Below the pieces are notes generated by a model. That model saw nothing but the letters and a program-made list of their open reading frames with translations, was not told the origin of the DNA and made no database searches. 64,000 nucleotides of DNA, taken from Vulcanimicrobiota bacterium (GTDB lineage Bacteria > Vulcanimicrobiota > Xenobia > Xenobiales > JADMJV01). Location of the stretch: the NCBI GenBank assembly GCA_019637395.1, contig JAHBVR010000008.1, positions 62,001 to 126,000 of the forward strand, written 5' to 3'. This document shows, piece after piece, positions 1 through 64,000 of the stretch. Numbering within the stretch: position 1 is the stretch's first letter; each line of letters starts with the position of its first letter. Both the position numbers and the translations under genes were made by a program.

Positions 1-837
1 AAGGCTGTCTCCACCATTCACGCCGCCCGCGATCGCATCAAGAACCTGGAACAGGAGCTCGAGACGGCCCGCCAGGCTGCCGCGCAGGTCGACAGCGGCG
101 CCGAAGAAGCGGCCGACTTACTGCGTGAAGTCACCAATCTGCAGGATGAACTGGCTCGCGTTCAGGACGAGAATGAGGATATGTCGGCGCGCAAGAGCGA
201 GGCCGAGCGCGGAGCCAGGGAGCTGGAAAAGCGACTTCACATGCTGGAGGAGGAGAACACGGCGCTTAAAGCCCGGCCTTACAGCGATCCTGCTCAACTG
301 GAGGCGGCCGAGAAACGTTTGCTGGCGCTGGAGCAAGAGAATGCCACGCTCAGGGCTCAGCCTCCCGGCGGCGATCCGGAACGAACCGCCAGGCTGGAAG
401 CGGCGGTGGTCGATTTGCGCCAGAAATTGCAATTGGCCGGTTCTAAATACCAGGAAGTCAAGGCTGCCTTGATCGAGAAGCACCAACAGTTGGTGGCGCT
501 CCAAAACCGAAGCCTGGAATTGGAAAAAAGCACCGAAGCCATCCAGCATGGCGGCCGTACCCTGGAGGCCGCCCTGGCCGAAAGCCGTAAGCAGAACACG
601 GTCCTTCAGGCGCAGTTGGAAGCCTTGCGCAAAGCCGGACCTCCGGCGGCGGCCGCCACTCCGGCTGGAGAGCCGTCGGAGGCGCTGGCTTCCATGGAAA
701 CCAAGCTTAAAGAAGCGCGGCGGAGCGCCGTGCGAGCTCAAGCCGAAGCCGGCCTCAAGCGCAAAGAGATGGCCAGGCTCCAGGAAGAAGTCGAGAGCCT
801 CAAGGCCAAGGTGGTGGCTCTGGGCGGCACGCTCTAA
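1..837 (+). CDS. Long coiled-coil protein, 5' end outside the window
   Basis: The reading frame is open from base 1 to the TAA at 835-837, so the N-terminus lies upstream. The visible 278 residues are almost entirely heptad-like Glu/Lys/Ala/Leu coiled coil, for example LQDELARVQDENED and LEEENTALKA, broken once by a short Pro/Ala linker (PPAAAATPAGEP). No catalytic motif or membrane segment is visible. The next gene begins only 4 nt after the stop and encodes a GrpE-like protein, so the two are probably co-translated. A scaffold or chaperone-partner role is an inference from this context; SMC-like or motor-associated coiled coils cannot be excluded. Confidence 0.75.
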   Translation, partial: KAVSTIHAARDRIKNLEQELETARQAAAQVDSGAEEAADLLREVTNLQDELARVQDENEDMSARKSEAERGARELEKRLHMLEEENTALKARPYSDPAQLEAAEKRLLALEQENATLRAQPPGGDPERTARLEAAVVDLRQKLQLAGSKYQEVKAALIEKHQQLVALQNRSLELEKSTEAIQHGGRTLEAALAESRKQNTVLQAQLEALRKAGPPAAAATPAGEPSEALASMETKLKEARRSAVRAQAEAGLKRKEMARLQEEVESLKAKVVALGGTL

Positions 838-841
838 GCAA

Positions 842-1363
842 GTGGAGTTCGAGCAGGAGTTTACCGCCTTCCGTCTGACCGTGTTGCGGGAGCTGGCCGG
901 CCTGCGCCAGGAAGTGCGGGAGTTGCGCCTGGCCTTGCAGGGGCAAACGCCGCCCGCGGAACCCCGGTCCGAAGCACCCTGGCGAGATGTTTTCCGCGGG
1001 CTGCCGGCCTCACTGGAAAAAAGACTGGAGCCTCTACTGGCCCAGAACCCACCCGACCAGCCGAAGCTGCGGGCCCAGTGGTTGCTCGAGATCAGTGAAA
1101 ACGTCGAAGACTTTTTACGCTACGAAGGTGACGATTGGAGCGAATCGGCGCCTTTCCTCGAGCGCCTGCGCGAGTTGGAAGAGAGGTGCGGGTTGGAACG
1201 CCTCACTCCCCAGGAAGGGGATGCGGTCGACCACCAGTTGCACCTGATCCTGCAGAGTGTTCCCAATCCGGAACGGCGCGACCAGGTGGCGCGCTGTGCT
1301 CGCCCCGGGTTCATCTATGCCGGCGAAATGTTGCGCCGGGCCGAAGTGGTGGTTTTCCTTTAG
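842..1363 (+). CDS. GrpE-like nucleotide-exchange-factor domain protein
   Basis: A 173-residue product read from GTG 842, 4 nt after the preceding stop; the frame is open further upstream but only as a shadow of the previous gene. The N-terminus is a coiled coil (EFTAFRLTVLRELAGLRQEV). The C-terminal ~45 residues look like the beta-domain of GrpE: GDAVDHQLHLILQSVP, then a charged turn, then RPGFIYAGEMLRRAEVVV, equivalent to the G-Y-x-L-x-x-R-V-L-R-P-A-x-V ending of GrpE. GrpE releases ADP from DnaK (family knowledge). The fit is partial and the protein differs from housekeeping GrpE, so it may serve a dedicated DnaK-like protein encoded just left of the window. No clear Shine-Dalgarno sequence is present, consistent with translational coupling. 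Confidence 0.6.
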   Translation: MEFEQEFTAFRLTVLRELAGLRQEVRELRLALQGQTPPAEPRSEAPWRDVFRGLPASLEKRLEPLLAQNPPDQPKLRAQWLLEISENVEDFLRYEGDDWSESAPFLERLRELEERCGLERLTPQEGDAVDHQLHLILQSVPNPERRDQVARCARPGFIYAGEMLRRAEVVVFL

Positions 1364-1364
1364 G

Positions 1365-2990
1365 TTAGCGGCCGACGGTCTCGTAGACGCCCTGGAGGCG
1401 CCAGGGAGAGGAGCCGGCCATCTGACGGTCGGCAAGATTGGTGTCATATTCGATGGTGGAGCCGTTCTTGAGCCAAACTGCTTCACCGGAGACCGAACCG
1501 AGCAGGCGGGCCTTGTCCAACTTGGCGATCAAGTTATTCCCCTGAGCCACCATGGTCGCTTTGGCATCCGGAGCCATGGTCAGACGCGAGTAGCCGGCGG
1601 CTTTGGCGCTGACCCCGCTAACCGGTAGTCCCGTTTCGGGATCGATGGTGGTGGTGGCGGTACTGGTAGTGGTCTCCGTTTCTCCGGTGTCTTCGTCGGT
1701 GAAATAGACCTGCACCTGGGCCGGGTCTCCCTGGAAGTTGACCCGGCCACCCGAGCCCACCAGCATTTTCTTGCCGACGTAGATGACCACGTCACCGCGA
1801 TCCCAATCGTCCACTTCGATCTCGCCGTTGATCTCGAAGGTGTCGGCAAAATAGTAGCGTCCGGGTTTGAGTTTGAGCTTCTGGCCGGAGGGCACGCTCA
1901 CCGATTTATAAGCTTTGGGCTCTAAGATGGCGGTGTCCCAAACATCGTTGCCCCACTCATCTTTCCTCTTCTTGGCGGGGAAATCGCTCAGCACGGTGGT
2001 CGCCTCCGCTCTGTCATAGGGGGGGACCGCGGCTTTCTTGGCGGCCGCTACGGTGGGCGCTTTTTGTTCTCCGGTAAAATTGGTGGTCTTGGTGGGCGAA
2101 GTATCGACTCCGCTCATGGCGGTGGCCATTTCGGGATCGAGTTCCTGCAACTTTTGGCGGACGCTGGCGACTGTGGCGGCTTCGGTGTCGACACCGCCAC
2201 TTCCGTCATCCACGGTGCTGGTGGCGGTTCCCTTCACCAGTTGGGGCATGAAGACGTCGCCTTCGACCTTGGAGGTGTCGCCGATCTGCATCAAAGTGCT
2301 GGTGGCCACGTCAGCCTTGCCCTTGACCATTTTATGGTCGTCTTTCTTGTCGTCTTTGTCGTCTTTCTTATCTTCCGGGGCGGCCGGATCCGGATTGATG
2401 TAGCCGTCGTAGCTCATGGTGGATTGGTTATCCCGGGCCCAACCCTTGTACATCCAGAAATCGTAAGCGCGCGTCTTGGAGTCTCCCGTCATCAGGATGG
2501 TGGAACGGGCCGAGGCGGCGGTCTTGAAGTTGGTGGGCTTGAAGATGGCGGTTCCCACCATTCCGGAGAGGGAACGTTCGACTTTACTGTTGTCCGCGTT
2601 CTCCTCCAGGATCACGCGCGACTCGATTTTGGCGCAGTTGACGGGGATCTCAGCAGTATTGAAGCGGAGCGAAGGGCCGTCCAGGGAGCCGGCCCTGGGG
2701 GGAATCGTATTGCGCTGGTTTTTGACCGTCACTCGATAGATGAAGCCTTCTCGACCCGGTACTCGGCCTTCAAAGGTGTCGTTGTATTCCGGGAAGTTGC
2801 GCAACTTGATCATGGCGTGCTGGATGCCAGCATAGGCGATATAGCGAGAAGTTCCGGCGCCTGAAGACCAGTTGGTGGTCTTGTAGTTCTGCAGGGTATT
2901 GCTGGCGACCACCGCCGTGATAATGGCCAACAACATCGTCAGCATTAACACGGTCGCCAGTACGGAGCCTCTTTGCTGCCTGTTTCGCAT
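1365..2990 (-). CDS. PilX-like pilus-associated protein with large ectodomain
   Basis: 541 residues. The N-terminus MRNRQQRGSVLATVLMLT gives a Gly followed by a ~20-residue hydrophobic helix, as in PilX/GspK-type pilin-like proteins. The next segment (TSRYIAYAGIQHAMIKLRN) is the alpha-helical continuation typical of the family. The rest is a long exported region with a highly charged Asp/Lys tract near residues 205-222 and a beta-rich C-terminal half with repeated GDV/GEI strands (DRGDVVIYVGKKMLVGSGG). It is the last gene of a minus-strand run, 12 nt after the preceding pilin-like gene. Probably a minor pseudopilin or pilus-tip component; its ligand is unknown. It resembles the 657-residue protein at 43.2-45.1 kb in plan. 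Confidence 0.7.
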   Translation of the reverse strand: MRNRQQRGSVLATVLMLTMLLAIITAVVASNTLQNYKTTNWSSGAGTSRYIAYAGIQHAMIKLRNFPEYNDTFEGRVPGREGFIYRVTVKNQRNTIPPRAGSLDGPSLRFNTAEIPVNCAKIESRVILEENADNSKVERSLSGMVGTAIFKPTNFKTAASARSTILMTGDSKTRAYDFWMYKGWARDNQSTMSYDGYINPDPAAPEDKKDDKDDKKDDHKMVKGKADVATSTLMQIGDTSKVEGDVFMPQLVKGTATSTVDDGSGGVDTEAATVASVRQKLQELDPEMATAMSGVDTSPTKTTNFTGEQKAPTVAAAKKAAVPPYDRAEATTVLSDFPAKKRKDEWGNDVWDTAILEPKAYKSVSVPSGQKLKLKPGRYYFADTFEINGEIEVDDWDRGDVVIYVGKKMLVGSGGRVNFQGDPAQVQVYFTDEDTGETETTTSTATTTIDPETGLPVSGVSAKAAGYSRLTMAPDAKATMVAQGNNLIAKLDKARLLGSVSGEAVWLKNGSTIEYDTNLADRQMAGSSPWRLQGVYETVGR

Positions 2991-3002
2991 TCGATACCTG
3001 CC

Positions 3003-3605
3003 TTAATTGCGTGCTTTGAGCTTGGTCTTGATACTCACCAGGAACTGATTATCGCGAGACTTTGCTCCAAGTATAACATCAACTGTGGTACTTGACACTA
3101 CGTCCAGATAATAGACTCTCTTGGCAACCGTGCCCCGAGAGGCGTTCAGGTTGGTCCAAAAAGCATCATGATAATCATTGGGGATGGTGGGGGGACTGGA
3201 GACGGGCGTATCCAACCACTTTTCTTTCCGGTAGAGAGTCATTTCCTCTCCGTCGGGCGCAACATAGTAGCCGATATAGCTATGCCACTGCAGGTCGCCG
3301 CTGGCGGCGAAGGTAACCTGTCCCGCCTGGTTGCGCGCCGAGCCGAAGGTGACGAACTTATGATTATTCGTGTCGCCACGGATGGCCACTCCGTTACTTT
3401 CCAGGAGTTCCGTCACCAGCCGGCTGGTGGCGATGACGCAGGACTGCTGCAGTTCGGTGGTCATGGTGGTCTGATTCAGGTATTTTTGACAGGAGTTCAG
3501 CAATTGCGCCAGCGAGACCAGCAGTAGCGAAGTGAGCGCCAGGCTCACCACCACTTCGGCCAGTGTGAAACCGCTTCTAGAGCGATTCGCCGATGAGGGT
3601 GTCAT
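3003..3605 (-). CDS. Prepilin-type protein, PulJ/PilW-like
   Basis: 200 residues. After a short basic leader the prepilin-peptidase site is seen as RSG|FTLAEVVVSLALTSLL: Gly at -1, Phe at +1 and Glu at +5 before a hydrophobic helix. The following helix (QSCVIATSRLVTELLESNG) and length match minor pseudopilins of the GspJ/PilW type, which initiate pilus or pseudopilus assembly at the inner membrane (family knowledge). It overlaps the upstream pilin-like gene by 29 nt and is followed after 12 nt by the PilX-like gene, so the three are one translational unit. Confidence 0.8.
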   Translation of the reverse strand: MTPSSANRSRSGFTLAEVVVSLALTSLLLVSLAQLLNSCQKYLNQTTMTTELQQSCVIATSRLVTELLESNGVAIRGDTNNHKFVTFGSARNQAGQVTFAASGDLQWHSYIGYYVAPDGEEMTLYRKEKWLDTPVSSPPTIPNDYHDAFWTNLNASRGTVAKRVYYLDVVSSTTVDVILGAKSRDNQFLVSIKTKLKARN

Positions 3606-4008
3606 AGTCGATTTCTTTCAAATTGCCGAGGTTATTGGAACTCTCCGGAAAAACCACTCGGACCCGCACAGCTTTGAGTTGTCCCTTGATTTCCGAATCG
3701 ACCGCGGGCCGGGTCTCGATTTTGTAAGCATACTGGATGGATTCGGGCATACCGCGGATAGTGGTGGTGATGGTCTGGTATTGCCAGTTCAGAGCGGCCA
3801 GGGCGTCGACGCCCGAGTAGCCGACAGTGATGCAGTTCTCCACTTCCTGGCCGGCGATGAAGGTGGCGATCATGCGTGAACGGGTGGCTCCGACGGTTCG
3901 GGCATGCAGGCCCCAGATCGAGGCGACGTAGACGAGAATTGTGGAAAACAACATGCAGCCGAGAATGATCTCGAGCAAGGAAAAGCCCGATCGTCGCAAA
4001 TCGTCCAC
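3577..4008 (-). CDS. Prepilin-type protein, PilV/GspI-like
   Basis: 143 residues with a class III signal RRSG|FSLLEIILGCMLFST, showing Gly-1, Phe+1 and Glu+5. The chosen GTG at 4008 lies almost on top of a GGAGG at about 4010-4016; a TTG at 4000 would have better spacing, so the true start may be a few codons later without affecting the cleavage site. Minor pilins of this kind form the tip complex with PilW- and PilX-like partners, here the next two genes. It follows the TPR gene by 9 nt and overlaps the next gene by 29 nt. Confidence 0.78.
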   Translation of the reverse strand: MDDLRRSGFSLLEIILGCMLFSTILVYVASIWGLHARTVGATRSRMIATFIAGQEVENCITVGYSGVDALAALNWQYQTITTTIRGMPESIQYAYKIETRPAVDSEIKGQLKAVRVRVVFPESSNNLGNLKEIDYDTLIGESL

Positions 4009-4017
4009 TCCCTCCGT

Positions 4018-7000
4018 CTAATTGTCGCCGAAGTCCAAACCGTGCTGGACGCGCATCACCATCGCCTGGGTCTCCAGTTCGACTGCCAGCGCTTCTCGAT
4101 TGAGTTTGCGCAGCACGCCCGCATACTTTTCGTAGACCGGGATCAGCTCGGCTGACTCCGGACCGAGAGACTCTTCCAATGAGCTTACCACAAAGCTGTA
4201 GAGGCGAGAGGCTTCTTCGTATTTTTTCTGGAGGATGAGCAGGTCGGCCAAACTGGTCGCGAAATCGGGATGCTCGGTGCCCAGCGCCTGGCGGCGGACC
4301 TCCAGGGCCTTGCGATTGCACTCCTCCTGTTTTTCCAGAGCGCCGGCGTTGCCATAAATTTCGGCCTGAAGCTCCAGTACCTTGGCATACTCCGGATGGG
4401 CCTCGCCCACGGTGGAATCCACCACGCCCAGCCATTCTCTGGTGATCGGCTCGGCCGCTGACCAGCGCTTTTGCGTCTTTAAAATCTCGATCTGGGCGCA
4501 CAGGCTGATGCTGACTTCGGGATGGAGGATGCCCAGAGATTTCTTGCGCAGCGCCAGGGTGCGCTGGCACAGTTCGCTGGCGGCCTCGAATTTACGGTGG
4601 CTTTTGTAAAGAATGCAGAGATCGTCGAGGGCGTAGGCGATGTCGGGGTGATTGGGGCCGAGTGCCTGCTCGCGGGCGAAAAGGGCGCGCAGATACAGAT
4701 GCTCGGCCTCCTGGTAGCGCTTGTACAATTTTGCGGGTTCGGCCGCCTGCTGGGCGTACTCCAAGGCTTCCGCGCGGGCTTTGCCGTAGCGGCCTCCGGC
4801 GGGGATGTCTTCCTGGATTTTGAGGCGCTCCTCGTTGGTCAATTGAGCGGCCCTCTCGCGGCGCAAGATTACCTCGCGGTGAAGAGCGCGGCTCTCGTCG
4901 GAGCGATCGGCTCCGCGCAGGACCTCGGCCAGCGAGCCCAGGGTGCAGATGGTCTCGCGGTGGAGGTTGCCCAGGAAGCGCTCTTTAAGAGCCAGAGCTT
5001 TGCGGTAGCAATCTTCGGCATCGCTCCATTGACCCTGGCGGAAGTACAACCGCCCCAACAACTCCAGGTTGACGGCCAGATCGGGATGTTCTTCCCCGTA
5101 GGTCTCCAGCCAGATTTGCTGGGCCTGTTTCAGGCTTTCCTGGCCTTCCGGGTAGCGTTGCTGCTGCACCAGGATTTCACCCAACTGATCGAGGGCCCAG
5201 GCCCGATCGGCGGCCGCGTCCGGCACCTTTTCCAATAGTTCCAGCGCTTTACGCAGTCCCGGTTCGGCCTGCTCGTACTTGGATTGAGCGGCGTGCAGCA
5301 GGGCCAGATTGGCGTAATCCTGGGCCGCCTCGCGCGGTTCGTCGCCCACCCCGTCGGTATGCAGGCCCAGAATTCTCTCATAGAGCGGCTCGGCCAGAGA
5401 AAACTTGCCGTAGAGACGGTAGAGCACCACCAGATTGTTGAGCCGGCGCAGCACCTCTTCGTGATCCGGACCGAGCAGCTTTTCCCAGATCTCCAGGGCT
5501 GAACTGTAGGCTTCCCCCGCCTGCGTGCTACGTCCCTGTTCTTCGTAGAGTCCCCCGAGACTGTCCAGGGTTTCAGCCACCACCTCGTGGTGCTCACCGA
5601 GGTTGTCTTTGCGGATGTTGTAGGCGCGCTTGAGCAGCGGCTCGGCCTCGCGATAGCGCCGCTGGGAGCGGCGGTGCTCGGCCAGGTCGTAGACGAGCGT
5701 GGCCACATCCAGGTGGTTGGCTCCGAAGTTTTTTTCAAAGATACGGATGGCCTGGAGATAGAGGGTGTCGACCTCCATGAACTTGCGGTGCGGATGTTGA
5801 TAGCGGCCTCTATAGATTCGGGCCATCAACTCGTAGCTGACGCCCAGTTGCAGGTCGTTGGCGTCCAGGTGGGCCTTACGCAGGTCGAGCGCCATTTGCG
5901 CCTCAAGCTCGGCCTCTTCGAACTTTTCTTCGGCAAAGTCGATCGAGGCCAGACCGGCGTGACAGGTCGCCACCACCGCCTGGTCGGGACGAATGTCTTC
6001 AAACAGTTCCAGAGTGCGGTGAAACATTTCCCGAGCACCCGGGAAGTTATTCTGTTGCTCGCGCATGGCGGCAATCTTGAGGAGGGTGCCGGCCAGTTCC
6101 GGATCGTCGTCCCCCAGAGCTTCTTCTTGGGCTTCCAGTAGCTTGACGAACATGCGCTCGGCGTCGTCGTACTCGCCGATGGCCTCCTGGCGATCGGCGT
6201 AATATTTGACATAGTCGGCCGCCTCGACGCGATCCAGGGCATTCATCTCGCCCAGCGCGTCGGCCAGCAGCTCTCCGATGGCCAGGCTCTTGCTGGTCAG
6301 GTCGGCGACCACTTTCTGGTAAATCTCGTCCTTGAGGATCTGACCATTCTCGTCGACCTGCAGGTCCGGGCAGGTAATCACGCAGCGGATGCCCATCCCG
6401 GACAGTTGTGGGTCGTCAGCTTTGACCAGCAGGCCGTCCACCACCAGGTTCAAAGTCGACAACTGGGGGTTCTGACCACCCACCGCCACAATGGCCGAGT
6501 AGGCTTCGCCAGCCGTGACGGTAGCCTGATCCAAGGTGTCCTGCACGCCCAGATTCAGATGGGGCACATCTTTGCGTTCGGCGGGCGGTTCAAAAACCAG
6601 GCAGACCAGGCTGCGTCCCAGGTCGACCGGTTTGGAAACGACCGTCTTATTGATTTCAATGGGAATGGGGGCGAAGCGGCAGTAGTCCTCGATAACCTTG
6701 ACTTCGGGGGGAATGGTTTCGAGCTTGCCGCTGGCCTGGCCGAAGAGGCCGCCGAAGGGGCGCCAACCCTTCTTCGATTGCAGGCGGACCCGGTGGTGGA
6801 CGTTGGCTTCCTTCCAGGGAACCTTGTTGTATTTCTCGACTTTCAGCTTGCCCGCTTCGATCTTCAGGCGGGTGCCGTTGGACCCGTCCCAGCTTTCATA
6901 GCTGATCCAGGTCGGCTCGGTCTGGTTGAGCGCGTAGAGACCGCCGGCCAGATGTTTTTCCGGGCGGGAGTTGTTGGCTTTGAGGGCGATCTGGAAAAGG

Positions 7001-7170
7001 TTCTCGACATCAAACAGCGGGTCGCCGTCGAAATCAAAGATGCTTCCTCCCTGGTCCACCGAAATGCGCAAGTAGGTCGCTTTGGAACGCAGAGCGGCGG
7101 CCACGATGGGCACGAAGCTCCAGTCCGGCCTGGCCGGGGCAATTTTGTCGAGGCTCTCGAAAGCGTCCAT
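4018..7170 (-). CDS. Large TPR (kinesin-light-chain type) protein with a degenerate GHKL-like N-terminus
   Basis: 1050 residues. From about residue 340 to the C-terminus there are many 42-residue kinesin-light-chain-type tetratricopeptide repeats, with recurring cores such as AEPLLKRAYNIRKDNLGEHH and LGPDHEEVLRRLNNLVVLY. Residues 1-220 differ: a helix, then YLRISVD, then the acidic turn FDFDGDPLFDVENL, then RPEKHLAGGLYAL and WISYESWDG. This follows the secondary-structure order of a GHKL/Hsp90-type ATPase but lacks a convincing N-box or intact G boxes. It is probably a cytoplasmic scaffold. It sits between hisC (13 nt upstream) and three pilin genes (9 nt downstream) in the same direction, so a pilus-related role is possible but unproven. 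Confidence 0.8.
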   Translation of the reverse strand: MDAFESLDKIAPARPDWSFVPIVAAALRSKATYLRISVDQGGSIFDFDGDPLFDVENLFQIALKANNSRPEKHLAGGLYALNQTEPTWISYESWDGSNGTRLKIEAGKLKVEKYNKVPWKEANVHHRVRLQSKKGWRPFGGLFGQASGKLETIPPEVKVIEDYCRFAPIPIEINKTVVSKPVDLGRSLVCLVFEPPAERKDVPHLNLGVQDTLDQATVTAGEAYSAIVAVGGQNPQLSTLNLVVDGLLVKADDPQLSGMGIRCVITCPDLQVDENGQILKDEIYQKVVADLTSKSLAIGELLADALGEMNALDRVEAADYVKYYADRQEAIGEYDDAERMFVKLLEAQEEALGDDDPELAGTLLKIAAMREQQNNFPGAREMFHRTLELFEDIRPDQAVVATCHAGLASIDFAEEKFEEAELEAQMALDLRKAHLDANDLQLGVSYELMARIYRGRYQHPHRKFMEVDTLYLQAIRIFEKNFGANHLDVATLVYDLAEHRRSQRRYREAEPLLKRAYNIRKDNLGEHHEVVAETLDSLGGLYEEQGRSTQAGEAYSSALEIWEKLLGPDHEEVLRRLNNLVVLYRLYGKFSLAEPLYERILGLHTDGVGDEPREAAQDYANLALLHAAQSKYEQAEPGLRKALELLEKVPDAAADRAWALDQLGEILVQQQRYPEGQESLKQAQQIWLETYGEEHPDLAVNLELLGRLYFRQGQWSDAEDCYRKALALKERFLGNLHRETICTLGSLAEVLRGADRSDESRALHREVILRRERAAQLTNEERLKIQEDIPAGGRYGKARAEALEYAQQAAEPAKLYKRYQEAEHLYLRALFAREQALGPNHPDIAYALDDLCILYKSHRKFEAASELCQRTLALRKKSLGILHPEVSISLCAQIEILKTQKRWSAAEPITREWLGVVDSTVGEAHPEYAKVLELQAEIYGNAGALEKQEECNRKALEVRRQALGTEHPDFATSLADLLILQKKYEEASRLYSFVVSSLEESLGPESAELIPVYEKYAGVLRKLNREALAVELETQAMVMRVQHGLDFGDN

Positions 7171-7183
7171 GGTTTGTTCCTCG

Positions 7184-8308
7184 CTAAGCGGCCTCGGGGC
7201 CCAGTTTCAGGACCTCCTCCAGGCAGCTCAGACAGTTCTTATTTTCCTCGGGTTTGCCCACGGAAATTCTCAAATTTTCGGGTAAGCCGGACTGTTCCAG
7301 CGGCCGAATGATCACCCCGCGGCGTAACATCGCCTGGAACAACTGTTGCGAACTCCAACCGGCGGGGGTTTCGATGGCGATAAAGTTGGCCGCCGAAGGA
7401 ATCCAGTGAATACCCAGCCGAGTCAGTTCGCGAGTATACAAGTCCAGCCCCTGCTGATTTTGCTCCAGGGTGTGGGAAAGGAATTCTTCGTCTTCCAGGG
7501 CGGCCACCCCGGCCACCTGGCTCAACAGGCCGGGCTCAAAGGGGAGTTTGACCTTCCACAGGCTGGCGATCAGCTCGGGATGCCCGAAGCCGTAGCCGAT
7601 ACGCAGTCCGGCCAGGCCGTAAGCCTTGGAAAAAGTGCGCAGAGTGATGACATTGTCGTGCCGGTAGTCCATGGAGTCGGGGTAGTCGGCCAGTTTGTGG
7701 GCAAATTCGAAATAGGCTTCGTCGAGCAGCACCAGCACGCGCGCCGGCACATGCTCCATGAACTGGTCAAAAGCGCGCCGGCTGAAAAAAGTGCCGGTGG
7801 GATTATTGGGATTACACAGGTAGATAAGCTTGGTGCGCGGAGTGATGCGGGCGGCGATGGCCTCCAGGTCGAAGCAGTAGTCGCGTAGCGGCACGCAAGT
7901 GGGAGTGATGCCGCGACTGTGGCAGAGAATGGGGAAGCCGGTAAAAGTGCCGTGGGCCGTCAGGGCTTCGTCGTCGTCATGCAGGAAGGCCCGAGCGATC
8001 AGGGCCATGATTCCCTCGGAGCCGTTGCCCACGATGATGTTCTCGTTCTTCAAGCGGTAGCGCAGAGCCAGCGCTTCTCTCAGCTCCGTAGCCGCTTGAT
8101 CCGGATAGCGGTGGACTTCGGCCAGATGCGCGCGCACGGCCGCCATGGCTTTGGGAGAAGCGCCCCAGGGGTTCTCGTTGGAGGCGAGTTTGATGACCTG
8201 TTGCACACCGTAGGCGCGCTGCACTTCGGCGATCGACTTGCCGCTTTGATAGATGCGCAGATTGGCGATATAGGGAGGGACGAGTTCGGCGTAGACCGAG
8301 GATTCCAT
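7184..8308 (-). CDS. hisC: Histidinol-phosphate aminotransferase family enzyme
   Basis: 374 residues, full length for class-II fold-type I aminotransferases. Family marks include KLASNENPWGASPKAM near the N-terminus, YLCNPNNPTGTFF, the Asp-containing VLLDEAYFEF, and the PLP-lysine segment TFSKAYGLAGLRIGYGFG, followed by NFIAIETP and a C-terminal RISVGKPEEN. HisC converts imidazole-acetol phosphate and glutamate to histidinol phosphate. No other histidine gene is near, so it may instead act on aromatic or other amino acids; the symbol is by family. ATG at 8308 overlaps the preceding gene's TAA by 1 nt. Confidence 0.85.
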   Translation of the reverse strand: MESSVYAELVPPYIANLRIYQSGKSIAEVQRAYGVQQVIKLASNENPWGASPKAMAAVRAHLAEVHRYPDQAATELREALALRYRLKNENIIVGNGSEGIMALIARAFLHDDDEALTAHGTFTGFPILCHSRGITPTCVPLRDYCFDLEAIAARITPRTKLIYLCNPNNPTGTFFSRRAFDQFMEHVPARVLVLLDEAYFEFAHKLADYPDSMDYRHDNVITLRTFSKAYGLAGLRIGYGFGHPELIASLWKVKLPFEPGLLSQVAGVAALEDEEFLSHTLEQNQQGLDLYTRELTRLGIHWIPSAANFIAIETPAGWSSQQLFQAMLRRGVIIRPLEQSGLPENLRISVGKPEENKNCLSCLEEVLKLGPEAA

Positions 8309-9138
8309 TAGTTCTGGATTTGCAGACTGGATGGTAGTTCTCCTTCCGCGCGACGTTGTAGCGCGGCCTGGCGAAAGGCTTGCAGAATCGGCTCGGGGTC
8401 GAGGTAGGCGGGGTCATTGGGTGGTTGGATTTCCGGGTGCCACTGCAGTCCCAGCGCGAACTGGTCGTCGCGGTCGAGGCGGATGGCTTCGATCAGGGCG
8501 TCCTCAGGTGAGACGGCTTCGACGCTGAGGCCTTCGCCCAGCCTTTTGACCGCCTGGTGGTGCACGCTGACCACCGGATGATGGAGGCTTTCCCCATGAT
8601 AGAGTCGGTGCAGCCAGCTGCTGTCGATGAAGCGCACGGTATGGCTGGCGTGTACGCCGCTGTCGGGAGTTTTCTGGCTGCCGGCTCCTTCGCTGCGGTG
8701 GCAGATCGAATTAGGGAACTGCGAAGGTACATCCTGATAGAGGCTGCCGCCCAGGGCCACGTTGAGAAGCTGCATGCCACGGCAAATGCCCAGGATCGGC
8801 TTGCGCTGTTCGAGGAATTCCCTGACCAGGGCCAGTTCGTAGCCATCGCGCCGAGGGTCGCCGCACCATTCCTGACAGGCCGGCTCTTCCCCGTAAGCAC
8901 GTGGGCAGACATCGGCGCCGCCCTGGAGCACCAGGGCGTCCAGACTGTTGACCAGTTCGTCGATGCGGCAGGGTGCGTTCCATTCGGCGCCGGGTGAGGT
9001 GGGGATAAGAAAAGCCAGGTCGCCGCGGGACATAACCCAATGCGCCAGCGACTCCAGCAGCACCAGCACGGGCAGGCCCAGCGCCAAACCCGGATGAACT
9101 CCAGCCGGCACCAGGCTGGCCGAGATGCCTATCTTCAG
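8308..9138 (-). CDS. Peptidase C26 / PuuD-type gamma-glutamyl hydrolase
   Basis: Class-I glutamine-amidotransferase fold. The nucleophile is in LGICRGMQLLNVALGGSLYQ and the catalytic His-Glu in LGLQWHPEIQ, with LQGGADVCP earlier, as in gamma-glutamyl-GABA hydrolase PuuD. The first conventional start is GTG 9111, but the frame upstream encodes LKIGISAS, the usual first beta-strand of the family, and is open to a stop near 9190. No ATG, GTG or TTG covers that strand. A CTG at 9138-9136 would overlap the TGA of the preceding gene (CTGA), so the start given is tentative. The paralogous-fold neighbour upstream suggests a pathway handling gamma-glutamylated amines or peptides; the substrate is unknown. 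Confidence 0.75.
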   Translation of the reverse strand: MKIGISASLVPAGVHPGLALGLPVLVLLESLAHWVMSRGDLAFLIPTSPGAEWNAPCRIDELVNSLDALVLQGGADVCPRAYGEEPACQEWCGDPRRDGYELALVREFLEQRKPILGICRGMQLLNVALGGSLYQDVPSQFPNSICHRSEGAGSQKTPDSGVHASHTVRFIDSSWLHRLYHGESLHHPVVSVHHQAVKRLGEGLSVEAVSPEDALIEAIRLDRDDQFALGLQWHPEIQPPNDPAYLDPEPILQAFRQAALQRRAEGELPSSLQIQN

Positions 9139-9890
9139 GGGTTTGTAGCTGATTGGGGAACTCCCAGGACCATCTTGTCGATGAACTTTTCAATCACATC
9201 CTGGATGCGGGTGTCTTTCACCTGGTCGTCAATTTGACGATAGCGCTCGGGGGTCGCGGCATATTCGTGGGCATACTTGCGCATGCGCACCATGAAATCT
9301 TCGCGGCCCAGCTCGGGATGAAATTGCAGGCCGTAGAAAGGTTTGGCGGGGTGCTTGAGGGCCTGCCAGCGGCAGCGTTCCGAAGTGGCCAGCCAGATGA
9401 AGGGAGCGGGCACATCCTCCACCACGTCGTTGTGACCCTGTTGCGCCATGAAGCGCTCGGGCAGGTGGCCCAGGATCGGATCCTGGCGCCCTTCGGGAGT
9501 GAGAATCACCTCAAAAGTGCCCGTTTCTCCCTGTTCGGGACTGCGCACCACGCGACCGCCCACGGCTTTGGCCATGAGGTGAAATCCGTAGCATAGGCCT
9601 AGGGAGGGCAGGCCTTTGTCCAGAGCGGCCAGGGTGATGTCGGCCAAGGGCTCGAGGAAGGCCGGTTTGTCTTTGGCCACCGAGTAGTCACCGGTACCAC
9701 CGATAAAGATCGCATCCACTCCGTTGAGGATGTCAACGCCGGGGATCTGCTTGGTCAGGTCGATGACCTGCCAGTTCTCCTCCGAGAGATGGGCGGCTTT
9801 GGCCAGGCAACTGCGCTCATGGTCCACCATGTCCTGTTCCAGGCGGGCTTCGAATAGGAGAAACTTGAGTTTTTGTCTGTCTTTGGGCAT
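9135..9890 (-). CDS. Class-I glutamine amidotransferase-like protein
   Basis: 251 residues from ATG 9890. Triad residues are visible: Cys in [19 protein letters not shown] and His-Glu in [20 protein letters not shown] gives the early Gly-rich loop. This resembles stand-alone GuaA/PuuD-like amidotransferases that release ammonia or hydrolyse gamma-glutamyl bonds. It begins a minus-strand run of overlapping genes continuing into the C26-family hydrolase and hisC. The frame extends upstream of 9890 to 9995, but that part is AT-rich and overlaps a palindrome, so it is probably the promoter. Confidence 0.8.
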
Positions 9891-9943
9891 AGGCGGCAGT
9901 ATAGCACAGAAAATTTTGACTCGCAAAAATTCGCGCAAAAAAA

Positions 9944-9959
9944 TCATACCGTGGTATGA
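9944..9959. promoter_or_regulatory. Palindrome in the divergent promoter region
   Basis: TCATACC-GT-GGTATGA, a perfect 7-bp-arm inverted repeat, lies in the ~150 bp AT-rich region between the amidotransferase gene (minus) and the sigma factor gene (plus). TTGACT at 9915-9920 could be a plus-strand -35 element, but no good -10 follows at 16-18 bp. The palindrome has the size of a dimeric repressor site. Whether it controls one or both genes cannot be told from sequence. Confidence 0.35.
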
Positions 9960-10041
9960 CGATCGGATCACCCCGTTAGGATTACATGAGAGCAAGAACC
10001 TTGGAGTGTGGTCCAGGGACGCAATAAGGGGTTTGAGTGTG

Positions 10042-11025
10042 ATGAGTCAGGTAGCACAACGTTCGAATAGCTCCGGTAAGAAGATGCGCTGGGTGCGCTC
10101 GCATCGGAACCTGTCGGCCGAACCCGATCAGATCAGCCTGCAGTCCTATCTGCAGGAAGTGGCCGGCCTCGAGTTGCTCACCAAGGAGAAGGAGTTCGCT
10201 CTGGCTCAGGCGGTCCAGAATGGCGACCAGCAGGCTCGTCAGGAGTTGGCCGGGGCCAATCTGCGTCTGGTCCTGAGTATGGCCCGCCGCTATGTCGGCT
10301 CGGGAATGTCGTTCCTCGACCTGGTCCAGGAGGGCAACCTCGGCCTGCTGGAAGCGGTCGACAAGTTCGACCCGAGCAAGGGTTTCCGCTTCTCCACCTA
10401 CGCTTGCTGGTGGATCCGCCAGGCCATCACCCGGGCCATCGCCAACAAAGGCCGCACCGTGCGTCTGCCGGTCCACATCCATGACGTGGTGCAGAAATAC
10501 TCGCGGATGACCGAAGGCAAGGCCGGGGAGACCAGTTTCGCGGAGATTACCCAGGAGCTCTTCCCGGTGGATCAGGAGATCTTGCGCCGTAAGCTGTCGC
10601 GTTCGCTGAAACGCCCGGTGGAAGCGCACGACGGCGAGTACCTGGCTCGGGTTCAGGAACTTCAGAGCGAGTCGATGCGCCGTCTGCGTACCGTGCTGCT
10701 GATCGCCCAGGAACCGGTTTCGCTGGAAACTCCGCTCGGCAACGACGGCCAGGAGACCAACCTGGGTTCGATGCTGCCCACCAACGACTGCGAGATGGCC
10801 GCCCATCTGCGCGCTCAGGAGTGGGACTGGCTGATGTCCCACCTCAACGAGAAGGAACTGGATATTCTGCGCCAGCGCTACGGCCTGGAAGGCGCCCAGC
10901 CCCGCACCCTCAACGAGCTGGCCGAAGAAATTGGCGTCAGTCGCGAATCCGTCCGTCAGGTCGAGGTGAAAGCCCTGAAGAAGCTGCGCAGCGTACTTCT
11001 CAAGGACGGTTGGGCCTGCAACTAG
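10042..11025 (+). CDS. Sigma-70 family RNA polymerase sigma factor, group 2 type
   Basis: 327 residues from ATG 10042; an adjacent in-frame GTG at 10039 is equally well placed behind AAGGGG at 10025-10030. Region 1.2 is seen as [14 protein letters not shown], region 2.2-2.4 as [20 protein letters not shown] and [19 protein letters not shown], region 3 as [11 protein letters not shown], and the region 4 helix-turn-helix as [20 protein letters not shown]. It lacks the long region 1.1 of the primary sigma factor, so it is more likely an alternative (RpoS/SigB-cyanobacterial-like) factor. The frame is open upstream to 9724, but that overlaps the divergent gene and is not coding. Its TAG stop shares the palindrome CTAG with the stop of the converging gene. 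Confidence 0.88.
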
Positions 11026-11606
11026 ATCTGGATGGTGTTATCCATCAGCTCTCGGCGGCCGTGCTCGATTTTGCGCTCGAGGATGCCGGCTTCGTCGATC
11101 ACGTATTGGCCGACGTGTATCAGGGGAGGGGAATAGGCGTGGATAGAGACGGCCGGTTCGCCGTGAAGATGGTTGACCGCGTGGATGTAGCCGGCTCCGC
11201 CGGTGCGCACGGTGCCGGGAGTCATTTCCACCTTGGAGGCGCCGGAGGGGAGCAGCATTTGCCTTTCCAGGATGGTGCCCTGGACACACATGAGCGCGAC
11301 CTCCGAATGATCATGGTCGTGGAATCCCGTGGCCTGGCCCGGCATCCAGGAGAGGACCCATACGTCGATGCGGTCGTCCTCATAGAGCAGGCGGTAGCGC
11401 CGGCGAGTGGGATCCTGAACGACCAGGGGTTGCCAGAGTTCGGGTTGGTCGGCGATGGCCTGGACCAGTTGGCGCAGCTTCTGCTGCTCTAGAGCACCCT
11501 CAGGTTGCTGTTCACTTATCAGTTGGCCACACTGATGGGCTAAATCGGCCGGAGGGCGAAGAACGTCCCACCATTCCTGGCGGACGACGGCTTCGCGGCG
11601 AACCAT
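11022..11606 (-). CDS. Cysteine dioxygenase family protein
   Basis: About 194 residues from ATG 11606 (an upstream TTG at 11612 is possible; GAGGTG lies 10 nt before the ATG). Cupin iron-ligand segments are visible: [20 protein letters not shown], with the His-x-His pair, and [19 protein letters not shown] with the third His. The ending [13 protein letters not shown] is typical of bacterial cysteine dioxygenases, which oxidise L-cysteine to cysteine sulfinate with O2 (family knowledge). Other thiol dioxygenases are possible. It converges on the sigma factor gene with a 4-nt overlap. Confidence 0.82.
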
Positions 11607-11660
11607 TTCCAAATTACACCTCGCGGTATCTGAAGTTCTGAGCTGGCGCGGCGGGTCCTA

Positions 11661-12386
11661 CTAGTGACGGCCCAGTTGGCGCAGGAATTTGCGAACCGGT
11701 TCGGTGCCTGTGTCGGAAAACTCGAGTCCTACCAGAAAGTGCTGGCTGCGCACGTCTTTGCGGCAACTGCGCACGGTGCCGGCCTCATCCAGTTTGGGGC
11801 GTCCCACCACGTCGCTCTGCAGGCGCACGCTGGTGCCGGCCTGGATGCCTACCTCGCTGAGGAAGAGCGCTCCACCCAGACCCAGGTTGCGCAGTTGGCC
11901 CTCGCACAGGCGATCGCCCGCGCGATTGGCCAGGTAGGCAATGCCCTCAGCCGGCACGCGCACGTGGGCGCGGCGCTCTTTGACCCGGTTCTGGCCGGCG
12001 CCCAGCTTGTCCAGGGCGGTTTTCACCCAGGACACATTCTTTTCTTCGTTGCTGCCCACGAACATCATACCGGCCAGCCACTGGTTGTTGCGCTGCTGGC
12101 ACCAGATAACCCGAGCCGAGAGGGCCAGGCCCGGATAGTCGCGGCCCTCAATCGCCAGCACCGTGTTTTTGCGCAGTCTTCCCGAGATTTCGACGCGCAG
12201 TCCCAGGACGGAAATATTGAGAACCGTGGCCGGGGCCCCCAGCCCTTCCATTCCGACTTTGATGCGGCAAGGAATACGCACGGCTCGGCGGCGCTCAGCC
12301 TCAATGATTTCCTGGCCCAGAAGAAAGGAGCGCAGCTTCGAGAATACGTTGAGCATGGTCGGGTTTTCGCTCGCTCTGGGAAACAT
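11661..12386 (-). CDS. Protein with two PilZ domains
   Basis: 241 residues (an internal ATG at 12356 would give 231). Two c-di-GMP-binding signatures occur in tandem: ERRRAVRIPC with NISVLGLRVEISG in the first half, and ERRAHVRVPA with NLGLGGALFLSE in the second. Each pairs the RxxxR and D/N-x-S-x-x-G motifs of PilZ; the second has Gly in place of Ser (NLGLGG), which may weaken binding. PilZ proteins are c-di-GMP effectors of motility, pili or polysaccharide secretion, fitting the many pilin genes in this window. The ~230 bp upstream (12387-12620) holds no convincing gene. Confidence 0.8.
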   Translation of the reverse strand: MFPRASENPTMLNVFSKLRSFLLGQEIIEAERRRAVRIPCRIKVGMEGLGAPATVLNISVLGLRVEISGRLRKNTVLAIEGRDYPGLALSARVIWCQQRNNQWLAGMMFVGSNEEKNVSWVKTALDKLGAGQNRVKERRAHVRVPAEGIAYLANRAGDRLCEGQLRNLGLGGALFLSEVGIQAGTSVRLQSDVVGRPKLDEAGTVRSCRKDVRSQHFLVGLEFSDTGTEPVRKFLRQLGRH

Positions 12387-12620
12387 TCCTAGGGTGCATA
12401 ACGCCGTGGTTACAGTTTGGCAATAAAAAGATACAGGATGGTAACAAAAGCCGAAAGAGTTTTATTGAATTTTATCGTGCCGGGCTGCTATCGTAACAAC
12501 AGGCGAGGGACCCCAGAATTCGATTGCCGACGGGCGATTGACTTCTTTCTCTCACCTGCTCAATTTGCTCTCCAAGAAGTCCTGTGCTGCCCTCTCCTGT
12601 AGAGGGTATTTTTCTGTACG

Positions 12621-13691
12621 CTACAGGCGGCGGAGGATGACGCTGCCGACCGAGTAGCCGGCGCCGAAGCTGCACATGATGCCCTGGTCGCCTTTGGCCA
12701 GGTCATCGTGGTAGCGGTGGAAGGCGATGACCGAACCGGCCGAGCTGGTATTGGCGAATTCGTTGAGGATGACGGGGGCTTCCTCGAGGGTAGCTTCGCG
12801 GCCGAGCACGATTTTGGCGATAAAGTCATTCATGTGGCGGTTGGCCTGGTGCAACCAGAAGCGTTTTATTTCGGCCACGCCGATGCCCAGTTCGTCCAGG
12901 TGAGCCTGCAGATGGCGGGCTACCAGCGGCACCACTTCTTTGAAGACAGCTCGCCCGTTCTGGCGAAACAATTTGTCGGCGTCGTGGGCGCGCTCTTCGT
13001 GGCAGCGGTTCAAGAAACCGAAGTTGTTGCGGATGTTGTTGGAAAAAGAAGTGGCCAGCTTGCAACCGACAATTTCCCAACCGCTGGACGCATCCGCCTC
13101 GATCACCATGGCTGTGCAGGCGTCCCCGAAGATGAAGTGGCTGTCGCGGTCGCGGAAGTTCAAATGAGCCGAGGTGATTTCCGGATTGATCACCAGCACT
13201 CGCCGGGCAAAACCGGTGCGCACCGCCTGGACGGCGTTGGCCGCGGCAAAGGTGGCCGAGCTGCAGGCCACGTTCATGTCGAAGGCCCAACCCGCGCAGC
13301 CCAGCGCCTTCTGGACCTCTACGGCTACGGCCGGGTAAGCGCGCTGCAAATTGGAGCAACCCACGATCACCCCATCGATCTCCTCCGGCGCGCACCCCGC
13401 CGTCTGCAAAGCCTGGCGAGCGGCGGCGCAGCTGATGTCGCACTGAATCGACCACTCCTCGTCGGGCCGCTCCTCGATGCGTGGCTTCATGCGTTGCGGA
13501 TCGAGAACTCCCACCTTATCCACTACATAACGCCGCTGAATCCCCGAGGCTTTTTCCACGAACTCGACGCTGGAGAGCGCCATGCCGGCCACGCCCGCGG
13601 CGTAGGCATTGAAAGACTGGACCAACTCTTCATTGGTGATGATGTTTTCGGGTGTCCACAACCCGGTTCCGGTCAAGATGGGCGTATGCAT
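12621..13691 (-). CDS. FabH-like beta-ketoacyl-ACP synthase III
   Basis: 356 residues with the thiolase-fold Cys-His-Asn triad: Cys in NVACSSATFAAANAVQA, His in FWLHQANRHMNDFIAK and Asn in NEFANTSSAGS, plus the C-terminal MCSFGAGYSVGSVIL. It is longer than housekeeping FabH (~317) and has an insert after the N-terminal strand (EKASGIQRRYVVDK), like the beta-ketodecanoyl-ACP synthase subgroup. Members condense acyl-CoA with malonyl-ACP. It lies 33 nt downstream of the fumarylacetoacetase gene in the same direction, so it may extend or prime on an acyl unit from that catabolic operon; this is inference. Confidence 0.85.
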   Translation of the reverse strand: MHTPILTGTGLWTPENIITNEELVQSFNAYAAGVAGMALSSVEFVEKASGIQRRYVVDKVGVLDPQRMKPRIEERPDEEWSIQCDISCAAARQALQTAGCAPEEIDGVIVGCSNLQRAYPAVAVEVQKALGCAGWAFDMNVACSSATFAAANAVQAVRTGFARRVLVINPEITSAHLNFRDRDSHFIFGDACTAMVIEADASSGWEIVGCKLATSFSNNIRNNFGFLNRCHEERAHDADKLFRQNGRAVFKEVVPLVARHLQAHLDELGIGVAEIKRFWLHQANRHMNDFIAKIVLGREATLEEAPVILNEFANTSSAGSVIAFHRYHDDLAKGDQGIMCSFGAGYSVGSVILRRL

Positions 13692-13724
13692 GGCGGCCAG
13701 TTCTCGACCCTAAACTCAGACCCT

Positions 13725-14954
13725 TTACAGAATGGCTCCGCGACATTCTCCCAGGCCCAGGCTGCGGAAGCCGGCTCGGCGCGCCCAGCCGCGCAAGACC
13801 ACTTCATCGCCCTGCTGCAGAAAGGTGCGCGTGCTACCATCCTGCAAAGCCACCGGCCGGCGGGGCTGACCCGGACCGACCCAGGTCAGTTCTAACAGGC
13901 AGCCGGCGCTTTCCGGCGTCTCGCCGCTGATGGTGCCGCTGGCCAGCAGGTCCCCCGGGCGCATGGGACAACCGTTGGAGGCGTGGTGAGTGAGCATCTG
14001 CCCTAAAGTCCAGAAGAGATTTTTGGAGTTGCTGCGCGAGATGATCTGTCCCCCCAATTCCACCTCCAATTGCAGATCCAGGGCGCCTTCACGCTGGTCT
14101 GCCGGGTCGTTCAGATAGTCTAAAGGCGGCGGTGAATGGGCAGCGGCCGGGCAGAAAAAGGGCGCCAGCGCCTCCTGGGTGGTGATCCAGGGAGACACGC
14201 TGGTGGCGAAGCTTTTGGCCAGAAACGGCCCCAACGGCTGGTATTCCCAACGCTGGATGTCGCGGGCCGACCAGTCGTTCAGGAGCGAGACTCCGATCCA
14301 GTGATGGCGCGCTTGAGCCAGTTCGATAGGCTGACCCAGCGCATTGCCGTGGCCTACCCAGCAACCCAGTTCCAGCTCGTAATCGAGCATCTTGCAGGGG
14401 CCAAAGACGGGGGCGGGGGCCTCGTCGGCCTTGAGTTGACCGGAGGGGCGGGGCACGGGTGTACCGCTGACGACCAGACTGCTGGCCCGTCCGTGATAAC
14501 CGATGGGCACCCAGGTGTAGTTGGGCAGCAAGGGATTGTCGGGACGAAACATCGAGCCCACCCGGGTGGCGTGGTGAATCGAGGCGTAGAAGTCCGTGTA
14601 GTCTCCCACCACGAAAGGCAGAATCAATTGGACTTCGGCCAACGGCCGCAGGAAGTGACGGTGCCCGGCCAACCAGGAAGTTGTCGAGGTCAGCTGTTCG
14701 AAGAGCCAGTGGCGTAATTCGCGGCGCGCTGCCGGGTCGGCCAACCCCAGCAAGTTGCCCTGGCTCAGGTCGGATACAGGTAAGGATTTCTCGCGGGCGA
14801 TGGCGCTCAGGTCGACCACCTGATCTCCGATGGCCACCAGAGCTCGCCCGAAGGACCGGCCCAGGGGCAGATGCTGCACCGGGAAGGGAGTCTCCGGCAG
14901 ATTGGCCGATTCGACCCAACTGGTGGCCTTTTCGTCGTGTGTGTGATCTAGCAT
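13725..14954 (-). CDS. fahA: Fumarylacetoacetase
   Basis: About 409 residues from ATG 14954, which overlaps the upstream gene's TAG by 7 nt. The N-terminal SH3-like part shows NLPETPFPVQHLPLG; the hydrolase domain carries FVVGDYTDFYASIHHATRVG, containing the metal Asp and catalytic His, then YHGRASSLVVSG, ELELGCWVG, and SLLNDWSARDIQRWEY. It splits fumarylacetoacetate to fumarate and acetoacetate, the last step of tyrosine/homogentisate degradation. No homogentisate dioxygenase or isomerase is in the window. The frame runs open upstream but there overlaps the neighbouring gene. Confidence 0.92.
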   Translation of the reverse strand: MLDHTHDEKATSWVESANLPETPFPVQHLPLGRSFGRALVAIGDQVVDLSAIAREKSLPVSDLSQGNLLGLADPAARRELRHWLFEQLTSTTSWLAGHRHFLRPLAEVQLILPFVVGDYTDFYASIHHATRVGSMFRPDNPLLPNYTWVPIGYHGRASSLVVSGTPVPRPSGQLKADEAPAPVFGPCKMLDYELELGCWVGHGNALGQPIELAQARHHWIGVSLLNDWSARDIQRWEYQPLGPFLAKSFATSVSPWITTQEALAPFFCPAAAHSPPPLDYLNDPADQREGALDLQLEVELGGQIISRSNSKNLFWTLGQMLTHHASNGCPMRPGDLLASGTISGETPESAGCLLELTWVGPGQPRRPVALQDGSTRTFLQQGDEVVLRGWARRAGFRSLGLGECRGAIL

Positions 14955-15808
14955 ATCCAACCCATTTCTTGTAATTCTTGCAGCGGCTCGCGGAAGGAGC
15001 ACGAGCCGAAACTGCGGCCTCCGCGCTGCCGGTATTCTCGAATTTGTTCGATGTTGCAACTCCAGCGCTCCCAGTGGAGGCCCTGGCTGTCAGCCGTCGG
15101 AGTCCCATCGCTCCCCAGTTGCTCGACCAGTTCGTCCTTACTCAACTGGCCGCACCAGTGCAGGCAGGCCAGCGTGAACAGGCTGGTGAAGCCAAAGCAC
15201 CGGGCTCTCGGGGAGCCTGAATCGTAGCTGAGAGCGTATTCGCCGGCGCGAGCGTGATGCAAGCCGGCGGTAAACTTGTAGGGCACGCCGGCTGCGTGAG
15301 CTTTTTCAAGAAAGTCGGCCACCTGGTCGGCGGCCGGAATACCTTCCGCTTGGACCGAGCCGGTGCGCAGTTTCAAACCGAGTCGGGCGGCCTGAGGAGC
15401 GCAGAAAGCGGCCGCCTGGGCAAAGGCAGGGGAGGTTACTTCAAAGAACAGACGATAATTCCAGGCCCGGGACCATTCCGAGGCGGTCTCGCTCCAGGCC
15501 GTTTCCAGCGTATCCACACGGACTGCTTTGCCGACGCGAGCGTGAAAGTCGGCCACCAGACTCAAGTCCTCGGGTTTGGCCAGAAGTGCGCTGATCAGGA
15601 AGGAATCTGTGGAAACCACCAGTTCGGCCAGTTCGGGCAGGGCCGAGCCGGCGCAAATCAAGCGACCCAGCATGGAAGGGGCCGGGCCTTGTTGATCGGC
15701 GCGAAAATTGGCCAGGCTAGCGGCTAAGGAAAGAGCCGCCGGCGGAAAGGTGCCGGCGTAGTCGATGAGGTTTTCTAAGAAAAAATGCTGGGCCGGATGC
15801 TTGATCAC
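14948..15808 (-). CDS. Conserved hypothetical protein next to fumarylacetoacetase
   Basis: 286 residues from GTG 15808. I do not recognise a characterised family. The N-terminus FFLENLIDYAGTFPPAALSL and the segments PSMLGRLICAGSALPEL, RLFFEVTSP, and PYKFTAGLHHA alternate beta-strands and helices in a way that suggests an alpha/beta barrel. The C-terminus has FGSCSFREPLQEL. It lies 17 nt after the coiled-coil gene and overlaps fahA by 7 nt, so it is co-translated with it and may act in the same aromatic-acid pathway. No signal peptide is seen. Confidence 0.7.
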   Translation of the reverse strand: MIKHPAQHFFLENLIDYAGTFPPAALSLAASLANFRADQQGPAPSMLGRLICAGSALPELAELVVSTDSFLISALLAKPEDLSLVADFHARVGKAVRVDTLETAWSETASEWSRAWNYRLFFEVTSPAFAQAAAFCAPQAARLGLKLRTGSVQAEGIPAADQVADFLEKAHAAGVPYKFTAGLHHARAGEYALSYDSGSPRARCFGFTSLFTLACLHWCGQLSKDELVEQLGSDGTPTADSQGLHWERWSCNIEQIREYRQRGGRSFGSCSFREPLQELQEMGWIC

Positions 15809-15825
15809 GGACCAGCGCTTCTTAG

Positions 15826-17715
15826 TTACTTAGCAGCTTCCTCGTAGGAGTGCCCCTGCTTCTCGACGATCTCACCGGCCTTCTGGCGGTTGCGGCCCGC
15901 TTCGATCAGCTTCCAGGCTTCCGACTCCATGGTCTGGGCCCTGGCTTTCTTCTGTTCCGCTTCGGCCGTGTTGTTTTCGGCCTGTTCGCGCAGGCTGCGG
16001 GCTTCTTCGAGCATGCGGTAGCCGCGATTCTCCAGCTTCAGACCTTCCATTTCGGCGCTCAGACCGGCTTCAACTTCCTTGATGCCGGTGGAGACCTGCT
16101 TGTGGCCTTCCTCGCCGAACTGGAAGCCCTCATCGATCTTGGCCAGCCCCTGGCTTTCCTTGTCGATGGCTTTCTGCTCGCGACCCAGGCCCTGGCCGAG
16201 TTTTTTCAAGGCTTTGCGCTCATCCTGGCGCAGCCGCTTCTCCTGCTCGCGATCCTGGCCGATCTGGCCCAGCGCGTTGTCGATGCGGGCTCCGCTGGCG
16301 TCTTCGTTTCTGCGCGCCTGGCGGTAGTCGGCCAGATGGCCGCGCTCCTGGGTGCGCGCCTCGTTTTCGATCTCGCGGCCCTGATCGTAGACCTGCATGC
16401 CGTCCTCGCGAAGTTCCGTGCCTTCGTGGTTGAGCTGCAGACTGTGGACTTCGGCCTTGGCCGACTCCACGTAGGTCTTGAGGCCCGACTGCAGCCATTC
16501 GATCGACTGTGATTGAGCTTCCCGGGCATTGGCCTGATCCTGCTGGGCCTGGGCCGCCAGAGCGCTGGCCCGGGCCTGCTGGGAGGCGGCTTGTTCGCTT
16601 AAGGATTGAGCCTGTTCCGACTTGCACTGACTTTCGGTTTGCGCTTGCTGGAATTCGGCCGTTTTGGCCTGAGCCTGCTGGCGCAGTTGGGCGGCCTGCT
16701 GCAGATCGCGCTGGCCTGCCTGGATGTAAGCCATACCGCAGCAGTAGCTGCAGGGGCACATCAGCAACTGGTGGCCGTAGGCGATCGACTGGTGGCCACG
16801 CTGCTGCAGGCACTGAGCCTGGGCGTTTAACTGCTGAGCTTCGATCTGCAGGCAACCGGCTTTCTGGCCGAGCTGTTCGGCCTGGGCCCGCAGGCTGTTG
16901 GCCTGGGCCTGGTTGCAGGCGGCCTGGTTGCCGAGCTTGTTGGCTTCCTCGCCGTTGCGCGAGGCGCGCTCGCTCCACTTCTGTGATTGAGTCTTGAGGC
17001 GCTGCGATTCGTTGAGCGATTCGTGCGACTCCAGTCCCAAGAACTTGGAATCGTCGTGAGCTTGCGCTCCCCGGGCCACTTTGTCGGAACCTTGCGTGAC
17101 CACGGCTACGCCGTCGTCCTTGAGTCCGTGGGCGGATTTTTCCTGTTCCCAGGCGCCGGTGAAGCCACTGACGGCGGCGTCCTGCTTGCGCTCGGCGCGT
17201 CCTTGGGCGCGCAACTCTTGACCCAATACCTTGCGTTGCGCGTTCTTGTCCGCTTCCAGGGCGCTTTCCGCCTGGCGGGCATCGCTGAAGAGCTCAAGCT
17301 GCTTGTCCTGGTAGTTCTCGGCGATCTGCTGGCGTTTCAGGCCCGACTTGACGTCTTTTAAACCATCGTGCTTGGTGTCCAGGCCGACTTGCTGATATTC
17401 GATACCGTCGCGTATGCGGTCGGCGCCGTCGAGCTGGGCCACCTGCCCGGCCAGCACCAGACCCTGGCCGGCGTCGAGACGCTGCTGCCCCTGAGTCTGT
17501 TGGTCAGCGGCCTGTTTCAGCTGGCTGTCGGCGGTGGCCTGCTGCTGCTGGGCCGAGCTGTCCAGTTGGACAGCATCCACGAGCGTTTGAACGCCTTTTT
17601 CGGTCTGTTCAACGCCCTTCTTTTGCATTTCTTGCCCGCGTTGCACCATAGCCTGGCTCTGCACCAGCAGAACCTGCTTGAGGCGACTCAGGTCGTTCCC
17701 CTGTATGTTACTCAT
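15826..17715 (-). CDS. 629-residue Gln/Ala-rich coiled-coil protein with a central cysteine cluster
   Basis: The protein is very rich in Gln, Ala, Glu and Lys (e.g. QAADQQTQGQQRLDAGQGL) and consists of long heptad-like stretches on both sides of a central segment at residues ~316-334 that reads QLLMCPCSYCCGMAYIQAG, with four Cys in seven residues. A second Cys cluster flanks it (NQAACNQAQ, KAGCLQIEAQQ, QAQCLQQRG). The cysteines fall at the exact middle of the chain, consistent with a hairpin whose tip is a disulfide-, metal- or lipid-modified knob. There is no signal peptide or known domain. It starts with ATG 17715 and is followed after 17 nt by the unknown gene and fahA. Function is unknown. 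Confidence 0.72.
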   Translation of the reverse strand: MSNIQGNDLSRLKQVLLVQSQAMVQRGQEMQKKGVEQTEKGVQTLVDAVQLDSSAQQQQATADSQLKQAADQQTQGQQRLDAGQGLVLAGQVAQLDGADRIRDGIEYQQVGLDTKHDGLKDVKSGLKRQQIAENYQDKQLELFSDARQAESALEADKNAQRKVLGQELRAQGRAERKQDAAVSGFTGAWEQEKSAHGLKDDGVAVVTQGSDKVARGAQAHDDSKFLGLESHESLNESQRLKTQSQKWSERASRNGEEANKLGNQAACNQAQANSLRAQAEQLGQKAGCLQIEAQQLNAQAQCLQQRGHQSIAYGHQLLMCPCSYCCGMAYIQAGQRDLQQAAQLRQQAQAKTAEFQQAQTESQCKSEQAQSLSEQAASQQARASALAAQAQQDQANAREAQSQSIEWLQSGLKTYVESAKAEVHSLQLNHEGTELREDGMQVYDQGREIENEARTQERGHLADYRQARRNEDASGARIDNALGQIGQDREQEKRLRQDERKALKKLGQGLGREQKAIDKESQGLAKIDEGFQFGEEGHKQVSTGIKEVEAGLSAEMEGLKLENRGYRMLEEARSLREQAENNTAEAEQKKARAQTMESEAWKLIEAGRNRQKAGEIVEKQGHSYEEAAK

Positions 17716-17803
17716 GATCTATCCATAGAATAGCAAAAGGCTCTGGCCACATGATTAACAACTCTTTGCCAACCCACCTCCCCTAGATTTTTATGCTTTT
17801 TGC

Positions 17804-18727
17804 GTGAAAATCCGGGCAATGGAAGTCGAACGCAATCTGCTTCAATCGCCTCTATCCAGCCCGGTGAGGACGCGCGCCTCCAAAGCGCGCAAGTCGGCGC
17901 CGCCCAGCCTTGACCGTGTGCAAACCAGTGAAAGCCTGGAACACGTGGCCTGCCGCGTGCTCTTTCGCCGTCTACCCGAATTGCTCTCGCGCATGGTGGC
18001 GACTTCTCAGGAGCCGGGTCAGGTCACTTTCGTCTTTCGTCTCGGTTACTTCGACATGGCCGGCCTCTCCCAGGCGCGCAAAGAGTTTTTTCAGGAAACC
18101 CGGACCGGCATGCGCATCATGGTGGAGGTCCCGGATGAACTGCCCGGGGAGTCCAGGCAGTCGCTGCACCTGAAGGTGACTCCGGGCAACTTGAAGCGCC
18201 TGGCCCGCAGGGCAGCCGCCCAGGTGCGTAGCGAGCGACTGGATGGCGCCGTCAAGACCCGTTCGAGTGCGGTGGTGACCGTGACCAGCGCACCGGAAGT
18301 CGTGAAGGCGCCTCAGGGGCGCGAAGAGGTCTCTCCGGTATTGCGCCATCTGGTCGCTGTCGTCAAGGGAGAGGAGGGGCGCAAACTCGATCTGCGCTCT
18401 CCCGCTCCGCCGCCGCTTAAGCCCTGGCTGCGATCGGCATCGAAGAAAAAGAAGCAAGTTCCTTTTTGGCTGCGCCGCCGCGAGCAAGTGGTGTGGCGCG
18501 AGCCGCGCCACATCGGTCCTAAAGCCGCCGAGAATGCGCATTCGGCCGAACGCCAGCCTCACTGTCTGTGCCCCGCCTGCGGCCGGGAAATGGAAAGCAC
18601 CTTGCTCTATTGCCCGGAGTGCACCATGCGGGCCGCCCGTTACATCCGGATTCCCGAAGCCAGGCGGTGCGGCCAATCACCTCAGTCGCTGAGCTGGCTG
18701 CTCAGCCAGGTCGTCTCCTGCCGTTAG
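17804..18727 (+). CDS. Hypothetical protein with C-terminal zinc ribbon
   Basis: 307 residues from GTG 17804; an ATG at 17819 is an alternative. Residues 1-60 are basic and disordered-looking. A middle region (EHVACRVLFRRLPELLSRMV, then VTFVFRLGYFDMAGLSQARK) is predicted folded, followed by a basic linker (ASKKKKQVPFWLRRREQ). The C-terminus has CLCPACGREMESTLLYCPEC, a Cys-x2-Cys-x14-Cys-x2-Cys-type zinc ribbon. I do not recognise the family. It is divergent from the coiled-coil gene, with ~90 bp between them. Confidence 0.65.
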   Translation: MKIRAMEVERNLLQSPLSSPVRTRASKARKSAPPSLDRVQTSESLEHVACRVLFRRLPELLSRMVATSQEPGQVTFVFRLGYFDMAGLSQARKEFFQETRTGMRIMVEVPDELPGESRQSLHLKVTPGNLKRLARRAAAQVRSERLDGAVKTRSSAVVTVTSAPEVVKAPQGREEVSPVLRHLVAVVKGEEGRKLDLRSPAPPPLKPWLRSASKKKKQVPFWLRRREQVVWREPRHIGPKAAENAHSAERQPHCLCPACGREMESTLLYCPECTMRAARYIRIPEARRCGQSPQSLSWLLSQVVSCR

Positions 18728-18805
18728 AAGGTTTCCCGAGGCCGTGGGTCCGGCCCAACTGTGGTTAGGGGAACTCTGCGGAGCTTCCTGAATTTGAAAT
18801 GGCTT

Positions 18806-19552
18806 ATGCGCATCATGACCTACAATATTCGGGCCGGTCGTGGACTCGACGGCCGCCTTAGCCTGAATCGCATCGCTCAGGTCATCCAAGCCGAATCCCC
18901 GGATGTGGTCGCCCTGCAGGAGGTCGATTCCCAACGCAAGCGCTCTACTTACGAGGACCAGGCTCATGTGTTGGCCGACAGGTTGGGATATCACTGCGCC
19001 TTTGTGCACGCCCGGCGTTGGACCCGCGGAGAGTATGGCAACGCCATTCTCTCCCGCTTCCCCCTGCTCGATTTTCAGCGCCTGGCCTTGCCCAAGCCGG
19101 CCCGGCTGCCGGTGGAAGCTCGCTGTGTGCTGCAGTGCCGCCTGGCCCATCCCGATGGGGACGTGCATGTGTGGAACACGCATTTAGGCTTGTTGGCGGC
19201 CGAGCGCCGCGCCCAGGTGGCGGTGATGATTCAGGAATATCTGCGTCATCAGGAATTACCCTTGATTTTGTGCGGTGACTTCAACGCGAGGCCGCGTTCC
19301 AAAGAAATCTCGGGCCTGGGCCTGCACCTGCAGAGAGTTCTGTCGCACCGGACCTTTCCCGGCTTTTTGCCGGTGGTTCACCTCGACCATGTATTTCATA
19401 CTAAGCACTTGCGAGTGGATCGTACTTTTGTGCCGAAAACATTGTTGGCTCGCAGGGCTTCCGACCATCTTCCCCTGGTGGTGGATCTGCAGTGGCTGAA
19501 AAAGCCGGCTCCGCGTCTGGAGGCCCGCCAGATCCTCAATCTTGATCGATAA
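18806..19552 (+). CDS. Endonuclease/exonuclease/phosphatase (EEP) family protein
   Basis: 248 residues from ATG 18806. Family motifs appear in order: MRIMTYNIRAGRG (metal Asn), VVALQEVDSQRKRS (metal Glu), GNAILSRFPLL, WNTHLGLLAAERRAQV (catalytic His), LILCGDFNARP (Asp/Asn), and ASDHLPLVVDL (Asp-His). The architecture matches Mg-dependent phosphodiesterases that cut DNA, RNA or phospho-lipids. No signal peptide is seen, so it is probably cytoplasmic. The in-frame extension to GTG 18761 lacks motifs. It lies 79 nt after the zinc-ribbon gene and may be co-transcribed. Confidence 0.82.
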   Translation: MRIMTYNIRAGRGLDGRLSLNRIAQVIQAESPDVVALQEVDSQRKRSTYEDQAHVLADRLGYHCAFVHARRWTRGEYGNAILSRFPLLDFQRLALPKPARLPVEARCVLQCRLAHPDGDVHVWNTHLGLLAAERRAQVAVMIQEYLRHQELPLILCGDFNARPRSKEISGLGLHLQRVLSHRTFPGFLPVVHLDHVFHTKHLRVDRTFVPKTLLARRASDHLPLVVDLQWLKKPAPRLEARQILNLDR

Positions 19553-19687
19553 TAAGTGGGGGAATTCTCATAAACTTGCCGAAGTTTCACAAAGCCGCCC
19601 AAAGAATTTACAAGGATCCCGGGCAATTTATGCGTCGCTTGTCCACAGCTCTTAAGATGGACTTCCAAGACTGGAGGGAGTGGAACG

Positions 19688-21832
19688 ATGGGACAGACAA
19701 AGGGGACACGCAAGGGGTTCTCCCTGCTCGAGGTCGTTTTCACAGCAGGTCTGCTGGGGCTCACGGCAGGGCTCTTCATGGTCAGCGGGGCACCTCGGAT
19801 GAAAGGCAAAACCGGCGTCAAGGCGATGGCGGAAGCTCTGGCCAACGAGTTGGGGCAGGCCCGCCTGTTGGCGATGCGCCAGCTCAGTCCGGTGGCGGTG
19901 ATGTTCCCAGCCGAGGGAGGCCGCCCTCATAGCACTTCCCTCTATCAGTTGGAGGGTCTCACCTTTCCTCGGGTGACTCGCTCGCGCAGCTATGCGGGTG
20001 ACTTCCCCGGGCAGTCATTCTTTATCGGCAGTTGGGGTGCCAGCGGGGAGAGCAGTAGCGAGCTCGTGTCAGGGACCAAGTGGACTGACTTTGATGTCGA
20101 CGAGTGGCTTCCTCACGATACCGGCGATGTTCGCAAGGACGACAGCGCGCTGGTCTTTATGCCCGACGGTACCGTGCGCGGCCGCAGGGACGGTAGTGGC
20201 CTGCCTCACTTCCAAGGGGAATATCACATCGCGGTGAGTGCTGGTGTGTCTTACTCGAACAGTAACCTCAGCGCCGCCGGCGAGACCTTTACGGTTTGTG
20301 TCAACGGGGGCGGAGGCATCCGGGTGGAGTCTGGATTGGCCGGTTCCTCCATAAAGACCGTGGGCACTCAGGGCAACTCCCACCCTCCCGCCCCGGCGGT
20401 CAAGCAGACTCAGTTGGGCCACGCTATGGGAGATCCCCGAGGGAGCAGTTCTCTACCGACGGCCACCGAGGAGCGACCCACCACGATTCCTCCGGATGGA
20501 TTCGCTACCGTCACGGCTTTTGCCCAGGATGTCAACGAATCCGGGGAACGTCTCTTCTGCCGCTGGAAGGTCAATCCACCCACCGGCCGGGGCGATGGCG
20601 TTTTCTCCGTCCGAATGGAAGATGAAAATGGCAATCCTAAAGGCGCGGCCATGGACTTCAATCCCAAGGCCAAGATCCTCCAGGGAAACAGTGTGGTGGA
20701 GAAGCCTGTCTATCAGGCCAGTTATCAGTGGCACCCACCAACCGATGCCGAGCCGGGGGATGTCTTCAAGCTCAACCTCTTGCTGCAAAATCAGGCCACC
20801 GGGCAATGGTTGGACGTGGGTATACAAAAAATCGTCAAGATCGGTCCTTATGGAGATATTCTCTTTGAGAGAATTAACGGAGATGGTAGCGAGCGGGGAC
20901 TTTATCGCATGAACGCCGATGGCGGGAACAAACGCCGCTTCGAGATCGCGCCTTCGACCCCGGCTGAACCGAAGAAATTCCGCGAGTGGCACCCCGCCGC
21001 CTCGGCCGATTCCAGCCGCATCGCCTTCATCGCCAGGGCGGGCAATGGCCCGAATGACCGCCCCGGCCCCAGCGGCAACGATATTTATCTGACCGACAAG
21101 AGCGGACTCACCTGCGTTCGGGTGACCCAGGGCCTTGACGTCGAGTCGGTGGGTTTGAGCCCCGACGGCTCCCACGTGGTCTTCAAAGCCTGGGAGGGAG
21201 GTAGTTATAGCCTGTACACGGCCCCTGTCTACCCTACCAATGTGCCGCCCTACAACAACCGAAAACTGCTGGCCTCGAACGTTATGGGGATTAACAATAC
21301 ATCAGGTTTGCACCAGGTGTGTTTCCGAGAAGACCGCCTCGTCTGGACGCCCAACAATCACATTCTTTACTGCGCTCCCGAGCCCAGGCCCTGGCTTTAC
21401 AGAATTGAGGTGAATGAAAGCGGGGCCAAGACGGGAGGGCCATTCCAGGTCAACCTGCTGGAAGGTGGCACCCTGCAGGGGATGTGGAGCGCCTACTGGT
21501 CTCCTCGCTTCGGGCAGGTCTTCAGCACCATTGACAAGGGAATTGCTCTGGGTGACCCTCTGATCGGTCAGGGGGACAGCAGTGGAATCGGCAATGGCTT
21601 TTTCAGTGAGGGTGATTGGGACTCTCAGCCCAGCACCATCGAATATACGCCGGGGCAGAAGGGATTGATGTGGATACGCACTCCAACCGGCGGCACCAGT
21701 GGTCCGGAGGACAACCTGCACATCGTGATGGTGAAGAACCTTCCTCTCGGAACCAATCCGATTCCAGACCCGATCAAGCTCACCGCAGATTTGACCACCG
21801 GTAAGTCGTGGTTCCCCATCCATCTGCGCTAA
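19688..21832 (+). CDS. Prepilin fused to a TolB-like beta-propeller
   Basis: 714 residues, ATG preceded by GGAGGGAG with good spacing. The N-terminus KG|FSLLEVVFTAGLLGLTAG is a type III (prepilin peptidase) signal with Gly-1, Phe+1 and Glu+5, followed by a GspH/FimT-like domain (ALANELGQARLLAMRQLSPV). From about residue 390 onwards come WD40/TolB-like blades: GSERGLYRMNADGGNKRR, SADSSRIAFIARAGN, NDIYLTDKSGLTC, VGLSPDGSHVVFKAWEGGS. Minor pilins are normally 130-220 residues, so a propeller ectodomain is unusual and could act as a tip adhesin or assembly cap. It heads a four-gene pilin operon; its last 25 nt overlap the next gene. Confidence 0.82.
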   Translation: MGQTKGTRKGFSLLEVVFTAGLLGLTAGLFMVSGAPRMKGKTGVKAMAEALANELGQARLLAMRQLSPVAVMFPAEGGRPHSTSLYQLEGLTFPRVTRSRSYAGDFPGQSFFIGSWGASGESSSELVSGTKWTDFDVDEWLPHDTGDVRKDDSALVFMPDGTVRGRRDGSGLPHFQGEYHIAVSAGVSYSNSNLSAAGETFTVCVNGGGGIRVESGLAGSSIKTVGTQGNSHPPAPAVKQTQLGHAMGDPRGSSSLPTATEERPTTIPPDGFATVTAFAQDVNESGERLFCRWKVNPPTGRGDGVFSVRMEDENGNPKGAAMDFNPKAKILQGNSVVEKPVYQASYQWHPPTDAEPGDVFKLNLLLQNQATGQWLDVGIQKIVKIGPYGDILFERINGDGSERGLYRMNADGGNKRRFEIAPSTPAEPKKFREWHPAASADSSRIAFIARAGNGPNDRPGPSGNDIYLTDKSGLTCVRVTQGLDVESVGLSPDGSHVVFKAWEGGSYSLYTAPVYPTNVPPYNNRKLLASNVMGINNTSGLHQVCFREDRLVWTPNNHILYCAPEPRPWLYRIEVNESGAKTGGPFQVNLLEGGTLQGMWSAYWSPRFGQVFSTIDKGIALGDPLIGQGDSSGIGNGFFSEGDWDSQPSTIEYTPGQKGLMWIRTPTGGTSGPEDNLHIVMVKNLPLGTNPIPDPIKLTADLTTGKSWFPIHLR

Positions 21833-22653
21833 AGCGACGCCACGGCCTGAGCATGGCCGAGGCGATCGTAGCCATGTTCGTGCTGCTCGGCGGGTTCACC
21901 GTGATTTTCCGGCTCTTCCACACCGCCATTCACTACTCCGGTATCATTGACGCCCAACAGAACAAGGTGCGGGTAGCGCTGAACAAACTGGAAGAAGTCA
22001 GAGCCTGGAGCCGGTCTGTGCACACTCCTGTGGGATCCACCCCCTTTGACCCAATTTCTGCTGGCTGGTCGTCATGGCACAACAAATCGGGAGTCGACGA
22101 CGACTACCCGGAAATCTGCTGGAAGGTGATTGTAGAGGACTACGTACTCTACTCCCCCTGCTGGCAATTTGAGTCGATCAAATCCAGCGACCAGCGCAAG
22201 ATGGAGCGCTGCTGCAAGCAAGTTACGGTGAAGGTCAACACCACGGACCCCGAGGCTATCGGCACCGGAATGATGAATCGCCCCGTAGTTATTACTACTC
22301 TGATAGGACAACCGTCCATAGAAACAACCAACCTGACGGTCTCCGTGACGGGCAGCCCGGCCACAGTCGTCCAGGGAGGCAAAACCCCCACCTACTATGC
22401 CGTACTCAGGGCCAACGGCCATGAGATTCTTGACCCCTTCTTTCGCTGGGCCACCCTGGGTGACGCCACCGGCACCTGCCTGGAGAGTGCCACGGGCGGC
22501 AACATGACCGTGGAGCACAAGATTGCAGTTCCGAACGGCAACCCTTCCGTCATCTATAGTGTCCCGGGGGACTGCGTGCCCCGCGCCACCTGCAAATTCC
22601 GAGGCTCTACGGTGACCGGCGATGGGCCGACCATCAGCATCCAGGATTCATGA
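21808..22653 (+). CDS. Prepilin-type protein (PilV-like) with Ig-like C-terminus
   Basis: 281 residues from GTG 21808, overlapping the previous gene by 25 nt; ATG 21853 would lie inside the signal. The signal RRHG|LSMAEAIVAMFVLLGGF has Gly-1 and Glu+5, followed by a hydrophobic helix and QQNKVRVALNKLEEVRAW. The exported part contains several Cys (VLYSPCWQFES, KMERCCKQVTVKVN) that could form disulfides. A C-terminal region with TNLTVSVTGSPATVVQGGK resembles an Ig-like beta-sandwich. It is the second gene of the plus-strand pilin operon. Confidence 0.75.
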   Translation: MVPHPSALKRRHGLSMAEAIVAMFVLLGGFTVIFRLFHTAIHYSGIIDAQQNKVRVALNKLEEVRAWSRSVHTPVGSTPFDPISAGWSSWHNKSGVDDDYPEICWKVIVEDYVLYSPCWQFESIKSSDQRKMERCCKQVTVKVNTTDPEAIGTGMMNRPVVITTLIGQPSIETTNLTVSVTGSPATVVQGGKTPTYYAVLRANGHEILDPFFRWATLGDATGTCLESATGGNMTVEHKIAVPNGNPSVIYSVPGDCVPRATCKFRGSTVTGDGPTISIQDS

Positions 22654-23276
22654 GAAAAAGTGGCTTCAGCCTCCTGGAAACGCTGATCACCATCGCCCTG
22701 GTATCGCTGGTCTTCGGCATGTTCATGATGCTCTTGCGCGATTCATTCACGATCACGCGCCGCATGGCCAGCAAGGATGAACATCGGCGCGCCGCTCAGG
22801 TGGCTCTGGACCGGATGCTGACCGAAGCGCGTGAAGCCGATACGATCCAGTCTCCCGCCGTCAGCGACGACTACACTTTCCAGTTGCAGCTCTCCAAGGT
22901 CCACGAGCAGGATGCCGTCCGCTGCCCGGCTCCCCTCTCCTATCCTATCCCCGACACGAATCCGCCTGGCGCCATCGCACTGCCCGTTCCTTCAGCCAAC
23001 GCTGCGTTTGAACCCTTTAAGAACGATTACCGGCGCAAAGTCCTCTATCATCTGGAGAGCGATGGCAACCTGGTTCGGGAGGCAGGACCCTTCTCGGGTT
23101 CCTTGGGTGACCCGCTGGTGCTGGGCACCGGCCTGACCGGTCTGCGTTGCGAGTGGGATAAAGATACTCCCCTGGCTTCTCAAGAATTGTTGAAGATTAC
23201 TTTGACCTATCAGGAGGGCAATAATCCTAGACCCATCGTGGGTTTGGTGCACTGCCCGGGAGTGAAGAGGAACTGA
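22650..23276 (+). CDS. Prepilin-type protein, PulJ/PilW-like
   Basis: 208 residues; ATG overlaps the preceding TGA (ATGA). The prepilin signal RKSG|FSLLETLITIALVSLVF has Gly-1, Phe+1 and Glu+5. The helix DEHRRAAQVALDRMLTEARE and the short beta-rich rest match GspJ/PilW minor pseudopilins. It probably forms a tip complex with the neighbouring PilV- and PilX-like proteins. Confidence 0.8.
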   Translation: MRKSGFSLLETLITIALVSLVFGMFMMLLRDSFTITRRMASKDEHRRAAQVALDRMLTEAREADTIQSPAVSDDYTFQLQLSKVHEQDAVRCPAPLSYPIPDTNPPGAIALPVPSANAAFEPFKNDYRRKVLYHLESDGNLVREAGPFSGSLGDPLVLGTGLTGLRCEWDKDTPLASQELLKITLTYQEGNNPRPIVGLVHCPGVKRN

Positions 23277-23278
23277 AG

Positions 23279-23785
23279 GTGCGCCGACGCGGAATGTTGC
23301 TGGTTGTGGCTCTGCTGGTGTTGGGAGTGGCGTTGGTAGCCGGGATGGGCTTGATGACCTCCCAGATTGCCAGCTATCGTGGGGTTAGCGCTGTCGAAGG
23401 TGCCGCCCAGGCCCTTGCCCTGGCGCAAGCCGGACTCGAGGATGCCCGCCTGAAAATGGAACGGGACTACCAATTCCCGCCCCGTGGCGATGGCAATTTC
23501 ATGGAAGATACCAGTCCCAACGCCCAGGGCCAGACCCTCTTCACCTACTGTGAAGATGTCCGCGTGGGCGGTAAACGCTTCGGTTCCTATCAGGTCAGTA
23601 TCGATACCAGTTTCGTTACCGAATATAAGTTCACTCGTATCATTTCTAACGGAATTATTGGACCTTTAGAAGCTCCTATAGCCCAGCGTACGCTGAAGGT
23701 TGACATCGACACCAATGTAGGGGACGCCAGTCGCAACTCCAGCCGCTACCTGCCCATCAAGATCGAGGATATGTCAGGCCTGTAA
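23279..23785 (+). CDS. PilX/GspK-like pilus assembly protein
   Basis: 168 residues from GTG 23279, 2 nt after the previous stop. The N-terminus MRRRGMLLVVALLVLGVALV is a Gly-containing leader with a hydrophobic helix but no Glu at +5, as in GspK/PilX proteins. Next comes VEGAAQALALAQAGLEDARL, the alpha-helix found in these families. It is the last gene of the operon and ends 6 nt before the converging cardiolipin synthase gene. Confidence 0.72.
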   Translation: MRRRGMLLVVALLVLGVALVAGMGLMTSQIASYRGVSAVEGAAQALALAQAGLEDARLKMERDYQFPPRGDGNFMEDTSPNAQGQTLFTYCEDVRVGGKRFGSYQVSIDTSFVTEYKFTRIISNGIIGPLEAPIAQRTLKVDIDTNVGDASRNSSRYLPIKIEDMSGL

Positions 23786-23791
23786 TTTCCT

Positions 23792-25225
23792 TCACAGGAT
23801 AGTTTCGAAGAGCCGGGCAATTTTTACGCCCAGCTTGAAGAAGAAGCTGCGCTTCTCGTAGTCGTCCCGGCCCATGACTTCGCTCTGTTCCAGGTCGCGC
23901 CGCAGCATCTGTTCCACCTGCAGGGCGAAGGGCTGATCGAAGACGACCAGGTTGCCTTCGAAGTTCAGGTGCATGGAGCGGGCATCCAGGTTGCTGCTGC
24001 CCACCCAGGAGGTATGATCGTCGATCAGCATGACTTTCTGGTGAGGATGGCCGGCTCGGTAGCGATAGATTTCGATGCCGCTGGCGGCCGCTTCGGGCAG
24101 GTAGGAATAGGCGGCCAGGTACATGATGAAAAGATCCCAGCGCAAAGGGATGATCACCTTGATTTCCACGCCGCGTAGCGCGGCGGCTTTGAGGGCGTCC
24201 AGCACCGAGGGAACGGGCACGAAATAGGGAGTGGCCAGCCAGATGCGCTTTTGAGCCGAGTGGATGCAGTGCAGGAAAAAGAGCATGCCCTCGTCGTTCG
24301 GATCGGAGGGCCCGTTGGCCACATACAGGGCCTCGGTGTCGTGACCCGGGGCGGGAGTGGGATTCAGGTCCAGGCGCTCGGGCACCAGACCGTCGCTGGC
24401 CCAGAAGTAATCGGAAAGAAAGGCCAGTTGAATGCCCTCGACGGCCGGGCCCTCGACGCGCACGTGGGTGTCGCGCCAGGCTCCATAAAAGGGATTGCGC
24501 CCCAGCGAGTCGTCGTGGACGTTGACGCCGCCGACCAGCGCCACCCGTCCGTCCACCACAGTGATCTTGCGATGGTTGCGGAAATTGAACTGGAGGCGTC
24601 CGGCCCCCACCCGGGCCGGATAGAAGGGGTAGATCTTGATACCGGCCTCGCGCAAGTCTTTTAAATATGACCAGGGCAATCCCAGGCTGCCCAGTTCGTC
24701 ATAGATGAAGTAGCAGGCGACTCCCTGGCGCGCTTTGCCGATCAGGGCTCGTTTCAGAGTGCGGCCGATGTCGTCATCGGCGATGAGAAAATACTCCAGA
24801 TAGATGTAGCTCTGCGCTTTTTCGATCTCCTCGAAGAGGGCCGCGAACATGGCTTCCCCGTCGATGAGCAGGTCGACTTTGTTGGCGCGCGTGATGGGAA
24901 AGTCGGCCAGGCGTTGGAAGCCCCGTTCCACCGGGTCAGGGTCGCTGATAGCGTAGTGGCCCACCTGCTTGACATATTCGGCCAGCACTTTTTTATCCAG
25001 GGAGCCGGCCCGGAAGGCGCGCTGGTATCCGGAGAAGCGATAGGTTCCCAGGATCCAGTAGGCCGGTAAGGTCAGGTAGGGGAAGAGCACCAGGGCCAGG
25101 CTCCAGGCGATGGCCGAAGCCGAAGTCCGGCAGTTCCAGATGGCGTGCAGGGCGCTGGCGGCGCCGCCCAGGTGGAAAAGGGCGGCCAGGATGGCTAGAG
25201 TCCAGGTCAAGGCGTTCCACCACAC
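23792..25225 (-). CDS. cls: Cardiolipin synthase (phospholipase D family)
   Basis: 477 residues from GTG 25225. Two N-terminal membrane helices (ALTWTLAILAALFHL and AIAWSLALVLFPYLTLPAY) precede two HxKxxxxD catalytic motifs, HRKITVVDGRVALVGG and HQKVMLIDDHTSWVGSSN. This matches bacterial ClsA, which joins two phosphatidylglycerols into cardiolipin at the inner membrane. The gene is single and lies between the converging pilin operon and the divergent MFS gene. Confidence 0.9.
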   Translation of the reverse strand: MWWNALTWTLAILAALFHLGGAASALHAIWNCRTSASAIAWSLALVLFPYLTLPAYWILGTYRFSGYQRAFRAGSLDKKVLAEYVKQVGHYAISDPDPVERGFQRLADFPITRANKVDLLIDGEAMFAALFEEIEKAQSYIYLEYFLIADDDIGRTLKRALIGKARQGVACYFIYDELGSLGLPWSYLKDLREAGIKIYPFYPARVGAGRLQFNFRNHRKITVVDGRVALVGGVNVHDDSLGRNPFYGAWRDTHVRVEGPAVEGIQLAFLSDYFWASDGLVPERLDLNPTPAPGHDTEALYVANGPSDPNDEGMLFFLHCIHSAQKRIWLATPYFVPVPSVLDALKAAALRGVEIKVIIPLRWDLFIMYLAAYSYLPEAAASGIEIYRYRAGHPHQKVMLIDDHTSWVGSSNLDARSMHLNFEGNLVVFDQPFALQVEQMLRRDLEQSEVMGRDDYEKRSFFFKLGVKIARLFETIL

Positions 25226-25280
25226 CCCTGAGCATTAGGACCCTGCAGGGAATTCACCTGCGTTCAGAAGGGGTCACGAA

Positions 25281-26480
25281 GTGAAGTCTCTGGTGTTCCT
25301 CAACCTGGCCAATCTGTTCGAAGGCATCTGCTACTTCGGCATGGTGCCGCTGCTGATCGCTTATTTGCAGCGTCACTTCGCGGTCGATGATATCCGAGCC
25401 GGCTGGGTTCTATCCTACTATGTCGGCCTGGTCACCCTGGCCATGTTTCCGGGGGGTGCTCTGTGCGACCGGCTGGGGGCGCGCCGTGCCCTGATTTGGG
25501 CTCTGGGGCTGGTCGGTCTGGGGCGGACGCTGTTGCTCTATTCGGCTCAATTGGGAATGGATTGGGCTCTCTTGGGGCTGACGGTGATGGCCACCGGCAC
25601 GGGAATCTTTCAACCTTGCGTCTACGCCGCCGTTAAAGACTACACTCGAGCGCCCCAGGCGGCGGCCGGCTATAGCTGGCTCTATGCCATCATGAATTTG
25701 GGAACCGTACTCTGGTTCTTGCTGGCCCCCGGGGTGCGCGCCTGGGGGGATATCGAGGGCGTATATCTGGTGCTGAGCCTGGTGACGTGGGCCAACTGGG
25801 GATTTCAGTTGCTTTGTTTCCGCCAGCCGGCCTATCCCCGGAGCGCTCCGGTAGGTGCCGGAGGTACTCTGTGGAACCGGCGCTTTCTCGTCTTCATCTG
25901 GCTGCTGGTGCCGGTGCGTAGTCTGGTGGCGCATCTCAACTACACTCTGCCCACGGCCGTTTTGCGCACCTACCCCTGGTTCTACGACCGGCTGGAGTAT
26001 TGTTTCGCGCTGAACAACTTTCTGCTCTTTGTGGGCACTCCGCTGCTCACTTACCTGACGCTGGGCCGATCCTTGATGGGCTTGATGATCGGCGGCAGTC
26101 TGGTGAGCGCGCTGTCGCTGGGGTTTTTGATGCTACCGGCCCAGACGGCCTGGTTGCTGGCTTTTGTGCTGGCCTTCAGCCTGGGCGAGGCGGTCTGGCA
26201 ATCCCGGCTGTTTGAGTTTGTGGCCCAGCAGGCTCCCCCGGGGAAAGTAGGAGCGGCCATGAGCTTCGCCAACTTTCCCTGGTTTGTGGCCAAAACGGCC
26301 GCGGGCGCCTATTCCGGCTGGATGCTCCAGCACTTCATTCCAGCCCAGGGGGCGCAGCGCCCGGAGATTCTCTGGGGCGCCTATTTGTTGCTGGCCTTGC
26401 TGACTCCCTTGAGTCTGCTTGTGCTGCGCCACTGGTTGACGCAAGGTCTGGTCCCCCCGGAAACCGAACCTGTGCCGTAG
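25281..26480 (+). CDS. MFS transporter
   Basis: 399 residues from GTG 25281 with AAGGGG 7 nt upstream. About 11-12 hydrophobic helices are visible and the inter-helix loop 2-3 has GGALCDRLGARRALIW, the MFS signature (G-x3-D-R-x-G-R-R). The N-terminus (NLFEGICYFGMVPLLIAYLQ) resembles POT/peptide-like or sugar-efflux members, but the substrate cannot be assigned. Its TAG overlaps the GTG of the next gene by 1 nt. Confidence 0.85.
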   Translation: MKSLVFLNLANLFEGICYFGMVPLLIAYLQRHFAVDDIRAGWVLSYYVGLVTLAMFPGGALCDRLGARRALIWALGLVGLGRTLLLYSAQLGMDWALLGLTVMATGTGIFQPCVYAAVKDYTRAPQAAAGYSWLYAIMNLGTVLWFLLAPGVRAWGDIEGVYLVLSLVTWANWGFQLLCFRQPAYPRSAPVGAGGTLWNRRFLVFIWLLVPVRSLVAHLNYTLPTAVLRTYPWFYDRLEYCFALNNFLLFVGTPLLTYLTLGRSLMGLMIGGSLVSALSLGFLMLPAQTAWLLAFVLAFSLGEAVWQSRLFEFVAQQAPPGKVGAAMSFANFPWFVAKTAAGAYSGWMLQHFIPAQGAQRPEILWGAYLLLALLTPLSLLVLRHWLTQGLVPPETEPVP

Positions 26481-27088
26481 TGAATCCAGAAATTCTCGAG
26501 TTATTCTGCCAGTCGGTGGCTGACGTGGGTCTGTTTTCCTGGTGGTCCGTCTCGGACGACGGCCAGTTTCAAGTCGAGTTCGCGGGCACCCAGCTTTGGA
26601 TGCCGCCTCTGGCCGAAGGCGGTCCTCCCTGCGGAACCATCGCTCTACGCTTTGAGGGCGATGTGCAACGCTGTTTCTTGCGCAAGGACCAGAAGGTCCT
26701 GCCGGCCGACTGGGCCGCCCAACTGCAGAACGACTCATTGCGTCCGCTGCGACTCACTTCCCGGTCGATGAGGCTTTGCTATGAAAGCGGGTCGCAGGAA
26801 TATCTGGAAGAGGTCCACCGCCACGCGGAGATGGGCAGGCCTTCTGAAGCGGAGGATCTGCTCAGTCGTCCCGCTCGTCTGCTCTTCTGGGCCGGTGAGG
26901 TGGGGGTAGCCGTGGCCGCCCGCCGCATGGCCCTGGTCAGCCATCAGGGAGACCTTGATTGGCAACTGGTTCCGGGCATGGTGTCGCGCTGGTGGAGTTA
27001 CTGGGAAGACTACTGGAGAGTCCGCCAAACCGAAGCTGCGCGCGCCTGGGATTATGCTTGCGAAGTCACCGTGCCGGTAGCCGATTAA
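26480..27088 (+). CDS. Hypothetical protein coupled to the MFS gene
   Basis: 202 residues from GTG 26480, sharing one base with the stop of the transporter gene, so translation is coupled. No signal peptide or known motif is seen. The protein is Trp-rich at its end (VSRWWSYWEDYWRVRQTEAA) and has a beta-rich first half (GQFQVEFAGTQLWMPPL, GTIALRFEGDVQRCFL). The family is unrecognised. Confidence 0.6.
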   Translation: MNPEILELFCQSVADVGLFSWWSVSDDGQFQVEFAGTQLWMPPLAEGGPPCGTIALRFEGDVQRCFLRKDQKVLPADWAAQLQNDSLRPLRLTSRSMRLCYESGSQEYLEEVHRHAEMGRPSEAEDLLSRPARLLFWAGEVGVAVAARRMALVSHQGDLDWQLVPGMVSRWWSYWEDYWRVRQTEAARAWDYACEVTVPVAD

Positions 27089-27303
27089 CGCCGCTGGCAC
27101 CGCGCCCGGCATCGGGAACCAGGCGCAGCACTCCTCCCGAGGCGGTCCAGGTGCCCAGAGAATAGGCAAGAATGCCGCCGATGCGGCGATTCATCTCGTA
27201 ATGACCGTCTACCGATGGTAAAATCGAACTTTGGGCTCCCGCCCCCAGACTCAAGGCAAACCAGAACAGTAAAACTCAAACTCCAGCGCAGCAACGTCTT
27301 CAT
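27066..27303 (-). pseudogene. Possible small secreted protein with a frame break
   Basis: An ATG at 27303 begins a hydrophobic leader (MKTLLRWSLSFTVLV) in one frame. The next frame, from about 27270, continues LLFWFALSLGAGAQSS, which looks like the end of a signal peptide with an Ala-x-Ala site, and then runs 60 residues (SVDGHYEMNRRIGGILAYSL) to a stop at 27066. Joining the two gives a coherent ~75-residue secreted product, so a 1-nt indel is possible. Its ATG overlaps the stop of the glycosyltransferase-like gene upstream. Support is weak: the joined frame could be chance. Confidence 0.25.
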
Positions 27304-29309
27304 CAAGGCGGTTTTTTCGCGGCCCTCAAAGTCGCCCAGCTCAGCTTCAGGCCTTGGAAGGCCAGCGCCAGCGGGCGCTGGTCGCTTTCTGAAGTGGAGC
27401 CCCATTGGCTGTAGCCGAACTCGATGAGGCTGGTGCCCACTCCTACCCGCAGATCCGCCTGCAGTGGGGTGGGGTCCAGGGGAAGGGTGGCCAGCCGGGC
27501 TTGAGGCCGCCCGTTCACTCGGATTTCCAGGTGATTGCCCGGCTTGGTGGCGTGGCCGAGCCAGCTGAGTCTGAGCTTGCCGCCGCGCACGGTGCTCAGG
27601 CGCAGTTGGCTGGTGGGACCGTAGCTCCAGCGGAAAGAAGGCTGGCCGGGACGAGCTTCGTCTGTTCCCCAGCCTTCCAGATAGGTCAAACCGCCGGGTT
27701 GGTCGGCATTCCAATTTTGGACCTCGAGATCGAAGATGCGAATTCCCGAGGTGGCGGCGAAGGTCAGGCGGCCGGCCGTGCCCCATTCCACCTCGCGGAA
27801 GAAAACCACCTTTTCGATAACTCCCGGGGAAGCCGGCAGCACGGTCCAGGGCCGTCCATTGAGGCCCACCGGCGCCGGGCGTGGCGAGGCGTAGCGGAAG
27901 AGCACGGAACCGCTCTGGCGGCCCGCAGCTCCGGGCGCGATGAAGCTGATTTCAGACCGGGCTTCCCGGGGAGTTATATAAAAGTGATCGCCGGCTCGTT
28001 CCAGGTCGCCAAAACCCTGCCGATTCGGTTGATTTAAACGCGAGAGAAGGTCGGCGGGAGCCGCGTCTTTCAGTTGCTGCAAACGCTCGGGCGTGATGTT
28101 GAAAGGGGCCAGTCGCCACTCCCAGAGCACCCGTTTTTCAGGATCGATGGTAAAAGTCTGGTCGCCGAAGATCATGTGGGCCACCGGCCGGGTGTAGGCT
28201 ATCCAGACGTTCAACCACAGTGACCAGGCCAGTCCGGGCAGCAGCACCAACCAGAGAGCCCGCCCGGGCCGCATCATCAGGCCGATGATGCTAAGCGGCA
28301 GCACCGTTTCGGCGGTCAGCCGCGAGCCGTAGCTGGCCCCGCCCCACCAGTCGAGTTGCAAGGCCACCACCGTCAGGTGCAGGCCGACGTAAGCATAAAG
28401 CGCCCAAAACAAAGCGTTGCGGCGCAGCCGCGCCGGTCCCAGAAAGAAGGAAAGGGCCAGCAGCGGCTGATAGACGAAGATGCCCACGCCCGGACTGAAG
28501 AGAATCCCGATCATGCGCAGGCTGAAGTCACCTGCCTCCAGCATAAGGGTGCGGCCGCGAAAATAGGGGTGTAGGGGAGTGCCGAAAAAGTGCCAGCAGG
28601 CCAGGGAATAGAGGGCCAGGCAGAGCAGCAACGCCAGCAGCGCCCGAGGGAATTGGCGGGGCTTGCGCCAGAGCACATAAAGCAGCGCCGGCGGCACCCA
28701 GAGCGCGCCGGTGGGCCGGCAGAAATAACCCAGCGCCAGCAGCACGCCGACTGGCCAGCCCTTCCACTCGCCCTTTCCGTAATATTCGCGGAGAAAGAGC
28801 ATTTGCACCCAGGTGACCAGCAAGACGGCCGGCAACTGGCTATTGAAGGCCGCTCCCAGAGCGCCCAAGCAGGCTCCGGCGCCGACCGACAAAAAGGCCC
28901 AGAGGGCCGCTCTACGTGGTTCGAAAAGCGCCTGGTAACCCCAGGCCAGCAGGCCGGTCAAGCCCAGCAGAGTGAGCGCCACCAACTGGCGTTGCACCAG
29001 CGCATCGGCTCCGCGATCCCACATCTGAGCGCCAAACAGGCGGGCCAGCGCCACGGCCGGCACCTGCAGCAACGGAACGAAAGGAGGATAAGCGTAAAAA
29101 GCTCCCCGGGCGTTGTGAAAGAACTGATAAGCGTAGAGGTCGACTTTGTCGGCGTAAGGAGTGAGTTCCGGGCGGCCGTGCTCCAACCAGGCCTGAGCCG
29201 AGAGCAGCGATCCCCAGGTATCGGCCTGTTGGCCGGCATACGGGCTGAAAGTCGAGACGCTCCAAAAGACGAGGGCGAAGAACACCCAGAGAAGGCGGCC
29301 GGAACTCAC
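27303..29309 (-). CDS. Polytopic membrane glycosyltransferase-like protein (GT-C type)
   Basis: 668 residues from GTG 29309 with GAGAAG ~10 nt upstream; the longer open frame overlaps the divergent gene and is Arg-rich shadow sequence. About ten membrane helices fill residues 5-420 (e.g. LLWVFFALVFWSVSTFS, ALLALLLCLALYSLACW). An early lumenal loop carries QADTWGSLLSAQAWLEHG and DLYAYQFFHNARGAFYAYPP, typical of GT-C lipid-linked-sugar transferases. The last ~220 residues form an exported beta-rich domain. It is divergent from another membrane protein of the same general design, 47 bp away. Confidence 0.72.
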   Translation of the reverse strand: MSSGRLLWVFFALVFWSVSTFSPYAGQQADTWGSLLSAQAWLEHGRPELTPYADKVDLYAYQFFHNARGAFYAYPPFVPLLQVPAVALARLFGAQMWDRGADALVQRQLVALTLLGLTGLLAWGYQALFEPRRAALWAFLSVGAGACLGALGAAFNSQLPAVLLVTWVQMLFLREYYGKGEWKGWPVGVLLALGYFCRPTGALWVPPALLYVLWRKPRQFPRALLALLLCLALYSLACWHFFGTPLHPYFRGRTLMLEAGDFSLRMIGILFSPGVGIFVYQPLLALSFFLGPARLRRNALFWALYAYVGLHLTVVALQLDWWGGASYGSRLTAETVLPLSIIGLMMRPGRALWLVLLPGLAWSLWLNVWIAYTRPVAHMIFGDQTFTIDPEKRVLWEWRLAPFNITPERLQQLKDAAPADLLSRLNQPNRQGFGDLERAGDHFYITPREARSEISFIAPGAAGRQSGSVLFRYASPRPAPVGLNGRPWTVLPASPGVIEKVVFFREVEWGTAGRLTFAATSGIRIFDLEVQNWNADQPGGLTYLEGWGTDEARPGQPSFRWSYGPTSQLRLSTVRGGKLRLSWLGHATKPGNHLEIRVNGRPQARLATLPLDPTPLQADLRVGVGTSLIEFGYSQWGSTSESDQRPLALAFQGLKLSWATLRAAKKPP

Positions 29310-29356
29310 GCGCCACGGCTTCTCAGAGCCGGCCCTGAATCCTACACAGGAATAAT

Positions 29357-31465
29357 TTGGGCACAAACAAAGCCCTGCCCATGGCCGCAAGAGCCAATCG
29401 CCCACTCGATATTCTCTGTTTTTTCCTGGCCGGATTTCTCTGCCTGCTGCCGTGTGCTTACTATTTTGATTGCTTTTCCCTGGAGGGGTTGACCCGGCCC
29501 TGGTACGCGCTGGGCGACATCCCCTTGATGTGCGGCTACTACCAGGCCTTTGCCGAAGGCGATGGCTACCCGTTCTTTCCCCACTTTGTGTCTCGGCTGA
29601 ACGCACCCTATACGGCCAACTGGGCGGATTTCCCCACCACTGAAGAGCTCATCTGGGCCTACGGGGGAGTCCTCACCCGCTTTTGGGGTTTCATCACCGC
29701 ATATAATCTGTCGATCTTGAGTGCCCACGTGCTGGCGGGTCTATCCATGTTTCTGTGCGCCCGCCGGAGCGGCGCAGACCGCCCCAGTTCTTTGCTGGCC
29801 GCTTTTTGCTTTTCCGTTTCCCGCTTTCTTTTTGTACGCGATGCCGCCCATATCAATTTATCCTTTTGCTGGCATCTGCCCCTCTATTGGTTGGCTGCGC
29901 GAATGCTCTGGGAGGGGCGAGCCCTGGAGCGCAGACACTGGTCAGGCCTGCTCTTGTTATGCTGGCTGGCCGCCTGGCTTCATCCCTATTTCTGGTATGC
30001 CTGGATGCTCATGCTGCTCCCTTGCTGGTTGCAGCCTCTCCTGCTCAAAGACTGGCTACGCGCCCGCCCGGCGCTCCTTTTGAGCGGCGCCAGCGTCCTG
30101 GGCTTACTTCTTTCGCACCTGGACACTTTGCTGTCCTGGCTACTCTGGGGACGCTCAGCTCAGACCTTTCAAAGAACCATCAATGAACTGCAAATCTACG
30201 GTTTGCGCTTACCCGAGATGTTGCTGCCCTGCCAGCATCACCTCAAACCTTTGGACGAGTGGGCTCAGCAGCACTATTACCAGGGGATGCTTAATACGGG
30301 CTACGAGATGGAAAGTCACTACCTGGGCCTGTTAGGCCTCCTGGCTGTGGCTCACCTCGTTTGGCAAGGGTTGGCTGCCTCTGCCAGGCGCCAGCCATTG
30401 CCCTTCGAGTTCGGAATGATGGGCTGGTTAGTCGCGGTGGGTGTATGTGGCGGACTCAACATGTGTGCCGGCTCTTTCGGATTACTGCTCTTTCGTTGTA
30501 CCTGCCGTTTCAGCGTGGTCATCCTGGCCGGTGCTTTGCTGCACCTGGCGCACTGGCTGACCCAACGGCGAACATTCGGCGGTAAGCGCTGGGCCTGGCT
30601 TTTTTTACTGATTCCCCTCTCTTGCCTGGATACTATGCCGCCACGCCCTCCCGGCAAAGACTTCATCTGGGACACCGTCAAAAATCAGCGGGCGATGGTG
30701 GACTATCTGGAAAAGACCCTGCCTGCCCATTCCATGGTTTTTCAGTGGCCGGTCATGGAATACCCGGAAGGTCGGAAGCTCAACAAGCTGGAGCCCTACG
30801 AGCAGCTTTACGCCTACATGCTTTCCAAGAATCTGCGCTTCTCTTTCGGTGACTGCAAAGGTCGCCCTGAATCGCAGTGGCAACAGTATCTGGATTTCAA
30901 GGATAAAGAAGCTCTCATGAAACAGTTGGAGAACTACGGTTTCGAGGCCTTCGTGCTCTACCGGGCGGGTGTGGCCAATCCGCAACTGAGCAGTTGGGAC
31001 AACTGGTCGCGCAAACCGGACTTCGTCAGTCCCTGGAATGACCTATGGGTCTACCGCCTGCACCCGGCTCAGGTCGCCCGGAAGCCCCCGCTCATGCCCA
31101 GCGTTTCCTTCGGTCCTTCTTTTTACAATGAAGAGCACGACCAGCGCATGCGCTGGCACTGGGCCTTCGGCACCTCCACCATGGAGGTGATCGTGCCCGA
31201 CCCTTGCCCCTATCGCTTCGAGTTCGGAATCAGCGCCATGGGCTCGCCCACCGATTTTCGCGTGTGGCTGGACGGCCGTTTTCTTGCGCAGGTGGAAGCA
31301 CCCGCCGAATACGCCGTCTACCGCCAGATGACCATCGATCTTTCCCAGCTCAAGCCGGGCATTCACCGAATCCGCCTGCAACCCCAGGGTAGTCTGCCCG
31401 GACGGCTGGAGGACGGAGCCCGTCTCTCATTTCAACTGGTCAATCCCCAGTTTGTAAAGCCGTAG
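29357..31465 (+). CDS. Polytopic membrane protein, GT-C/YfhO-like
   Basis: 702 residues. TTG 29357 follows CAGGA at ~6 nt; ATG 29381 is an alternative. About eleven membrane helices cover residues 17-430 (PLDILCFFLAGFLCLLPCAYYF onwards, e.g. VLAGLSMFLCARR). The first large loop has PWYALGDIPLMCGYYQAF, including an acidic residue expected in GT-C catalysis. The C-terminal ~230 residues are exported, with a beta-sandwich-like end (FEFGISAMGSPTDFRVWLDG). Probably involved in cell-surface glycan assembly; the exact reaction is unknown. Its 3' end overlaps the converging S15 hydrolase by 39 nt. Confidence 0.7.
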   Translation: MGTNKALPMAARANRPLDILCFFLAGFLCLLPCAYYFDCFSLEGLTRPWYALGDIPLMCGYYQAFAEGDGYPFFPHFVSRLNAPYTANWADFPTTEELIWAYGGVLTRFWGFITAYNLSILSAHVLAGLSMFLCARRSGADRPSSLLAAFCFSVSRFLFVRDAAHINLSFCWHLPLYWLAARMLWEGRALERRHWSGLLLLCWLAAWLHPYFWYAWMLMLLPCWLQPLLLKDWLRARPALLLSGASVLGLLLSHLDTLLSWLLWGRSAQTFQRTINELQIYGLRLPEMLLPCQHHLKPLDEWAQQHYYQGMLNTGYEMESHYLGLLGLLAVAHLVWQGLAASARRQPLPFEFGMMGWLVAVGVCGGLNMCAGSFGLLLFRCTCRFSVVILAGALLHLAHWLTQRRTFGGKRWAWLFLLIPLSCLDTMPPRPPGKDFIWDTVKNQRAMVDYLEKTLPAHSMVFQWPVMEYPEGRKLNKLEPYEQLYAYMLSKNLRFSFGDCKGRPESQWQQYLDFKDKEALMKQLENYGFEAFVLYRAGVANPQLSSWDNWSRKPDFVSPWNDLWVYRLHPAQVARKPPLMPSVSFGPSFYNEEHDQRMRWHWAFGTSTMEVIVPDPCPYRFEFGISAMGSPTDFRVWLDGRFLAQVEAPAEYAVYRQMTIDLSQLKPGIHRIRLQPQGSLPGRLEDGARLSFQLVNPQFVKP

Positions 31466-33286
31466 CTGCGAGGGGTGGTCGTCGCCGTAGTAGAGGCGAT
31501 GGGTGGCCTTCACAAAGTCTTCGGGGCGGGCCTCGAACAGATTGCCCACCCAGCTTTGCGGATTGCGGTCGATATAGGGGAACCAGCTGGACTGAACCTG
31601 CACCATCACCCGATGGTTACGCATGAAGGTGTGGCACACGTCGTTGAGCGTAAAGTGCACTCGGGTGGGCCGGTCGGGTTCAAAGGGTTTGGGGTGTTCA
31701 AAACTCTCCCGAAAGCGACCGCGCATCGGTTCGCCGCGCACCAGCGTCTGCTGGCCGCCGCGGTATTTCTCGTCGTCGACGGCCAGCTTGCCGGGATTGA
31801 CGTCGATCAGCTTGACCACCCAGTCGGCGTCCTGGCGACTGGTGGAAACCCACAGGGAAACCTCGATGGGGCCCGCGATGGTGAGGTCGTCCCGCAGTGA
31901 TTCGCCCTGGTAGACCAGCACATCCGGGCGGCGGGCGGCAAAGCGCTGATCCTCGGCCATATAGTCTTTGGACTGGCGAATGCTGGAGTTGTCGGCCGTA
32001 TAGGGGACCGGCCGGGCCGGGTCGCTGACGAATTCGTCGTGACCATCCGCCTGGGATGCTTTAGTGGCCAATTTGCCCTGCGAGCTCATGAACAAGTCCA
32101 GCGGTTGCGCCTGCGGGGGCGGCCAACTCGGGAAGGATCGCCAGCGATTGGCTCCGGTTTCGAAAACCCAGGCCCCGGCCAAACCAGAAGGCTCGGTGCC
32201 TTTCAAGTGCTGCTGAAAAAAGGCCAGCTCGGCTTTCTGGTAAGTCTGCGAGGTGGTGGTGCCAAAGTCGGCCGCTCCCAGCGTCTTGCCTTCGGCACGC
32301 CACCAACCGCCGTGAAACCAGGGACCGACTACCAGATGGACGGGAATTCCGGGATTTTGCTTACGAATGCTCTGATAGATGTGCAGCGGTCCATAGAGGT
32401 CCTCCGTGTCGAACCAGCCGGCCACCACCAGGGTGGCCGCCTTGATTCCCCGCAAATGGGGCAAGAGATTGCGGCTCTGCCAGTAAGAATCGTAGTTGGG
32501 GTGACGGCTCATCTCTTCCCAGAAGGCGTTGGCGAAGCCGAATTTCTTGAGGGCATTGCCCACCGGCCCCAGTTCCAGGAAGAATTGATAGGCGTCGTTG
32601 GTCGGGTACTCGTAATTTTTGGCAGGCACCTCGCTGGGCTCAGGGCGCGGCTTGCCGAAGTTGGCGAAAAAGCCGAAAGCCATCTGCAGATTGAAAGCTC
32701 CGTTGCGATGCATGTCGTCGCCGCGAAACCAGTCGGCGATGGGTGCCTGCGGCGAGATGGCCTTGAGCGCCGGGTGTCCCTGGATGGCTCCGCAGGCCGT
32801 GTAGAAGCCGGGATAGGAGATTCCCCACATGCCCACTCGTCCTGAGTTGCCCGGCACATTTTTGACAAGCCACTCGATACTGTCGTAGGTATCCGTGGCC
32901 TCGTCTACACCGGCGCCGTCGAGGCAGGGGCGCATATTGACGAATTCGCCTTCCGACATCCAGCGTCCACGGACGTCCTGAAAAGCGAAGATGTAGCCTT
33001 CCTTTTCGTAGTCGATGATGGGAGCGAGGCTGTCGCGATAGCGGTCCAGACCGTAGGGTGCCGCTGAATAGGGAGTTCGCATGAGCAAGATGGGATATTT
33101 TTTGCCGAAATGTACCCCATTCGGAACATAGACGCTGGTAAAGAGACGCTTCCCGTCGCGGGCTGGGATGCGAAACTCATATTTCCCATAGCCTGCGTGG
33201 ATGGCCTGGGCACGCTCTCTGGCCGGATCCGGTGCCTGAGCGGCGGCGCTCCAGGTCAATAGCATGAAAATCGCGATTCGTTTCAT
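31427..33286 (-). CDS. CocE/NonD (S15 X-Pro dipeptidyl-peptidase) family hydrolase, secreted
   Basis: 619 residues with a signal peptide MKRIAIFMLLTWSAAAQA. Alpha/beta-hydrolase triad: Ser in VGMWGISYPGFYT, Asp in VAGWFDTEDLYG, His in VVGPWFHGGWW. The C-terminal jelly-roll domain (IAGPIEVSLWVSTSRQDADW, GEPMRGRFRESFEHPKPFEP) completes the CocE/glutaryl-7-ACA acylase architecture. It hydrolyses acyl or N-terminal dipeptide bonds; the substrate is unknown. The ATG lies only 10 nt after a strong hairpin and has no Shine-Dalgarno sequence. Confidence 0.88.
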   Translation of the reverse strand: MKRIAIFMLLTWSAAAQAPDPARERAQAIHAGYGKYEFRIPARDGKRLFTSVYVPNGVHFGKKYPILLMRTPYSAAPYGLDRYRDSLAPIIDYEKEGYIFAFQDVRGRWMSEGEFVNMRPCLDGAGVDEATDTYDSIEWLVKNVPGNSGRVGMWGISYPGFYTACGAIQGHPALKAISPQAPIADWFRGDDMHRNGAFNLQMAFGFFANFGKPRPEPSEVPAKNYEYPTNDAYQFFLELGPVGNALKKFGFANAFWEEMSRHPNYDSYWQSRNLLPHLRGIKAATLVVAGWFDTEDLYGPLHIYQSIRKQNPGIPVHLVVGPWFHGGWWRAEGKTLGAADFGTTTSQTYQKAELAFFQQHLKGTEPSGLAGAWVFETGANRWRSFPSWPPPQAQPLDLFMSSQGKLATKASQADGHDEFVSDPARPVPYTADNSSIRQSKDYMAEDQRFAARRPDVLVYQGESLRDDLTIAGPIEVSLWVSTSRQDADWVVKLIDVNPGKLAVDDEKYRGGQQTLVRGEPMRGRFRESFEHPKPFEPDRPTRVHFTLNDVCHTFMRNHRVMVQVQSSWFPYIDRNPQSWVGNLFEARPEDFVKATHRLYYGDDHPSQLRLYKLGIDQLK

Positions 33287-33296
33287 CTTGACAAAG

Positions 33297-33325
33297 AACA
33301 GGGGCCGCGCTTGGCGGCCCCTGTT
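33297..33325 (-). terminator. Hairpin, likely terminator of the ankyrin gene
   Basis: A perfect 12-bp stem (AACAGGGGCCGC and GCGGCCCCTGTT) closes a 5-nt loop. On the minus strand it is followed by TCTTTGTC, a modest U-rich tract. It lies 33 nt after the ankyrin-gene stop and 10 nt before the ATG of the S15 hydrolase, leaving no room for a promoter between them, so partial read-through or control of the downstream gene is possible. Confidence 0.7.
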
Positions 33326-33357
33326 TCTCCTCCCACATCGGTTTCGCTTGAAAACGG

Positions 33358-33927
33358 CTACATGCCACCACGCTGCTTGAGCAGCTTTTGGATGGTCGGA
33401 TCGGTGGTGCGATCCATGGCTGTGCGGCCTTCGCGATCTACTTCGCCGGGGCTGGCTCCCAGAGCCAGCAGGCGGGCGACATACTCGCTATTGTTCGCGG
33501 CCGCGAAACGCATCAGGGGTGTCCGTCCCCAGGGGTCGGGCGCATTCAGATCGACGCGTGGATCCTTGAGCAGGAGGTCCAGCACGCCTTTGGGGTCGGG
33601 GGTGCCGGAGGTACGGTAGTGTTTGTTCCCTTTACCGGCGCCCAGGTACTCTTCAATGGCTTCGTGGAAGCAGCTCTCACCCTGGTTATCGGTCTCATTG
33701 ACGTTGGCGCCGTTCTTGATCAGATATTCGGCGATTGCTGGATACCCCTCATCGCAAGCCTCGTGCAGTGCCGTCTCACCCGAACCATTCCGCGAGTCCA
33801 CAGGCACCCCGGATTCTACCAGGCAGCGTACGGCCGCCAAATCGCCCCGCTCGGCAGCGTCCACCAGTGGGTGAGCCTGCGCGACCGCGGAGAAGGATAC
33901 AAAAAGAAGGAAAAGCATTCTTCGCAT
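33358..33927 (-). CDS. Secreted ankyrin-repeat protein
   Basis: 189 residues from ATG 33927, preceded by AAGGGG at a good distance; longer in-frame extension lacks support. The signal peptide MRRMLFLLFVSFSAVAQA is followed by about five ankyrin repeats: HPLVDAAERGDLAAVRCLVE, GETALHEACDEGYPAIAEYL, NQGESCFHEAIEEYL, WGRTPLMRFAAANNSEYVA, and EGRTAMDRTTD. It is probably periplasmic and mediates protein binding; the partner is unknown. A strong hairpin follows the stop. Confidence 0.82.
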   Translation of the reverse strand: MRRMLFLLFVSFSAVAQAHPLVDAAERGDLAAVRCLVESGVPVDSRNGSGETALHEACDEGYPAIAEYLIKNGANVNETDNQGESCFHEAIEEYLGAGKGNKHYRTSGTPDPKGVLDLLLKDPRVDLNAPDPWGRTPLMRFAAANNSEYVARLLALGASPGEVDREGRTAMDRTTDPTIQKLLKQRGGM

Positions 33928-34005
33928 GGCAATCCCCTTCTGGGCGGGTAGGTCGCATCCCTGGTGCTCGCTCTCAGCCAATGGAAAAGGTGGATCAGTT
34001 GCTCC

Positions 34006-34506
34006 GTGAAAGATGACGCCACTCACCGCTTTCAGCGGCTGCTCCGCCTCTTGACCACAATTCAGGAGAAGCCCGGCCAGTCCGCTCAGGAGCTGGCCGA
34101 GCAGTTCGGTACCTCCAAGCGCAATCTATTTCGCGATATCAAACTTCTGCAGGATAGCGGTTTCGAGATCGACAGTGAGAACGGCTACCGCCTCAACGGC
34201 AGCGGCCTGCCCGTCCCCAGCGCCGGTCCATACCTCGGTCAGGGCCTGAACCCCTGGGAGGTGTCGGCGGCCGGACCGGTGCGTATCGAAATTCAGGTCG
34301 AGCCGGCGCTGGCCCGCCAACTGGCCCAAGCCCCCCTGCATATCAGCCAGCGGCTCAGTAACGGCCGGCTTTCACTTCAGGTCAGCGGCCCCGACCGCGT
34401 GCTGGACTGGCTCATGTCGGTGCAGGGCGCCGAACTATTGGAACCTTCCTGGCTGCGCAGCTCGCTACACCGGCGCGCTCAGGAACTGGTCAAGCGCTAT
34501 ACCTGA
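34006..34506 (+). CDS. HTH transcriptional regulator with a WYL-type C-terminal extension only
   Basis: 166 residues from GTG 34006. Residues 1-60 are an HTH_11/DeoR-like winged helix (HRFQRLLRLLTTIQEKPGQS, then FGTSKRNLFRDIKLLQDSGF). The C-terminal half (VRIEIQVEPALARQLAQAPL, then LSLQVSGPDRVLDWLMSVQG, ending LEPSWLRSSLHRRAQELVKR) resembles the WCX region of YafY/WYL regulators. The central WYL ligand domain is missing: only about 35 residues lie between the two parts, against ~200 in the family. It is divergent from the ankyrin gene. Confidence 0.68.
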   Translation: MKDDATHRFQRLLRLLTTIQEKPGQSAQELAEQFGTSKRNLFRDIKLLQDSGFEIDSENGYRLNGSGLPVPSAGPYLGQGLNPWEVSAAGPVRIEIQVEPALARQLAQAPLHISQRLSNGRLSLQVSGPDRVLDWLMSVQGAELLEPSWLRSSLHRRAQELVKRYT

Positions 34507-34560
34507 TTGGGTGGCGTCGATCCGGCGGTTTTTGCGGATGTTTGAGTCTGAAGTGGTTTT

Positions 34561-35013
34561 TTAGAGGATGGGGCCCAGATCTTTCTCCTGGCATTCGCGG
34601 CGGCGCCGCAGTTGATCCACGGAGTCTTTGCTCATTTGTGACGAGTCGACGTATAGCTTTCCGTCTTTCTGCATGAGCATGATTCGCTCGGACAGGTATA
34701 CGGCCACTGCGTCTTCGCCTTCCGCGAGAATGTCCATGAGGACATCCAACATCAGATTTGTATCGGCCTGGGAGAAGCTGTGCACACCCACGTCGAGGCT
34801 GAAACTGCCGGTGCGGATACCGGTGCGAGGCTCGATGGAATCGAGCATTTCCTCTGCGTCTTCACAGTCGAGCACAAGATGAACGCGGCCGACCCAAAAT
34901 TGGTCAGGAGATTGGGGATCGGGCTTGACTTCCGGCAAGGCCAGGATCCGCTCACGCAGGGTGGCTGGCTGCACGGAGTCGGCGAAATAGAGTTCATAAA
35001 AATAGGACGACAT
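34561..35013 (-). CDS. Candidate immunity protein for the adjacent tRNase toxin
   Basis: 150 residues, acidic overall (GFSL-type beta/alpha pattern: SYFYELYFADSVQPATLRER, HLVLDCEDAEEMLDSIEPRT, LMLDVLMDILAEGEDAVAVY). No signal peptide or membrane segment. It starts 8 nt after the stop of the toxin-like gene and reads the same way, the usual toxin-then-immunity order of polymorphic toxin loci. I do not recognise the family; the immunity role is inferred from position, size and charge. Confidence 0.6.
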   Translation of the reverse strand: MSSYFYELYFADSVQPATLRERILALPEVKPDPQSPDQFWVGRVHLVLDCEDAEEMLDSIEPRTGIRTGSFSLDVGVHSFSQADTNLMLDVLMDILAEGEDAVAVYLSERIMLMQKDGKLYVDSSQMSKDSVDQLRRRRECQEKDLGPIL

Positions 35014-35021
35014 TCAGCACC

Positions 35022-36191
35022 TCACGGATAGATATGCTCGACTTCGCCGAGCCGAATCGTAATGACCTCTTGCATTCCGCGCACCGGCCGGGCCAATAAC
35101 TGTTGGCGCACCTCGGCCGCTGTAAACGGGCTGCCGTCTAGATTAACCACCGCCCGGCAAGTCTGGCCTTTCTTGAACTTCTTAGCTAAGGTCTTACGGA
35201 TTTGATCGGGATTGTTGCTGGTGGGAGCGTAGTGGTCGAAGATTTTACCTTCGATTTCGTAGTCGGGATTCTTTACGCCCAGGAGATCGGACTGCTGCCT
35301 GTGTCTGATCTTGTAGCCGCGTTCGGCCAGAACCACGGCGGATTCTTCCTGGCGGATCTGAGCCTGCAATTTGACGGGGTCGGCCATTTCCAGGGGCTCC
35401 ATGATTCCCCCTGGCTTTCCACCTAACTGCCCGGTTGGTCGTGTGTGGTTGAAGTGAGTTCTCCAGGTCCTGGAAGGAAAACTTCCCAATTCAGGCGGAG
35501 TTCTGGGGCCTCCCTCAACCATCTTCAGACCCCACAGGCGCTTGGGCATCGGCAGCGGCACGAAGGCAAGTCCAAAGTTGGTCAAGAGCTTTCCGGTGGC
35601 CTGGCCTCCCTGGTCAGGATCATTTTGGGCTTCCAGAAAATCTCGTGCCGAGGTTTCGACCACCTCGGTGGAGTGCTCGCTGAAATACTTCAGGTCTTTG
35701 CCAGCACCGCTGTCCAGAACGGACTGAGCGGTCGTGAAAGGTTGCAAACAGGCTTTGCCGAGGGCTACCGCGCCGCCCGCAGTGGCACGGACTGCCTGCG
35801 CTCCGCCTTTGACCTCGCCGACAAAATAGCGCTGCGGCTGCTGCTCCACTCGAGTGGCCTGGTCCACCGCCATCATCATATCCGCAGCTACCGAGGAGTG
35901 CGGTAGCAAGTGGAGCTGGCCGTCTTTTCCCCGTCCCGCCCAGTGTTGGCCGGTTTGCAGCTCCGAATGATGCTGATGGAAGAAGACCCGATCCGACTGG
36001 ACCTGGATCTCGCGTTTGGTTAAAGGCCTGGACCTGCCCAACTCGCGGAGCTGGTCGACCTGATGCGTGTGGGGATCGTGTGAGCCAAGGGTGACCCGGT
36101 CAAGCCCTTCCTGCACGACCTGACTGGGGAGCGAGGTGAGCCTGCGAATTCCCTGGTGAAGAGAGCGGGTCAGTTTGTTGGTAATTTCCAT
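35022..36191 (-). CDS. Polymorphic toxin with C-terminal CdiA-type tRNA nuclease domain
   Basis: 389 residues. The last ~85 residues read KNPDYEIEGKIFDHYAPTSN, then QIRKTLAKKFKKGQTCRAVV, NLDGS and MQEVITIRLGEV. This is the core of the CdiA C-terminal tRNase family seen in contact-dependent inhibition and related toxins: PDYxIEG...FD...R...KK..GQ..R.VVNL. A pre-toxin-like linker (DPDQGGQATGKLLTNFGLAF) lies before it. The N-terminus has no signal peptide or recognised delivery domain, so the export route is unknown. It lies directly behind the tRNA-Trp terminator and is followed by a candidate immunity gene. Confidence 0.78.
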   Translation of the reverse strand: MEITNKLTRSLHQGIRRLTSLPSQVVQEGLDRVTLGSHDPHTHQVDQLRELGRSRPLTKREIQVQSDRVFFHQHHSELQTGQHWAGRGKDGQLHLLPHSSVAADMMMAVDQATRVEQQPQRYFVGEVKGGAQAVRATAGGAVALGKACLQPFTTAQSVLDSGAGKDLKYFSEHSTEVVETSARDFLEAQNDPDQGGQATGKLLTNFGLAFVPLPMPKRLWGLKMVEGGPRTPPELGSFPSRTWRTHFNHTRPTGQLGGKPGGIMEPLEMADPVKLQAQIRQEESAVVLAERGYKIRHRQQSDLLGVKNPDYEIEGKIFDHYAPTSNNPDQIRKTLAKKFKKGQTCRAVVNLDGSPFTAAEVRQQLLARPVRGMQEVITIRLGEVEHIYP

Positions 36192-36302
36192 GGCTCGATT
36201 GTGGGCTGCGAAGTACTACGAAAGTACTCCCGACGAGCCCAGAGTGTTAACGTTTTGTGGTGGTATGGCGGGCCGGCAGGGTGCGCTGCCCACACAACAA
36301 AA

Positions 36303-36324
36303 AAACCGCGCTGTCACGCGGTTT
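36303..36324 (-). terminator. Rho-independent terminator of tRNA-Trp
   Basis: On the minus strand AAACCGCG pairs with CGCGGTTT around the 6-nt loop TGACAG, followed by TTTTTGTTGTG. It begins 5 nt after the encoded CCA end of the tRNA. The stem and U tract are clear. Confidence 0.85.
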
Positions 36325-36328
36325 GCTT

Positions 36329-36404
36329 TGGCAGGAGTGACAGGATTCGAACCTGCGACCTACGGTTTTGGAGACCGCCGCTCTGCCAACTGAGCTACAC
36401 TCCT
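36329..36404 (-). tRNA. trnW: tRNA-Trp (anticodon CCA)
   Basis: On the minus strand the acceptor AGGAGTG pairs with CACTCCT; the D-arm is GCTC-AGTTGGCA-GAGC; the anticodon stem GCGGT/ACCGT (one G-U) holds the loop CTCCAAA with anticodon CCA; the T-arm is GCAGG-TTCGAAT-CCTGT. The discriminator is G and the 3' CCA is encoded (36331-36329). A rho-independent terminator follows. The next gene in the same direction is the tRNase toxin. Confidence 0.95.
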
Positions 36405-36417
36405 AAGTGCCCGCGTA

Positions 36418-36810
36418 TTATAGCAGAACGTTCCTGGCTGGCAAGCCCCTGTGGCTGTAGCTTTGGCTGGTGACTTCGCCTTCGGGGGATCGGGATAAGT
36501 CGTGGATTTTGTCGCCGGTGCAGCTGATGATGCGGAGGCCGCCGTCTTCTTGAAAGACGATGGTTTGGTAGTAGTCTCTTTGGGGTTGGGCTTGGTAGCA
36601 GCTGCCGACTTCGCTGGCGCCCCATTCGAAACCATGGAGCAGCAGTAGTTCGGGGCATTCGAGGCGGGGGTCGTCGAGGCTGTGGATGGGGCGGCCGAGA
36701 CCGTGGCACCGCAGGCTGTCGGTGACTTCTTTGGGGATATGGCGGGTGTGGATGGGTGCGCGGGCGCCGCCACCGAAGAGATGGCAGAACTGTTGGTTGG
36801 TGCGAATCAT
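36418..36810 (-). CDS. Hypothetical protein, 130 residues
   Basis: ATG 36810 is preceded by GGAAGGA at about 7 nt, a strong ribosome site. The product is His- and Cys-containing (NQQFCHLFGGGARAPIHTRH, DDPRLECPELLLLHGFEWGA, ISCTGDKIHDLSRSPEGEV) with a central beta-rich core (YYQTIVFQEDGGLRI). No signal peptide or known family. It ends 13 nt before the 5' end of tRNA-Trp on the same strand, so the tRNA could be read as its 3' neighbour. Confidence 0.6.
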   Translation of the reverse strand: MIRTNQQFCHLFGGGARAPIHTRHIPKEVTDSLRCHGLGRPIHSLDDPRLECPELLLLHGFEWGASEVGSCYQAQPQRDYYQTIVFQEDGGLRIISCTGDKIHDLSRSPEGEVTSQSYSHRGLPARNVLL

Positions 36811-36855
36811 AGGGTCATCCTTCCCGATTCGTGTGGGAGGATTGTTGCGCGGTTG

Positions 36856-38886
36856 TTAATCTTCGTCCAAAACAGGGGTGACGCGCAGGCCTTGTTCGCG
36901 AGGGAAGACCATTTCGATGCGCACTTTGAGCCGGGTGCCGGGAGGCAGGGGTCTTTTGGGCACCAGCGGGCAGTCGGTTTCGTAGAGAATCGAGCTGAGC
37001 TGGACCCAGTGCTTGTCGGGGAAGTTCTGCAGTACTACCGCGTCCAATTCGGCCCAACGCTTTTGTTCCAGGTAGCGCAGGGTCCAGTATTGCTTGCGTT
37101 CCCGTTCCAGTTGTTCGGCCTGGTGGGTGGTGCGCTCGAGCCGCTGCATCATCGGCTCCAATTGTTCAGCCGTGTAAAAGGGCTGGCCGGTGCGCAGGTG
37201 GGCCTTGAGCTGGCGGTGGGCGATCAGGTCCACGTAGCGCCGGATAGGGGAGGTGGACTGGCTGTAGGCATCTATGCCCAGGCCGGAGTGGCGGGCCGGG
37301 GTCATCCCGACTTCCCCCTTTTTCATCAGGCGGCGCAGCTTGTGAAGATTCTCCGGAGCGGTGTCCACGTCGGCGGGTATGGGCTTTTCCGGCTCGGGCT
37401 GGGAGCGGAACAGCGCCGGGATGGAGTGTTCGGCGAAGTAACCGCCGCTCAATCCATTGGCCAGAATCATCATTTCGCTGACCAGCACCTGGGCCGGTGC
37501 CTCCGACTGGTCTCGGGTAATGGAGATCTGAGGTTGGTCGCCCTCCAGCTCCACGCGAATGTTCACCCGGGGAAACGGCAAGGTCACCGCACCGGCCGCC
37601 TGACGGCGTGTGCGCAGAGCCAGCGCAATCTCGTAGAGGGTGAGTAAATCACCGGGTTGGCGCGCTTCCAGCAGGGCGTCCGCTTGTTGGTAGTTGAGCC
37701 TCTGGGCCACGCGAATTTTGGTCTCGGCAAAGCGATGCGAGCGCACCTGGAGCTGTTCGTCGAACTCGACCAGGAAAGAAAAGGCCAATCGATCCTGGCC
37801 TTCGATCAGGCTGCACAGCTCATCGCCTAGAATGTCCGGAACCATACGAATTTTACGCTCGGGAAGGTAGATGGTGGTGCCGCGCTCCAGAGCTTCCTCG
37901 TCAAGTTCCGAACCGGGATCTAAAAAAGTCGAAGCATCCGCGATGTGAATGCCCACGCGGTAGCCGTCTTCCAGACGCTCCAGAGTCAGGCCGTCGTCGA
38001 CTTCGCTGGTCCAGGGGTCATCAATGGTGACGGCCGGCAGAAGGGTCAGATCGAGGCGTTCAGGATTGGCCAACTCCGAGTGCAGTCGCGCGCGCAGGTC
38101 AGCGGCCGCGGCGGCCATGTCCAGCGAGAAATCCATGGGCGGATGGCAGCGATGCAACTGGAGAAATTCGTCCGCTCCCCACAAGCCGGCTTTGACCATG
38201 AGGCGAAAGGCCGCATCTTTGCCGCCGATCTCGAGATCCTTGAAAAGGCTCTGGATTTCCTTGAAGCGGGCCGCTTCGTTACCATGCAGGGCCACTTCGC
38301 GAATCCAATTCAGGTAACGTGACTGGCTTTTTTCGAAGTGGCCGTCGCTGGGCAGCGGCTGGCCGTTCCAGAGCGCTTTCAACCAGGAGGCCAGGTACTC
38401 TCGTTCGCGAGCGCGCTCTTCTTCGGCCTGCAGACGCTGGCGGGTCTCCTGGATCTGCTCGGCGCTGCGGGGTTGGTAATCTTGACCTTTACGCACGAAC
38501 CAGAGTTTATCTCGCTCGAGCGCTCGGTAGAGACCGGAAAGCTGCTCGGGAGAGGGTTTGTTGAATTGAATGTTGGCCAGATCGCTTAACGAGAAGGCGC
38601 AACCCTCTTCGGCCGTCAATTCCCAGAGATCTGGCAAGGAAACTTCCTGGCTGCAAACCTCGCGCCGCTGGGCGGCCGAACGCAGCCATTGCACGATGGT
38701 CAGGTTATCGGAGTCGGGCGAGAGACTTTCACTGGAGGTTAGAACCAGCTTGGTCTTGGCCACCTTGTCCTCGCGATTTTCTTCGGTGCGAACCTGCAGT
38801 TGATCTTTCCGATCGACTGATAGGCAGAGGGCGCACAACAACTTCTTGTTGTGAAAGTATTCTACCAAGCTGCCCGGACTGGCCAT
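36856..38886 (-). CDS. RNB-domain exoribonuclease (RNase II/R family)
   Basis: 676 residues from ATG 38886, which has AAGGG 6 nt upstream; ATG 38904 is an alternative. After an N-terminal region with helical linker (ETRQRLQAEEERAREREYLA) the RNB core begins at VTIDDPWTSEVDDGLTLERL, with the metal Asp residues, followed by GIHIADASTFLDPGSELDEE, TTIYLPERKIRMVPDIL, VSEMMILANGLSG, and the signature SQSTSPIRRYVDLIAHRQLK. A short C-terminal S1-like beta-barrel ends it. These enzymes degrade RNA 3' to 5'. The N-terminus differs from E. coli RNase R, lacking clear cold-shock domains, and is more like the cyanobacterial/plastid type. Divergent from the inositol phosphatase gene. Confidence 0.88.
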   Translation of the reverse strand: MASPGSLVEYFHNKKLLCALCLSVDRKDQLQVRTEENREDKVAKTKLVLTSSESLSPDSDNLTIVQWLRSAAQRREVCSQEVSLPDLWELTAEEGCAFSLSDLANIQFNKPSPEQLSGLYRALERDKLWFVRKGQDYQPRSAEQIQETRQRLQAEEERAREREYLASWLKALWNGQPLPSDGHFEKSQSRYLNWIREVALHGNEAARFKEIQSLFKDLEIGGKDAAFRLMVKAGLWGADEFLQLHRCHPPMDFSLDMAAAAADLRARLHSELANPERLDLTLLPAVTIDDPWTSEVDDGLTLERLEDGYRVGIHIADASTFLDPGSELDEEALERGTTIYLPERKIRMVPDILGDELCSLIEGQDRLAFSFLVEFDEQLQVRSHRFAETKIRVAQRLNYQQADALLEARQPGDLLTLYEIALALRTRRQAAGAVTLPFPRVNIRVELEGDQPQISITRDQSEAPAQVLVSEMMILANGLSGGYFAEHSIPALFRSQPEPEKPIPADVDTAPENLHKLRRLMKKGEVGMTPARHSGLGIDAYSQSTSPIRRYVDLIAHRQLKAHLRTGQPFYTAEQLEPMMQRLERTTHQAEQLERERKQYWTLRYLEQKRWAELDAVVLQNFPDKHWVQLSSILYETDCPLVPKRPLPPGTRLKVRIEMVFPREQGLRVTPVLDED

Positions 38887-38905
38887 TCCCTGCCCTTCGC
38901 GCATC

Positions 38906-38929
38906 GAAAGGGGGCGCCTTCCCCCTTTC
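38906..38929. promoter_or_regulatory. Inverted repeat between divergent rnb-like and suhB-like genes
   Basis: GAAAGGGGG-CGCCTT-CCCCCTTTC, a perfect 9-bp-arm repeat in a 57-bp divergent intergenic region. It covers the space where both promoters or 5' leaders must lie, so it could be an operator or a 5'-UTR hairpin for either gene. If the RNase starts at ATG 38904 instead, the repeat lies directly before its start codon. Confidence 0.4.
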
Positions 38930-38943
38930 AGAAGTGCGGGGCC

Positions 38944-39720
38944 ATGGAATTGCAACGATGGACCGAGCAGGCAGTGGAAGCTGCGCAGCGGGCGGGGCGG
39001 ATCATTCGGGCCGCCTGGTTGAACGGGGATACGGAAGTGCGCTACAAAGGCCGATTCAACCCGGTGACCAAGGTCGATCTGGAATCGCAGCGGTTGATTC
39101 GAGAAGTTTTGCTCACCTACAATCCTACTCACGATTTTCTCGGCGAAGAGGGGACTCCGCACGAGTCCGGCAGTGAATTCCAGTGGATCGTCGATCCGCT
39201 GGATGGCACCAAGAATTTTGCCCACGGTTACCCGCATTTTGGCGTTTCCATCGGACTTCAATACCAGGAGCGGATCGTGATAGGAGTGGTGCACGATCCC
39301 GTGCGGGGCGAAACTTTCACCGCCTGTCGAGGAGGCGGTGCCTTTTTGGCAGGACGGCCGATCCAGGTCAGTTCCACCGATACACTGGAGCGAGCTCTGC
39401 TGGTGACAGGTTTTGGCACTGCCACAGGGCGCGACTATGCTATTTTTCAGAGCTTTGACGAAGTCAGTGAAGGGGTTCGCCGCGATGGCAGCGCCGCTCT
39501 GAATCTATGCTACCTGGCCTGTGGCCGACTGGACGGTTATTTTCAAAGAAACCTCTGGCCCTGGGACGTGGCCGCCGGCGTCTTACTGGTGGAAGAGGCC
39601 GGCGGCATGGTGACCGACTATGGGGGAGGGCGCTTCCAATTGGACGGGCGCCAACTGTTGGCCAGTAACGTCCATCTGCACGGAGACATGGTGCGCCGGA
39701 TGGCCAGCGGCAATTCGTGA
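38944..39720 (+). CDS. suhB: Inositol monophosphatase family protein
   Basis: 258 residues. Metal and catalytic motifs are complete: FLGEEG (metal Glu), WIVDPLDGTKNFAHGYPHFG (DPxDGTxNF), and WPWDVAAGVLLVEEAGG at the C-terminus; an early KGRFNPVTKVDLESQ gives the N-terminal D-x-E site. Family members dephosphorylate inositol-1-phosphate or related phosphoesters such as PAP or histidinol phosphate. The symbol is by family only. No partner genes are adjacent. Confidence 0.87.
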   Translation: MELQRWTEQAVEAAQRAGRIIRAAWLNGDTEVRYKGRFNPVTKVDLESQRLIREVLLTYNPTHDFLGEEGTPHESGSEFQWIVDPLDGTKNFAHGYPHFGVSIGLQYQERIVIGVVHDPVRGETFTACRGGGAFLAGRPIQVSSTDTLERALLVTGFGTATGRDYAIFQSFDEVSEGVRRDGSAALNLCYLACGRLDGYFQRNLWPWDVAAGVLLVEEAGGMVTDYGGGRFQLDGRQLLASNVHLHGDMVRRMASGNS

Positions 39721-40694
39721 CGGGCACCCGGGGACGAGGCTCACAGGAAACTGTGCATCGCCGTTCAGAACGGCCTCGGCTAGGTGCGGTTTGGCTTTGG
39801 CGGCTTCAATATCAAGGAGATATTCAATGGCTGGCGCGCAGGTCTCCCTCAGCCAGACTACGGCGAAGCCAATCGTGAGGAAATTCGCGCCACGGGGTTC
39901 CAACACGGTGCGCCCAGCTTATGATCTATGCCGGGATAAGTCTCCAGATCGATCGCTCCAATGTAGCAGCCGTTCCTTCAGGAGAACTCGGTCAAGCTGC
40001 TTCAAACGGGCCGCTCCTTCGAGAACGACCCAAAGGTCGACGAGGTCACATTGAAGCTTATCGACGACAAAACGCTTGAGCGTGACCCGCCGCCAGGCGG
40101 GAGCAATTTTAGGTATGAGTTCGGTCTTCTTGGAGCTTCCAAACTGGCCATCACGTCGATGAAGCTCTGTCCACCGCTGGGCAGATCCAGGGCCCCGCGA
40201 AAGCCTGACCCCAGGGCGAGGATAGCATTTGAAACGATTCCCCGAAAAGCTTGCCGGAGTTCGACTCCCAGCGGTCGAACGTCCCGTAGGGCACGGAAGG
40301 TATGGAGGAGTGTGTCCGCGAGGATGACCGGTGACGTCTCTGACCAGTAGCCAGGCCTTGAGCAAACGTGGGCAAAGCCCCGCCAGCCGTTCCAAGGTCT
40401 TCGACGAATTCTTTATCGCTGGCCACTGCCCGCTAGCCGAGCCGACTCCCTCCAGTCGTTGCTCGTTGCTCGCTCGCCGAAACTTCATCGGGATGCTCCG
40501 GCAGCGTCTGTGCTGATTTGACGCTGAGCCGCCATCGCGCTGATTGGATGCTCAGCCTCCCCGGCCAGGCGCCTTTCCGCATCTTTCTTTATGGTCCGAC
40601 GTAACGACTTTGAGCCTAAAGTCGAGGGCTTCCAGGTCGAATTCATGCCGGAGCGTCGTTTGCCTCGTAACAGCCTGCGAAGCTGACAGGCCCG
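39721..40694. other. ~970 bp stretch without a convincing gene
   Basis: No open frame here has a ribosome site plus a recognisable domain. On the minus strand three frames each give short protein-like stretches (e.g. LKRFVVDKLQCDLVDLWVVL near 40.05 kb and FLTIGFAVVWLRETCAPAIE near 39.9 kb) that do not join in one frame, as expected for decayed coding sequence. Near 40.51-40.56 kb a ~20-nt motif occurs twice imperfectly (GCTGATTTGACGCTGAG / GCTGATTGGATGCTCAG). Probably gene remnants; no insertion-sequence ends or transposase motif were recognised. Confidence 0.4.
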
Positions 40695-42146
40695 TCAGGT
40701 GCCGCAGTATTTGCGTTGAATCTTGGTTAGTTCCACCTGAACCTCCACCAATCCCTTGAAGCGCTTGGATGGATCCTTCAGGAGCATCCGATCGATCATG
40801 TTCTCCAGTTCATCCGGCAGTTGGGATTTATATTCGCGGATGCGCGGCGGTGGTTCTTGCAGGTGCTTCATGACCAGGGTGAGCGAGTCGGCTACTTCGA
40901 AGGGGCGCCGTCCGGTGAAGAGTTCAAACATCATCACGCCCAGAGCGTACTGGTCGGTGGCCGGCAGCAGGGTTCCGCCGGTGATCTGTTCCGGGGCCAT
41001 GTAGGCCGGGGTTCCGAAGGTATCGCCGGTTCTGGTTACGTTCTCGGATTCTTCACGCTTGGCCAGGCCGAGGTCCATGACTTTTACCAGCTTATTGTCG
41101 GTGACCATGACGTTATCCGGCTTGAGGTCGCGGTGGACGATTCCCTTTTGGTGAGCATGGATAAGGCCTTGCACGATGCCCAGGGCGATGGGAATACCGT
41201 CGGGGAGGGGCATGCCTTTGCTGGGCAACATGTCGCGCAAGGTTTCGCCCTGAATGTATTCCATGGAGAGGTAGAGGATGCCGTCCTGTTCGCCGTAGTC
41301 GATCATGCGCACCACGTTGGGATGATCCAGCGTGCGTGAGATCTGCACTTCGCGACTGAAGCGGCGGCGATAGTCTTGATCTTGAGCCAGTTCCGGATTC
41401 ATGACTTTGACGGCCACGGCTTCATCCTCGTTCATGGTCAGGGTCGAGATGCCCTTGTAGACCACCGCCATGCCGCCGGCACCCAGGCGTTTGACGGTGG
41501 CCCATTCGCCGAATTGGCGGCCCAGGAAGACGTCGTTTTGAATGTCGAGGCTGCGCAGCCGAGCGTTAAATTTGGCCACTTTGGCGTTCTCCTCGCGCCA
41601 GGCCTTCTGACGGGGGACCACCACGGCGATGAGAAAAAAGGCGACGCTGCTCAGAGCGGCAACGAAACTGCCGAAGAGAATCGGGTGAAGGGTGCAGCTG
41701 TAGGCCAGGCGTTGAAAGAACGCGCCTGCTCCTGGGGCTGGTTTGAGCTGAATGGGCTCGCTGTCATGGAGGCCGGGATAATAGATAACCGGTAGAGCGT
41801 CGACACTGAGATTGGGAGTTTCGGCTGGAAAGACCTTTGGGGAAACGATTTCTTGGCGTGCCAAATACCCGTGGAAATGCGGGACTTCTGTCTGGCCTGC
41901 GGCCATCTCGCCTCCGATGTGCAGGGTAAGCCCGCTCCGGAATTTCACCCGATCTATGACGATGGGTTCATTGGCCAACCCGAGGCGTACCACATTGCCC
42001 TGATTGGAGACGGCTTCCACATAGACGGCCGCGCCCGGAGGCTCGACCCGAAATTGGAATTTCATGGGTTCCCTGGCCTGCTCGGGCAGCGTCCAAACGG
42101 ATTGCGTTAGCAAGAGTCCTAAGAATAGGACCTGCCATCGTAGCAT
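40695..42146 (-). CDS. Membrane-anchored Ser/Thr protein kinase
   Basis: 483 residues. A signal peptide (MLRWQVLFLGLLLTQSVWT) leads an exported domain of ~130 residues, a membrane helix (LFGSFVAALSSVAFFLIAVV) and a cytoplasmic Hanks-type kinase: GAGGMAVVYKG (P-loop), AVAVKVM (Lys), HRDLKPDNVMV (catalytic Asp and Asn), MDLGLAK (DLG in place of DFG), and FGTPAYMAPEQ. The extracellular part starts with a beta-rich FQFRVEPPGAAVYVEAV. It directly abuts the last pilin gene of the operon (42146/42147), so it may sense or regulate pilus assembly; that link is inferred from position only. Confidence 0.88.
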   Translation of the reverse strand: MLRWQVLFLGLLLTQSVWTLPEQAREPMKFQFRVEPPGAAVYVEAVSNQGNVVRLGLANEPIVIDRVKFRSGLTLHIGGEMAAGQTEVPHFHGYLARQEIVSPKVFPAETPNLSVDALPVIYYPGLHDSEPIQLKPAPGAGAFFQRLAYSCTLHPILFGSFVAALSSVAFFLIAVVVPRQKAWREENAKVAKFNARLRSLDIQNDVFLGRQFGEWATVKRLGAGGMAVVYKGISTLTMNEDEAVAVKVMNPELAQDQDYRRRFSREVQISRTLDHPNVVRMIDYGEQDGILYLSMEYIQGETLRDMLPSKGMPLPDGIPIALGIVQGLIHAHQKGIVHRDLKPDNVMVTDNKLVKVMDLGLAKREESENVTRTGDTFGTPAYMAPEQITGGTLLPATDQYALGVMMFELFTGRRPFEVADSLTLVMKHLQEPPPRIREYKSQLPDELENMIDRMLLKDPSKRFKGLVEVQVELTKIQRKYCGT

Positions 42147-42779
42147 CTAGTAGTGGTTCCTCTGCATAACCTTTCGAAAGAGTTCTACCACGGCGTTGGC
42201 TTTCTTGCCTGGAATCACCTTGGATAAAACGATCCTTAGCGCGTAAATTTCTCCGCCGCTGGCTGTTTCTTGATCGACCTCAAACTTGATCACCGACAGG
42301 GCATAGCTTTTCGTGCCAGGACTGGTGGCGCTGACGATGCTGATCAACTGGGCATTCGTGGGCTTTAGTGGCTGGGTGGTTTCGAAAGCTAAGGTGAGTC
42401 CGGTGGGTGGGTTCCCATTGACAAAGTTCCTGCGCCAGAGTTGCGTTTTGGCCAGATCGTGCCACCAGACCTGGAGTTTGGGGGTAAAGGAGGGCAGCCC
42501 GGAAAGCTGGGTGCTGGCAGATAGAGGATGGCAGGCCATGATCATTCCCTGGCTTCCGGAGGGCGCGATCAGCGTAACCCCGTTGGAAACCGAGCCTTGC
42601 AGATCAGTAGTGACTTGCTGCAAGGCCAACTGTCCTTGTTGCTGGAGTTCGGTGCGAATTTGCCCTTCGGCTGCGATGCGGAACGAGGGCATGATGACCA
42701 GGAACACGCACATCCCCAGTAAAAAAGTCAGGGCAATGGTGATGGTCAGTTCGGCCAGCGTAAAGCCTTGCCGTTTCAT
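42147..42779 (-). CDS. Prepilin-type protein, PulJ/PilW-like
   Basis: 210 residues. The signal KRQG|FTLAELTITIALTFLLG has Gly-1, Phe+1 and Glu+5. The helix GQIRTELQQQGQLALQQVTT and the beta-rich tail match GspJ/PilW minor pseudopilins. ATG overlaps the TGA of the upstream pilin gene by 4 nt and the stop directly touches the kinase gene. Confidence 0.8.
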   Translation of the reverse strand: MKRQGFTLAELTITIALTFLLGMCVFLVIMPSFRIAAEGQIRTELQQQGQLALQQVTTDLQGSVSNGVTLIAPSGSQGMIMACHPLSASTQLSGLPSFTPKLQVWWHDLAKTQLWRRNFVNGNPPTGLTLAFETTQPLKPTNAQLISIVSATSPGTKSYALSVIKFEVDQETASGGEIYALRIVLSKVIPGKKANAVVELFRKVMQRNHY

Positions 42780-43162
42780 CGGGTCACGTTATGCAGGTAC
42801 ATAGTGTGCACGACCTTGTTGGTGCGCCGCTGAAAATCCCAGGTCACGGTCACCGTGGCAATCTTCAGGTAGGGCTCGAGACTGGCGTCGCTTTCATAGG
42901 CGATTTCCACGGTGGGGGTGAAGTCGGTCTCTCCATAAGTCCATTTCTCGTAGGCGGGTGGCGACAGAGTGGAAACGTTGTAGAAAGAACGACTGCGCAA
43001 GTCTTCGAGAATCGCCTGGGCGCAGTTGTCGGCAATAATCTGGGTCTCGCCCCGGCGCACGGCTACGATAGACGAGGGGTAGAGGTTGGCGATGAACAGA
43101 ATGATGAATCCGAACAGGACGGATGCAAAGATCGTCTCTAGAAGCGTAAATCCGCCTCTCAT
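42776..43162 (-). CDS. Prepilin-type protein, PilV/GspI-like
   Basis: 128 residues with the signal RGG|FTLLETIFASVLFGFIILF (Gly-1, Phe+1, Glu+5), then IADNCAQAILEDLRSRSFYN. Size and pattern match GspI/PilV. Its ATG overlaps the preceding stop and its stop overlaps the next ATG by 4 nt each, so translation along the operon is coupled. Confidence 0.8.
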   Translation of the reverse strand: MRGGFTLLETIFASVLFGFIILFIANLYPSSIVAVRRGETQIIADNCAQAILEDLRSRSFYNVSTLSPPAYEKWTYGETDFTPTVEIAYESDASLEPYLKIATVTVTWDFQRRTNKVVHTMYLHNVTR

Positions 43163-45132
43163 TGCGTAACTTCGCGCCAGTAGAGTAGACGAAGGCGATC
43201 AGCCAGGTTGATGAAGTTGGAGTTGGAAAGGCCGGGGTTCAGGGTGAAGGTGACGGTTTCCCCAGGGGGGAGTGTGGAAGTTTCGTTGACGCCATCCATG
43301 TCCATGGCTATCATCGCCAAATTGTTCATATTAACGTTGCCAAGGGTCATAAACGAGTCGATCAAGGCAGTGGGACTCAGCCCGAATCCCACAAGTTGGA
43401 GGTCGACTTGGGCAAGTTCGGAGGAGCTGAGCGGGCTCCCTTTCTGCGTTTCTAATGCTGCGATAACTTCCTGTCGCACCAGGGTAAAGGGAGTGGTGTC
43501 GGTTCCGCTGTAGGTGGTGCCATGCAGGGTAATCTCTAGGTCAGCCAGACCGAGCGGGGATACGGAGGAAGGAGAGGTGGGGGGACCTTGGTAGACGTTG
43601 CCGTTCGCGTCCTTAAAAGACTCGTAGAGGCCCGGAGGGAGTTTGGCGTAGATAGGCGGCGGACCAGGGTTGGTGATTTCGCGGGCTTTGGTCTTGCCTG
43701 TGGAATCGGTGGTCTGGTAGTTTACTTTCAGGTGATATTCTTGAGTTGTTGGATCCTGAAAACGGCTTGGCGGGGCGACGATTTTGGATTGGAAGCCCAG
43801 GCTGGTCATGTCAAAATTGAAGCCCGGAATCACGATCGATTGACCCGGGAGAAACTTTGCTGGCGGGAATTCTGCAAGGTCATGTGCTCCCGCCGTGGTA
43901 ATTTTGATCTCCTTCTGGGTGCGATCCTGGATCATGTTGACGTTGGTGAACTCCACATCCTTGATCGGAGCGGCGGCACTGCCGGAGATGTCGGCGTAGT
44001 CGGCTTTGAGTTTGCCCTCAGTGTAGAGCAGGCCCGAGGCTCCCAGGTGTGAACCCGAAGTGCCCGTCAAGGTCATATCTTGCTGGGAGAGCAAGGCCAC
44101 CTTGTTGTTGCTGTTGAGCTGGCCCGTGCCGGTGATGGTCAGTTTGCCGGTGGCGATCAAAGCGCCCTCACCGCTGATGGGACCGTTCACGGTCAGATCA
44201 CCGTCGACGTAGACGATCCCCCCGTTCAGGGTCACGCCGCTGTTGAAGTCCAGTGGGCCACTGCGGTAGGCGTAACCGTCCACCTGATTGGGTCCGGAAT
44301 TGCTGGTAAAGGTGGTGACGCCAGGTTTACTGGAGGTATTGTAACTGCCGATATTAATAGTGGGGATGTGCACCTGGCCGGCGTGCAGACGAGTTTCCCC
44401 TTTGATGACCGTGCCAGTGGCAATATGGGCGCCGCCAGCCGCTTGTACGTCGCCTGTGACCAAGATGTCGGTCCCATCCAGCTTTAATGCCTCGTCTTCT
44501 GCGGAGTTGGTGGCCAGACTGCCGGGTAGGTATTGGCTGGGATCACCGAGGTCGGCCATGTCCTTGACGCTGGCCACTTTCGAATCGCCTGAGATCGAAA
44601 TTTTCCCCCCAGCGGCCATGGCGTAGGGGAAGGGGGGCACCCAAACCACCGCTTCCATACAACGCTCGATGCCATGGTCGACACCCACCGCCCGCAGATA
44701 GATGGAGTGCTCGGGGATGGTGATGTCCGTGCCGTCTATGTGGAGGGAGCTCTCCCCGCCGATGTTGTTGATAGACTGCACCATTTGGGTGTTCTTGAGC
44801 TTGGCGTTAAGGCTGGGTAACAGGGTCTGATCGAAGGTAAGTACCCCGCTTTCCACCTGGGGGTCTCCATTGGATACCGTCAGCACGCCGGGAAAAGGGC
44901 TGCTGTCATCCGGCGGGGTGTGGGCCAGGACCTTGGCCAACCCCTTGGCCAAACAATCCTCGGCCAAGTTGCGCGCAACCTGGGAGTGATGCAGGCGATT
45001 GGACACGCTTAAATGGTGAAAAGAAGTTCCGGCCACGGTCAGGCCCAGCAGTAGCAGCAAAGAGCTGGCCGTCAGAACGGTCAGGATACCGGCTCCCCGC
45101 TTTCGGGAGTGGACTTTCCAGGGCAGCTTCAT
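43159..45132 (-). CDS. PilX-like protein with a large beta-solenoid-like ectodomain
   Basis: 657 residues. N-terminus KRGAGILTVLTASSLLLLLG is a Gly-preceded hydrophobic helix, then HHSQVARNLAEDCLAKGLAK as in PilX/GspK. The exported part contains regular short beta repeats: TDILVTGDVQAAGGAHIATG, IVYVDGDLTVNGPISGEGAL, and KLTITGTGQLNSNNKVALLS, suggesting a right-handed beta-solenoid or a bactofilin-like stack. Later segments are hydrophilic and of unknown fold. Such a large tip-type protein could serve adhesion. It follows the GspF gene by 15 nt. Confidence 0.72.
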   Translation of the reverse strand: MKLPWKVHSRKRGAGILTVLTASSLLLLLGLTVAGTSFHHLSVSNRLHHSQVARNLAEDCLAKGLAKVLAHTPPDDSSPFPGVLTVSNGDPQVESGVLTFDQTLLPSLNAKLKNTQMVQSINNIGGESSLHIDGTDITIPEHSIYLRAVGVDHGIERCMEAVVWVPPFPYAMAAGGKISISGDSKVASVKDMADLGDPSQYLPGSLATNSAEDEALKLDGTDILVTGDVQAAGGAHIATGTVIKGETRLHAGQVHIPTINIGSYNTSSKPGVTTFTSNSGPNQVDGYAYRSGPLDFNSGVTLNGGIVYVDGDLTVNGPISGEGALIATGKLTITGTGQLNSNNKVALLSQQDMTLTGTSGSHLGASGLLYTEGKLKADYADISGSAAAPIKDVEFTNVNMIQDRTQKEIKITTAGAHDLAEFPPAKFLPGQSIVIPGFNFDMTSLGFQSKIVAPPSRFQDPTTQEYHLKVNYQTTDSTGKTKAREITNPGPPPIYAKLPPGLYESFKDANGNVYQGPPTSPSSVSPLGLADLEITLHGTTYSGTDTTPFTLVRQEVIAALETQKGSPLSSSELAQVDLQLVGFGLSPTALIDSFMTLGNVNMNNLAMIAMDMDGVNETSTLPPGETVTFTLNPGLSNSNFINLADRLRLLYWREVTQ

Positions 45133-45147
45133 CGTCTCTCCTCCACG

Positions 45148-46290
45148 CTAATGCATATTTTCGATCACCTGGGACATGGGAAGCATGGTGGCCAGCACCA
45201 GCGTTCCTACCATAAACCCGATGAAGGCCATTATGGCCGGTTCCAACATCGCGGTAAAGATGTCCAGTGAGTGATCGACTTCGGCTTCATACATCTCGGC
45301 AGACTTCTGTAAAAGCTGCCCGAGAGCGGCGGATTCTTCACCCGCCTGTACCATGTTTAACATAAGCTTCGGGAAAAAACCGGTGGCTCCCAGGCTGTCG
45401 GCAAAGGATTCGCCCTGATTGAGTCCCTCGCTGGCCACTTTGATGGACTCGATCAGCAGTGGGTTTTCGGTGACTTCCGCCGAGATAGGCAGAGAACTGA
45501 GCGGGTTCATGCCGCACTCGATCTGCACGCTCAGAGCTCGCGAGAAACGGGCGTAGGCCAGAGCTTTGTAAACTGGCCCAAGGCCCGGTATCTTCTCTAC
45601 CCAGGTCGCGACAAGCTTCTGGTTGTCGCGTTTGCGCAGCCAGGCGGGGACTGCGAACCACAAGCTGGTTCCGATCAAAAGTGAGCCTATGTAGAAGGCC
45701 GGACTGCGCAAGAAGGTGGTGATTTTCATTACCACCACCGTGATCAAGGGGGGCTCGACCCCGGAACCGGAAATGAGTTCGAACATTCCCTTCATGATGT
45801 ACGGAGGAATGGTGACCATCATAATGGTGGCGATGACAAAAATGAAGGCTGGATAGCCGAGGGCGCTCTTGACTTTGAGCACCAGGGCCCGTTCTTTTTC
45901 TTCATAGCGGCTCAGTTCCAGCAGCACCTGGTCGAGTAACCCGGTTTTTTCGCCCATCTGTACCAGGCGAAGTTGCAACTTGCTGAAGGCGCGTGGATAG
46001 CAATTCATGGCCGCGGAGAGGGGATAACCGCCTTGAATACGCTGGGCCATACCGCGGCAAACCTCGGCGAGTTTGGGATCGTCCGACTGGTCCGCCAGGT
46101 AGTCCAGGGACCTGTCCACAGTGACACCGGCCAGCACCATCGTCGAAAGAGAGCGTAAGAACACAGTTTTAGACTCAGGGTTCGGGCGAATTTGCTCGAC
46201 TTGGCTGAGTTTCATGTTGGGCCGCGGGGCCGCTGCCTGACGGCGCGGGCTAGTTCCGCTCACCTTTGTCGACGATAGGATGAGAGTCAT
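45148..46290 (-). CDS. Type II secretion/type IV pilus inner-membrane protein GspF/PilC
   Basis: 380 residues from ATG 46290 with GGAGG ~12 nt upstream. Two repeated GspF cytoplasmic domains (FLRSLSTMVLAGVTVDRSLD, with LVQMGEKTGLLDQVLLELS; ARFSRALSVQIECGMNPLSS, with MVQAGEESAALGQLLQKSAE) alternate with three membrane helices (ALGYPAFIFVIATIMMVTIP, YIGSLLIGTSLWFAVPAWL, and the C-terminal LEPAIMAFIGFMVGTLVLAT). GspF/PilC is the platform that couples the assembly ATPase to pilin polymerisation. No GspE/PilB ATPase lies nearby, so this system must borrow one. Confidence 0.92.
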   Translation of the reverse strand: MTLILSSTKVSGTSPRRQAAAPRPNMKLSQVEQIRPNPESKTVFLRSLSTMVLAGVTVDRSLDYLADQSDDPKLAEVCRGMAQRIQGGYPLSAAMNCYPRAFSKLQLRLVQMGEKTGLLDQVLLELSRYEEKERALVLKVKSALGYPAFIFVIATIMMVTIPPYIMKGMFELISGSGVEPPLITVVVMKITTFLRSPAFYIGSLLIGTSLWFAVPAWLRKRDNQKLVATWVEKIPGLGPVYKALAYARFSRALSVQIECGMNPLSSLPISAEVTENPLLIESIKVASEGLNQGESFADSLGATGFFPKLMLNMVQAGEESAALGQLLQKSAEMYEAEVDHSLDIFTAMLEPAIMAFIGFMVGTLVLATMLPMSQVIENMH

Positions 46291-46361
46291 TGAAAGGATG
46301 CCCCTCCAAGATGCTCACCTTCACTCCCTGAACTGCCTGCTCTGCCGGCAAGGCTAGTCTT

Positions 46362-46390
46362 ATTATACCAGTACCTTGCCCGCAAAACAA
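46362..46390 (-). promoter_or_regulatory. Extended -10 promoter for the gspF-pilin-kinase operon
   Basis: On the minus strand TTGTTT (46390-46385) is followed after 17 bp by TATAAT (46367-46362), which is preceded by TG-G giving an extended -10 (TGGTATAAT). The expected start site is ~65 nt upstream of the gspF ATG. The same region separates gspF from guaA; no equally good plus-strand promoter was seen. Confidence 0.6.
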
Positions 46391-46455
46391 GCGAAGTTCA
46401 TGGTCCAGGACGTGTTCGTCACGGGACCTGCTCGCCCTTGAAGGGAGGTGCATTT

Positions 46456-48024
46456 TTGAATCCGAAGCAGAACGCCGTGCAAATAGAAGAACGAGTCGTT
46501 GTCCTCGATTACGGCTCACAATACAACCTGCTGATTGTGCGCCGGCTTCGTGAAGTAGGAGTTTACGCTGAGCTGCTCGACCCCGATCAGAGTTGGGACC
46601 AGCTTTCTCAGGGAGTGCCCGTCCGGGCCGTAGTCCTATCTGGCGGGCCCAACAGTGTCTATGAAAGCGGCGCTCCCGCTCTTCCCCAGGGCTTGCTCGA
46701 GGCCGATGTGCCTCTGCTGGGCATCTGTTATGGGATGCAGTTGCTGGCCAAAGAGTTAGGCGGCCAGGTGGTCGCTTCCACGCGCCGTGAATATGGACCC
46801 GCTACTTTCCGCATTCATCAGGCTTCGGCGCTATGGCAGGGTCTGCAGGAAAATGAACATTGCTGGATGAGTCACGGCGACCAGGTGTTCAAACTTCCAG
46901 CCGGCTTCGAGTCGCTGGCTTCGACGGATACGGCTTTGGCTGCCATGGGCGATGAGAAACGTAAGATTTATGCACTGCAGTTTCATCCCGAAGTGACCCA
47001 CACCCCGGCCGGAGTGCGCATCCTCAAGAATTTTGTCGAGTTGGCCGGGTGTCAACTCAACTGGACGGCGGGCAATTTCGTGGAAGCCAGCCTGGCCGAG
47101 ATTGCTCAACAGGTGGGGCAGGAGCGGGTGGTGTGCGCCATCTCCGGAGGAGTGGACTCGACGGTGGCGGCCGTGCTGGTGCATCGGGCCATCGGTACTC
47201 GCCTGACCTGCCTCTTCGTGGATAATGGGCTGCTGCGCCAGGATGAGGGCGACCAGGTCATGGAATCGCTGGCCATGCTGGGCCTCAATGTCCGCCGGGT
47301 GCAGGCTCAGGAGCGCTTCCTGAAGGGCCTGGCGGGAGTGACCGACCCGGAGACAAAACGCAAGAAGATAGGGGAAGCTTTTATTCGCGTCTTTGAGGAA
47401 GAGGTAGCCGCTCTGGGCGAGGTGCCTTATCTGGTGCAGGGTACTCTTTATCCGGATGTTATTGAAAGCGGTCAGGGCGGTCACAAGAAAGCCCACAACA
47501 TCAAGACCCATCACAATGTCGGGGGCTTGCCGGAAGACCTGAAATTCAAGCTGGTGGAGCCGCTCCGGCAGTTGTTCAAGGACGAGGTCCGGCGGGTCGG
47601 CCGCGAATTGGGAATCGACTCGCGGTTGTTGGAGCGCCAGCCGTTTCCTGGGCCCGGTATGGCGGTTCGTTGTCTGGGCGAGGTCCGCGAGGACCGCTTG
47701 GTGGTGTTGCGAGCCGCCGACGCTATCGTGCGCTATGAATTGGACAGGCTGCCCCTGGCGGGGCCCGGCCGGCGCCCCTGGCAGTATTTCGCGGCCCTGC
47801 TGCCGGTCAAGTCGGTGGGCGTGCAGGGAGACCATCGCTCTTATGCCGAGGTGGTGGTGGTGCGCGCCGTTTACTCAGAAGATGCCATGACGGCCCAGGT
47901 GGCCGACCTGGATCACAGTTTGCTGACTCGTCTGGCCACGCGCATCGTCAATGAAGTGGCCGGAGTCAGCCGGGTGGTTTACGACATTACGCCAAAACCA
48001 CCCGGCACCATCGAATGGGAGTAA
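46456..48024 (+). CDS. guaA: GMP synthase (glutamine-hydrolysing)
   Basis: 522 residues. The start is TTG 46456, 5 nt after AAGGGAGGTG; the frame is open upstream but includes that ribosome site. The amidotransferase half shows VVVLDYGSQYNLLIVRRLRE, LLGICYGMQLLAKELGG with the Cys, and YALQFHPEVTHT with His-Glu. The ATP-pyrophosphatase half has CAISGGVDSTVAAVLVH, the LFVDNGLLRQDEG segment, and GPGMAVRCLGEV, ending DITPKPPGTIEWE. It makes GMP from XMP, ATP and glutamine. tyrS follows 5 nt later, so they form one operon. Confidence 0.95.
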   Translation: MNPKQNAVQIEERVVVLDYGSQYNLLIVRRLREVGVYAELLDPDQSWDQLSQGVPVRAVVLSGGPNSVYESGAPALPQGLLEADVPLLGICYGMQLLAKELGGQVVASTRREYGPATFRIHQASALWQGLQENEHCWMSHGDQVFKLPAGFESLASTDTALAAMGDEKRKIYALQFHPEVTHTPAGVRILKNFVELAGCQLNWTAGNFVEASLAEIAQQVGQERVVCAISGGVDSTVAAVLVHRAIGTRLTCLFVDNGLLRQDEGDQVMESLAMLGLNVRRVQAQERFLKGLAGVTDPETKRKKIGEAFIRVFEEEVAALGEVPYLVQGTLYPDVIESGQGGHKKAHNIKTHHNVGGLPEDLKFKLVEPLRQLFKDEVRRVGRELGIDSRLLERQPFPGPGMAVRCLGEVREDRLVVLRAADAIVRYELDRLPLAGPGRRPWQYFAALLPVKSVGVQGDHRSYAEVVVVRAVYSEDAMTAQVADLDHSLLTRLATRIVNEVAGVSRVVYDITPKPPGTIEWE

Positions 48025-48028
48025 TCTC

Positions 48029-49237
48029 TTGAAGAATCTCAGTCCTCAGGAACAGCTGGCTGTCCTCAAGCGCGCCAGCGCCGAAATCATCAGTGAGCAA
48101 GATCTATTGGCTCGCATCGAGTTGAGCCAGAAAGAAAAGCGGCCGATGCGCATCAAGCTCGGTCTCGATCCGACCGCGCCGCATATCCATTTGGGTTTTG
48201 CCGTGGTGCTGCGCAAGTTGCGCCAGTTTCAGGATTTAGGACATCAGGTGGTGCTCTTGATCGGAGATTTCACCGCTCGCGTGGGTGATCCGACGGGCCG
48301 TTCCGAGACTCGCAAGGTGCTGACGCCGGAAGAAATCGAGAGCAATGCGCGCACCTACCGCGATCAATTCTCCCTGATTCTTGATCCGGAGAAAACCGAA
48401 GTGCGCTTCAACAGCGAGTGGCTTTTGCCCATGAGCTTTGCCGACATTTTGGGGTTGACTTCCAAATACACGGTCGCCCAATTACTGGAGCGCGATGATT
48501 TTACCAAGAGATTTAAGGGCGGCATTCCCATCGGCGTTCATGAACTGCTCTATCCGCTGATGCAGGGCTATGACTCGGTAGCCTTGCGCAGTGATGTGGA
48601 AATGGGCGGTACCGACCAGAAGTTTAACAACCTGGTGGGTCGGGTTTTGCAGCGCGAGTATGATCAACTGCCTCAAATCGTGTTTTTAATGCCTATTCTC
48701 GAAGGCCTGGACGGCGTCCAGAAAATGAGCAAAAGCCTGGGCAACTACGTGGGTATCGCCGAACCTCCCAATGAGATGTTCGGCAAGCTAATGTCGATTC
48801 CCGACGGGTTGATGCGACGCTATTTCGAATTGTGCACCGAGGTGGACCTGGCCGAGGTGGACCGCCGCCTGGCCCAGGATCATCCGCGCGACAATAAATT
48901 CTGGCTGGGCCGCGAGATCATCAGCATTTACCACGGAGCCGCCGCCGCCCGGGCGGCTCAGGATGAATTCGTCAAGGTTTTCTCTAATAAGGAGAATCCC
49001 ACCGACATGGCGGAGTTTGTGGTCGAGCGAGAGCTGGCTCCAGAGGGCAAGATCGGATTGGCCAGGCTGCTGATCGTGGCCGGGCTGGCTCCCAGCAATA
49101 AGGAAGCGCGCCGTCTGATCGAGCAGGGGGCCGTGCACTGGAACGGAGTCAAGCGGACCGACGCGGGAGATCTGGAGTTGGGCCAGGGCGGAGTGCTGAA
49201 AGTGGGCCGGCGCTTCTGCCGCATCACCTCTGTTTAA
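48029..49237 (+). CDS. tyrS: Tyrosyl-tRNA synthetase
   Basis: 402 residues from TTG 48029, behind GGGAG and 5 nt after guaA. Class-I motifs: HIGH-like PTAPHIHLGFAVVLRKL and KMSKS in DGVQKMSKSLGN; tyrosine and tRNA-binding segments include EMGGTDQKFNNLVGR. A C-terminal S4-like RNA-binding domain (ARLLIVAGLAPSNKEARRLI) closes it. The HIHLG variant and overall length point to the TyrZ-like subgroup. It charges tRNA-Tyr. Confidence 0.94.
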   Translation: MKNLSPQEQLAVLKRASAEIISEQDLLARIELSQKEKRPMRIKLGLDPTAPHIHLGFAVVLRKLRQFQDLGHQVVLLIGDFTARVGDPTGRSETRKVLTPEEIESNARTYRDQFSLILDPEKTEVRFNSEWLLPMSFADILGLTSKYTVAQLLERDDFTKRFKGGIPIGVHELLYPLMQGYDSVALRSDVEMGGTDQKFNNLVGRVLQREYDQLPQIVFLMPILEGLDGVQKMSKSLGNYVGIAEPPNEMFGKLMSIPDGLMRRYFELCTEVDLAEVDRRLAQDHPRDNKFWLGREIISIYHGAAAARAAQDEFVKVFSNKENPTDMAEFVVERELAPEGKIGLARLLIVAGLAPSNKEARRLIEQGAVHWNGVKRTDAGDLELGQGGVLKVGRRFCRITSV

Positions 49238-49251
49238 GAGTAAAAATTTAC

Positions 49252-49278
49252 GAAACGTCTCTTGCCGAGAGGCGTTTC
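49252..49278 (+). terminator. Hairpin after tyrS
   Basis: GAAACGTCTCT pairs with AGAGGCGTTTC (one mismatch) around a 5-nt loop, starting 15 nt after the tyrS stop. No U tract follows (CTGAGGGA), so it may be a weak terminator or an mRNA-stability element. Confidence 0.5.
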
Positions 49279-49324
49279 CTGAGGGATACTTAGATTGTAT
49301 GAATTTTCGATCGTTGGAGGCGCT

Positions 49325-50527
49325 GTGAAACAATTTACTCTGGCCGGGCTGGTGTTGACGCTGGGAGCGGCGGCGGCTTTCGCGGCCACTCCCGACCCGG
49401 GAGATGTCCAGACTACTCATAAGGATAGCTATAAGACGGTTCGTAATACCCACGAAACCTTGGTCCAGGTCAACAACTATGTGACCAAGGTGCTGGGCAT
49501 CGCCACCTGGGACGGCTATGCCGACAACCCTTTCACGGATCGTTATAACATCGCCCAATTTAACTACAATCCCACCCTGGAGGAGTTGCGCCACGCCTAC
49601 GGAGACGCCGAGGCGCGTATTGTCGATCGCCTGTCCAGCACCGGCGGGCGCGGCCAGATCAACATCGTGGCCCACAGTGACCTGATCGCCGGTTCCACCG
49701 GTCGCGAGACGGAAAAAGGTTACACCGTGAACCATTCCGCTCAGGACAACAGTTCGACCAAGAAGGTCGAAAGCAACTCTTCCACCTCTACCTCGGTCGA
49801 CAAAGTGACGAAGACCGAATTACCTGAGCAGATTGTCATAACTTTCGGGCCCGATACCATCCGGATTGGTGATCTGGATAGTGGGGGGACTGATTATGTT
49901 CTTGCCGATGGCGAGACCAACTTCAATCACATCCATACCACTCAGGTCGACACCTACCAGACCAAGACCACCACCACCAATACCGAGACGACCTACACGG
50001 TCAGCGGCGAATTGTACTCCAGTCCGATCGTGCTGGACCTTTCGGGAACCGGTAAGATCGGCGCCAGCGACGGACACTGGTTGCCCCATCCCAAGGCCTT
50101 CTATACGAAACACCGGGTGATGTTTGACTTCTTCGGCAACGGCTTCCCCGTCGCCATGGAGTGGGTTGGCGAGACCGATGGTCTGCTGGTTCGCCCCAAA
50201 GCGGATGGCAAGGTCGACGGCACCTGTCTCTTTGGTAGCGCCAACGGCTACACCAATGGCTACGAACAACTGGCCACGCTGGACCTCAACCTGGACGGGC
50301 ATGTTTCGGGCAAGGAACTGGCCGGCCTGTCGGTGTGGCAGGATAAGAACGGTGACGGCAAGTGTGACGCCGGCGAACTGCAGACCGTGCAGCAGTTGGG
50401 TATCACCGACTTCAACCTGAAGCATACGCAGTACAAGAGCAGCTTCACCATGAAGGGCAAAACCCAGACGATGTACGATTGGTGGCCCACCATGTTCGAA
50501 ATCAAGAAGAACAAGCAGCCCGTCTAA
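49325..50527 (+). CDS. Secreted RTX-like calcium-loop protein
   Basis: 400 residues from GTG 49325 with GGAGG 7 nt upstream. The signal peptide KQFTLAGLVLTLGAAAAFA is followed by a Thr/Ser-rich middle region (TYQTKTTTTNTETTYTV). The C-terminal part has LYSSPIVLDLSGTGKIGASD, VMFDFFGNGFPVAMEWVGET, DGLLVRPKADGKVDG and then two EF-hand-like loops, DLNLDGHVSGKEL and DKNGDGKCDAGEL. That order is the same as in the C-terminal calcium-binding region of RTX/hemolysin-like exoproteins. It probably binds calcium outside the cell; no toxin or hydrolase domain is seen. Confidence 0.7.
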   Translation: MKQFTLAGLVLTLGAAAAFAATPDPGDVQTTHKDSYKTVRNTHETLVQVNNYVTKVLGIATWDGYADNPFTDRYNIAQFNYNPTLEELRHAYGDAEARIVDRLSSTGGRGQINIVAHSDLIAGSTGRETEKGYTVNHSAQDNSSTKKVESNSSTSTSVDKVTKTELPEQIVITFGPDTIRIGDLDSGGTDYVLADGETNFNHIHTTQVDTYQTKTTTTNTETTYTVSGELYSSPIVLDLSGTGKIGASDGHWLPHPKAFYTKHRVMFDFFGNGFPVAMEWVGETDGLLVRPKADGKVDGTCLFGSANGYTNGYEQLATLDLNLDGHVSGKELAGLSVWQDKNGDGKCDAGELQTVQQLGITDFNLKHTQYKSSFTMKGKTQTMYDWWPTMFEIKKNKQPV

Positions 50528-50545
50528 AAGGCTTCGGTTCTTTCG

Positions 50546-50574
50546 AAAAGGCTCTCCGCAAGGGGAGCCTTTTT
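50546..50574 (+). terminator. Rho-independent terminator of the calcium-loop gene
   Basis: AAAAGGCTCTCC pairs with GGGGAGCCTTTT (one mismatch) around GCAA, followed by TTTCG, 18 nt after the stop. Clear hairpin and U run. Confidence 0.8.
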
Positions 50575-50579
50575 CGCGG

Positions 50580-51620
50580 GAGTTGACTACGGGGGCCGGG
50601 CCTGGTGACCGGTGACCAAGCCGGTCCCTGCGGGTGTTGCCTCGGGATTGGCTACGGGCGGCCGAACTCTGGCCACCCCTGACCGAGGAGCGGTTCCTGC
50701 CGGGGCTCGCTCGGGCTTGGCCATTGGTGCCGCATCGCGCTCGGTGCATGCCGCCCCCGGGCAGGCCGCTCCGCGCTCACCGGTGCACGCATTGCCGGAA
50801 CCAGTGCACGCATCTACGGGGACCACCGGTGGGTTTCTTGCAGGGCTTGGCCACGGGTGGCCGAGTTCTGGCCACCGGTGAACGAGGGCCGGTTCCTGTC
50901 GGGGCTCGCTCAGGCTTGGCCATTGGTACCGCATCGCGCTCGGTGCGATGCCGCCCGGACCGGCCGCTCCGCGCTCACCGGTGCACGCATTGCCGGAACC
51001 AGTGCACGCATCTACGGGGGCACCGGTGGGTTTCTTGCAGGGCTTGGCCACGGTGAACGAAGGCCGGTTCCTGCCGGGCTCGCTGCGGGCTTGGGCGCTC
51101 AGTGCATGCACCGGACCGGTACTGCTGGCGCTCACCGGTGCACGCATCGCGCTTACCGGTGCACCCCCCAGACCGAGCGGCACGCGCTCATCGGGGCAGG
51201 CATTGCCGGAACCAGTGCGCGCATCTACGGGGCCGCCGGTGACCAGAGCCGGTCTCTTGCGGGCTCGTAGCGGGTGTGGCTGCGGGTGCGCGCTCCGTGC
51301 ATGCCCCGGACCGGTGCGGCTCGCGCTTACCAGTGTACGCCCCCGGACTGGGCGGTTCGCGCATTTGCCGCGCGTCTATGGGTGGCCGCCGTTGGGTTCT
51401 TGTGGGGCTTGGCCACGGGTGGCCGAGTTCTGGCCACCGGTGACCAAGGAGCCGGTTCCTGCCTGGGCTCGCCACGGGCTTGACCCTGGGTGGCGCCCCG
51501 GCCTTCTGAGGCTGGTCATGCACACCACCCCTGGTGACACCAGGGTGAGGCGGGCCTCTCGGGGCTGGTGCCACCATCTTGGCGGAACTCGAGTCGCCGC
51601 CGGGTGAGAGAGTAAACGAA
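50580..51620. repeat. GC-rich degenerate tandem-repeat region (~199 bp unit)
   Basis: A ~1 kb GC-rich stretch without a convincing gene. Two near-copies of a ~199-bp unit start at about 50661 and 50860 (GCCGAACTCTGGCCACC / GCCGAGTTCTGGCCACC); a third, shorter and more diverged copy starts near 51046 and a fourth partial one near 51421. Within units, shorter motifs recur: (C)ACCGGTG palindromes, GGTTCCTGCCGGG, GGGCTTGGCCAC, GTGCACGCAT. Several frames on both strands stay open through it, which is a by-product of GC content and repeat length, and their translations (Pro/Arg/His-rich) look non-coding. It lies between a terminator and a truncated Rpn-type gene. Confidence 0.65.
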
Positions 51621-51676
51621 CGAAAGCTTGGAAAACCGGCCGCCTGCCGGTGATGGGGCAAGGTCGTCCCGAGGGC

Positions 51677-52252
51677 TCAGGGGCCTATGGCGGGGTCGCT
51701 CAGTGATACTTGAAATGTGCTCTTCCATTCCTCGCTCGAGCGCGCGAGCATTAAATCGCCGAAGAGCTGGAGCAGGCGGTTAAGGTCGTCAATTGCTTGC
51801 AGATTGGCCAGCGCCGCTGAGTCGAGTTCTCCCCAGCGTTGTTGGTGCCGGCTCAGGATGGCTACACGCACAGCCTGGCAAGACTCCTGCCGTACCTCCT
51901 TGCGTCCTTGCTCACGTCCCTCCTGCCGTCCCTCTTCGCGTCCGATACGCTCGATACTGGTGATGTAGACCATGTTGTTCTCCTTCTCGAAACAGGCCAG
52001 TTCTTGCTTAAAAGTATACTCCAGATTTTTGGGGAGAGCCAGAATCCAGTCCAGCAGCCGGAAGAGCTCCAGGATCTGGGGGCGGGTCAGGCAGCAATAG
52101 TAGAGGCCGCGAATGAGGCGAATCTTGATTTCCGCGCGTTTGCGCGGGCGCCGGCGTGTGGCCTGGGCCTGCCGATAAAGTACTACCGGAGAGTCCAAGA
52201 CAGGTAGAATTGGACAAAGTTCGGCAATCAACGCTGTTAGCGGTCCCGCCAA
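51677..52252 (-). pseudogene. Truncated Rpn-family nuclease/putative transposase
   Basis: 191 residues matching the C-terminal half of Rpn-type (PDDEXK_2/DUF4351-like) proteins: LFRLLDWILALPKNLEYTFK, ECFEKENN-type linker, MVYITSIERIGREEGRQEGR with the Arg/Glu/Gln repeat tail, and SSEEWKSTFQ near the end. The N-terminal nuclease core (D-x-n-E-x-K with its beta-strands) is missing upstream. Instead, 52253-52499 shows an unrelated protein-like frame (HLYKEPKRAGIPLEGHAILK) broken by stops. Thus a 5'-truncated, probably inactive gene. Confidence 0.6.
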
Positions 52253-52499
52253 GTCGTTGCAGGTTGCCTTGGGGTGTAACTCGAGTCGGGTTGAATTCGA
52301 TTCGATAGCCTTTGGACTGAAAGCGGGTCTTGAAGAGGTCCAGTATTCTCAAGATAAGTCGCCAGATTCTCCTTGAGGATGGCGTGGCCCTCAAGCGGAA
52401 TTCCGGCTCGCTTCGGCTCTTTGTAGAGGTGGGTTGGCTGAATGAGAGAGCGGCGTCACTCCCCTCAGCATAAGTCACGGGTCGGCCAGGCATCAAACG

Positions 52500-53105
52500 T
52501 TAAGGCCGGGTCAAATCGACCCGAAAGCTCGGCTGTCGGGAAAAGGGCAACCCTTTCAGCGGATGCATCTCGACCAGCAACTTGACCGGCCGGTCGCTTT
52601 CCGTCCCTAGAAAGCGAATGGTGGCCGTGGACTGACCGCCGGGAGGGAGCGATTTCATACTGAAATCGTCTTGGAAAGCGTTGGCGGCATTCACGCCCAG
52701 CGACTTCGACTCGCCGCTCTGCGTGACTAGAAACACGCCATCGGTGCCGTTGCTGGCAAAACCGCTGTTGATCATATCGCGAGTCTGGGAGGTGCCGTTG
52801 CCTATGGAGAGCTGCACCACCCATTGCGATTCGGCCGCATCCCACTGAACCTCTCCCACCTTGAGTCGCCAGACTCCGTTGAACAGCCATTGCCCGCGAA
52901 TGCCTTCGGAAGCGCTTACCTGATTGGCGCCCCCTTGCGGGCCCAACTGGGCTTTGAGCTGCTCCAGCGATACGTATGTCTTACCGCCCACCTGGACGGA
53001 ATCGAGGGTGACATTCTTCCCACCCAGATTCACGGTCACCTGAGTGGCCGCGAAGCCGGCCACAGTCAAGGTCGTCAAGAGCAAGAGCAAAGATCGATTT
53101 TTCAT
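52500..53105 (-). CDS. Secreted protein with copper-amine-oxidase-N-like region
   Basis: 201 residues from ATG 53105 with signal peptide KNRSLLLLLTTLTVAGFAAT; a GTG at 53132 lies within its own ribosome site region. After the signal, VNLGGKNVTLDSVQVGGKTY followed by VSLEQLKAQLG resembles the copper-amine-oxidase N-terminal/stalk-type domain common in exported proteins. The remainder is beta-rich (WVVQLSIGNGTSQTRDMINS) and ends in an Ig-like LLVEMHPLKGLPFS. Function unknown. It lies 35 nt after the oxidoreductase gene. Confidence 0.65.
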   Translation of the reverse strand: MKNRSLLLLLTTLTVAGFAATQVTVNLGGKNVTLDSVQVGGKTYVSLEQLKAQLGPQGGANQVSASEGIRGQWLFNGVWRLKVGEVQWDAAESQWVVQLSIGNGTSQTRDMINSGFASNGTDGVFLVTQSGESKSLGVNAANAFQDDFSMKSLPPGGQSTATIRFLGTESDRPVKLLVEMHPLKGLPFSRQPSFRVDLTRP

Positions 53106-53140
53106 GCTGACTGGTCTGCGCCTTCCCGGCACGTAATCCT

Positions 53141-54142
53141 TTAGCGGAGGGCGGGAATGACTTCGGCGGCGAAGCGTTCCAGGGAGTGGCCGCGGGCGGC
53201 GTCGGGGAAGTAGACAATGATGGTGTGGGCCCGGGCCTGGTCGCGCAGAGCGCCCAGTCGATCGATCAGGGCTGGGGCTTCGGTGGGGTAGAGCATGGCT
53301 TTGAGGCCGGGCAGGTCGCTTTCCTGGCGGCCACAGTCGCGCATGAGCTTGTCGAATTCGCCTGATGTACCTAAAAAGACGTTGATGTTGACACTGCGTT
53401 TGATGGAGGCCGGGTCACGGTCCAGCGCCCGGCAGTGTTCATCGAGAACGGCGTTTTTATGTTGGACTTGCTCCAGCGAGCCCATAAAGTTCGAGTAGTC
53501 CGCGTAACGAGCGACGGTGCGCAGGGTAAGCTGTTCTCCTCCTCCGGCGATCCAAAGGGGCGGGTGGGGCTTTTGCACGGGCTGGGGTCGGTTGATGGCG
53601 CCGGCCAGCTCCACTGTCTGGCCGCGGTAGTCCCGCACCGAACCCTGGCCCACTCGATAGTGTTGGCCGGCGAACTGGAAGTGATCCTGGGTCCACATGC
53701 CCTTCAATATTTGCACTGCTTCGTCCAACTGGCCGATGCGCACCGCCGGTTTTTCGAAGGGATAGCCGTAGGCCACGCATTCGTGCTGGTACCAGCCGGC
53801 TCCCAGGCCTACATCCAATCGGCCGTTGCTGATGACGTCGATGTTGGCGGTGATTTTGGCCAGCAGAGCCGGGGGGCGGTAGATGTTGCAGCCGCACATC
53901 TGACCCAGGCGTATCCGTGAAGTGGCCTCGGCCAGGGCGGCGGTGGCGGTCCACACCTCGAAGCAAGCTTCGAGTTCCGCGTCAGGCACGGTATGAAAGT
54001 GATCGTAGAGCCAGAGGCTGTCGTAACCGGCCTGTTCGGCGCGCACGGCCCCCTCTTTCATGGCTTGATACTTGTTGTGGTCCCCTCCGATTTGCACCAG
54101 GTCGAGGCGCCAGCCTTGCGGGACAAAGGTTCCGAATTTCAT
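53141..54142 (-). CDS. LLM-class (luciferase-like, F420-dependent) oxidoreductase
   Basis: 333 residues from ATG 54142, 6 nt after GGAG; ATG 54154 is an alternative that overlaps the upstream gene. TIM-barrel features: MKFGTFVPQGW, YDSLWLYDHFHTVPDAE, RIRLGQMCGCNIYRPPALLA, DVISNGRLDVGLGAGWYQHE, and KPHPPLWIAGGGEQLTLRTV. Members use reduced FMN or F420; the typical F420-dependent pattern (GLGAGW near residue 120) is present, but the cofactor is not proven. It overlaps the ATPase gene upstream by 4 nt. Confidence 0.85.
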   Translation of the reverse strand: MKFGTFVPQGWRLDLVQIGGDHNKYQAMKEGAVRAEQAGYDSLWLYDHFHTVPDAELEACFEVWTATAALAEATSRIRLGQMCGCNIYRPPALLAKITANIDVISNGRLDVGLGAGWYQHECVAYGYPFEKPAVRIGQLDEAVQILKGMWTQDHFQFAGQHYRVGQGSVRDYRGQTVELAGAINRPQPVQKPHPPLWIAGGGEQLTLRTVARYADYSNFMGSLEQVQHKNAVLDEHCRALDRDPASIKRSVNINVFLGTSGEFDKLMRDCGRQESDLPGLKAMLYPTEAPALIDRLGALRDQARAHTIIVYFPDAARGHSLERFAAEVIPALR

Positions 54143-55320
54143 CGCGATCTCCATTTCGTCGTTTGAACTGTAAGTGGTGAGTCTGGTTGGAGAGAGCGAA
54201 GGAAAGCATCGACCGGTAAAATCCGGATACCGGCCTGCTGCCTCGCCAGCTCACCTCGATAGAGCAGGAGGCACTGGGCTTCTGGATAGTCTTCCTGGAA
54301 GGCCTGGAGAGGTCTCAAGTCTTTGGAATGAACATTCTGAGAGTGTTTGACTTCGATGGCCCAGAAACCCGCCGGGCCATAGACGATGAAGTCGACCTCG
54401 GATCCGGAGCGGGTGCGCCAGTAGGAAAGGCTGTGGCGTGAGCCGCTGAGGTCGTTCCAGGCGCGAAGGTGTTGGGCCACCAACGTCTCGAGAGCCGCTC
54501 CTCCCATCTCGGCGGCCGAGTCCAGTGGGCCGGTCGGCCGCAGAGAGCGGAAGACCCCGGTATCGAAGTAGAAAAACTTGGGATGAGCCACCAGTTGGCG
54601 TTTGGCTCGGCGCGTAAAGACGGGGAGACGGAAGCTGAGGAGCAGATCTTCCAGGATGTCCACATATCCTTCTACGGTTTTGCGGTTCACCTCGCACTCG
54701 CGGGCTACTTCCGCCAGATTCAGGAGAGAGGCCTGGGAGAAGCTGATGGCCTCCAGGAAGCGAGAAAAGTCTCCCAGGTTTCGTACCAATCCTTCGGCTT
54801 TCACCTCCTCCTGAAGGTAGAGGCTTGCGTAGCTGCGCAAAGTTGCGGCCGGCTCCCGGGCTTTGACCACCAGCGGGAGCAACCCTAGCTCCAGGGCCTT
54901 GTGCAGGTCAAATTCAGAGCCCAGCTCGGAGGCCATGAAGGGATGCATTCGCTCCAGAATAGCCCGCCCGGCCAGCAAATCCACGCCGCTTCGCTTCAAC
55001 TTGCGCGAGCTTGAGCCGGTCAAGACAAACCTCACCTGGATGTGAGGGTCCTCGATCAGCTGGTGCACGATCGAAAGGAGGTCGGGGATTCTCTGAACCT
55101 CATCCAGTACCACCGTGCCCCCGACCGGTACCTCTCGGCAGACCTCGCGGAGGCGCTCGGGATGGGCGGAGAACCTCCGCATGTGTTCGCTGGACAGCAG
55201 ATCCAGCCAGAGGGCAGCCGGGAAGGCCTGGCGGAGCCAGGTGGATTTTCCAGTGCCACGAGGACCGAACAAGAAGAAGTGGCCGGCGGGAGGCTGAAAA
55301 AAGCGAGAGACAGTTTCCAT
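54139..55320 (-). CDS. AAA-type ATPase with C-terminal DUF4143-type domain
   Basis: 393 residues. Walker A GPRGTGKSTWLRQAFP, Walker B GGTVVLDEVQRIPDLLS, sensor segment RFVLTGSSSRKLKRSGVDLL. The C-terminal half has an HTH-like SLLNLAEVARECEVNRKTVE followed by DUF4143-type FYFDTGVFRSLRP and a PD-(D/E)xK-like SGSEVDFIVYGPAGFWAIEV. Such proteins are widespread stand-alone ATPases of unknown function, sometimes with defence or mobile loci. An AT-rich region with an inverted repeat precedes it. Confidence 0.83.
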   Translation of the reverse strand: METVSRFFQPPAGHFFLFGPRGTGKSTWLRQAFPAALWLDLLSSEHMRRFSAHPERLREVCREVPVGGTVVLDEVQRIPDLLSIVHQLIEDPHIQVRFVLTGSSSRKLKRSGVDLLAGRAILERMHPFMASELGSEFDLHKALELGLLPLVVKAREPAATLRSYASLYLQEEVKAEGLVRNLGDFSRFLEAISFSQASLLNLAEVARECEVNRKTVEGYVDILEDLLLSFRLPVFTRRAKRQLVAHPKFFYFDTGVFRSLRPTGPLDSAAEMGGAALETLVAQHLRAWNDLSGSRHSLSYWRTRSGSEVDFIVYGPAGFWAIEVKHSQNVHSKDLRPLQAFQEDYPEAQCLLLYRGELARQQAGIRILPVDAFLRSLQPDSPLTVQTTKWRSR

Positions 55321-55348
55321 TTTTGCTGTAAAAATGGAGTTTCTATCT

Positions 55349-55380
55349 CTCTTTTAGAGAACCTCTCGATCTCAAAAGAG
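55349..55380. promoter_or_regulatory. AT-rich inverted repeat before the ATPase gene
   Basis: CTCTTTTAGAGA and TCTCAAAAGAG form an inverted repeat (one extra base) in the ~145 bp AT-rich region between the divergent ATPase and HTH genes. Nearby AACTT-TGGACG-AAGTT is a second small palindrome. Composition unlike the surrounding GC-rich DNA; probably promoter/operator sequence, not assigned to one gene. Confidence 0.35.
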
Positions 55381-55465
55381 TTAACCTACTGAATAACTTT
55401 GGACGAAGTTCTCTAACCTCATTTTCGCCCTGATCGGTCTATGCTGGCTTCAGGAGGACTGGGAA

Positions 55466-56224
55466 ATGTTGAGAAAGAGACGGTTGGAATTGGGATTATC
55501 GCGCTTGCAGTTGGCGCGCAAGACGGGCGTGCCGACACGCTATATCGACGATTTCGAGCAAGGCCACTGCCAGGGTAGAGAGCGGGAGCTGGCGCTGGTC
55601 AACGCTTTCCTGCGGTTGCCCACGCGCGAGATTCCGGAGCGCTTCCTGACTACGGAAGAGAGCAGGCGCAGCTGGGTGGTGGCTGAAGAAGCTTGCCTCG
55701 CCTTTGAGCTACCGGTGCCACCCTTGGAGTTTCGCGAGCGAGTGCCATGCACCTTATTGCAGGCTCTGGCCTGGTGCCGGCTCTTGAAGGACGGCGCCAG
55801 CCTGGGAGAGGCTTCGCCGGTCGAGTTCGGCTTTTGGAGTCACGGTCTGGTCGACCAGTATCATAATCCTCTGGGCGTCCATCCACTGCCGCTGATTACC
55901 TGGGATGACTCCGAGTGGCGTTATATCCTGTGGCCCCAGCTCAGGGCCCGCGGTGAACGCCGAACTTATCGTCTGGACGCGCTCGCGTTGGCGGCGGGTT
56001 GGAGTCAATCCCGCTGGGCGGTCATGCAGCTGGACGGGCGCCAGAATCGTTGGGATCGGGCCTTGCGGGACAATCTCAAGTTGCCTTTGCTGGCGCCGGA
56101 CCCGACCGAAGTGCACGGGCCCGGCTGGCGCAAGCATTTGGAATCCCTGCTGATCCCGCGCGAGCAGCAGCCGGGTCGCTCAGCCCTGCTGCCACTGGCG
56201 GAATTCGGCTTCATTGGCGGGTAA
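55466..56224 (+). CDS. HTH domain protein of unknown function
   Basis: 252 residues; CAGGAGG precedes the ATG by ~8 nt. Residues 1-40 (MLRKRRLELGLSRLQLARKT, then TRYIDDFEQG) are a RodZ/Xre-type helix-turn-helix. The rest is Trp-rich (LVDQYHNPLGVHPLPLITWD, SEWRYILWPQLRARGERR) and not recognised. No signal peptide or membrane segment. It is divergent from the ATPase and overlaps the ABC gene 3' to 3' by 45 nt. Confidence 0.7.
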   Translation: MLRKRRLELGLSRLQLARKTGVPTRYIDDFEQGHCQGRERELALVNAFLRLPTREIPERFLTTEESRRSWVVAEEACLAFELPVPPLEFRERVPCTLLQALAWCRLLKDGASLGEASPVEFGFWSHGLVDQYHNPLGVHPLPLITWDDSEWRYILWPQLRARGERRTYRLDALALAAGWSQSRWAVMQLDGRQNRWDRALRDNLKLPLLAPDPTEVHGPGWRKHLESLLIPREQQPGRSALLPLAEFGFIGG

Positions 56225-57748
56225 AGGGCTTTCGGGGAACTGTTCGGCGGCCCAGCGCGACCAGGCGGGGATTTCAAAGCCGGCTTTTTGCACTGGTCCG
56301 AAGAGAGTGGCCGGGCTACCCTGTTGCACGACTCTTCCCTGGTCGAGCCAGACCAGATGGCCGGCCAGTTCTCCTACTTCTTCCAGGTCGTGGGAGATGA
56401 GCGTAAGAGTCACATCCAGACCGCGCAGCAGTTGCCAGACCCGCCGGCGGTGGTTCCAATCCAGCCCGGCGCTCGGCTCGTCCAGAACTAGCGCCCGGGG
56501 CCGGTAGGCCAGGGCGCAGGCCAGGGCCAGCCGGCGTTGCTCGCCACCCGATAGTTCGAAAGGGTTGCGTCTGGCGAATTGTTCGGCCGGTAGATCCACC
56601 TGGGCCAGCGCCTCGCGCGTATGCTTGTCGACTTCCAGGCCGAAATTAGCGGGAGCGTAGGCTACTTCGTCCCAGACCGTCTCCTGGAAGAATTGGGATT
56701 CCGGTTGTTGGAAGAGCATGCCGACCTGACGGCGGATGGGTCGGGCCGGAGTTTTCTCTGCGATGGGCTGGCCCCAGAGCTGGCAGACCCCGGATTGCGG
56801 GCGGAGCAGCAGGTTGAGATGCTGCAAGAGGGTGGATTTGCCGCTGCCGGTTTGGCCGATGAGAGCCGAGCAGGCTCCCAGAGGCAGGCGGCAGTCCACT
56901 CCTTTGAGGGCCTGGTAGCGCATCGGTGTGCCGCGCGCGTAGGCGTACTCAAGGTTCTCGAAGCGGGCGAAGTTCTCCGCCGGTAGGGGCGTTTCTCGGG
57001 CAAAGGGGCGACTGGGAGTGGACTCGGCCAGCAGGGCCCGCAGGCGCAATTCGCTGGGGATGGCCAATTCAAAACCGGCAAAGAGATTCGGATTTTGCCA
57101 GAGCGACCGGGCTGGATGTTCCAAATCAATGGTGCCTTCGCGCAGGTGAAGCACCCGGTCACAGAACTCGAGTTCTTCGCTGCGATGAGTCACCAGCAGA
57201 ATGCCCACCTGGCCGCGTAGTTGCGCCAAATAACCCATCAATTCGCGGCGCGCCTGGGGGTCGAGCATGCTGGTGGGTTCGTCAAGCAGCAGGTAGCGGG
57301 GTTTCATGGCCAGTACGGCAGCCAGGGCCAGACGCTGCTTCTGGCCGGCCGAGAGAGCGTGAGACTGCCAGCCGCGCCGTTCCCACAGGCCGACCTGGCG
57401 AAGCCCCCATTCTACCCGCTCGTGCAGCTCGGCCTGGGCGAGCCCCAGTTGACCGGGCCCAAAGGCCACTTCTTCGTCCACGGTGTTGGCCACCAACTGG
57501 CTTTCCGGGTTCTGAAAAACCATGCCCAAAGAACGCCGGCAGGCGTCGAGAAACTCGGGTGAATCCGAGCTGGTTCCATCGATTTCCACGCGGCCGGAGG
57601 GCACCGGCACAAGACCGGCCAGCAATCTTAAGAGAGTGCTTTTGCCGCTGCCGTTGCCGCCGACCAGGGCCACCATCTCCCCAGGGGAGACGGACAGGTC
57701 GACAGACTGCAAGACGGGTGGGTGGGCGAGTTGGATGGCTTTCAGCAT
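56180..57748 (-). CDS. ecfA: Fused ECF-transporter ATPase (EcfA1-EcfA2 type)
   Basis: 522 residues with two complete ABC domains in tandem. First: GGNGSGKSTLLRLLAGL, SAGQKQRLALAAVLAM, LLLDEPTSMLDPQARR, THRSEE. Second: GQTGSGKSTLLQHLNLL, ELSGGEQRRLALACALA, LVLDEPSAGLDWNHRR, SHDLEE. Both have FQNPE/FQQPE Q-loops. Energy-coupling-factor ATPases power vitamin and metal-ion uptake with an EcfT protein and S components. The position after rplQ is conserved in many Gram-positive-type genomes, where ecfA1, ecfA2, ecfT and truA follow; here fusion replaces two genes and no ecfT is next door. The ATG is 9 nt after a terminator hairpin, without a ribosome site. Confidence 0.88.
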   Translation of the reverse strand: MLKAIQLAHPPVLQSVDLSVSPGEMVALVGGNGSGKSTLLRLLAGLVPVPSGRVEIDGTSSDSPEFLDACRRSLGMVFQNPESQLVANTVDEEVAFGPGQLGLAQAELHERVEWGLRQVGLWERRGWQSHALSAGQKQRLALAAVLAMKPRYLLLDEPTSMLDPQARRELMGYLAQLRGQVGILLVTHRSEELEFCDRVLHLREGTIDLEHPARSLWQNPNLFAGFELAIPSELRLRALLAESTPSRPFARETPLPAENFARFENLEYAYARGTPMRYQALKGVDCRLPLGACSALIGQTGSGKSTLLQHLNLLLRPQSGVCQLWGQPIAEKTPARPIRRQVGMLFQQPESQFFQETVWDEVAYAPANFGLEVDKHTREALAQVDLPAEQFARRNPFELSGGEQRRLALACALAYRPRALVLDEPSAGLDWNHRRRVWQLLRGLDVTLTLISHDLEEVGELAGHLVWLDQGRVVQQGSPATLFGPVQKAGFEIPAWSRWAAEQFPESPLPANEAEFRQWQQG

Positions 57749-57757
57749 AGAAAGAAA

Positions 57758-57781
57758 AAAACCACCTCGAGGGGTGGTTTT
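57758..57781 (-). terminator. Rho-independent terminator after rplQ
   Basis: On the minus strand AAAACCACC pairs with GGTGGTTTT around a 6-nt loop, followed by TTTCTTTC. It ends the ribosomal operon 19 nt after the rplQ stop but lies 9 nt before the ecfA ATG, leaving no room for a separate promoter. Confidence 0.85.
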
Positions 57782-57799
57782 CAGCTCGAAAGAATCTCT

Positions 57800-58234
57800 T
57801 CAGGAGATCAGTTCGATGAGCGCCATCGGAGCTCCGTCGCCCTTGCGGGGATAGAGCTTGATGATGCGGGTGTAGCCGCCTTCACGAGCCGCGTCGCCGC
57901 CTTTGGCGTAGCGGGTGGCAATCTGGTCAAACAGGCTTTGGGCCGCATCGCGGTCCGGGCGAGCCGGGCGACCCTGGGCGTGCACCCGCGGAGCGCCGGA
58001 GATCTCGCGGAAAACCTGGCGCTTGGCGGCCAGTTTCTCGGCGGGATCGGTGGCGGCGTTCGCCTTGCGAGCCCAGGTGATCAGGTGCTCCACGTAACGC
58101 TGGAGTTCCTTGGCACGGATATCCGTGGTGGTGATGCGCTGATGAGTCAGAAGTGACTTGGTCAGGTTGCGCAACATGCTGATGCGATGGTCGGTCTGCC
58201 GGCCAAGGCGGCGGCTGCGGACTTTGTGTCTCAT
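57800..58234 (-). CDS. rplQ: Ribosomal protein L17
   Basis: 144 residues starting MRHKVRSRRLGRQTDHRISM, the L17 signature, then LLTHQRITTTDIRAKELQRY and EGGYTRIIKLYPRKGDGAPM near the end. Longer than the ~120-residue E. coli form by an internal region (PRVHAQGRPARPDRDA). It follows rpoA by 12 nt, the standard alpha-operon order. Confidence 0.97.
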   Translation of the reverse strand: MRHKVRSRRLGRQTDHRISMLRNLTKSLLTHQRITTTDIRAKELQRYVEHLITWARKANAATDPAEKLAAKRQVFREISGAPRVHAQGRPARPDRDAAQSLFDQIATRYAKGGDAAREGGYTRIIKLYPRKGDGAPMALIELIS

Positions 58235-58246
58235 GGATCCTCCGGC

Positions 58247-59200
58247 TTAATCGGGAGTCGAAGGCTGTAAGGACAGCCCGCGCTCCACCAATTTGTCTTT
58301 GATTTCGTCGAGCGACTTCTGGCCGAAGTTCTTCAGCTTCATGATGTCGTCCTCGGAATAAGTGAGCAGTTCGCCCAGGGTGCGGATACCGGCGCGCTTC
58401 AAGCAGTTGAGTGAACGAACAGAGAGCTGCAGATCCTCGATGGGGGTGTCGAGCACTTCCGATTCGGGACCACCCACGGGGATCTCCGGACGAGTGACCG
58501 GCTCCATGTTGGAGAACAGGCTCAGTTTGCGCTGCATGATGGCGGCTGCTTGAGAAATCGCCTCATAGGGCTTCAAGCTGCCGTCGGTGTGCACGTCCAT
58601 CACCAGGCGATCGAAGTCGGTGCGCTGACCGACGCGGGTGTCTTCCACCACGTAGTTGACCTTGAGCACGGGGCTGAAGATCGAATCGATGGGGATGATG
58701 CCGATGACCTGTTCCTGGTTGGTCTGCTTTTCAGCCGGGACGTAGCCCTGGCCTTTGGAGACGTAGAGATCCATGCCCAGGCGCGCGCCCTTTTCCAGAT
58801 TGGCGATGACCAGATCCGGATTGAGCACTTCCACTTCGGGGTCGAGCTGGATGTCGGCGGCGGTGACCACGCCGGGGCCCTGAGCTTCGAGACGCAGCAA
58901 TTTGCGCTTCTCGGTGAAGAGGCGCAGGTTGAGCTTCTTCAGGTTGAGGATCATCTCGGTGGTATCTTCGCGAACACCGGTCAAGGTGGAGAACTCGTGC
59001 AGCACGCCGTCGATGCGCACGTGGGTGGTGGCGGCGCCGGTGAGGGCCGACAACAGGATACGACGTAGCGCATTGCCGATGGTGATACCGAAACCGCGCT
59101 CAAGCGGCTCGATGGAGAACTTGGTGTCGCTGATCGACGTTACACGCGGATCAGCACTTTCTTCGTAAGGCTGGGCGGATTGCAGCAAAGCATCCAACAT
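58247..59200 (-). CDS. rpoA: RNA polymerase alpha subunit
   Basis: 317 residues. The N-terminal dimerisation domain has FSIEPLERGFGITIGNALRR and HVRIDGVLHEFSTLTGVRED; the C-terminal domain ends with LQLSVRSLNCLKRAGIRTLG and KNFGQKSLDEIKDKLVERGL. Complete. It forms the assembly scaffold of RNA polymerase and contacts activators and UP elements. Confidence 0.97.
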   Translation of the reverse strand: MLDALLQSAQPYEESADPRVTSISDTKFSIEPLERGFGITIGNALRRILLSALTGAATTHVRIDGVLHEFSTLTGVREDTTEMILNLKKLNLRLFTEKRKLLRLEAQGPGVVTAADIQLDPEVEVLNPDLVIANLEKGARLGMDLYVSKGQGYVPAEKQTNQEQVIGIIPIDSIFSPVLKVNYVVEDTRVGQRTDFDRLVMDVHTDGSLKPYEAISQAAAIMQRKLSLFSNMEPVTRPEIPVGGPESEVLDTPIEDLQLSVRSLNCLKRAGIRTLGELLTYSEDDIMKLKNFGQKSLDEIKDKLVERGLSLQPSTPD

Positions 59201-59234
59201 AGATGAAACTCCTTATTTTACGACTGTCCAAAAA

Positions 59235-59864
59235 CTACTTGGAGTAGAACTCGACGATCAGTTGCTCGGTCACCTGGGTGTCTATTTCCGCGCGAGACGG
59301 AAGCGAAACCATTTTGCCTTCCGGCTTGTCGGCGGCGAGTTCTAGCCAGGCGGGGGTGGCTCGCATACGAGCGCGCTCCACGTTCTGCACGACCTCGACG
59401 TTGCCGACGTGCCGCTCGGTCACCGAGATGACCATGCCGGGTTTGACCAGGAAGGACGGAATGTCCAGCTTTTTGCCGTCGACGAAGATGTTGCCGTGGG
59501 CCACCAGCTGACGAGCAGCCGAACGCGACGCGGCGAATCCGAGACGGTGAACGACGTTGTCCAGACGGCGCTCGAGCAAACGCAAGAACAGTTCGCCGGT
59601 CACGCCCTGGGCGCGGTCGGCCTTGGTGAAGTAGCCGCGGAATTGCTTCTCGCTGACACCGTAGATCTTGCGCATCTTCTGCTTTTCGCGCAACTGGATG
59701 CCATATTGGGAGAGCTTGCGCACTTTCCCCGGTCCGTGTTGTCCCGGAGGATAGTTGCGGCGCTCGATAGCGCACTTGTTGGTCAAGCAGCGCTCGCCTT
59801 TGAGGAACAGTTTGGTAGTTTCACGCCGACAGAGACGGCAGACAGGACCGGTATAACGAGCCAC
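59235..59864 (-). CDS. rpsD: Ribosomal protein S4
   Basis: 209 residues from GTG 59864 with a GGAGG ~10 nt upstream. MARYTGPVCRLCRRETTKLF opens with a Cys-x2-Cys pair, followed by CLTNKCAIERRNYPPGQHG, so the zinc-binding (C+) form of S4. The S4 RNA-binding fold is seen in RLDNVVHRLGFAASRSAARQ. It is preceded by a ~240 nt structured leader that could hold an autoregulatory S4 site. Confidence 0.96.
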   Translation of the reverse strand: MARYTGPVCRLCRRETTKLFLKGERCLTNKCAIERRNYPPGQHGPGKVRKLSQYGIQLREKQKMRKIYGVSEKQFRGYFTKADRAQGVTGELFLRLLERRLDNVVHRLGFAASRSAARQLVAHGNIFVDGKKLDIPSFLVKPGMVISVTERHVGNVEVVQNVERARMRATPAWLELAADKPEGKMVSLPSRAEIDTQVTEQLIVEFYSK

Positions 59865-60103
59865 CGAGGTAGCCCTCCTTCAATATGATTTTTTTCTCAA
59901 GTCCCGAACTCTGGCGAGATTTGAGACACCCGTTGCTAATTTCCGAGCGGGTTACGCGCCCTGTCTCGGACTCCCTCATCAGGTGTTCATCTGATGGGGG
60001 ACGGGTGGAAAGGCGTCAGGCTCACCCCTGAGGAGCGAGCCTGACACCGGGGCAATTTGGAGCTCTTCATCAAGACTCAGGAGCTCCGTGCCCGGGTTTA
60101 TCC
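59865..60103 (-). promoter_or_regulatory. Structured leader upstream of rpsD
   Basis: The ~239 nt between rpsK and rpsD, far longer than other gaps in this operon (9-75 nt), contains three hairpins on the minus strand: GTCAGGCTC/GAGCCTGAC at 60015-60045, a 10-bp CCCTCATCAG/CTGATGGGGG (with one G-U) at 59973-60000, and a branched GAGACA...TGTCTC element (59923-59967) enclosing ACCCG/CGGGT. The last lies ~60-100 nt before the start codon. S4 is known to bind mRNA leaders in several bacteria, so an autoregulatory leader is plausible. An internal promoter here cannot be excluded. Confidence 0.5.
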
Positions 60104-60499
60104 TTACACGCGGCGACGCTTGGGAGGGCGGCAGCCGTTGTGCGGGATGGGGGTTACGTCACGGATGAGGCTGATTTCCATGCCGGCGGCCTGCAGGCTG
60201 CGGATGGCGGCCTCACGGCCGGAGCCGGGACCCTTGACGAAAACTTCCAGGAAGCGCACGCCGTGCTCGGCCGCCAGTTTGGCGGCCTGTTCAGCGGCCA
60301 CACCAGCGGCGAAGGGAGTGCTCTTACGCGAACCCTTGAAGCCCTGGCCGCCGGCCGAGGCCCAGGAGATGGCGTTGCCCTGGGGATCGCTGATGGTGAC
60401 AATGGTGTTGTTGAACGACGACTGGATGTGAGCGATACCGCGAGGAGTGTTCTTAAGAATCTTCTTGCGTCCGCGGACCTGTTTCTTTGCCTTAGACAT
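60104..60499 (-). CDS. rpsK: Ribosomal protein S11
   Basis: 131 residues; [40 protein letters not shown], and the C-terminal [20 protein letters not shown] are diagnostic. It follows rpsM by 16 nt and makes part of the 30S platform. Confidence 0.97.
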
Positions 60500-60515
60500 T
60501 TGTCAGATTCCTCGC

Positions 60516-60887
60516 TTACTTGCTCTTCTTGCGGCCAACGGTACGCTTGGGTCCCTTGCGGGTGCGGGCGTTGGTCTTGGTGCGCTGACCGCGAACGGGC
60601 AGGCTGCGGCGGTGGCGGATGCCCCGGTAGCAGTTGATTTCGATCAGACGCTTGATGTTCTGAGTGATATCGCGGCGCAGGTCGCCTTCGACTTTGACGT
60701 GCTTGTCGATGTACTCGCGGAGTTTACCGACCTCGTCTTCCGTCAGGGCGCGTACGCGCGTGGATGCATTGACGCCGGTGGCGTCAAGGATCTTCTTTGA
60801 GGTGGTGCGACCGATGCCGAAGATGTAAGTCAGACCGATTTCGATCCGCTTCTCTCGGGGCAGGTCTACTCCTGAAATACGAGCCAC
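60516..60887 (-). CDS. rpsM: Ribosomal protein S13
   Basis: 123 residues; [38 protein letters not shown], and [20 protein letters not shown] followed by [10 protein letters not shown] are the S13 signatures. Begins 10 nt after rpmJ. Confidence 0.97.
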
Positions 60888-60897
60888 GATGTTTCTC

Positions 60898-61011
60898 CTA
60901 ACCCTGGATCTGCTTGTGTTTGGCTACCGCGCAAATGACGCGGACTCGTCCTTTACGGACAATGATCTGGCACTTTTCACAGCGCTTTTTCACAGAAGGC
61001 TTTACTTTCAT
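60898..61011 (-). CDS. rpmJ: Ribosomal protein L36
   Basis: 37 residues from ATG 61011: [20 protein letters not shown] then [17 protein letters not shown]. The three Cys and the His (C11, C14, C27, H32) make the zinc site of the C+ L36 form. It sits between infA and rpsM as in most bacteria. Confidence 0.95.
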
Positions 61012-61047
61012 GTTCTTAACCAGCTCCTCTTGAATCGACAACGCCCT

Positions 61048-61263
61048 TCAAGCCTTGCCGACAATACGTCCACGACCTTTGTGATACGGTGAAATCTCGA
61101 GTCTCACCCGATCTCCGGGCAGCACTCGCACCAGCTCACTGCGCGCTTCTGCTGAAAAGTGGGCCAGAACTTCCGCCCCGTACTCCGTCTTCACTCGCAA
61201 GATCGCGTTGGGCAGTACTTCTACTACCGTGGCGAGGACCGGATTGGTTTGATTCTGGGACAC
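61048..61263 (-). CDS. infA: Translation initiation factor IF-1
   Basis: 71 residues from GTG 61263. The OB-fold core ATVVEVLPNAILRVKTEYGA, VLAHFSAEARSELVRVLPGD, and RVRLEISPYHKGRGRIVGKA match IF-1. The open frame reaches TTG 61299 but IF-1 is normally ~72 residues, favouring the GTG. Located between map and rpmJ. Confidence 0.92.
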   Translation of the reverse strand: MSQNQTNPVLATVVEVLPNAILRVKTEYGAEVLAHFSAEARSELVRVLPGDRVRLEISPYHKGRGRIVGKA

Positions 61264-61338
61264 TGTCGATTCAGCGATTCCTTCGCAGATCGGCGCCAAA
61301 GCGGTAGCCCGCCCAAAGCGCTCGGGTATATTAAGGAA

Positions 61339-62106
61339 TTATTCCCCGTTCGTCAAGATCATGGGACCGTTATTTGTAATGGCCACCGTGTGTTCGAAGT
61401 GAGCCGAGTGACCTTTGTCCACGGTGACGATGGTCCAGCCGTCTCGCTTCGAGACCACCTCGAAGGTGCCCGTATTGACCATGGGTTCGATGGCGATAAC
61501 CATGCCGGGTTCCAGCCTGGCTCCCTTGTCCTTCGAGACATAGTTGGGAACTTGCGGTTCTTCGTGGAGGTCTTTGCCCACGCCGTGTCCGACCAGGTCG
61601 CGGACCACGGAGAATCCGTGGCTCTCGACGTGCTCTTGCACGGCCCGGGAAATGTCCTGGACATAGTTGCCGGCCCGGGCTTTCTCGATGCCCAGGTAGA
61701 GCGACTCTTCCGTAACTTTTAATAACTTTTGCAGTTTGGGATCGATCTCTCCGACGGCAATGGTGGTGGCCGAGTCGGCGATCAGGCCCTGCCAGGCCAG
61801 TCCGCAGTCCACACTCACGATGTCTCCGGATTTGAGGCGGCGGTTGTTAGGGATGCCATGGACCACCTCTTCATTCACCGAGATGCACAGGGTGGCCGGG
61901 AAGCCGCGATAGCCCTTGAAGGCCGGGCGGCCGCCATGGGAGACGATGAAGTCGTAGGCCAACTGGTCCAGGTCCTTGGTGCGCACGCGCTCCACGGCGG
62001 CTTCGCGCACTAACTGGAGGCACTGGCGCAGCAGTCTGCCGCCCTCTTTGATGATTTCGATCTCGTTGGCCGTTTTGAGAATGATGCCGTTCTTTGTTTT
62101 GTTCAC
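61339..62106 (-). CDS. map: Methionine aminopeptidase
   Basis: 255 residues from GTG 62106, overlapping the adk stop (GTGA). Metal ligands in order: VSVDCGLAWQGLIADSATT (two Asp), GHGVGKDLHE (His), MVIAIEPM (Glu) and FEHTVAIT (Glu). Removes initiator methionine from new proteins. Confidence 0.95.
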   Translation of the reverse strand: MNKTKNGIILKTANEIEIIKEGGRLLRQCLQLVREAAVERVRTKDLDQLAYDFIVSHGGRPAFKGYRGFPATLCISVNEEVVHGIPNNRRLKSGDIVSVDCGLAWQGLIADSATTIAVGEIDPKLQKLLKVTEESLYLGIEKARAGNYVQDISRAVQEHVESHGFSVVRDLVGHGVGKDLHEEPQVPNYVSKDKGARLEPGMVIAIEPMVNTGTFEVVSKRDGWTIVTVDKGHSAHFEHTVAITNNGPMILTNGE

Positions 62107-62756
62107 GCCGCTTCTCTTCCCAACGCCAAAATAATCGCCTGAGTGATGGCGTTGACCTCACCCATAGCGCTGAACTCCTTAAGGAGTGGGGTTTTGCGAT
62201 AATATTCGACGACCGGCTCGGTCTGGCGATGGTAGACGTGCAGTCGATTGCGGATCGAGTCTTCGGTGTCGTCCGAGCGTTGGGTCAGCGGAGCGCCGTC
62301 CACGTCGCAAAAACCCTCGTTGCGCGGAGCGTTGAAGAGCAGGTGGTAGGGACGGGCGCACTGCGAGCAGATGCGCCGGTAGCTCAGGCGGGTGACGATT
62401 TCATCGTCGGGCATGATCAGTTGCACGACGGCGTCCAGTGGGCGCTGCAGACGATCGAGCAGGGTTTGGGTGGCTTCGGCCTGCACTTGAGAACGTGGGA
62501 AGCCATCCAGAATAAAGCCGAGACGGCAGTCTTTCTGCTGCAGGCGCATTTCCACCAGACCCAGGATCATTTGATCCGAGACCAGGTTGCCGGCGGCCAG
62601 GCAATCCTTGATTTGATTGCCGATCGAGCTACCGACCTTGACTTCTTCGCGCAGCATTTCTCCGGTGCTGATATGTGGGATGTGGTAGTGGGCCGCCAGG
62701 CGCGAGGCCTGCGTCCCTTTGCCGGCCCCGGGAGGGCCTATCAATACCATTCTCAC
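62103..62756 (-). CDS. adk: Adenylate kinase
   Basis: 217 residues. P-loop MVLIGPPGAGKGTQASRLA, NMP-binding ISTGEMLREEV, FILDGFPRSQVQAE and a zinc-type LID: YRRICSQCARPYHLLFNAPR, then CDVDGAPLTQRSDDTEDSI (Cys-x2-Cys ... Cys-x-x-Asp). Interconverts ATP+AMP and ADP. A hairpin separates it from secY. Confidence 0.96.
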   Translation of the reverse strand: MRMVLIGPPGAGKGTQASRLAAHYHIPHISTGEMLREEVKVGSSIGNQIKDCLAAGNLVSDQMILGLVEMRLQQKDCRLGFILDGFPRSQVQAEATQTLLDRLQRPLDAVVQLIMPDDEIVTRLSYRRICSQCARPYHLLFNAPRNEGFCDVDGAPLTQRSDDTEDSIRNRLHVYHRQTEPVVEYYRKTPLLKEFSAMGEVNAITQAIILALGREAA

Positions 62757-62783
62757 GACTGACTTTTCCCCGTTCAGAAAACT

Positions 62784-62818
62784 CCGCCCGCCTTCTGTCT
62801 TACGATAGAGGCGGGCGG
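62784..62818 (-). terminator. Hairpin between secY and adk
   Basis: CCGCCCGCCT pairs perfectly with AGGCGGGCGG around a 15-nt loop; on the minus strand it is followed by AGTTTTCTG. This could be a partial terminator or a processing/stability element, letting adk and map be expressed at a level different from secY. Confidence 0.6.
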
Positions 62819-62847
62819 ATACTAATAAGCTTTGACCCGTTGCAGAG

Positions 62848-64000
62848 TTATTTCATAAAACCTTGGTAGTTGCGCAGCACCATGCGGGCCTGAATCTGGC
62901 TCATGGTATCCAGAGCCACGCCCACGATGATAAGCAAAGAAGTGGCGCCCAGGTAGAAGCTGTTGACGTTGGTCATCTTCATGATGTAGGTCGGCAGGAC
63001 CGCCAGCAGGGCCAGAAAGAGTCCCGAGACCAGGTTCAGACGGCTGAGCAGGCGGCCGAGGTAGTCGGCCGTGGCCCGGCCCGGGCGGATGCCCGGAATG
63101 AACCCGCCTTGCTTCTTGAGGTTGTCGGCGATGTCTTCCGGGCTGAAGGCGATCGAAGAATAGAAGTAGGTGAAGAAGATCACCATCACGGCGTAAAAGA
63201 GGTTATAGAGGGGATTTTCCGGGTTGAGGAAGCTGGTGATGACTTCTTTGAATTGTTGGGCCCAATCCGGCGCCGTCGGTGGAATCATGCCCACCAGCGT
63301 GCTGGGCAGGTACATCAACGAGACGGCGAAGATGATCGAGATCACGCCGGCGTTGTTGACTTTGACCGGAATGAAGGTCGACTGGCCGCCCATCACCCGG
63401 TTGCCCACCTGGCGCTTGGGAAATTGGATGGGAACTTTACGCACGGCCAGGGTCATGATGATGATCGAGACCACGATTCCCAGACTCATCAGGAAGAAGA
63501 CCACCAGCGAGAGCCCGGCGCGGGCGCCGCCGGCCTGGGCGGCCTGCAGCGTCTGCATCAGGTACATCGGGTAGGACATCACGATACCGGCGAAGATGAG
63601 CAGCGAGACACCGCTGCCCAGCGACTTTTCCGACATGGTCTCGCCCAACCAGATCATGAAACAGGTGCCGGCCACCAGGGTGATGATGATACCCGCCAGA
63701 AACACCGGGCTGCGTGACATGAAGACCCAGCTGTTAGGGTTGGCGGCGTCGCCGTAGTGGGCCAGGGCGGTGGTCATCACGGTGGCCTGCACAAAGGCCA
63801 ACACGATGGTTAGCCAGCGGGTGTATTTGACGATCTGCTTGCGTCCGATTTCGCCGCCTTCTTTTTGCATGTCCTTGAGTTGGGGCGAAACCACCGTCAA
63901 CAGCTGCATGATGATGCTGGCGTTGATATAGGGGGTGATTCCCAGGGCCACGATGGAGAATTTGTTGAGCGCGTTACCGGTGAACATTCCCAAGAGTTTG
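62848..64000 (-). CDS. secY: Protein translocase subunit SecY, 5' end outside the window
   Basis: 384 residues visible, open to the right edge. LLGMFTGNALNKFSIVALGI, TPYINASIIMQLLTVV, and the family segments YTRWLTIVLAFVQATVM, GSGVSLLIFAGIVMSYPMYL, and NLKKQGGFIPGIRPGRATAD identify SecY; the first ~60 residues are missing. It forms the SecYEG channel and is followed by adk after a hairpin. Confidence 0.95.
   Translation of the reverse strand, partial: KLLGMFTGNALNKFSIVALGITPYINASIIMQLLTVVSPQLKDMQKEGGEIGRKQIVKYTRWLTIVLAFVQATVMTTALAHYGDAANPNSWVFMSRSPVFLAGIIITLVAGTCFMIWLGETMSEKSLGSGVSLLIFAGIVMSYPMYLMQTLQAAQAGGARAGLSLVVFFLMSLGIVVSIIIMTLAVRKVPIQFPKRQVGNRVMGGQSTFIPVKVNNAGVISIIFAVSLMYLPSTLVGMIPPTAPDWAQQFKEVITSFLNPENPLYNLFYAVMVIFFTYFYSSIAFSPEDIADNLKKQGGFIPGIRPGRATADYLGRLLSRLNLVSGLFLALLAVLPTYIMKMTNVNSFYLGATSLLIIVGVALDTMSQIQARMVLRNYQGFMK

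Follow-up and report, generated by a model that had tools for sequence, protein, structure and literature searches.

The window, a 64,000-nucleotide stretch of DNA from an uncultured Vulcanimicrobiota bacterium, holds at positions 19688-23785 four open reading frames on the plus strand, of 714, 281, 208 and 168 amino acids, whose neighbours overlap or abut. They form a tightly coupled H-I-J-K (FimU-PilV-PilW-PilX-like) minor-pilin operon headed by H, with four co-oriented minor pilin genes and a PilX-type subunit that lacks Glu5. A first-pass annotation had described a four-gene pilin operon led by a pilin-propeller fusion, and the four frames, with that of H running uninterrupted over 714 codons, agree with it. 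The features are the following:

19688..21832, +: H, modular prepilin of 714 aa, composed of GspH/FimU-like pilin, linker, Ig-like domain and TolB-type beta-propeller
19688..20332, +: H residues 1-215, class III signal and GspH/FimU-like pilin module (AlphaFold2 model, GspH match at 9-65, Glu5)
20333..20479, +: H residues 216-264, linker (low AlphaFold2 confidence, poor conservation)
20480..20845, +: H residues 265-386, Ig-like domain (Big_9/Big_7 matches in family members, all-beta model)
20846..21829, +: H residues 387-714, TolB/PD40-type beta-propeller, probably six blades (NCBIfam, PD40, PDB profile, Foldseek)
21808..22653, +: I, PilV/GspI-like minor prepilin of 281 aa (GTG start, overlapping the end of H; I profile in every complete cassette; Glu5)
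22650..23276, +: J, PilW/GspJ-like minor prepilin of 208 aa (start overlapping the I stop; prepilin domain over cut-off, with matches to ComGE/GF and GspH models; J profile; Glu5)
23279..23785, +: K, PilX/GspK-like minor prepilin of 168 aa without Glu5 (GspK, NCBIfam, E = 7.7e-5; PilX_N, Pfam, E = 0.55)

A promoter and terminator scan of the cassette gave no signal exceeding that of shuffled sequences. Other pilin clusters lie on the minus strand of the window. The second (1365-3978) encodes a K-like protein of 541 aa with a large C-terminal part, a J-like protein of 200 aa and an I-like ORF (3577-3978). The third (40695-46290) encodes a J-like protein of 210 aa, an I-like protein, a 657-aa K/PilX-like protein and a GspF/PilC protein (45148-46290), and is adjoined by a Ser/Thr protein kinase gene (40695-42146). 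A 629-aa Gln/Ala-rich, coiled-coil-like protein, encoded at 15826-17715 on the minus strand, has a syntenic counterpart beside a cassette in the related genome G002 (L063).

Architecture and fold of the H protein

H begins with a class III signal, MGQTKGTRKG^FSLLEVVFTAGLLGL, and displays the Glu5 and hydrophobic alpha1 of a modular pilin (TRKG^FSLLEVVFTAG), with a separate non-pilin module, Ig-like domain plus propeller, placed C-terminal to the pilin module past the linker. Searched by itself, the window protein gives weak matches to a TolB propeller at 404-510 (NCBIfam, E = 7e-4) and, below cut-off, to GspH at 9-65 (NCBIfam, E = 9e-4). Pfam yields only N_methyl (E = 0.2), with nothing over cut-off, and a phmmer search of the single protein against the PDB found no relative. 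As the evidence from one sequence is thin, family-level searches were needed to decide.

In a 27-member alignment of the H family, PD40 is found in 18 members (best E = 7.5e-26), N_methyl in 16, GspH (PF12019) in 10 and bacterial Ig (Big_9) in four; N_methyl exceeds the Pfam cut-off in relatives. When the family profile is compared with the PDB, its C-terminal part matches WD40 (2ymu, 4e-43) and TolB (4r40, 3e-27) structures, while the N-terminus matches the geopilin 7tgg (4e-6). Together, the domain and PDB profile matches give H the order pilin, linker, Ig-like domain, propeller. The prepilin signal (TRKG^FSLLEV, with Glu5 in 37/37 of the family) and the TolB-like propeller that the first-pass annotation assigned to H are sustained, the TolB/PD40 profile being weak for the window protein and strong for the family; its GspH/FimT-like domain is probable, given the GspH matches in 10 of 27 members. 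Its description of H as a pilin with ~300 propeller residues needs correction: the propeller is present (387-714), but the linker and a separate Ig-like domain (265-386) had been overlooked.

Structure prediction likewise returned a propeller and not some other fold. In the AlphaFold2 model of whole H (12 sequences; pLDDT 66.7), the pilin has two helices (13-33 and 40-65), a sheet extends up to residue 215, confidence is low at 223-262 and the structure is all-beta thereafter; in the disordered linker (~220-262), which is poorly conserved, pLDDT falls below 50 at 223-232 and 239-262. Residues 262-714 modelled alone reach a pLDDT of 76.8 and a pTM of 0.77; the all-beta Ig-like domain (~80-93) and the first blades score near 90 and the final blades low. 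In Foldseek searches against the PDB, the top 17 matches of the whole model (best 1.8e-11) and the top 15 of the 262-714 model (best 1.3e-10) are TolB, and a viral Foldseek search retrieved general WD40/Kelch/tail-fibre matches only. Because TM-scores to TolB are moderate (~0.5), the likeness is one of fold class only. Motif spacing and the TolB match make six blades likely, the last two or three being insecure. TolB itself, the best structural and profile match of the H propeller, is not a pilin but belongs to the Tol-Pal system, is soluble in the periplasm and has an alpha/beta domain at its N-terminus; against the TolB equivalog model TIGR02800, H scores 18.6 bits where the cut-off is 343.

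Paralogous cassettes, distribution and divergence

The genome (7.66 Mb, 36 contigs) holds about eleven paralogous cassettes, the window operon among them, a circumstance overlooked by the first-pass annotation. Ten matches to H were found there at E <= 0.01, itself included, and an operon survey added the C3 locus. H, I, J and K occur together in 11 of 11 of these loci and in the complete loci of relatives from five genera (profiles of the genome's own genes), and complete H-I-J-K loci reach G015 and G026, beyond the order. The gene order varies among cassettes, being H-I-J-K, I-J-K-H or an arrangement with H divergent. In all 37 cassettes the mature forms of H, I and J carry Glu5, whereas none of the 37 K proteins does, a pattern shared with PilX, which lacks Glu5 (PMC7541494). 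The V-, W- and X-like identity proposed for the three partners is upheld.

Outside this genome, the same fusion and four genes recur in eight related genomes, with 2-11 H matches each. The family profile detects full-length members in 9 of 149 genomes of the phylum and in the same nine among 388 genomes from 292 genera; in other genomes of the phylum the propeller part alone matches, and these are presumably ordinary PD40 proteins. A conserved peptide pattern, searched in GTDB species genomes, matches only Ca. Eremiobacterota and MAGs coinciding with this clade, and a plasmid search found no plasmid relatives of H. The pilin-propeller fusion is continuous in independent relatives (54% identity in L065/L060, 46-47% in L067/L062 and 53% in L066), a recurrence that excludes an assembly or frameshift join.

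Distance matrices for the H pilin, H propeller, I, J and K are correlated across the 37 cassettes (r = 0.78-0.86) and also among ten paralogs within the genome (r = 0.60-0.87). Since the correlation persists among paralogs of one genome, species history is ruled out as its cause and the cassette evolves as a unit. Between H and its nearest paralog in the genome, identity is 70% in the pilin and 40% in the propeller, and propeller dN is ~1.5 to 4 times pilin dN in most orthologue pairs, the C14 group being an exception. Propeller dN is well below dS everywhere; the comparison of orthologue pairs revealed no positive selection on the propeller, with dS near saturation. The propeller is thus the fastest-diverging part of H and yet under purifying selection, which fits a conserved but diversifying recognition head.

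A proposed pilus tip with a built-in head, and its alternatives

Modular pilins with grafted domains are a recognised and diverse class with 264 architectures, such as the Streptococcus sanguinis PilB pilin, which carries a vWA adhesin module, and the lectin pilin PilC (PMC8179133). Like H, they combine a class III signal and a pilin module with a bulky C-terminal functional module. The S. sanguinis proteins are polymerised by the type IV pilus machine, and their display at the tip is inferred (PMC8179133). H, whose propeller the first-pass annotation took for a potential new kind of adhesin or sensor at the pilus tip, is therefore better described as a variant of this class. It differs from the S. 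sanguinis proteins in that the graft consists of linker, Ig-like domain and TolB-type propeller, sits on an H/FimU-type subunit and recurs in ~11 cassettes per genome. Where the text of PMC8179133 names the commonest architectures, a TolB/PD40 propeller pilin is not among them, and a literature search found no report of a prepilin joined with a WD40-like or TolB propeller and nothing relevant on Eremiobacterota pilins. What is new is the combination, a FimU-type pilin with a propeller head in about eleven cassettes; modular pilins and multiple clusters were already known.

In Myxococcus xanthus, three clusters encoding PilY1 with FimU, PilV, PilW and PilX serve one machine (PMC7541494). As in the cassettes, a beta-propeller and four minor pilins form a unit, several clusters occur per genome and the PilX-type subunit lacks Glu5. 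In contrast, PilY1 is encoded apart from the pilins and has a seven-bladed propeller of the PF05567 family (PMC13190605), whereas the H propeller is TolB/PD40-like and covalently part of a pilin. PF05567 matches neither the window H nor other members of its family. No PilY1 over the PF05567 cut-off was found in 148 genomes of the phylum, an absence that is provisional because the search had no positive control; a divergent PilY1 could have escaped it.

The machinery for such pili appears to be present as a complete, retractile type IVa system. One locus encodes PilQ, PilM, PilC and PilT together with PilO/PilN-like and PilD-like proteins (assigned from sequence and position alone), and PilB is encoded elsewhere on the same contig. 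The genome shows an unusual expansion of pilus parts: it has about 43 GspF/PilC proteins and 53 N_methyl matches, and 11 of its ATPases exceed the curated cut-off for the PilT family; full PilB/GspE proteins number about eight and strong secretins three.

Most likely, H is a modular minor pilin that joins the pilus tip complex with a PilY1-like binding head of its own. Further, the operon probably encodes a complete type IVa priming and tip complex with this head built in, the ~11 cassettes providing alternative tips. H, as the FimU-type subunit, would bear an extracellular head made of an Ig spacer and the TolB-type propeller, so that a binding domain supplied separately by many bacteria as PilY1 would be a covalent part of the pilin. 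PilD would cleave H after Gly10, and I, J and K would complete the complex, with the Glu5-less K on top. This complex would prime a filament in the shared machine (PilB/C/M/N/O/Q, PilT) and pass out through the secretin at the end of the pilus; during retraction by PilT, the propeller would hold on to a surface or ligand. The paralogous cassettes would then differ in binding specificity. The H/FimU-type subunit is thought to act as an adaptor that links the tip subunits to the rod (PMC8897410), which makes the base of the tip complex a likelier site for the propeller, projecting on its flexible ~45-residue linker, than the last subunit. Several considerations count against this model. One is that adaptor position below the tip. 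The extra module of ~450 residues may be in steric conflict with the secretin channel or with the filament, and the propeller could be relaxed and not selected for binding. Some cassettes adjoin PilC/GspF genes, and the ~43 PilC/GspF proteins argue that at least some have private assembly platforms, against one shared machine.

The propeller may serve adhesion, sensing or another function. If it bound a ligand or felt load, the cassette could provide the input to a circuit that senses surfaces or ligands and in which a linked histidine kinase and response regulator alter gene expression. For four of the genome's 11 cassettes a HisKA kinase gene lies no more than 2 kb away, in some cases with BTAD-output response regulators, and HisKA-type kinases adjoin cassettes in relatives too. 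Among the 15 kinases of the genome most closely related to one cassette kinase, itself included, a GspF/PilC gene lies no more than 6 kb away for 10 (against 1.1 expected, p = 9e-9) and a propeller pilin for four (against 0.3 expected, p = 2e-4), counts inflated by one because the query was picked for its place beside a cassette. The linkage is, however, stronger to GspF than to the propeller pilin, the kinases could merely control cassette expression, and no such kinase adjoins the window, C18 and C15 cassettes. The window cassette being without one, the kinase link holds for a subset of the family, and a sensory circuit is an unlikely account of the operon.

The four subunit types and their order are equally those of GspH-I-J-K of type II secretion systems, where K likewise lacks Glu5, and sequence matches fit either set. 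The cassette might thus be a minor pseudopilin set whose propeller recruits secreted substrates in the periplasm, in a genome that has a type II secretion locus and many GspF proteins. That locus (GspD, E and F), however, is separate and includes its own longer GspK of ~325 aa, so the cassettes are not its only source of K. The window cassette is unlinked to it. Type II GspH has no propeller, and type II GspK, of ~300 aa, has an extra domain for which the cassette K proteins, mostly ~155-175 aa, leave no room; the K of the window has 168 aa. Eleven cassettes face three strong secretins, and the numerous PilT-family ATPases point to retractile pili, which leaves a pseudopilus improbable.

It is very improbable that the pilus uses the propeller to attack polymers, as an enzymatic or glycan-processing head of a lyase, peptidase-associated or sugar-binding type. 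In profile and fold it weakly resembles the oligogalacturonate lyase 3pe7 and the propellers of DPP4/S9 peptidases, but S9 peptidases require an alpha/beta-hydrolase domain that H lacks, and the best match is consistently TolB, a non-enzymatic interaction propeller. An annotation or assembly artefact joining pilin and tolB-like genes, suggested by nothing beyond the weak family scores of the window H, is almost certainly wrong, as the fusion is continuous in nine independently assembled genomes and ~ten paralogs.

The preferred reading, a pilus tip with a built-in head, touches on two wider questions: what keeps PilY1 propellers in place at the tip of the pilus, and what purpose several minor-pilin clusters serve in one cell. 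A single-chain pilin-propeller with cognate I, J and K lends itself to structural study as a complex, and the eleven paralogs of this genome are a natural experiment in tip specificity. With H, the modular pilins gain a propeller architecture, and the cassettes suggest that these uncultured Vulcanimicrobiota (Ca. Eremiobacterota) live in frequent contact with surfaces or cells. A bolder proposal, which we hold to be speculative, combines a PilY1-less lineage, covalent pilin-propeller heads and about eleven exchangeable tip cassettes per cell, several with their own two-component system and assembly platform, into a combinatorial apparatus for surface recognition and sensing.

Verru_Chthon cassettes (TIGR02596-TIGR02600), which we take to be multi-copy four-gene cassettes with prepilin-type proteins, were considered as relatives and rejected, the TIGR02596 match reaching 16.1 bits against a cut-off of 70; we know of no propeller in these models.

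In the C7 cassette of the genome (L050 6445-8654, minus strand), H is split over two frames, although its orthologs L077 and L078 are intact, and a pseudogene or a sequencing error would explain this. Near the C3 cassette (L055 2-1549, minus strand) lies a second, shorter H-like pilin of 508 aa, with GspF, kinase and regulator genes between. In G026, from a different family of the phylum, two tandem propeller pilins occur with one common I-J-K set (L104 5215-9802).

Follow-up and report, generated by a model that had tools for sequence, protein, structure and literature searches.

A repeated gene cassette pairs a pilus-tip-like pilin trio with its own membrane Ser/Thr kinase in a Vulcanimicrobiota genome

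Five genes on the minus strand of a 64,000-nucleotide window (the whole stretch of DNA analyzed here) are one copy of a repeated cassette that pairs a pilus-tip-like trio of pilins with its own membrane Ser/Thr kinase. The cassette recurs across the 7.66 Mb genome of this bacterium, a member of the almost uncultured phylum Vulcanimicrobiota (‘Ca. Eremiobacterota’); its kinase accompanies one specific family of px pilins and has intact catalytic residues. In the gene calls of the window, the genes form a single run in the order gspF, px, p2, p3 and membrane Hanks kinase. gspF (45148..46290, minus strand, as for all coordinates below) encodes a platform protein of 380 aa, in which two T2SSF domains were recognised (Pfam T2SSF, 3.2e-53), and is separated by 15 bases from px (43159..45132), which encodes a 657 aa PilX/GspK-like pilin (profile A2/A3) without Glu at position 5. 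The next two genes encode pilins with Glu5, p2 (42776..43162) being a 128 aa GspI/PilV-like protein on the basis of its family’s profile matches and p3 (42147..42779) a 210 aa GspJ/PilW-like protein on the basis of its family’s weak profile matches. The kinase gene (40695..42146; 483 aa, Pkinase 4.3e-52) starts with an ATG at 42146, immediately after the p3 stop. The initial annotation had described all of these genes as overlapping by 4 bases or abutting exactly, which is correct for px/p2 and p2/p3 (each a 4-base overlap) and for p3 and the kinase gene, and incorrect for gspF and px. A TATAAT hexamer at 46362..46367, 72 bases upstream of the gspF ATG, was read from the sequence as a possible -10 box; this is a suggestion only, because a promoter consensus scan gave 2 promoters compared with 2.5 in shuffled sequences, i.e. 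no excess. The corresponding terminator scan gave 8 terminators compared with 6.3 in shuffles.

The full scan of the genome, with the px profile alone as query, gave 15 loci with a close px relative. A Ser/Thr kinase was present within 5 kb at 14 of these, compared with 2.24 expected (binomial P 3.6e-11), so the kinase-px linkage is not due to chance. This count replaces a value of 11/12 from the gene calls, made with our own codon-score caller, which missed the px at C15:51033 that is included in the 14/15; the sole kinase-less close px locus was C4:249186. As an in-genome control, a kinase was found within 5 kb at 2/14 weaker PilX-like matches (2.09 expected), a set that includes fragments, some of them maybe from one gene or from neighbouring genes. 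Homologous pilin operons lacking the kinase, proposed at the outset as evidence against a functional link, were therefore rare in close px relatives (1/15) and the rule in looser PilX-like matches (12/14). Cassette-linked kinases accounted for 17 of the 95 kinase matches in the genome, which also contains 43 GspF genes. Median gaps across loci were 0 for p3-kinase (29 pairs), -4 for px-p2 (24 pairs) and -1 for kinase-gspF (13 pairs). Among same-genome copies, px divergence tracked that of p2, p3 and GspF (P 0.0005, 0.0005 and 0.001, respectively) and, less closely, that of the kinase (P 0.010). No constant sixth gene was found across loci, where a mixed signalling-protein cluster alone recurs (28 loci); the other neighbour-gene clusters mostly reflected ortholog synteny.

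The linkage also recurred in other families of the phylum, with a kinase within 5 kb at 39/52 px loci of related genomes compared with 8.1 expected (a value taken from the kinase density of the window’s genome), and at 21/23 loci whose flanks on either side reach 5 kb or more. These loci were picked by px, not by kinase, and L079–L098, which had been picked by kinase similarity, were left out of the 39/52; the px of L156, missed by the gene caller, is absent from this count, and at most 8 candidates per genome were scored. Gene order was shuffled between cassettes and the set was kept together. The proposal that kinase and pilins form one set is supported by their linkage in paralogues within the genome as well as in other families, with genes often overlapping or abutting. 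Some of the kinases most similar to that of the window occurred outside any cassette (L085, L091) or six genes away from px (L092), and the one named match outside the phylum, an Eisenbacteria trio (L192), had no kinase match in its gene calls.

Among the components of type IV filaments, those that px, p2 and p3 appear to resemble are the three of the tip (GspK/PilX, GspI/PilV and GspJ/PilW, respectively). In Pfam, px matched no family, and p2 and p3 gave N_methyl matches below threshold (0.023 and 0.0021). Using NCBIfam profiles at E up to 0.1, members of the p2 family matched XpsI (27/40, best 9.9e-10), Verru_Chthon protein B (24/40), PilV (20/40) and GspI (12/40), the window’s own p2 falling below every curated cut-off; on these profiles p2 is related to GspI/PilV. 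The p3 family gave weak matches only, to ComGE (14/41), ComGF (13/41), Verru_Chthon C (7/41), GspJ (1/41) and also HpsC, and 2/22 px proteins matched the GspK profile (best 7.9e-4). An AF2 model of px, of middling quality overall (mean pLDDT 60.8), reached a pLDDT of about 90 across much of residues 170–400 (43933..44625), where its DSSP strands and block pLDDT delimit a predicted beta-solenoid like that of the tip pilin ComZ. ComZ (6qvi) was the best PDB match of the model in Foldseek (E 1.6e-5), with a TM score of only 0.20. A tapirin relationship of px, hinted at by sequence (E 0.0039 for the window px; 0.0028 for 4wa0 with the profile), was rejected as Foldseek favoured ComZ and ice-binding proteins instead.

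The kinase consists of a signal peptide, an exported domain (about residues 21–154; 41685..42086) with a PEGA-like motif, a transmembrane helix (about residues 155–180; 41607..41684) placed by hydropathy and a model helix at 155–199, and a kinase domain (residues 207–480; 40707..41528). The exported domain had low pLDDT and its fold was not resolved in the model; Pfam PEGA (PF08308) was matched by 2/28 kinases (best 2.8e-4), the window kinase not among them. Comparison of residues 205–483 with PDB structures gave the PknB fold, with Z 32 over residues 207–478. The window kinase has the catalytic Lys and both Asp of Hanks kinases, and K247, E266, D340, N345 and D358 were invariant in 28/28 aligned kinases. 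The DLG in place of DFG reported by the initial annotation is real, D358 lying in KVMDLGLAK, and is trivial and carries no weight; altered catalysis was dropped as an explanation, the motif being confined, among the module kinases read, to an ortholog group of five genus members and occurring also in 5/83 other kinases of the genome. Within the genome, a transmembrane helix upstream of the kinase domain was predicted in 10/17 linked kinases vs 6/78 others, and one downstream only in 0/17 vs 29/78; the remaining 7/17 linked kinases had no helix at the threshold used. The receptor-like architecture proposed earlier was recovered in the module kinases, with the exported part N-terminal, ahead of the kinase domain. 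In a kinase tree, the linked kinases were clustered (10 changes vs 15.7 shuffled) and did not form one clade: a single clade was rejected, 11/17 falling in a weakly supported group (14) of 14 rows or, alternatively, within a group of 17 rows at an SH-aLRT of 93.

GspF was less constant, being found at 9/15 close px loci in the genome and 25/52 in relatives, and absent from 5/14 kinase-linked px loci where the kinase was still with px. With GspF as anchor, the enrichment was modest (8/41 with a same-strand kinase within 5 kb vs 2.9 expected, P 0.008), and GspF was set aside as the anchor of the association in favour of px. GspF is thus less tightly tied than the kinase, and a platform-centred reading is therefore weak. 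At none of the 15 close px loci was a PF00437 (GspE) match found within 10 kb; no cassette in this genome thus has an assembly ATPase of its own, and a common motor would have to serve them all. No major pilin was recognised in the cassette. Elsewhere, GspF is fused to FHA (L049, L051) or GAF (L071, L072, L096), fusions that would put signalling on the platform, and L044 is a GAF-kinase-GspE fusion whose kinase part reads AEFG at the DFG site and may be inactive. The window GspF has no FHA or GAF domain in Pfam.

Such a pairing points to a receptor kinase through which the cell would read its surface fibres or control them, and we infer either phosphorylation control of assembly or surface sensing by the kinase. 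Our main reading, given a probability of about 0.5, is that the locus is a shuffled-order cassette encoding an exchangeable tip complex of a pilus together with a dedicated receptor kinase, which would read or gate the tip. The p2, p3 and px proteins would form a GspI-GspJ-GspK-like tip in the inner membrane, on the GspF platform, with motor and major pilin drawn from elsewhere in the genome, and px would display a ligand-binding beta-solenoid outside the cell. The exported domain of the kinase would contact the trio in the periplasm and sense whether it is assembled or occupied. In the cytoplasm, the PknB-like domain would phosphorylate platform or regulator proteins, leading to a signal or to gating of assembly. 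We extend this, tentatively, to some 15 exchangeable pilus-tip receptors per cell, whose px solenoids would each bind a different ligand, the trio serving as extracellular part and the dedicated kinase phosphorylating inside on tip assembly or binding.

Alternatively, the kinase might control the fibre rather than read it, and determine which tip complex assembles by phosphorylating GspF or a shared GspE motor. The FHA-GspF, GAF-GspF and GAF-kinase-GspE fusions in the group, the 13 loci with kinase and gspF as same-strand neighbours and the sharing out of a common motor speak for such control, which we nevertheless consider rather unlikely given the px loci with a kinase and no GspF, the plain GspF of this cassette, free of FHA or GAF, and the AEFG of L044. 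It is improbable that the kinase is an envelope sensor merely co-transcribed with membrane-anchored adhesins outside any filament: the cassettes do lack a full machine and the kinase exports only a small, PEGA-like domain, but the sizes and relationships of the trio suit GspI/J/K, and GspF is present in more than half of the cassettes. That chance or hitch-hiking brought these genes together, as might be expected from the genome-wide numbers of kinases and GspF genes and the modest GspF-anchored excess, is scarcely credible in view of the px-anchored count, the in-genome control and the recurrence in other families; only a px scan biased towards kinase loci could reconcile it with these counts, and that scan used the px profile alone.

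To our knowledge, type IV pili are connected to signalling by way of histidine kinases, chemotaxis proteins or second messengers. If the main reading is true, a Hanks kinase built into a repeated cassette for a tip trio would give filaments a new means of communicating with the cell, and if the array extension is also true, filament tips would be the ligand-binding half of receptor kinases. The natural copies with differing solenoids and kinases, along with the kinase-less in-genome controls, offer a direct test of surface-contact sensing, and part of a large kinase set (17/95 matches) gains a functional hypothesis.

Among known systems, GspI-GspJ-GspK and PilV-PilW-PilX are likewise sets of three pilin-like proteins of comparable size, and the cassette p2 and p3 have Glu5, which px lacks; in contrast to that trio, px is enlarged by its predicted beta-solenoid, a Ser/Thr kinase is included, GspE is missing from the surroundings of the cassette, and none of its genes was recognised as a major pilin. 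The Verru_Chthon cassette (NCBIfam TIGR02596, TIGR02598, TIGR02599) is also a multi-copy, pilin-like cassette, of four genes with a large protein A, whose proteins B and C are matched by members of the p2 and p3 families; we know of no GspF or kinase in it. A Verru_Chthon protein A model, which the library may lack, matched 0/22 px at E up to 0.01, and the Verru_Chthon name was not found in the literature searched. PknB/PASTA receptor kinases share the kinase domain fold with the window kinase (Z 32), in which the exported part is N-terminal and the kinase domain C-terminal, the reverse of the PknB order; PASTA was not among the first 25 of 32 families listed for the 28 kinases. ComZ of Thermus thermophilus combines, as predicted for px, a pilin helix with a large beta-solenoid and is reported to be a DNA-binding competence pilin that can sit at the pilus tip only (PMC6561018); here there are 15 px copies, 14 with kinases. 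The masABK genes of Myxococcus xanthus are transcribed together, include a membrane kinase and act on type IV pili; the text found does not present MasA or MasB as pilins and mentions no GspF, and MasK did not bind PilA in the authors’ assay (PMC3546991). In Pseudomonas aeruginosa, minor pilins are reported to modulate the membrane sensor FimS-AlgR, a regulator of their own operon (PMC5979040); FimS-AlgR is a two-component system, whereas here a Ser/Thr kinase lies inside the pilin operon itself.

The window spans bases 62001-126000 of contig C35 in a genome of 7.66 Mb and 36 contigs. The minus-strand run comprises gspF (46290-45148), px (45132-43159; a PilX/GspK-like pilin), p2 (43162-42776; GspI/PilV-like), p3 (42779-42147; GspJ/PilW-like) and a gene for a membrane Hanks Ser/Thr kinase (42146-40695). 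The tight coupling proposed in the initial annotation applied to px-p2 and p2-p3, each overlapping by 4 bases, and to the kinase, which starts immediately after the p3 stop, but not to gspF and px, which are separated by 15 bases.

Pfam identified GspF as a plain two-domain platform protein. Sequences and family consensus showed a prepilin start with Glu5 kept in p2 and p3 and not in px. Across cassettes, p2 and p3 had lengths of ~128 aa (47 loci) and ~205 aa (55 loci), respectively. The p2 family gave profile matches to XpsI (27/40), Verru_Chthon cassette B (24/40), PilV (20/40) and GspI (12/40), p3 gave weak matches to ComGE, ComGF and related minor pilins, and px matched GspK and tapirin (2/22 each). 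The predicted px structure combines an extended helix at the N-terminus with a beta-solenoid modelled at high confidence within residues 170-400; the rest of the model is unreliable. Its closest solved structure was ComZ (E 1.6e-5, probability 1.00, TM 0.20), followed by ice-binding solenoids; for ComZ, a position at the pilus tip has been argued and DNA binding described (PMC6561018).

Kinase residues 207-478 matched the PknB fold (Z 32.1, rmsd 1.7, 256 aligned residues); ahead of them lie a signal-like segment at the N-terminus, an exported region of ~130 residues and a transmembrane helix. Among 28 aligned kinases, K247, E266, H338, R339, D340, K342, N345, D358, G360 and P36 of an FxxxPP motif were invariant, T371 was nearly so, and a PEGA domain was recognized in two. 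DLG in place of DFG, reported earlier for the window kinase, was confirmed as present and was found throughout its ortholog group (window, L079, L080, L081 and L082); the remaining in-cassette kinases whose motif was read in the same comparison carried DFG, and a second, adjoining kinase at locus L065 carried DLG. DMG was found in one linked kinase.

To avoid choice by kinase, the source genome was searched with px only and all 77 candidates were scored. A kinase lay within 5 kb of 14 of the 15 close px loci (match below 1e-40; 2.24 expected, P 3.6e-11), the sole exception, C4:249186, having the trio; GspF accompanied 9/15. The 14 weaker matches, taken as control, gave two with a kinase against 2.09 expected, and several of them, when read, proved to be px-like, p2-like and p3-like trios without kinase or GspF. 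PilX-PilV-PilW-like trios that stand alone, with neither GspF nor a kinase, are numerous and occur on C24, C14, C8, C31 (at 182 kb), C10 (at 70-78 kb) and C25 (L254, L255, L257, L258, L260, L261). The window itself holds a further px-like, p3-like and p2-like trio at 1365-4008 (-), beside a 1050 aa TPR protein (4018-7170) and with no kinase called there by the kinase profile, and three more pilin-like genes in a row at 21853-23785 (+).

In relatives, most of the best kinase matches were accompanied by px, p2 and p3, often also by GspF, in varying order and orientation. Across 149 genomes of the phylum, px matches below 1e-60 fell in families f1, f2, f4, f6 and f14; named bearers were MAGs titled Candidatus Eremiobacterota (a name placed under Vulcanimicrobiota in NCBI taxonomy), bacterium CPR1 and bacterium BWSM_10. 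The kinase-pilin linkage held in px-selected loci, with a kinase within 5 kb of 39/52 px and at 21/23 with 5 kb on both sides; GspF was found at 25/52. The one-strand order px-p2-p3-kinase occurred at 15/79 px loci (f1, f2, f4 and f14), and median gaps between same-strand neighbors were -4 (px-p2), -4 (p2-p3), 0 (p3-kinase) and -1 (kinase-gspF). Within genomes, px divergence correlated with that of p2 (r 0.343, P 0.0005), p3 (r 0.303, P 0.0005) and GspF (r 0.59, P 0.001), and more weakly with that of the kinase (r 0.225, P 0.010).

None of the 15 close px loci has a PF00437 (GspE motor) match less than 10 kb away, so the motor must be supplied from elsewhere, and separate motor-bearing machines, such as L039, are present in the source genome. 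Genome-wide, the 26 PF00437 matches include only a few full GspE motors, far fewer than the 43 GspF genes (L039-L078). Signalling domains sit on platform and motor in this group, as shown by FHA domains fused to the GspF N-terminus at L049:9380-10876 (-) and L051:9380-10861 (-), the latter in a px-like locus without kinase within 5 kb, by GAF-GspF fusions (L071, L072, L096) and by a 1054 aa protein at L044:6009-9173 (+) that adjoins a GspF and combines GAF, a kinase domain (AEFG where DFG is expected) and MshEN with a complete GspE. Other GspF-pilin loci form a second class, which encodes membrane GAF-histidine kinases and receiver regulators (L063, L066, L059; regulators alone were read at L058 and L042), several of the regulators carrying BTAD, which fits the idea of pilin cassettes in this group as sensory devices.

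In type II secretion, GspI-J-K prime or cap the filament. By analogy, the trio should do likewise, with px facing outside, while the motor would be drawn from a machine encoded elsewhere in the genome; the kinase would thus be the sole signalling part travelling with the tip. The most likely role of the exported part of the kinase is to read the trio; in the rival explanation, the kinase would gate assembly instead. Several observations count against a receptor cassette: the GspF-anchored excess was modest, at 8/41 on the same strand within 5 kb (expectation 2.9, P 0.008) and 10 on either strand (expectation 5.5, P 0.04), cassette kinases cluster in the kinase tree but do not form one clade, 7/17 cassette-linked kinases had no transmembrane helix at the cut-off used, similar kinases lie outside cassettes (L085, L091), and C4:249186 lacks the kinase.

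Among the papers listed in searches of open PubMed Central literature, none describes in its title or abstract opening a minor-pilin cassette that contains a Ser/Thr kinase. Type IV pili are reported in Vulcanimicrobium, in a text that does not contain the word kinase (PMC9758169), and sections of a review on PilB control name histidine and sensor kinases and not threonine (PMC11656802). Among known systems, FimS-AlgR is fed by minor pilins (PMC5979040) and type IV pili are a target of masABK action (PMC3546991). We file the finding as a variation on multi-copy pilin cassettes rather than as a separate kind of system.
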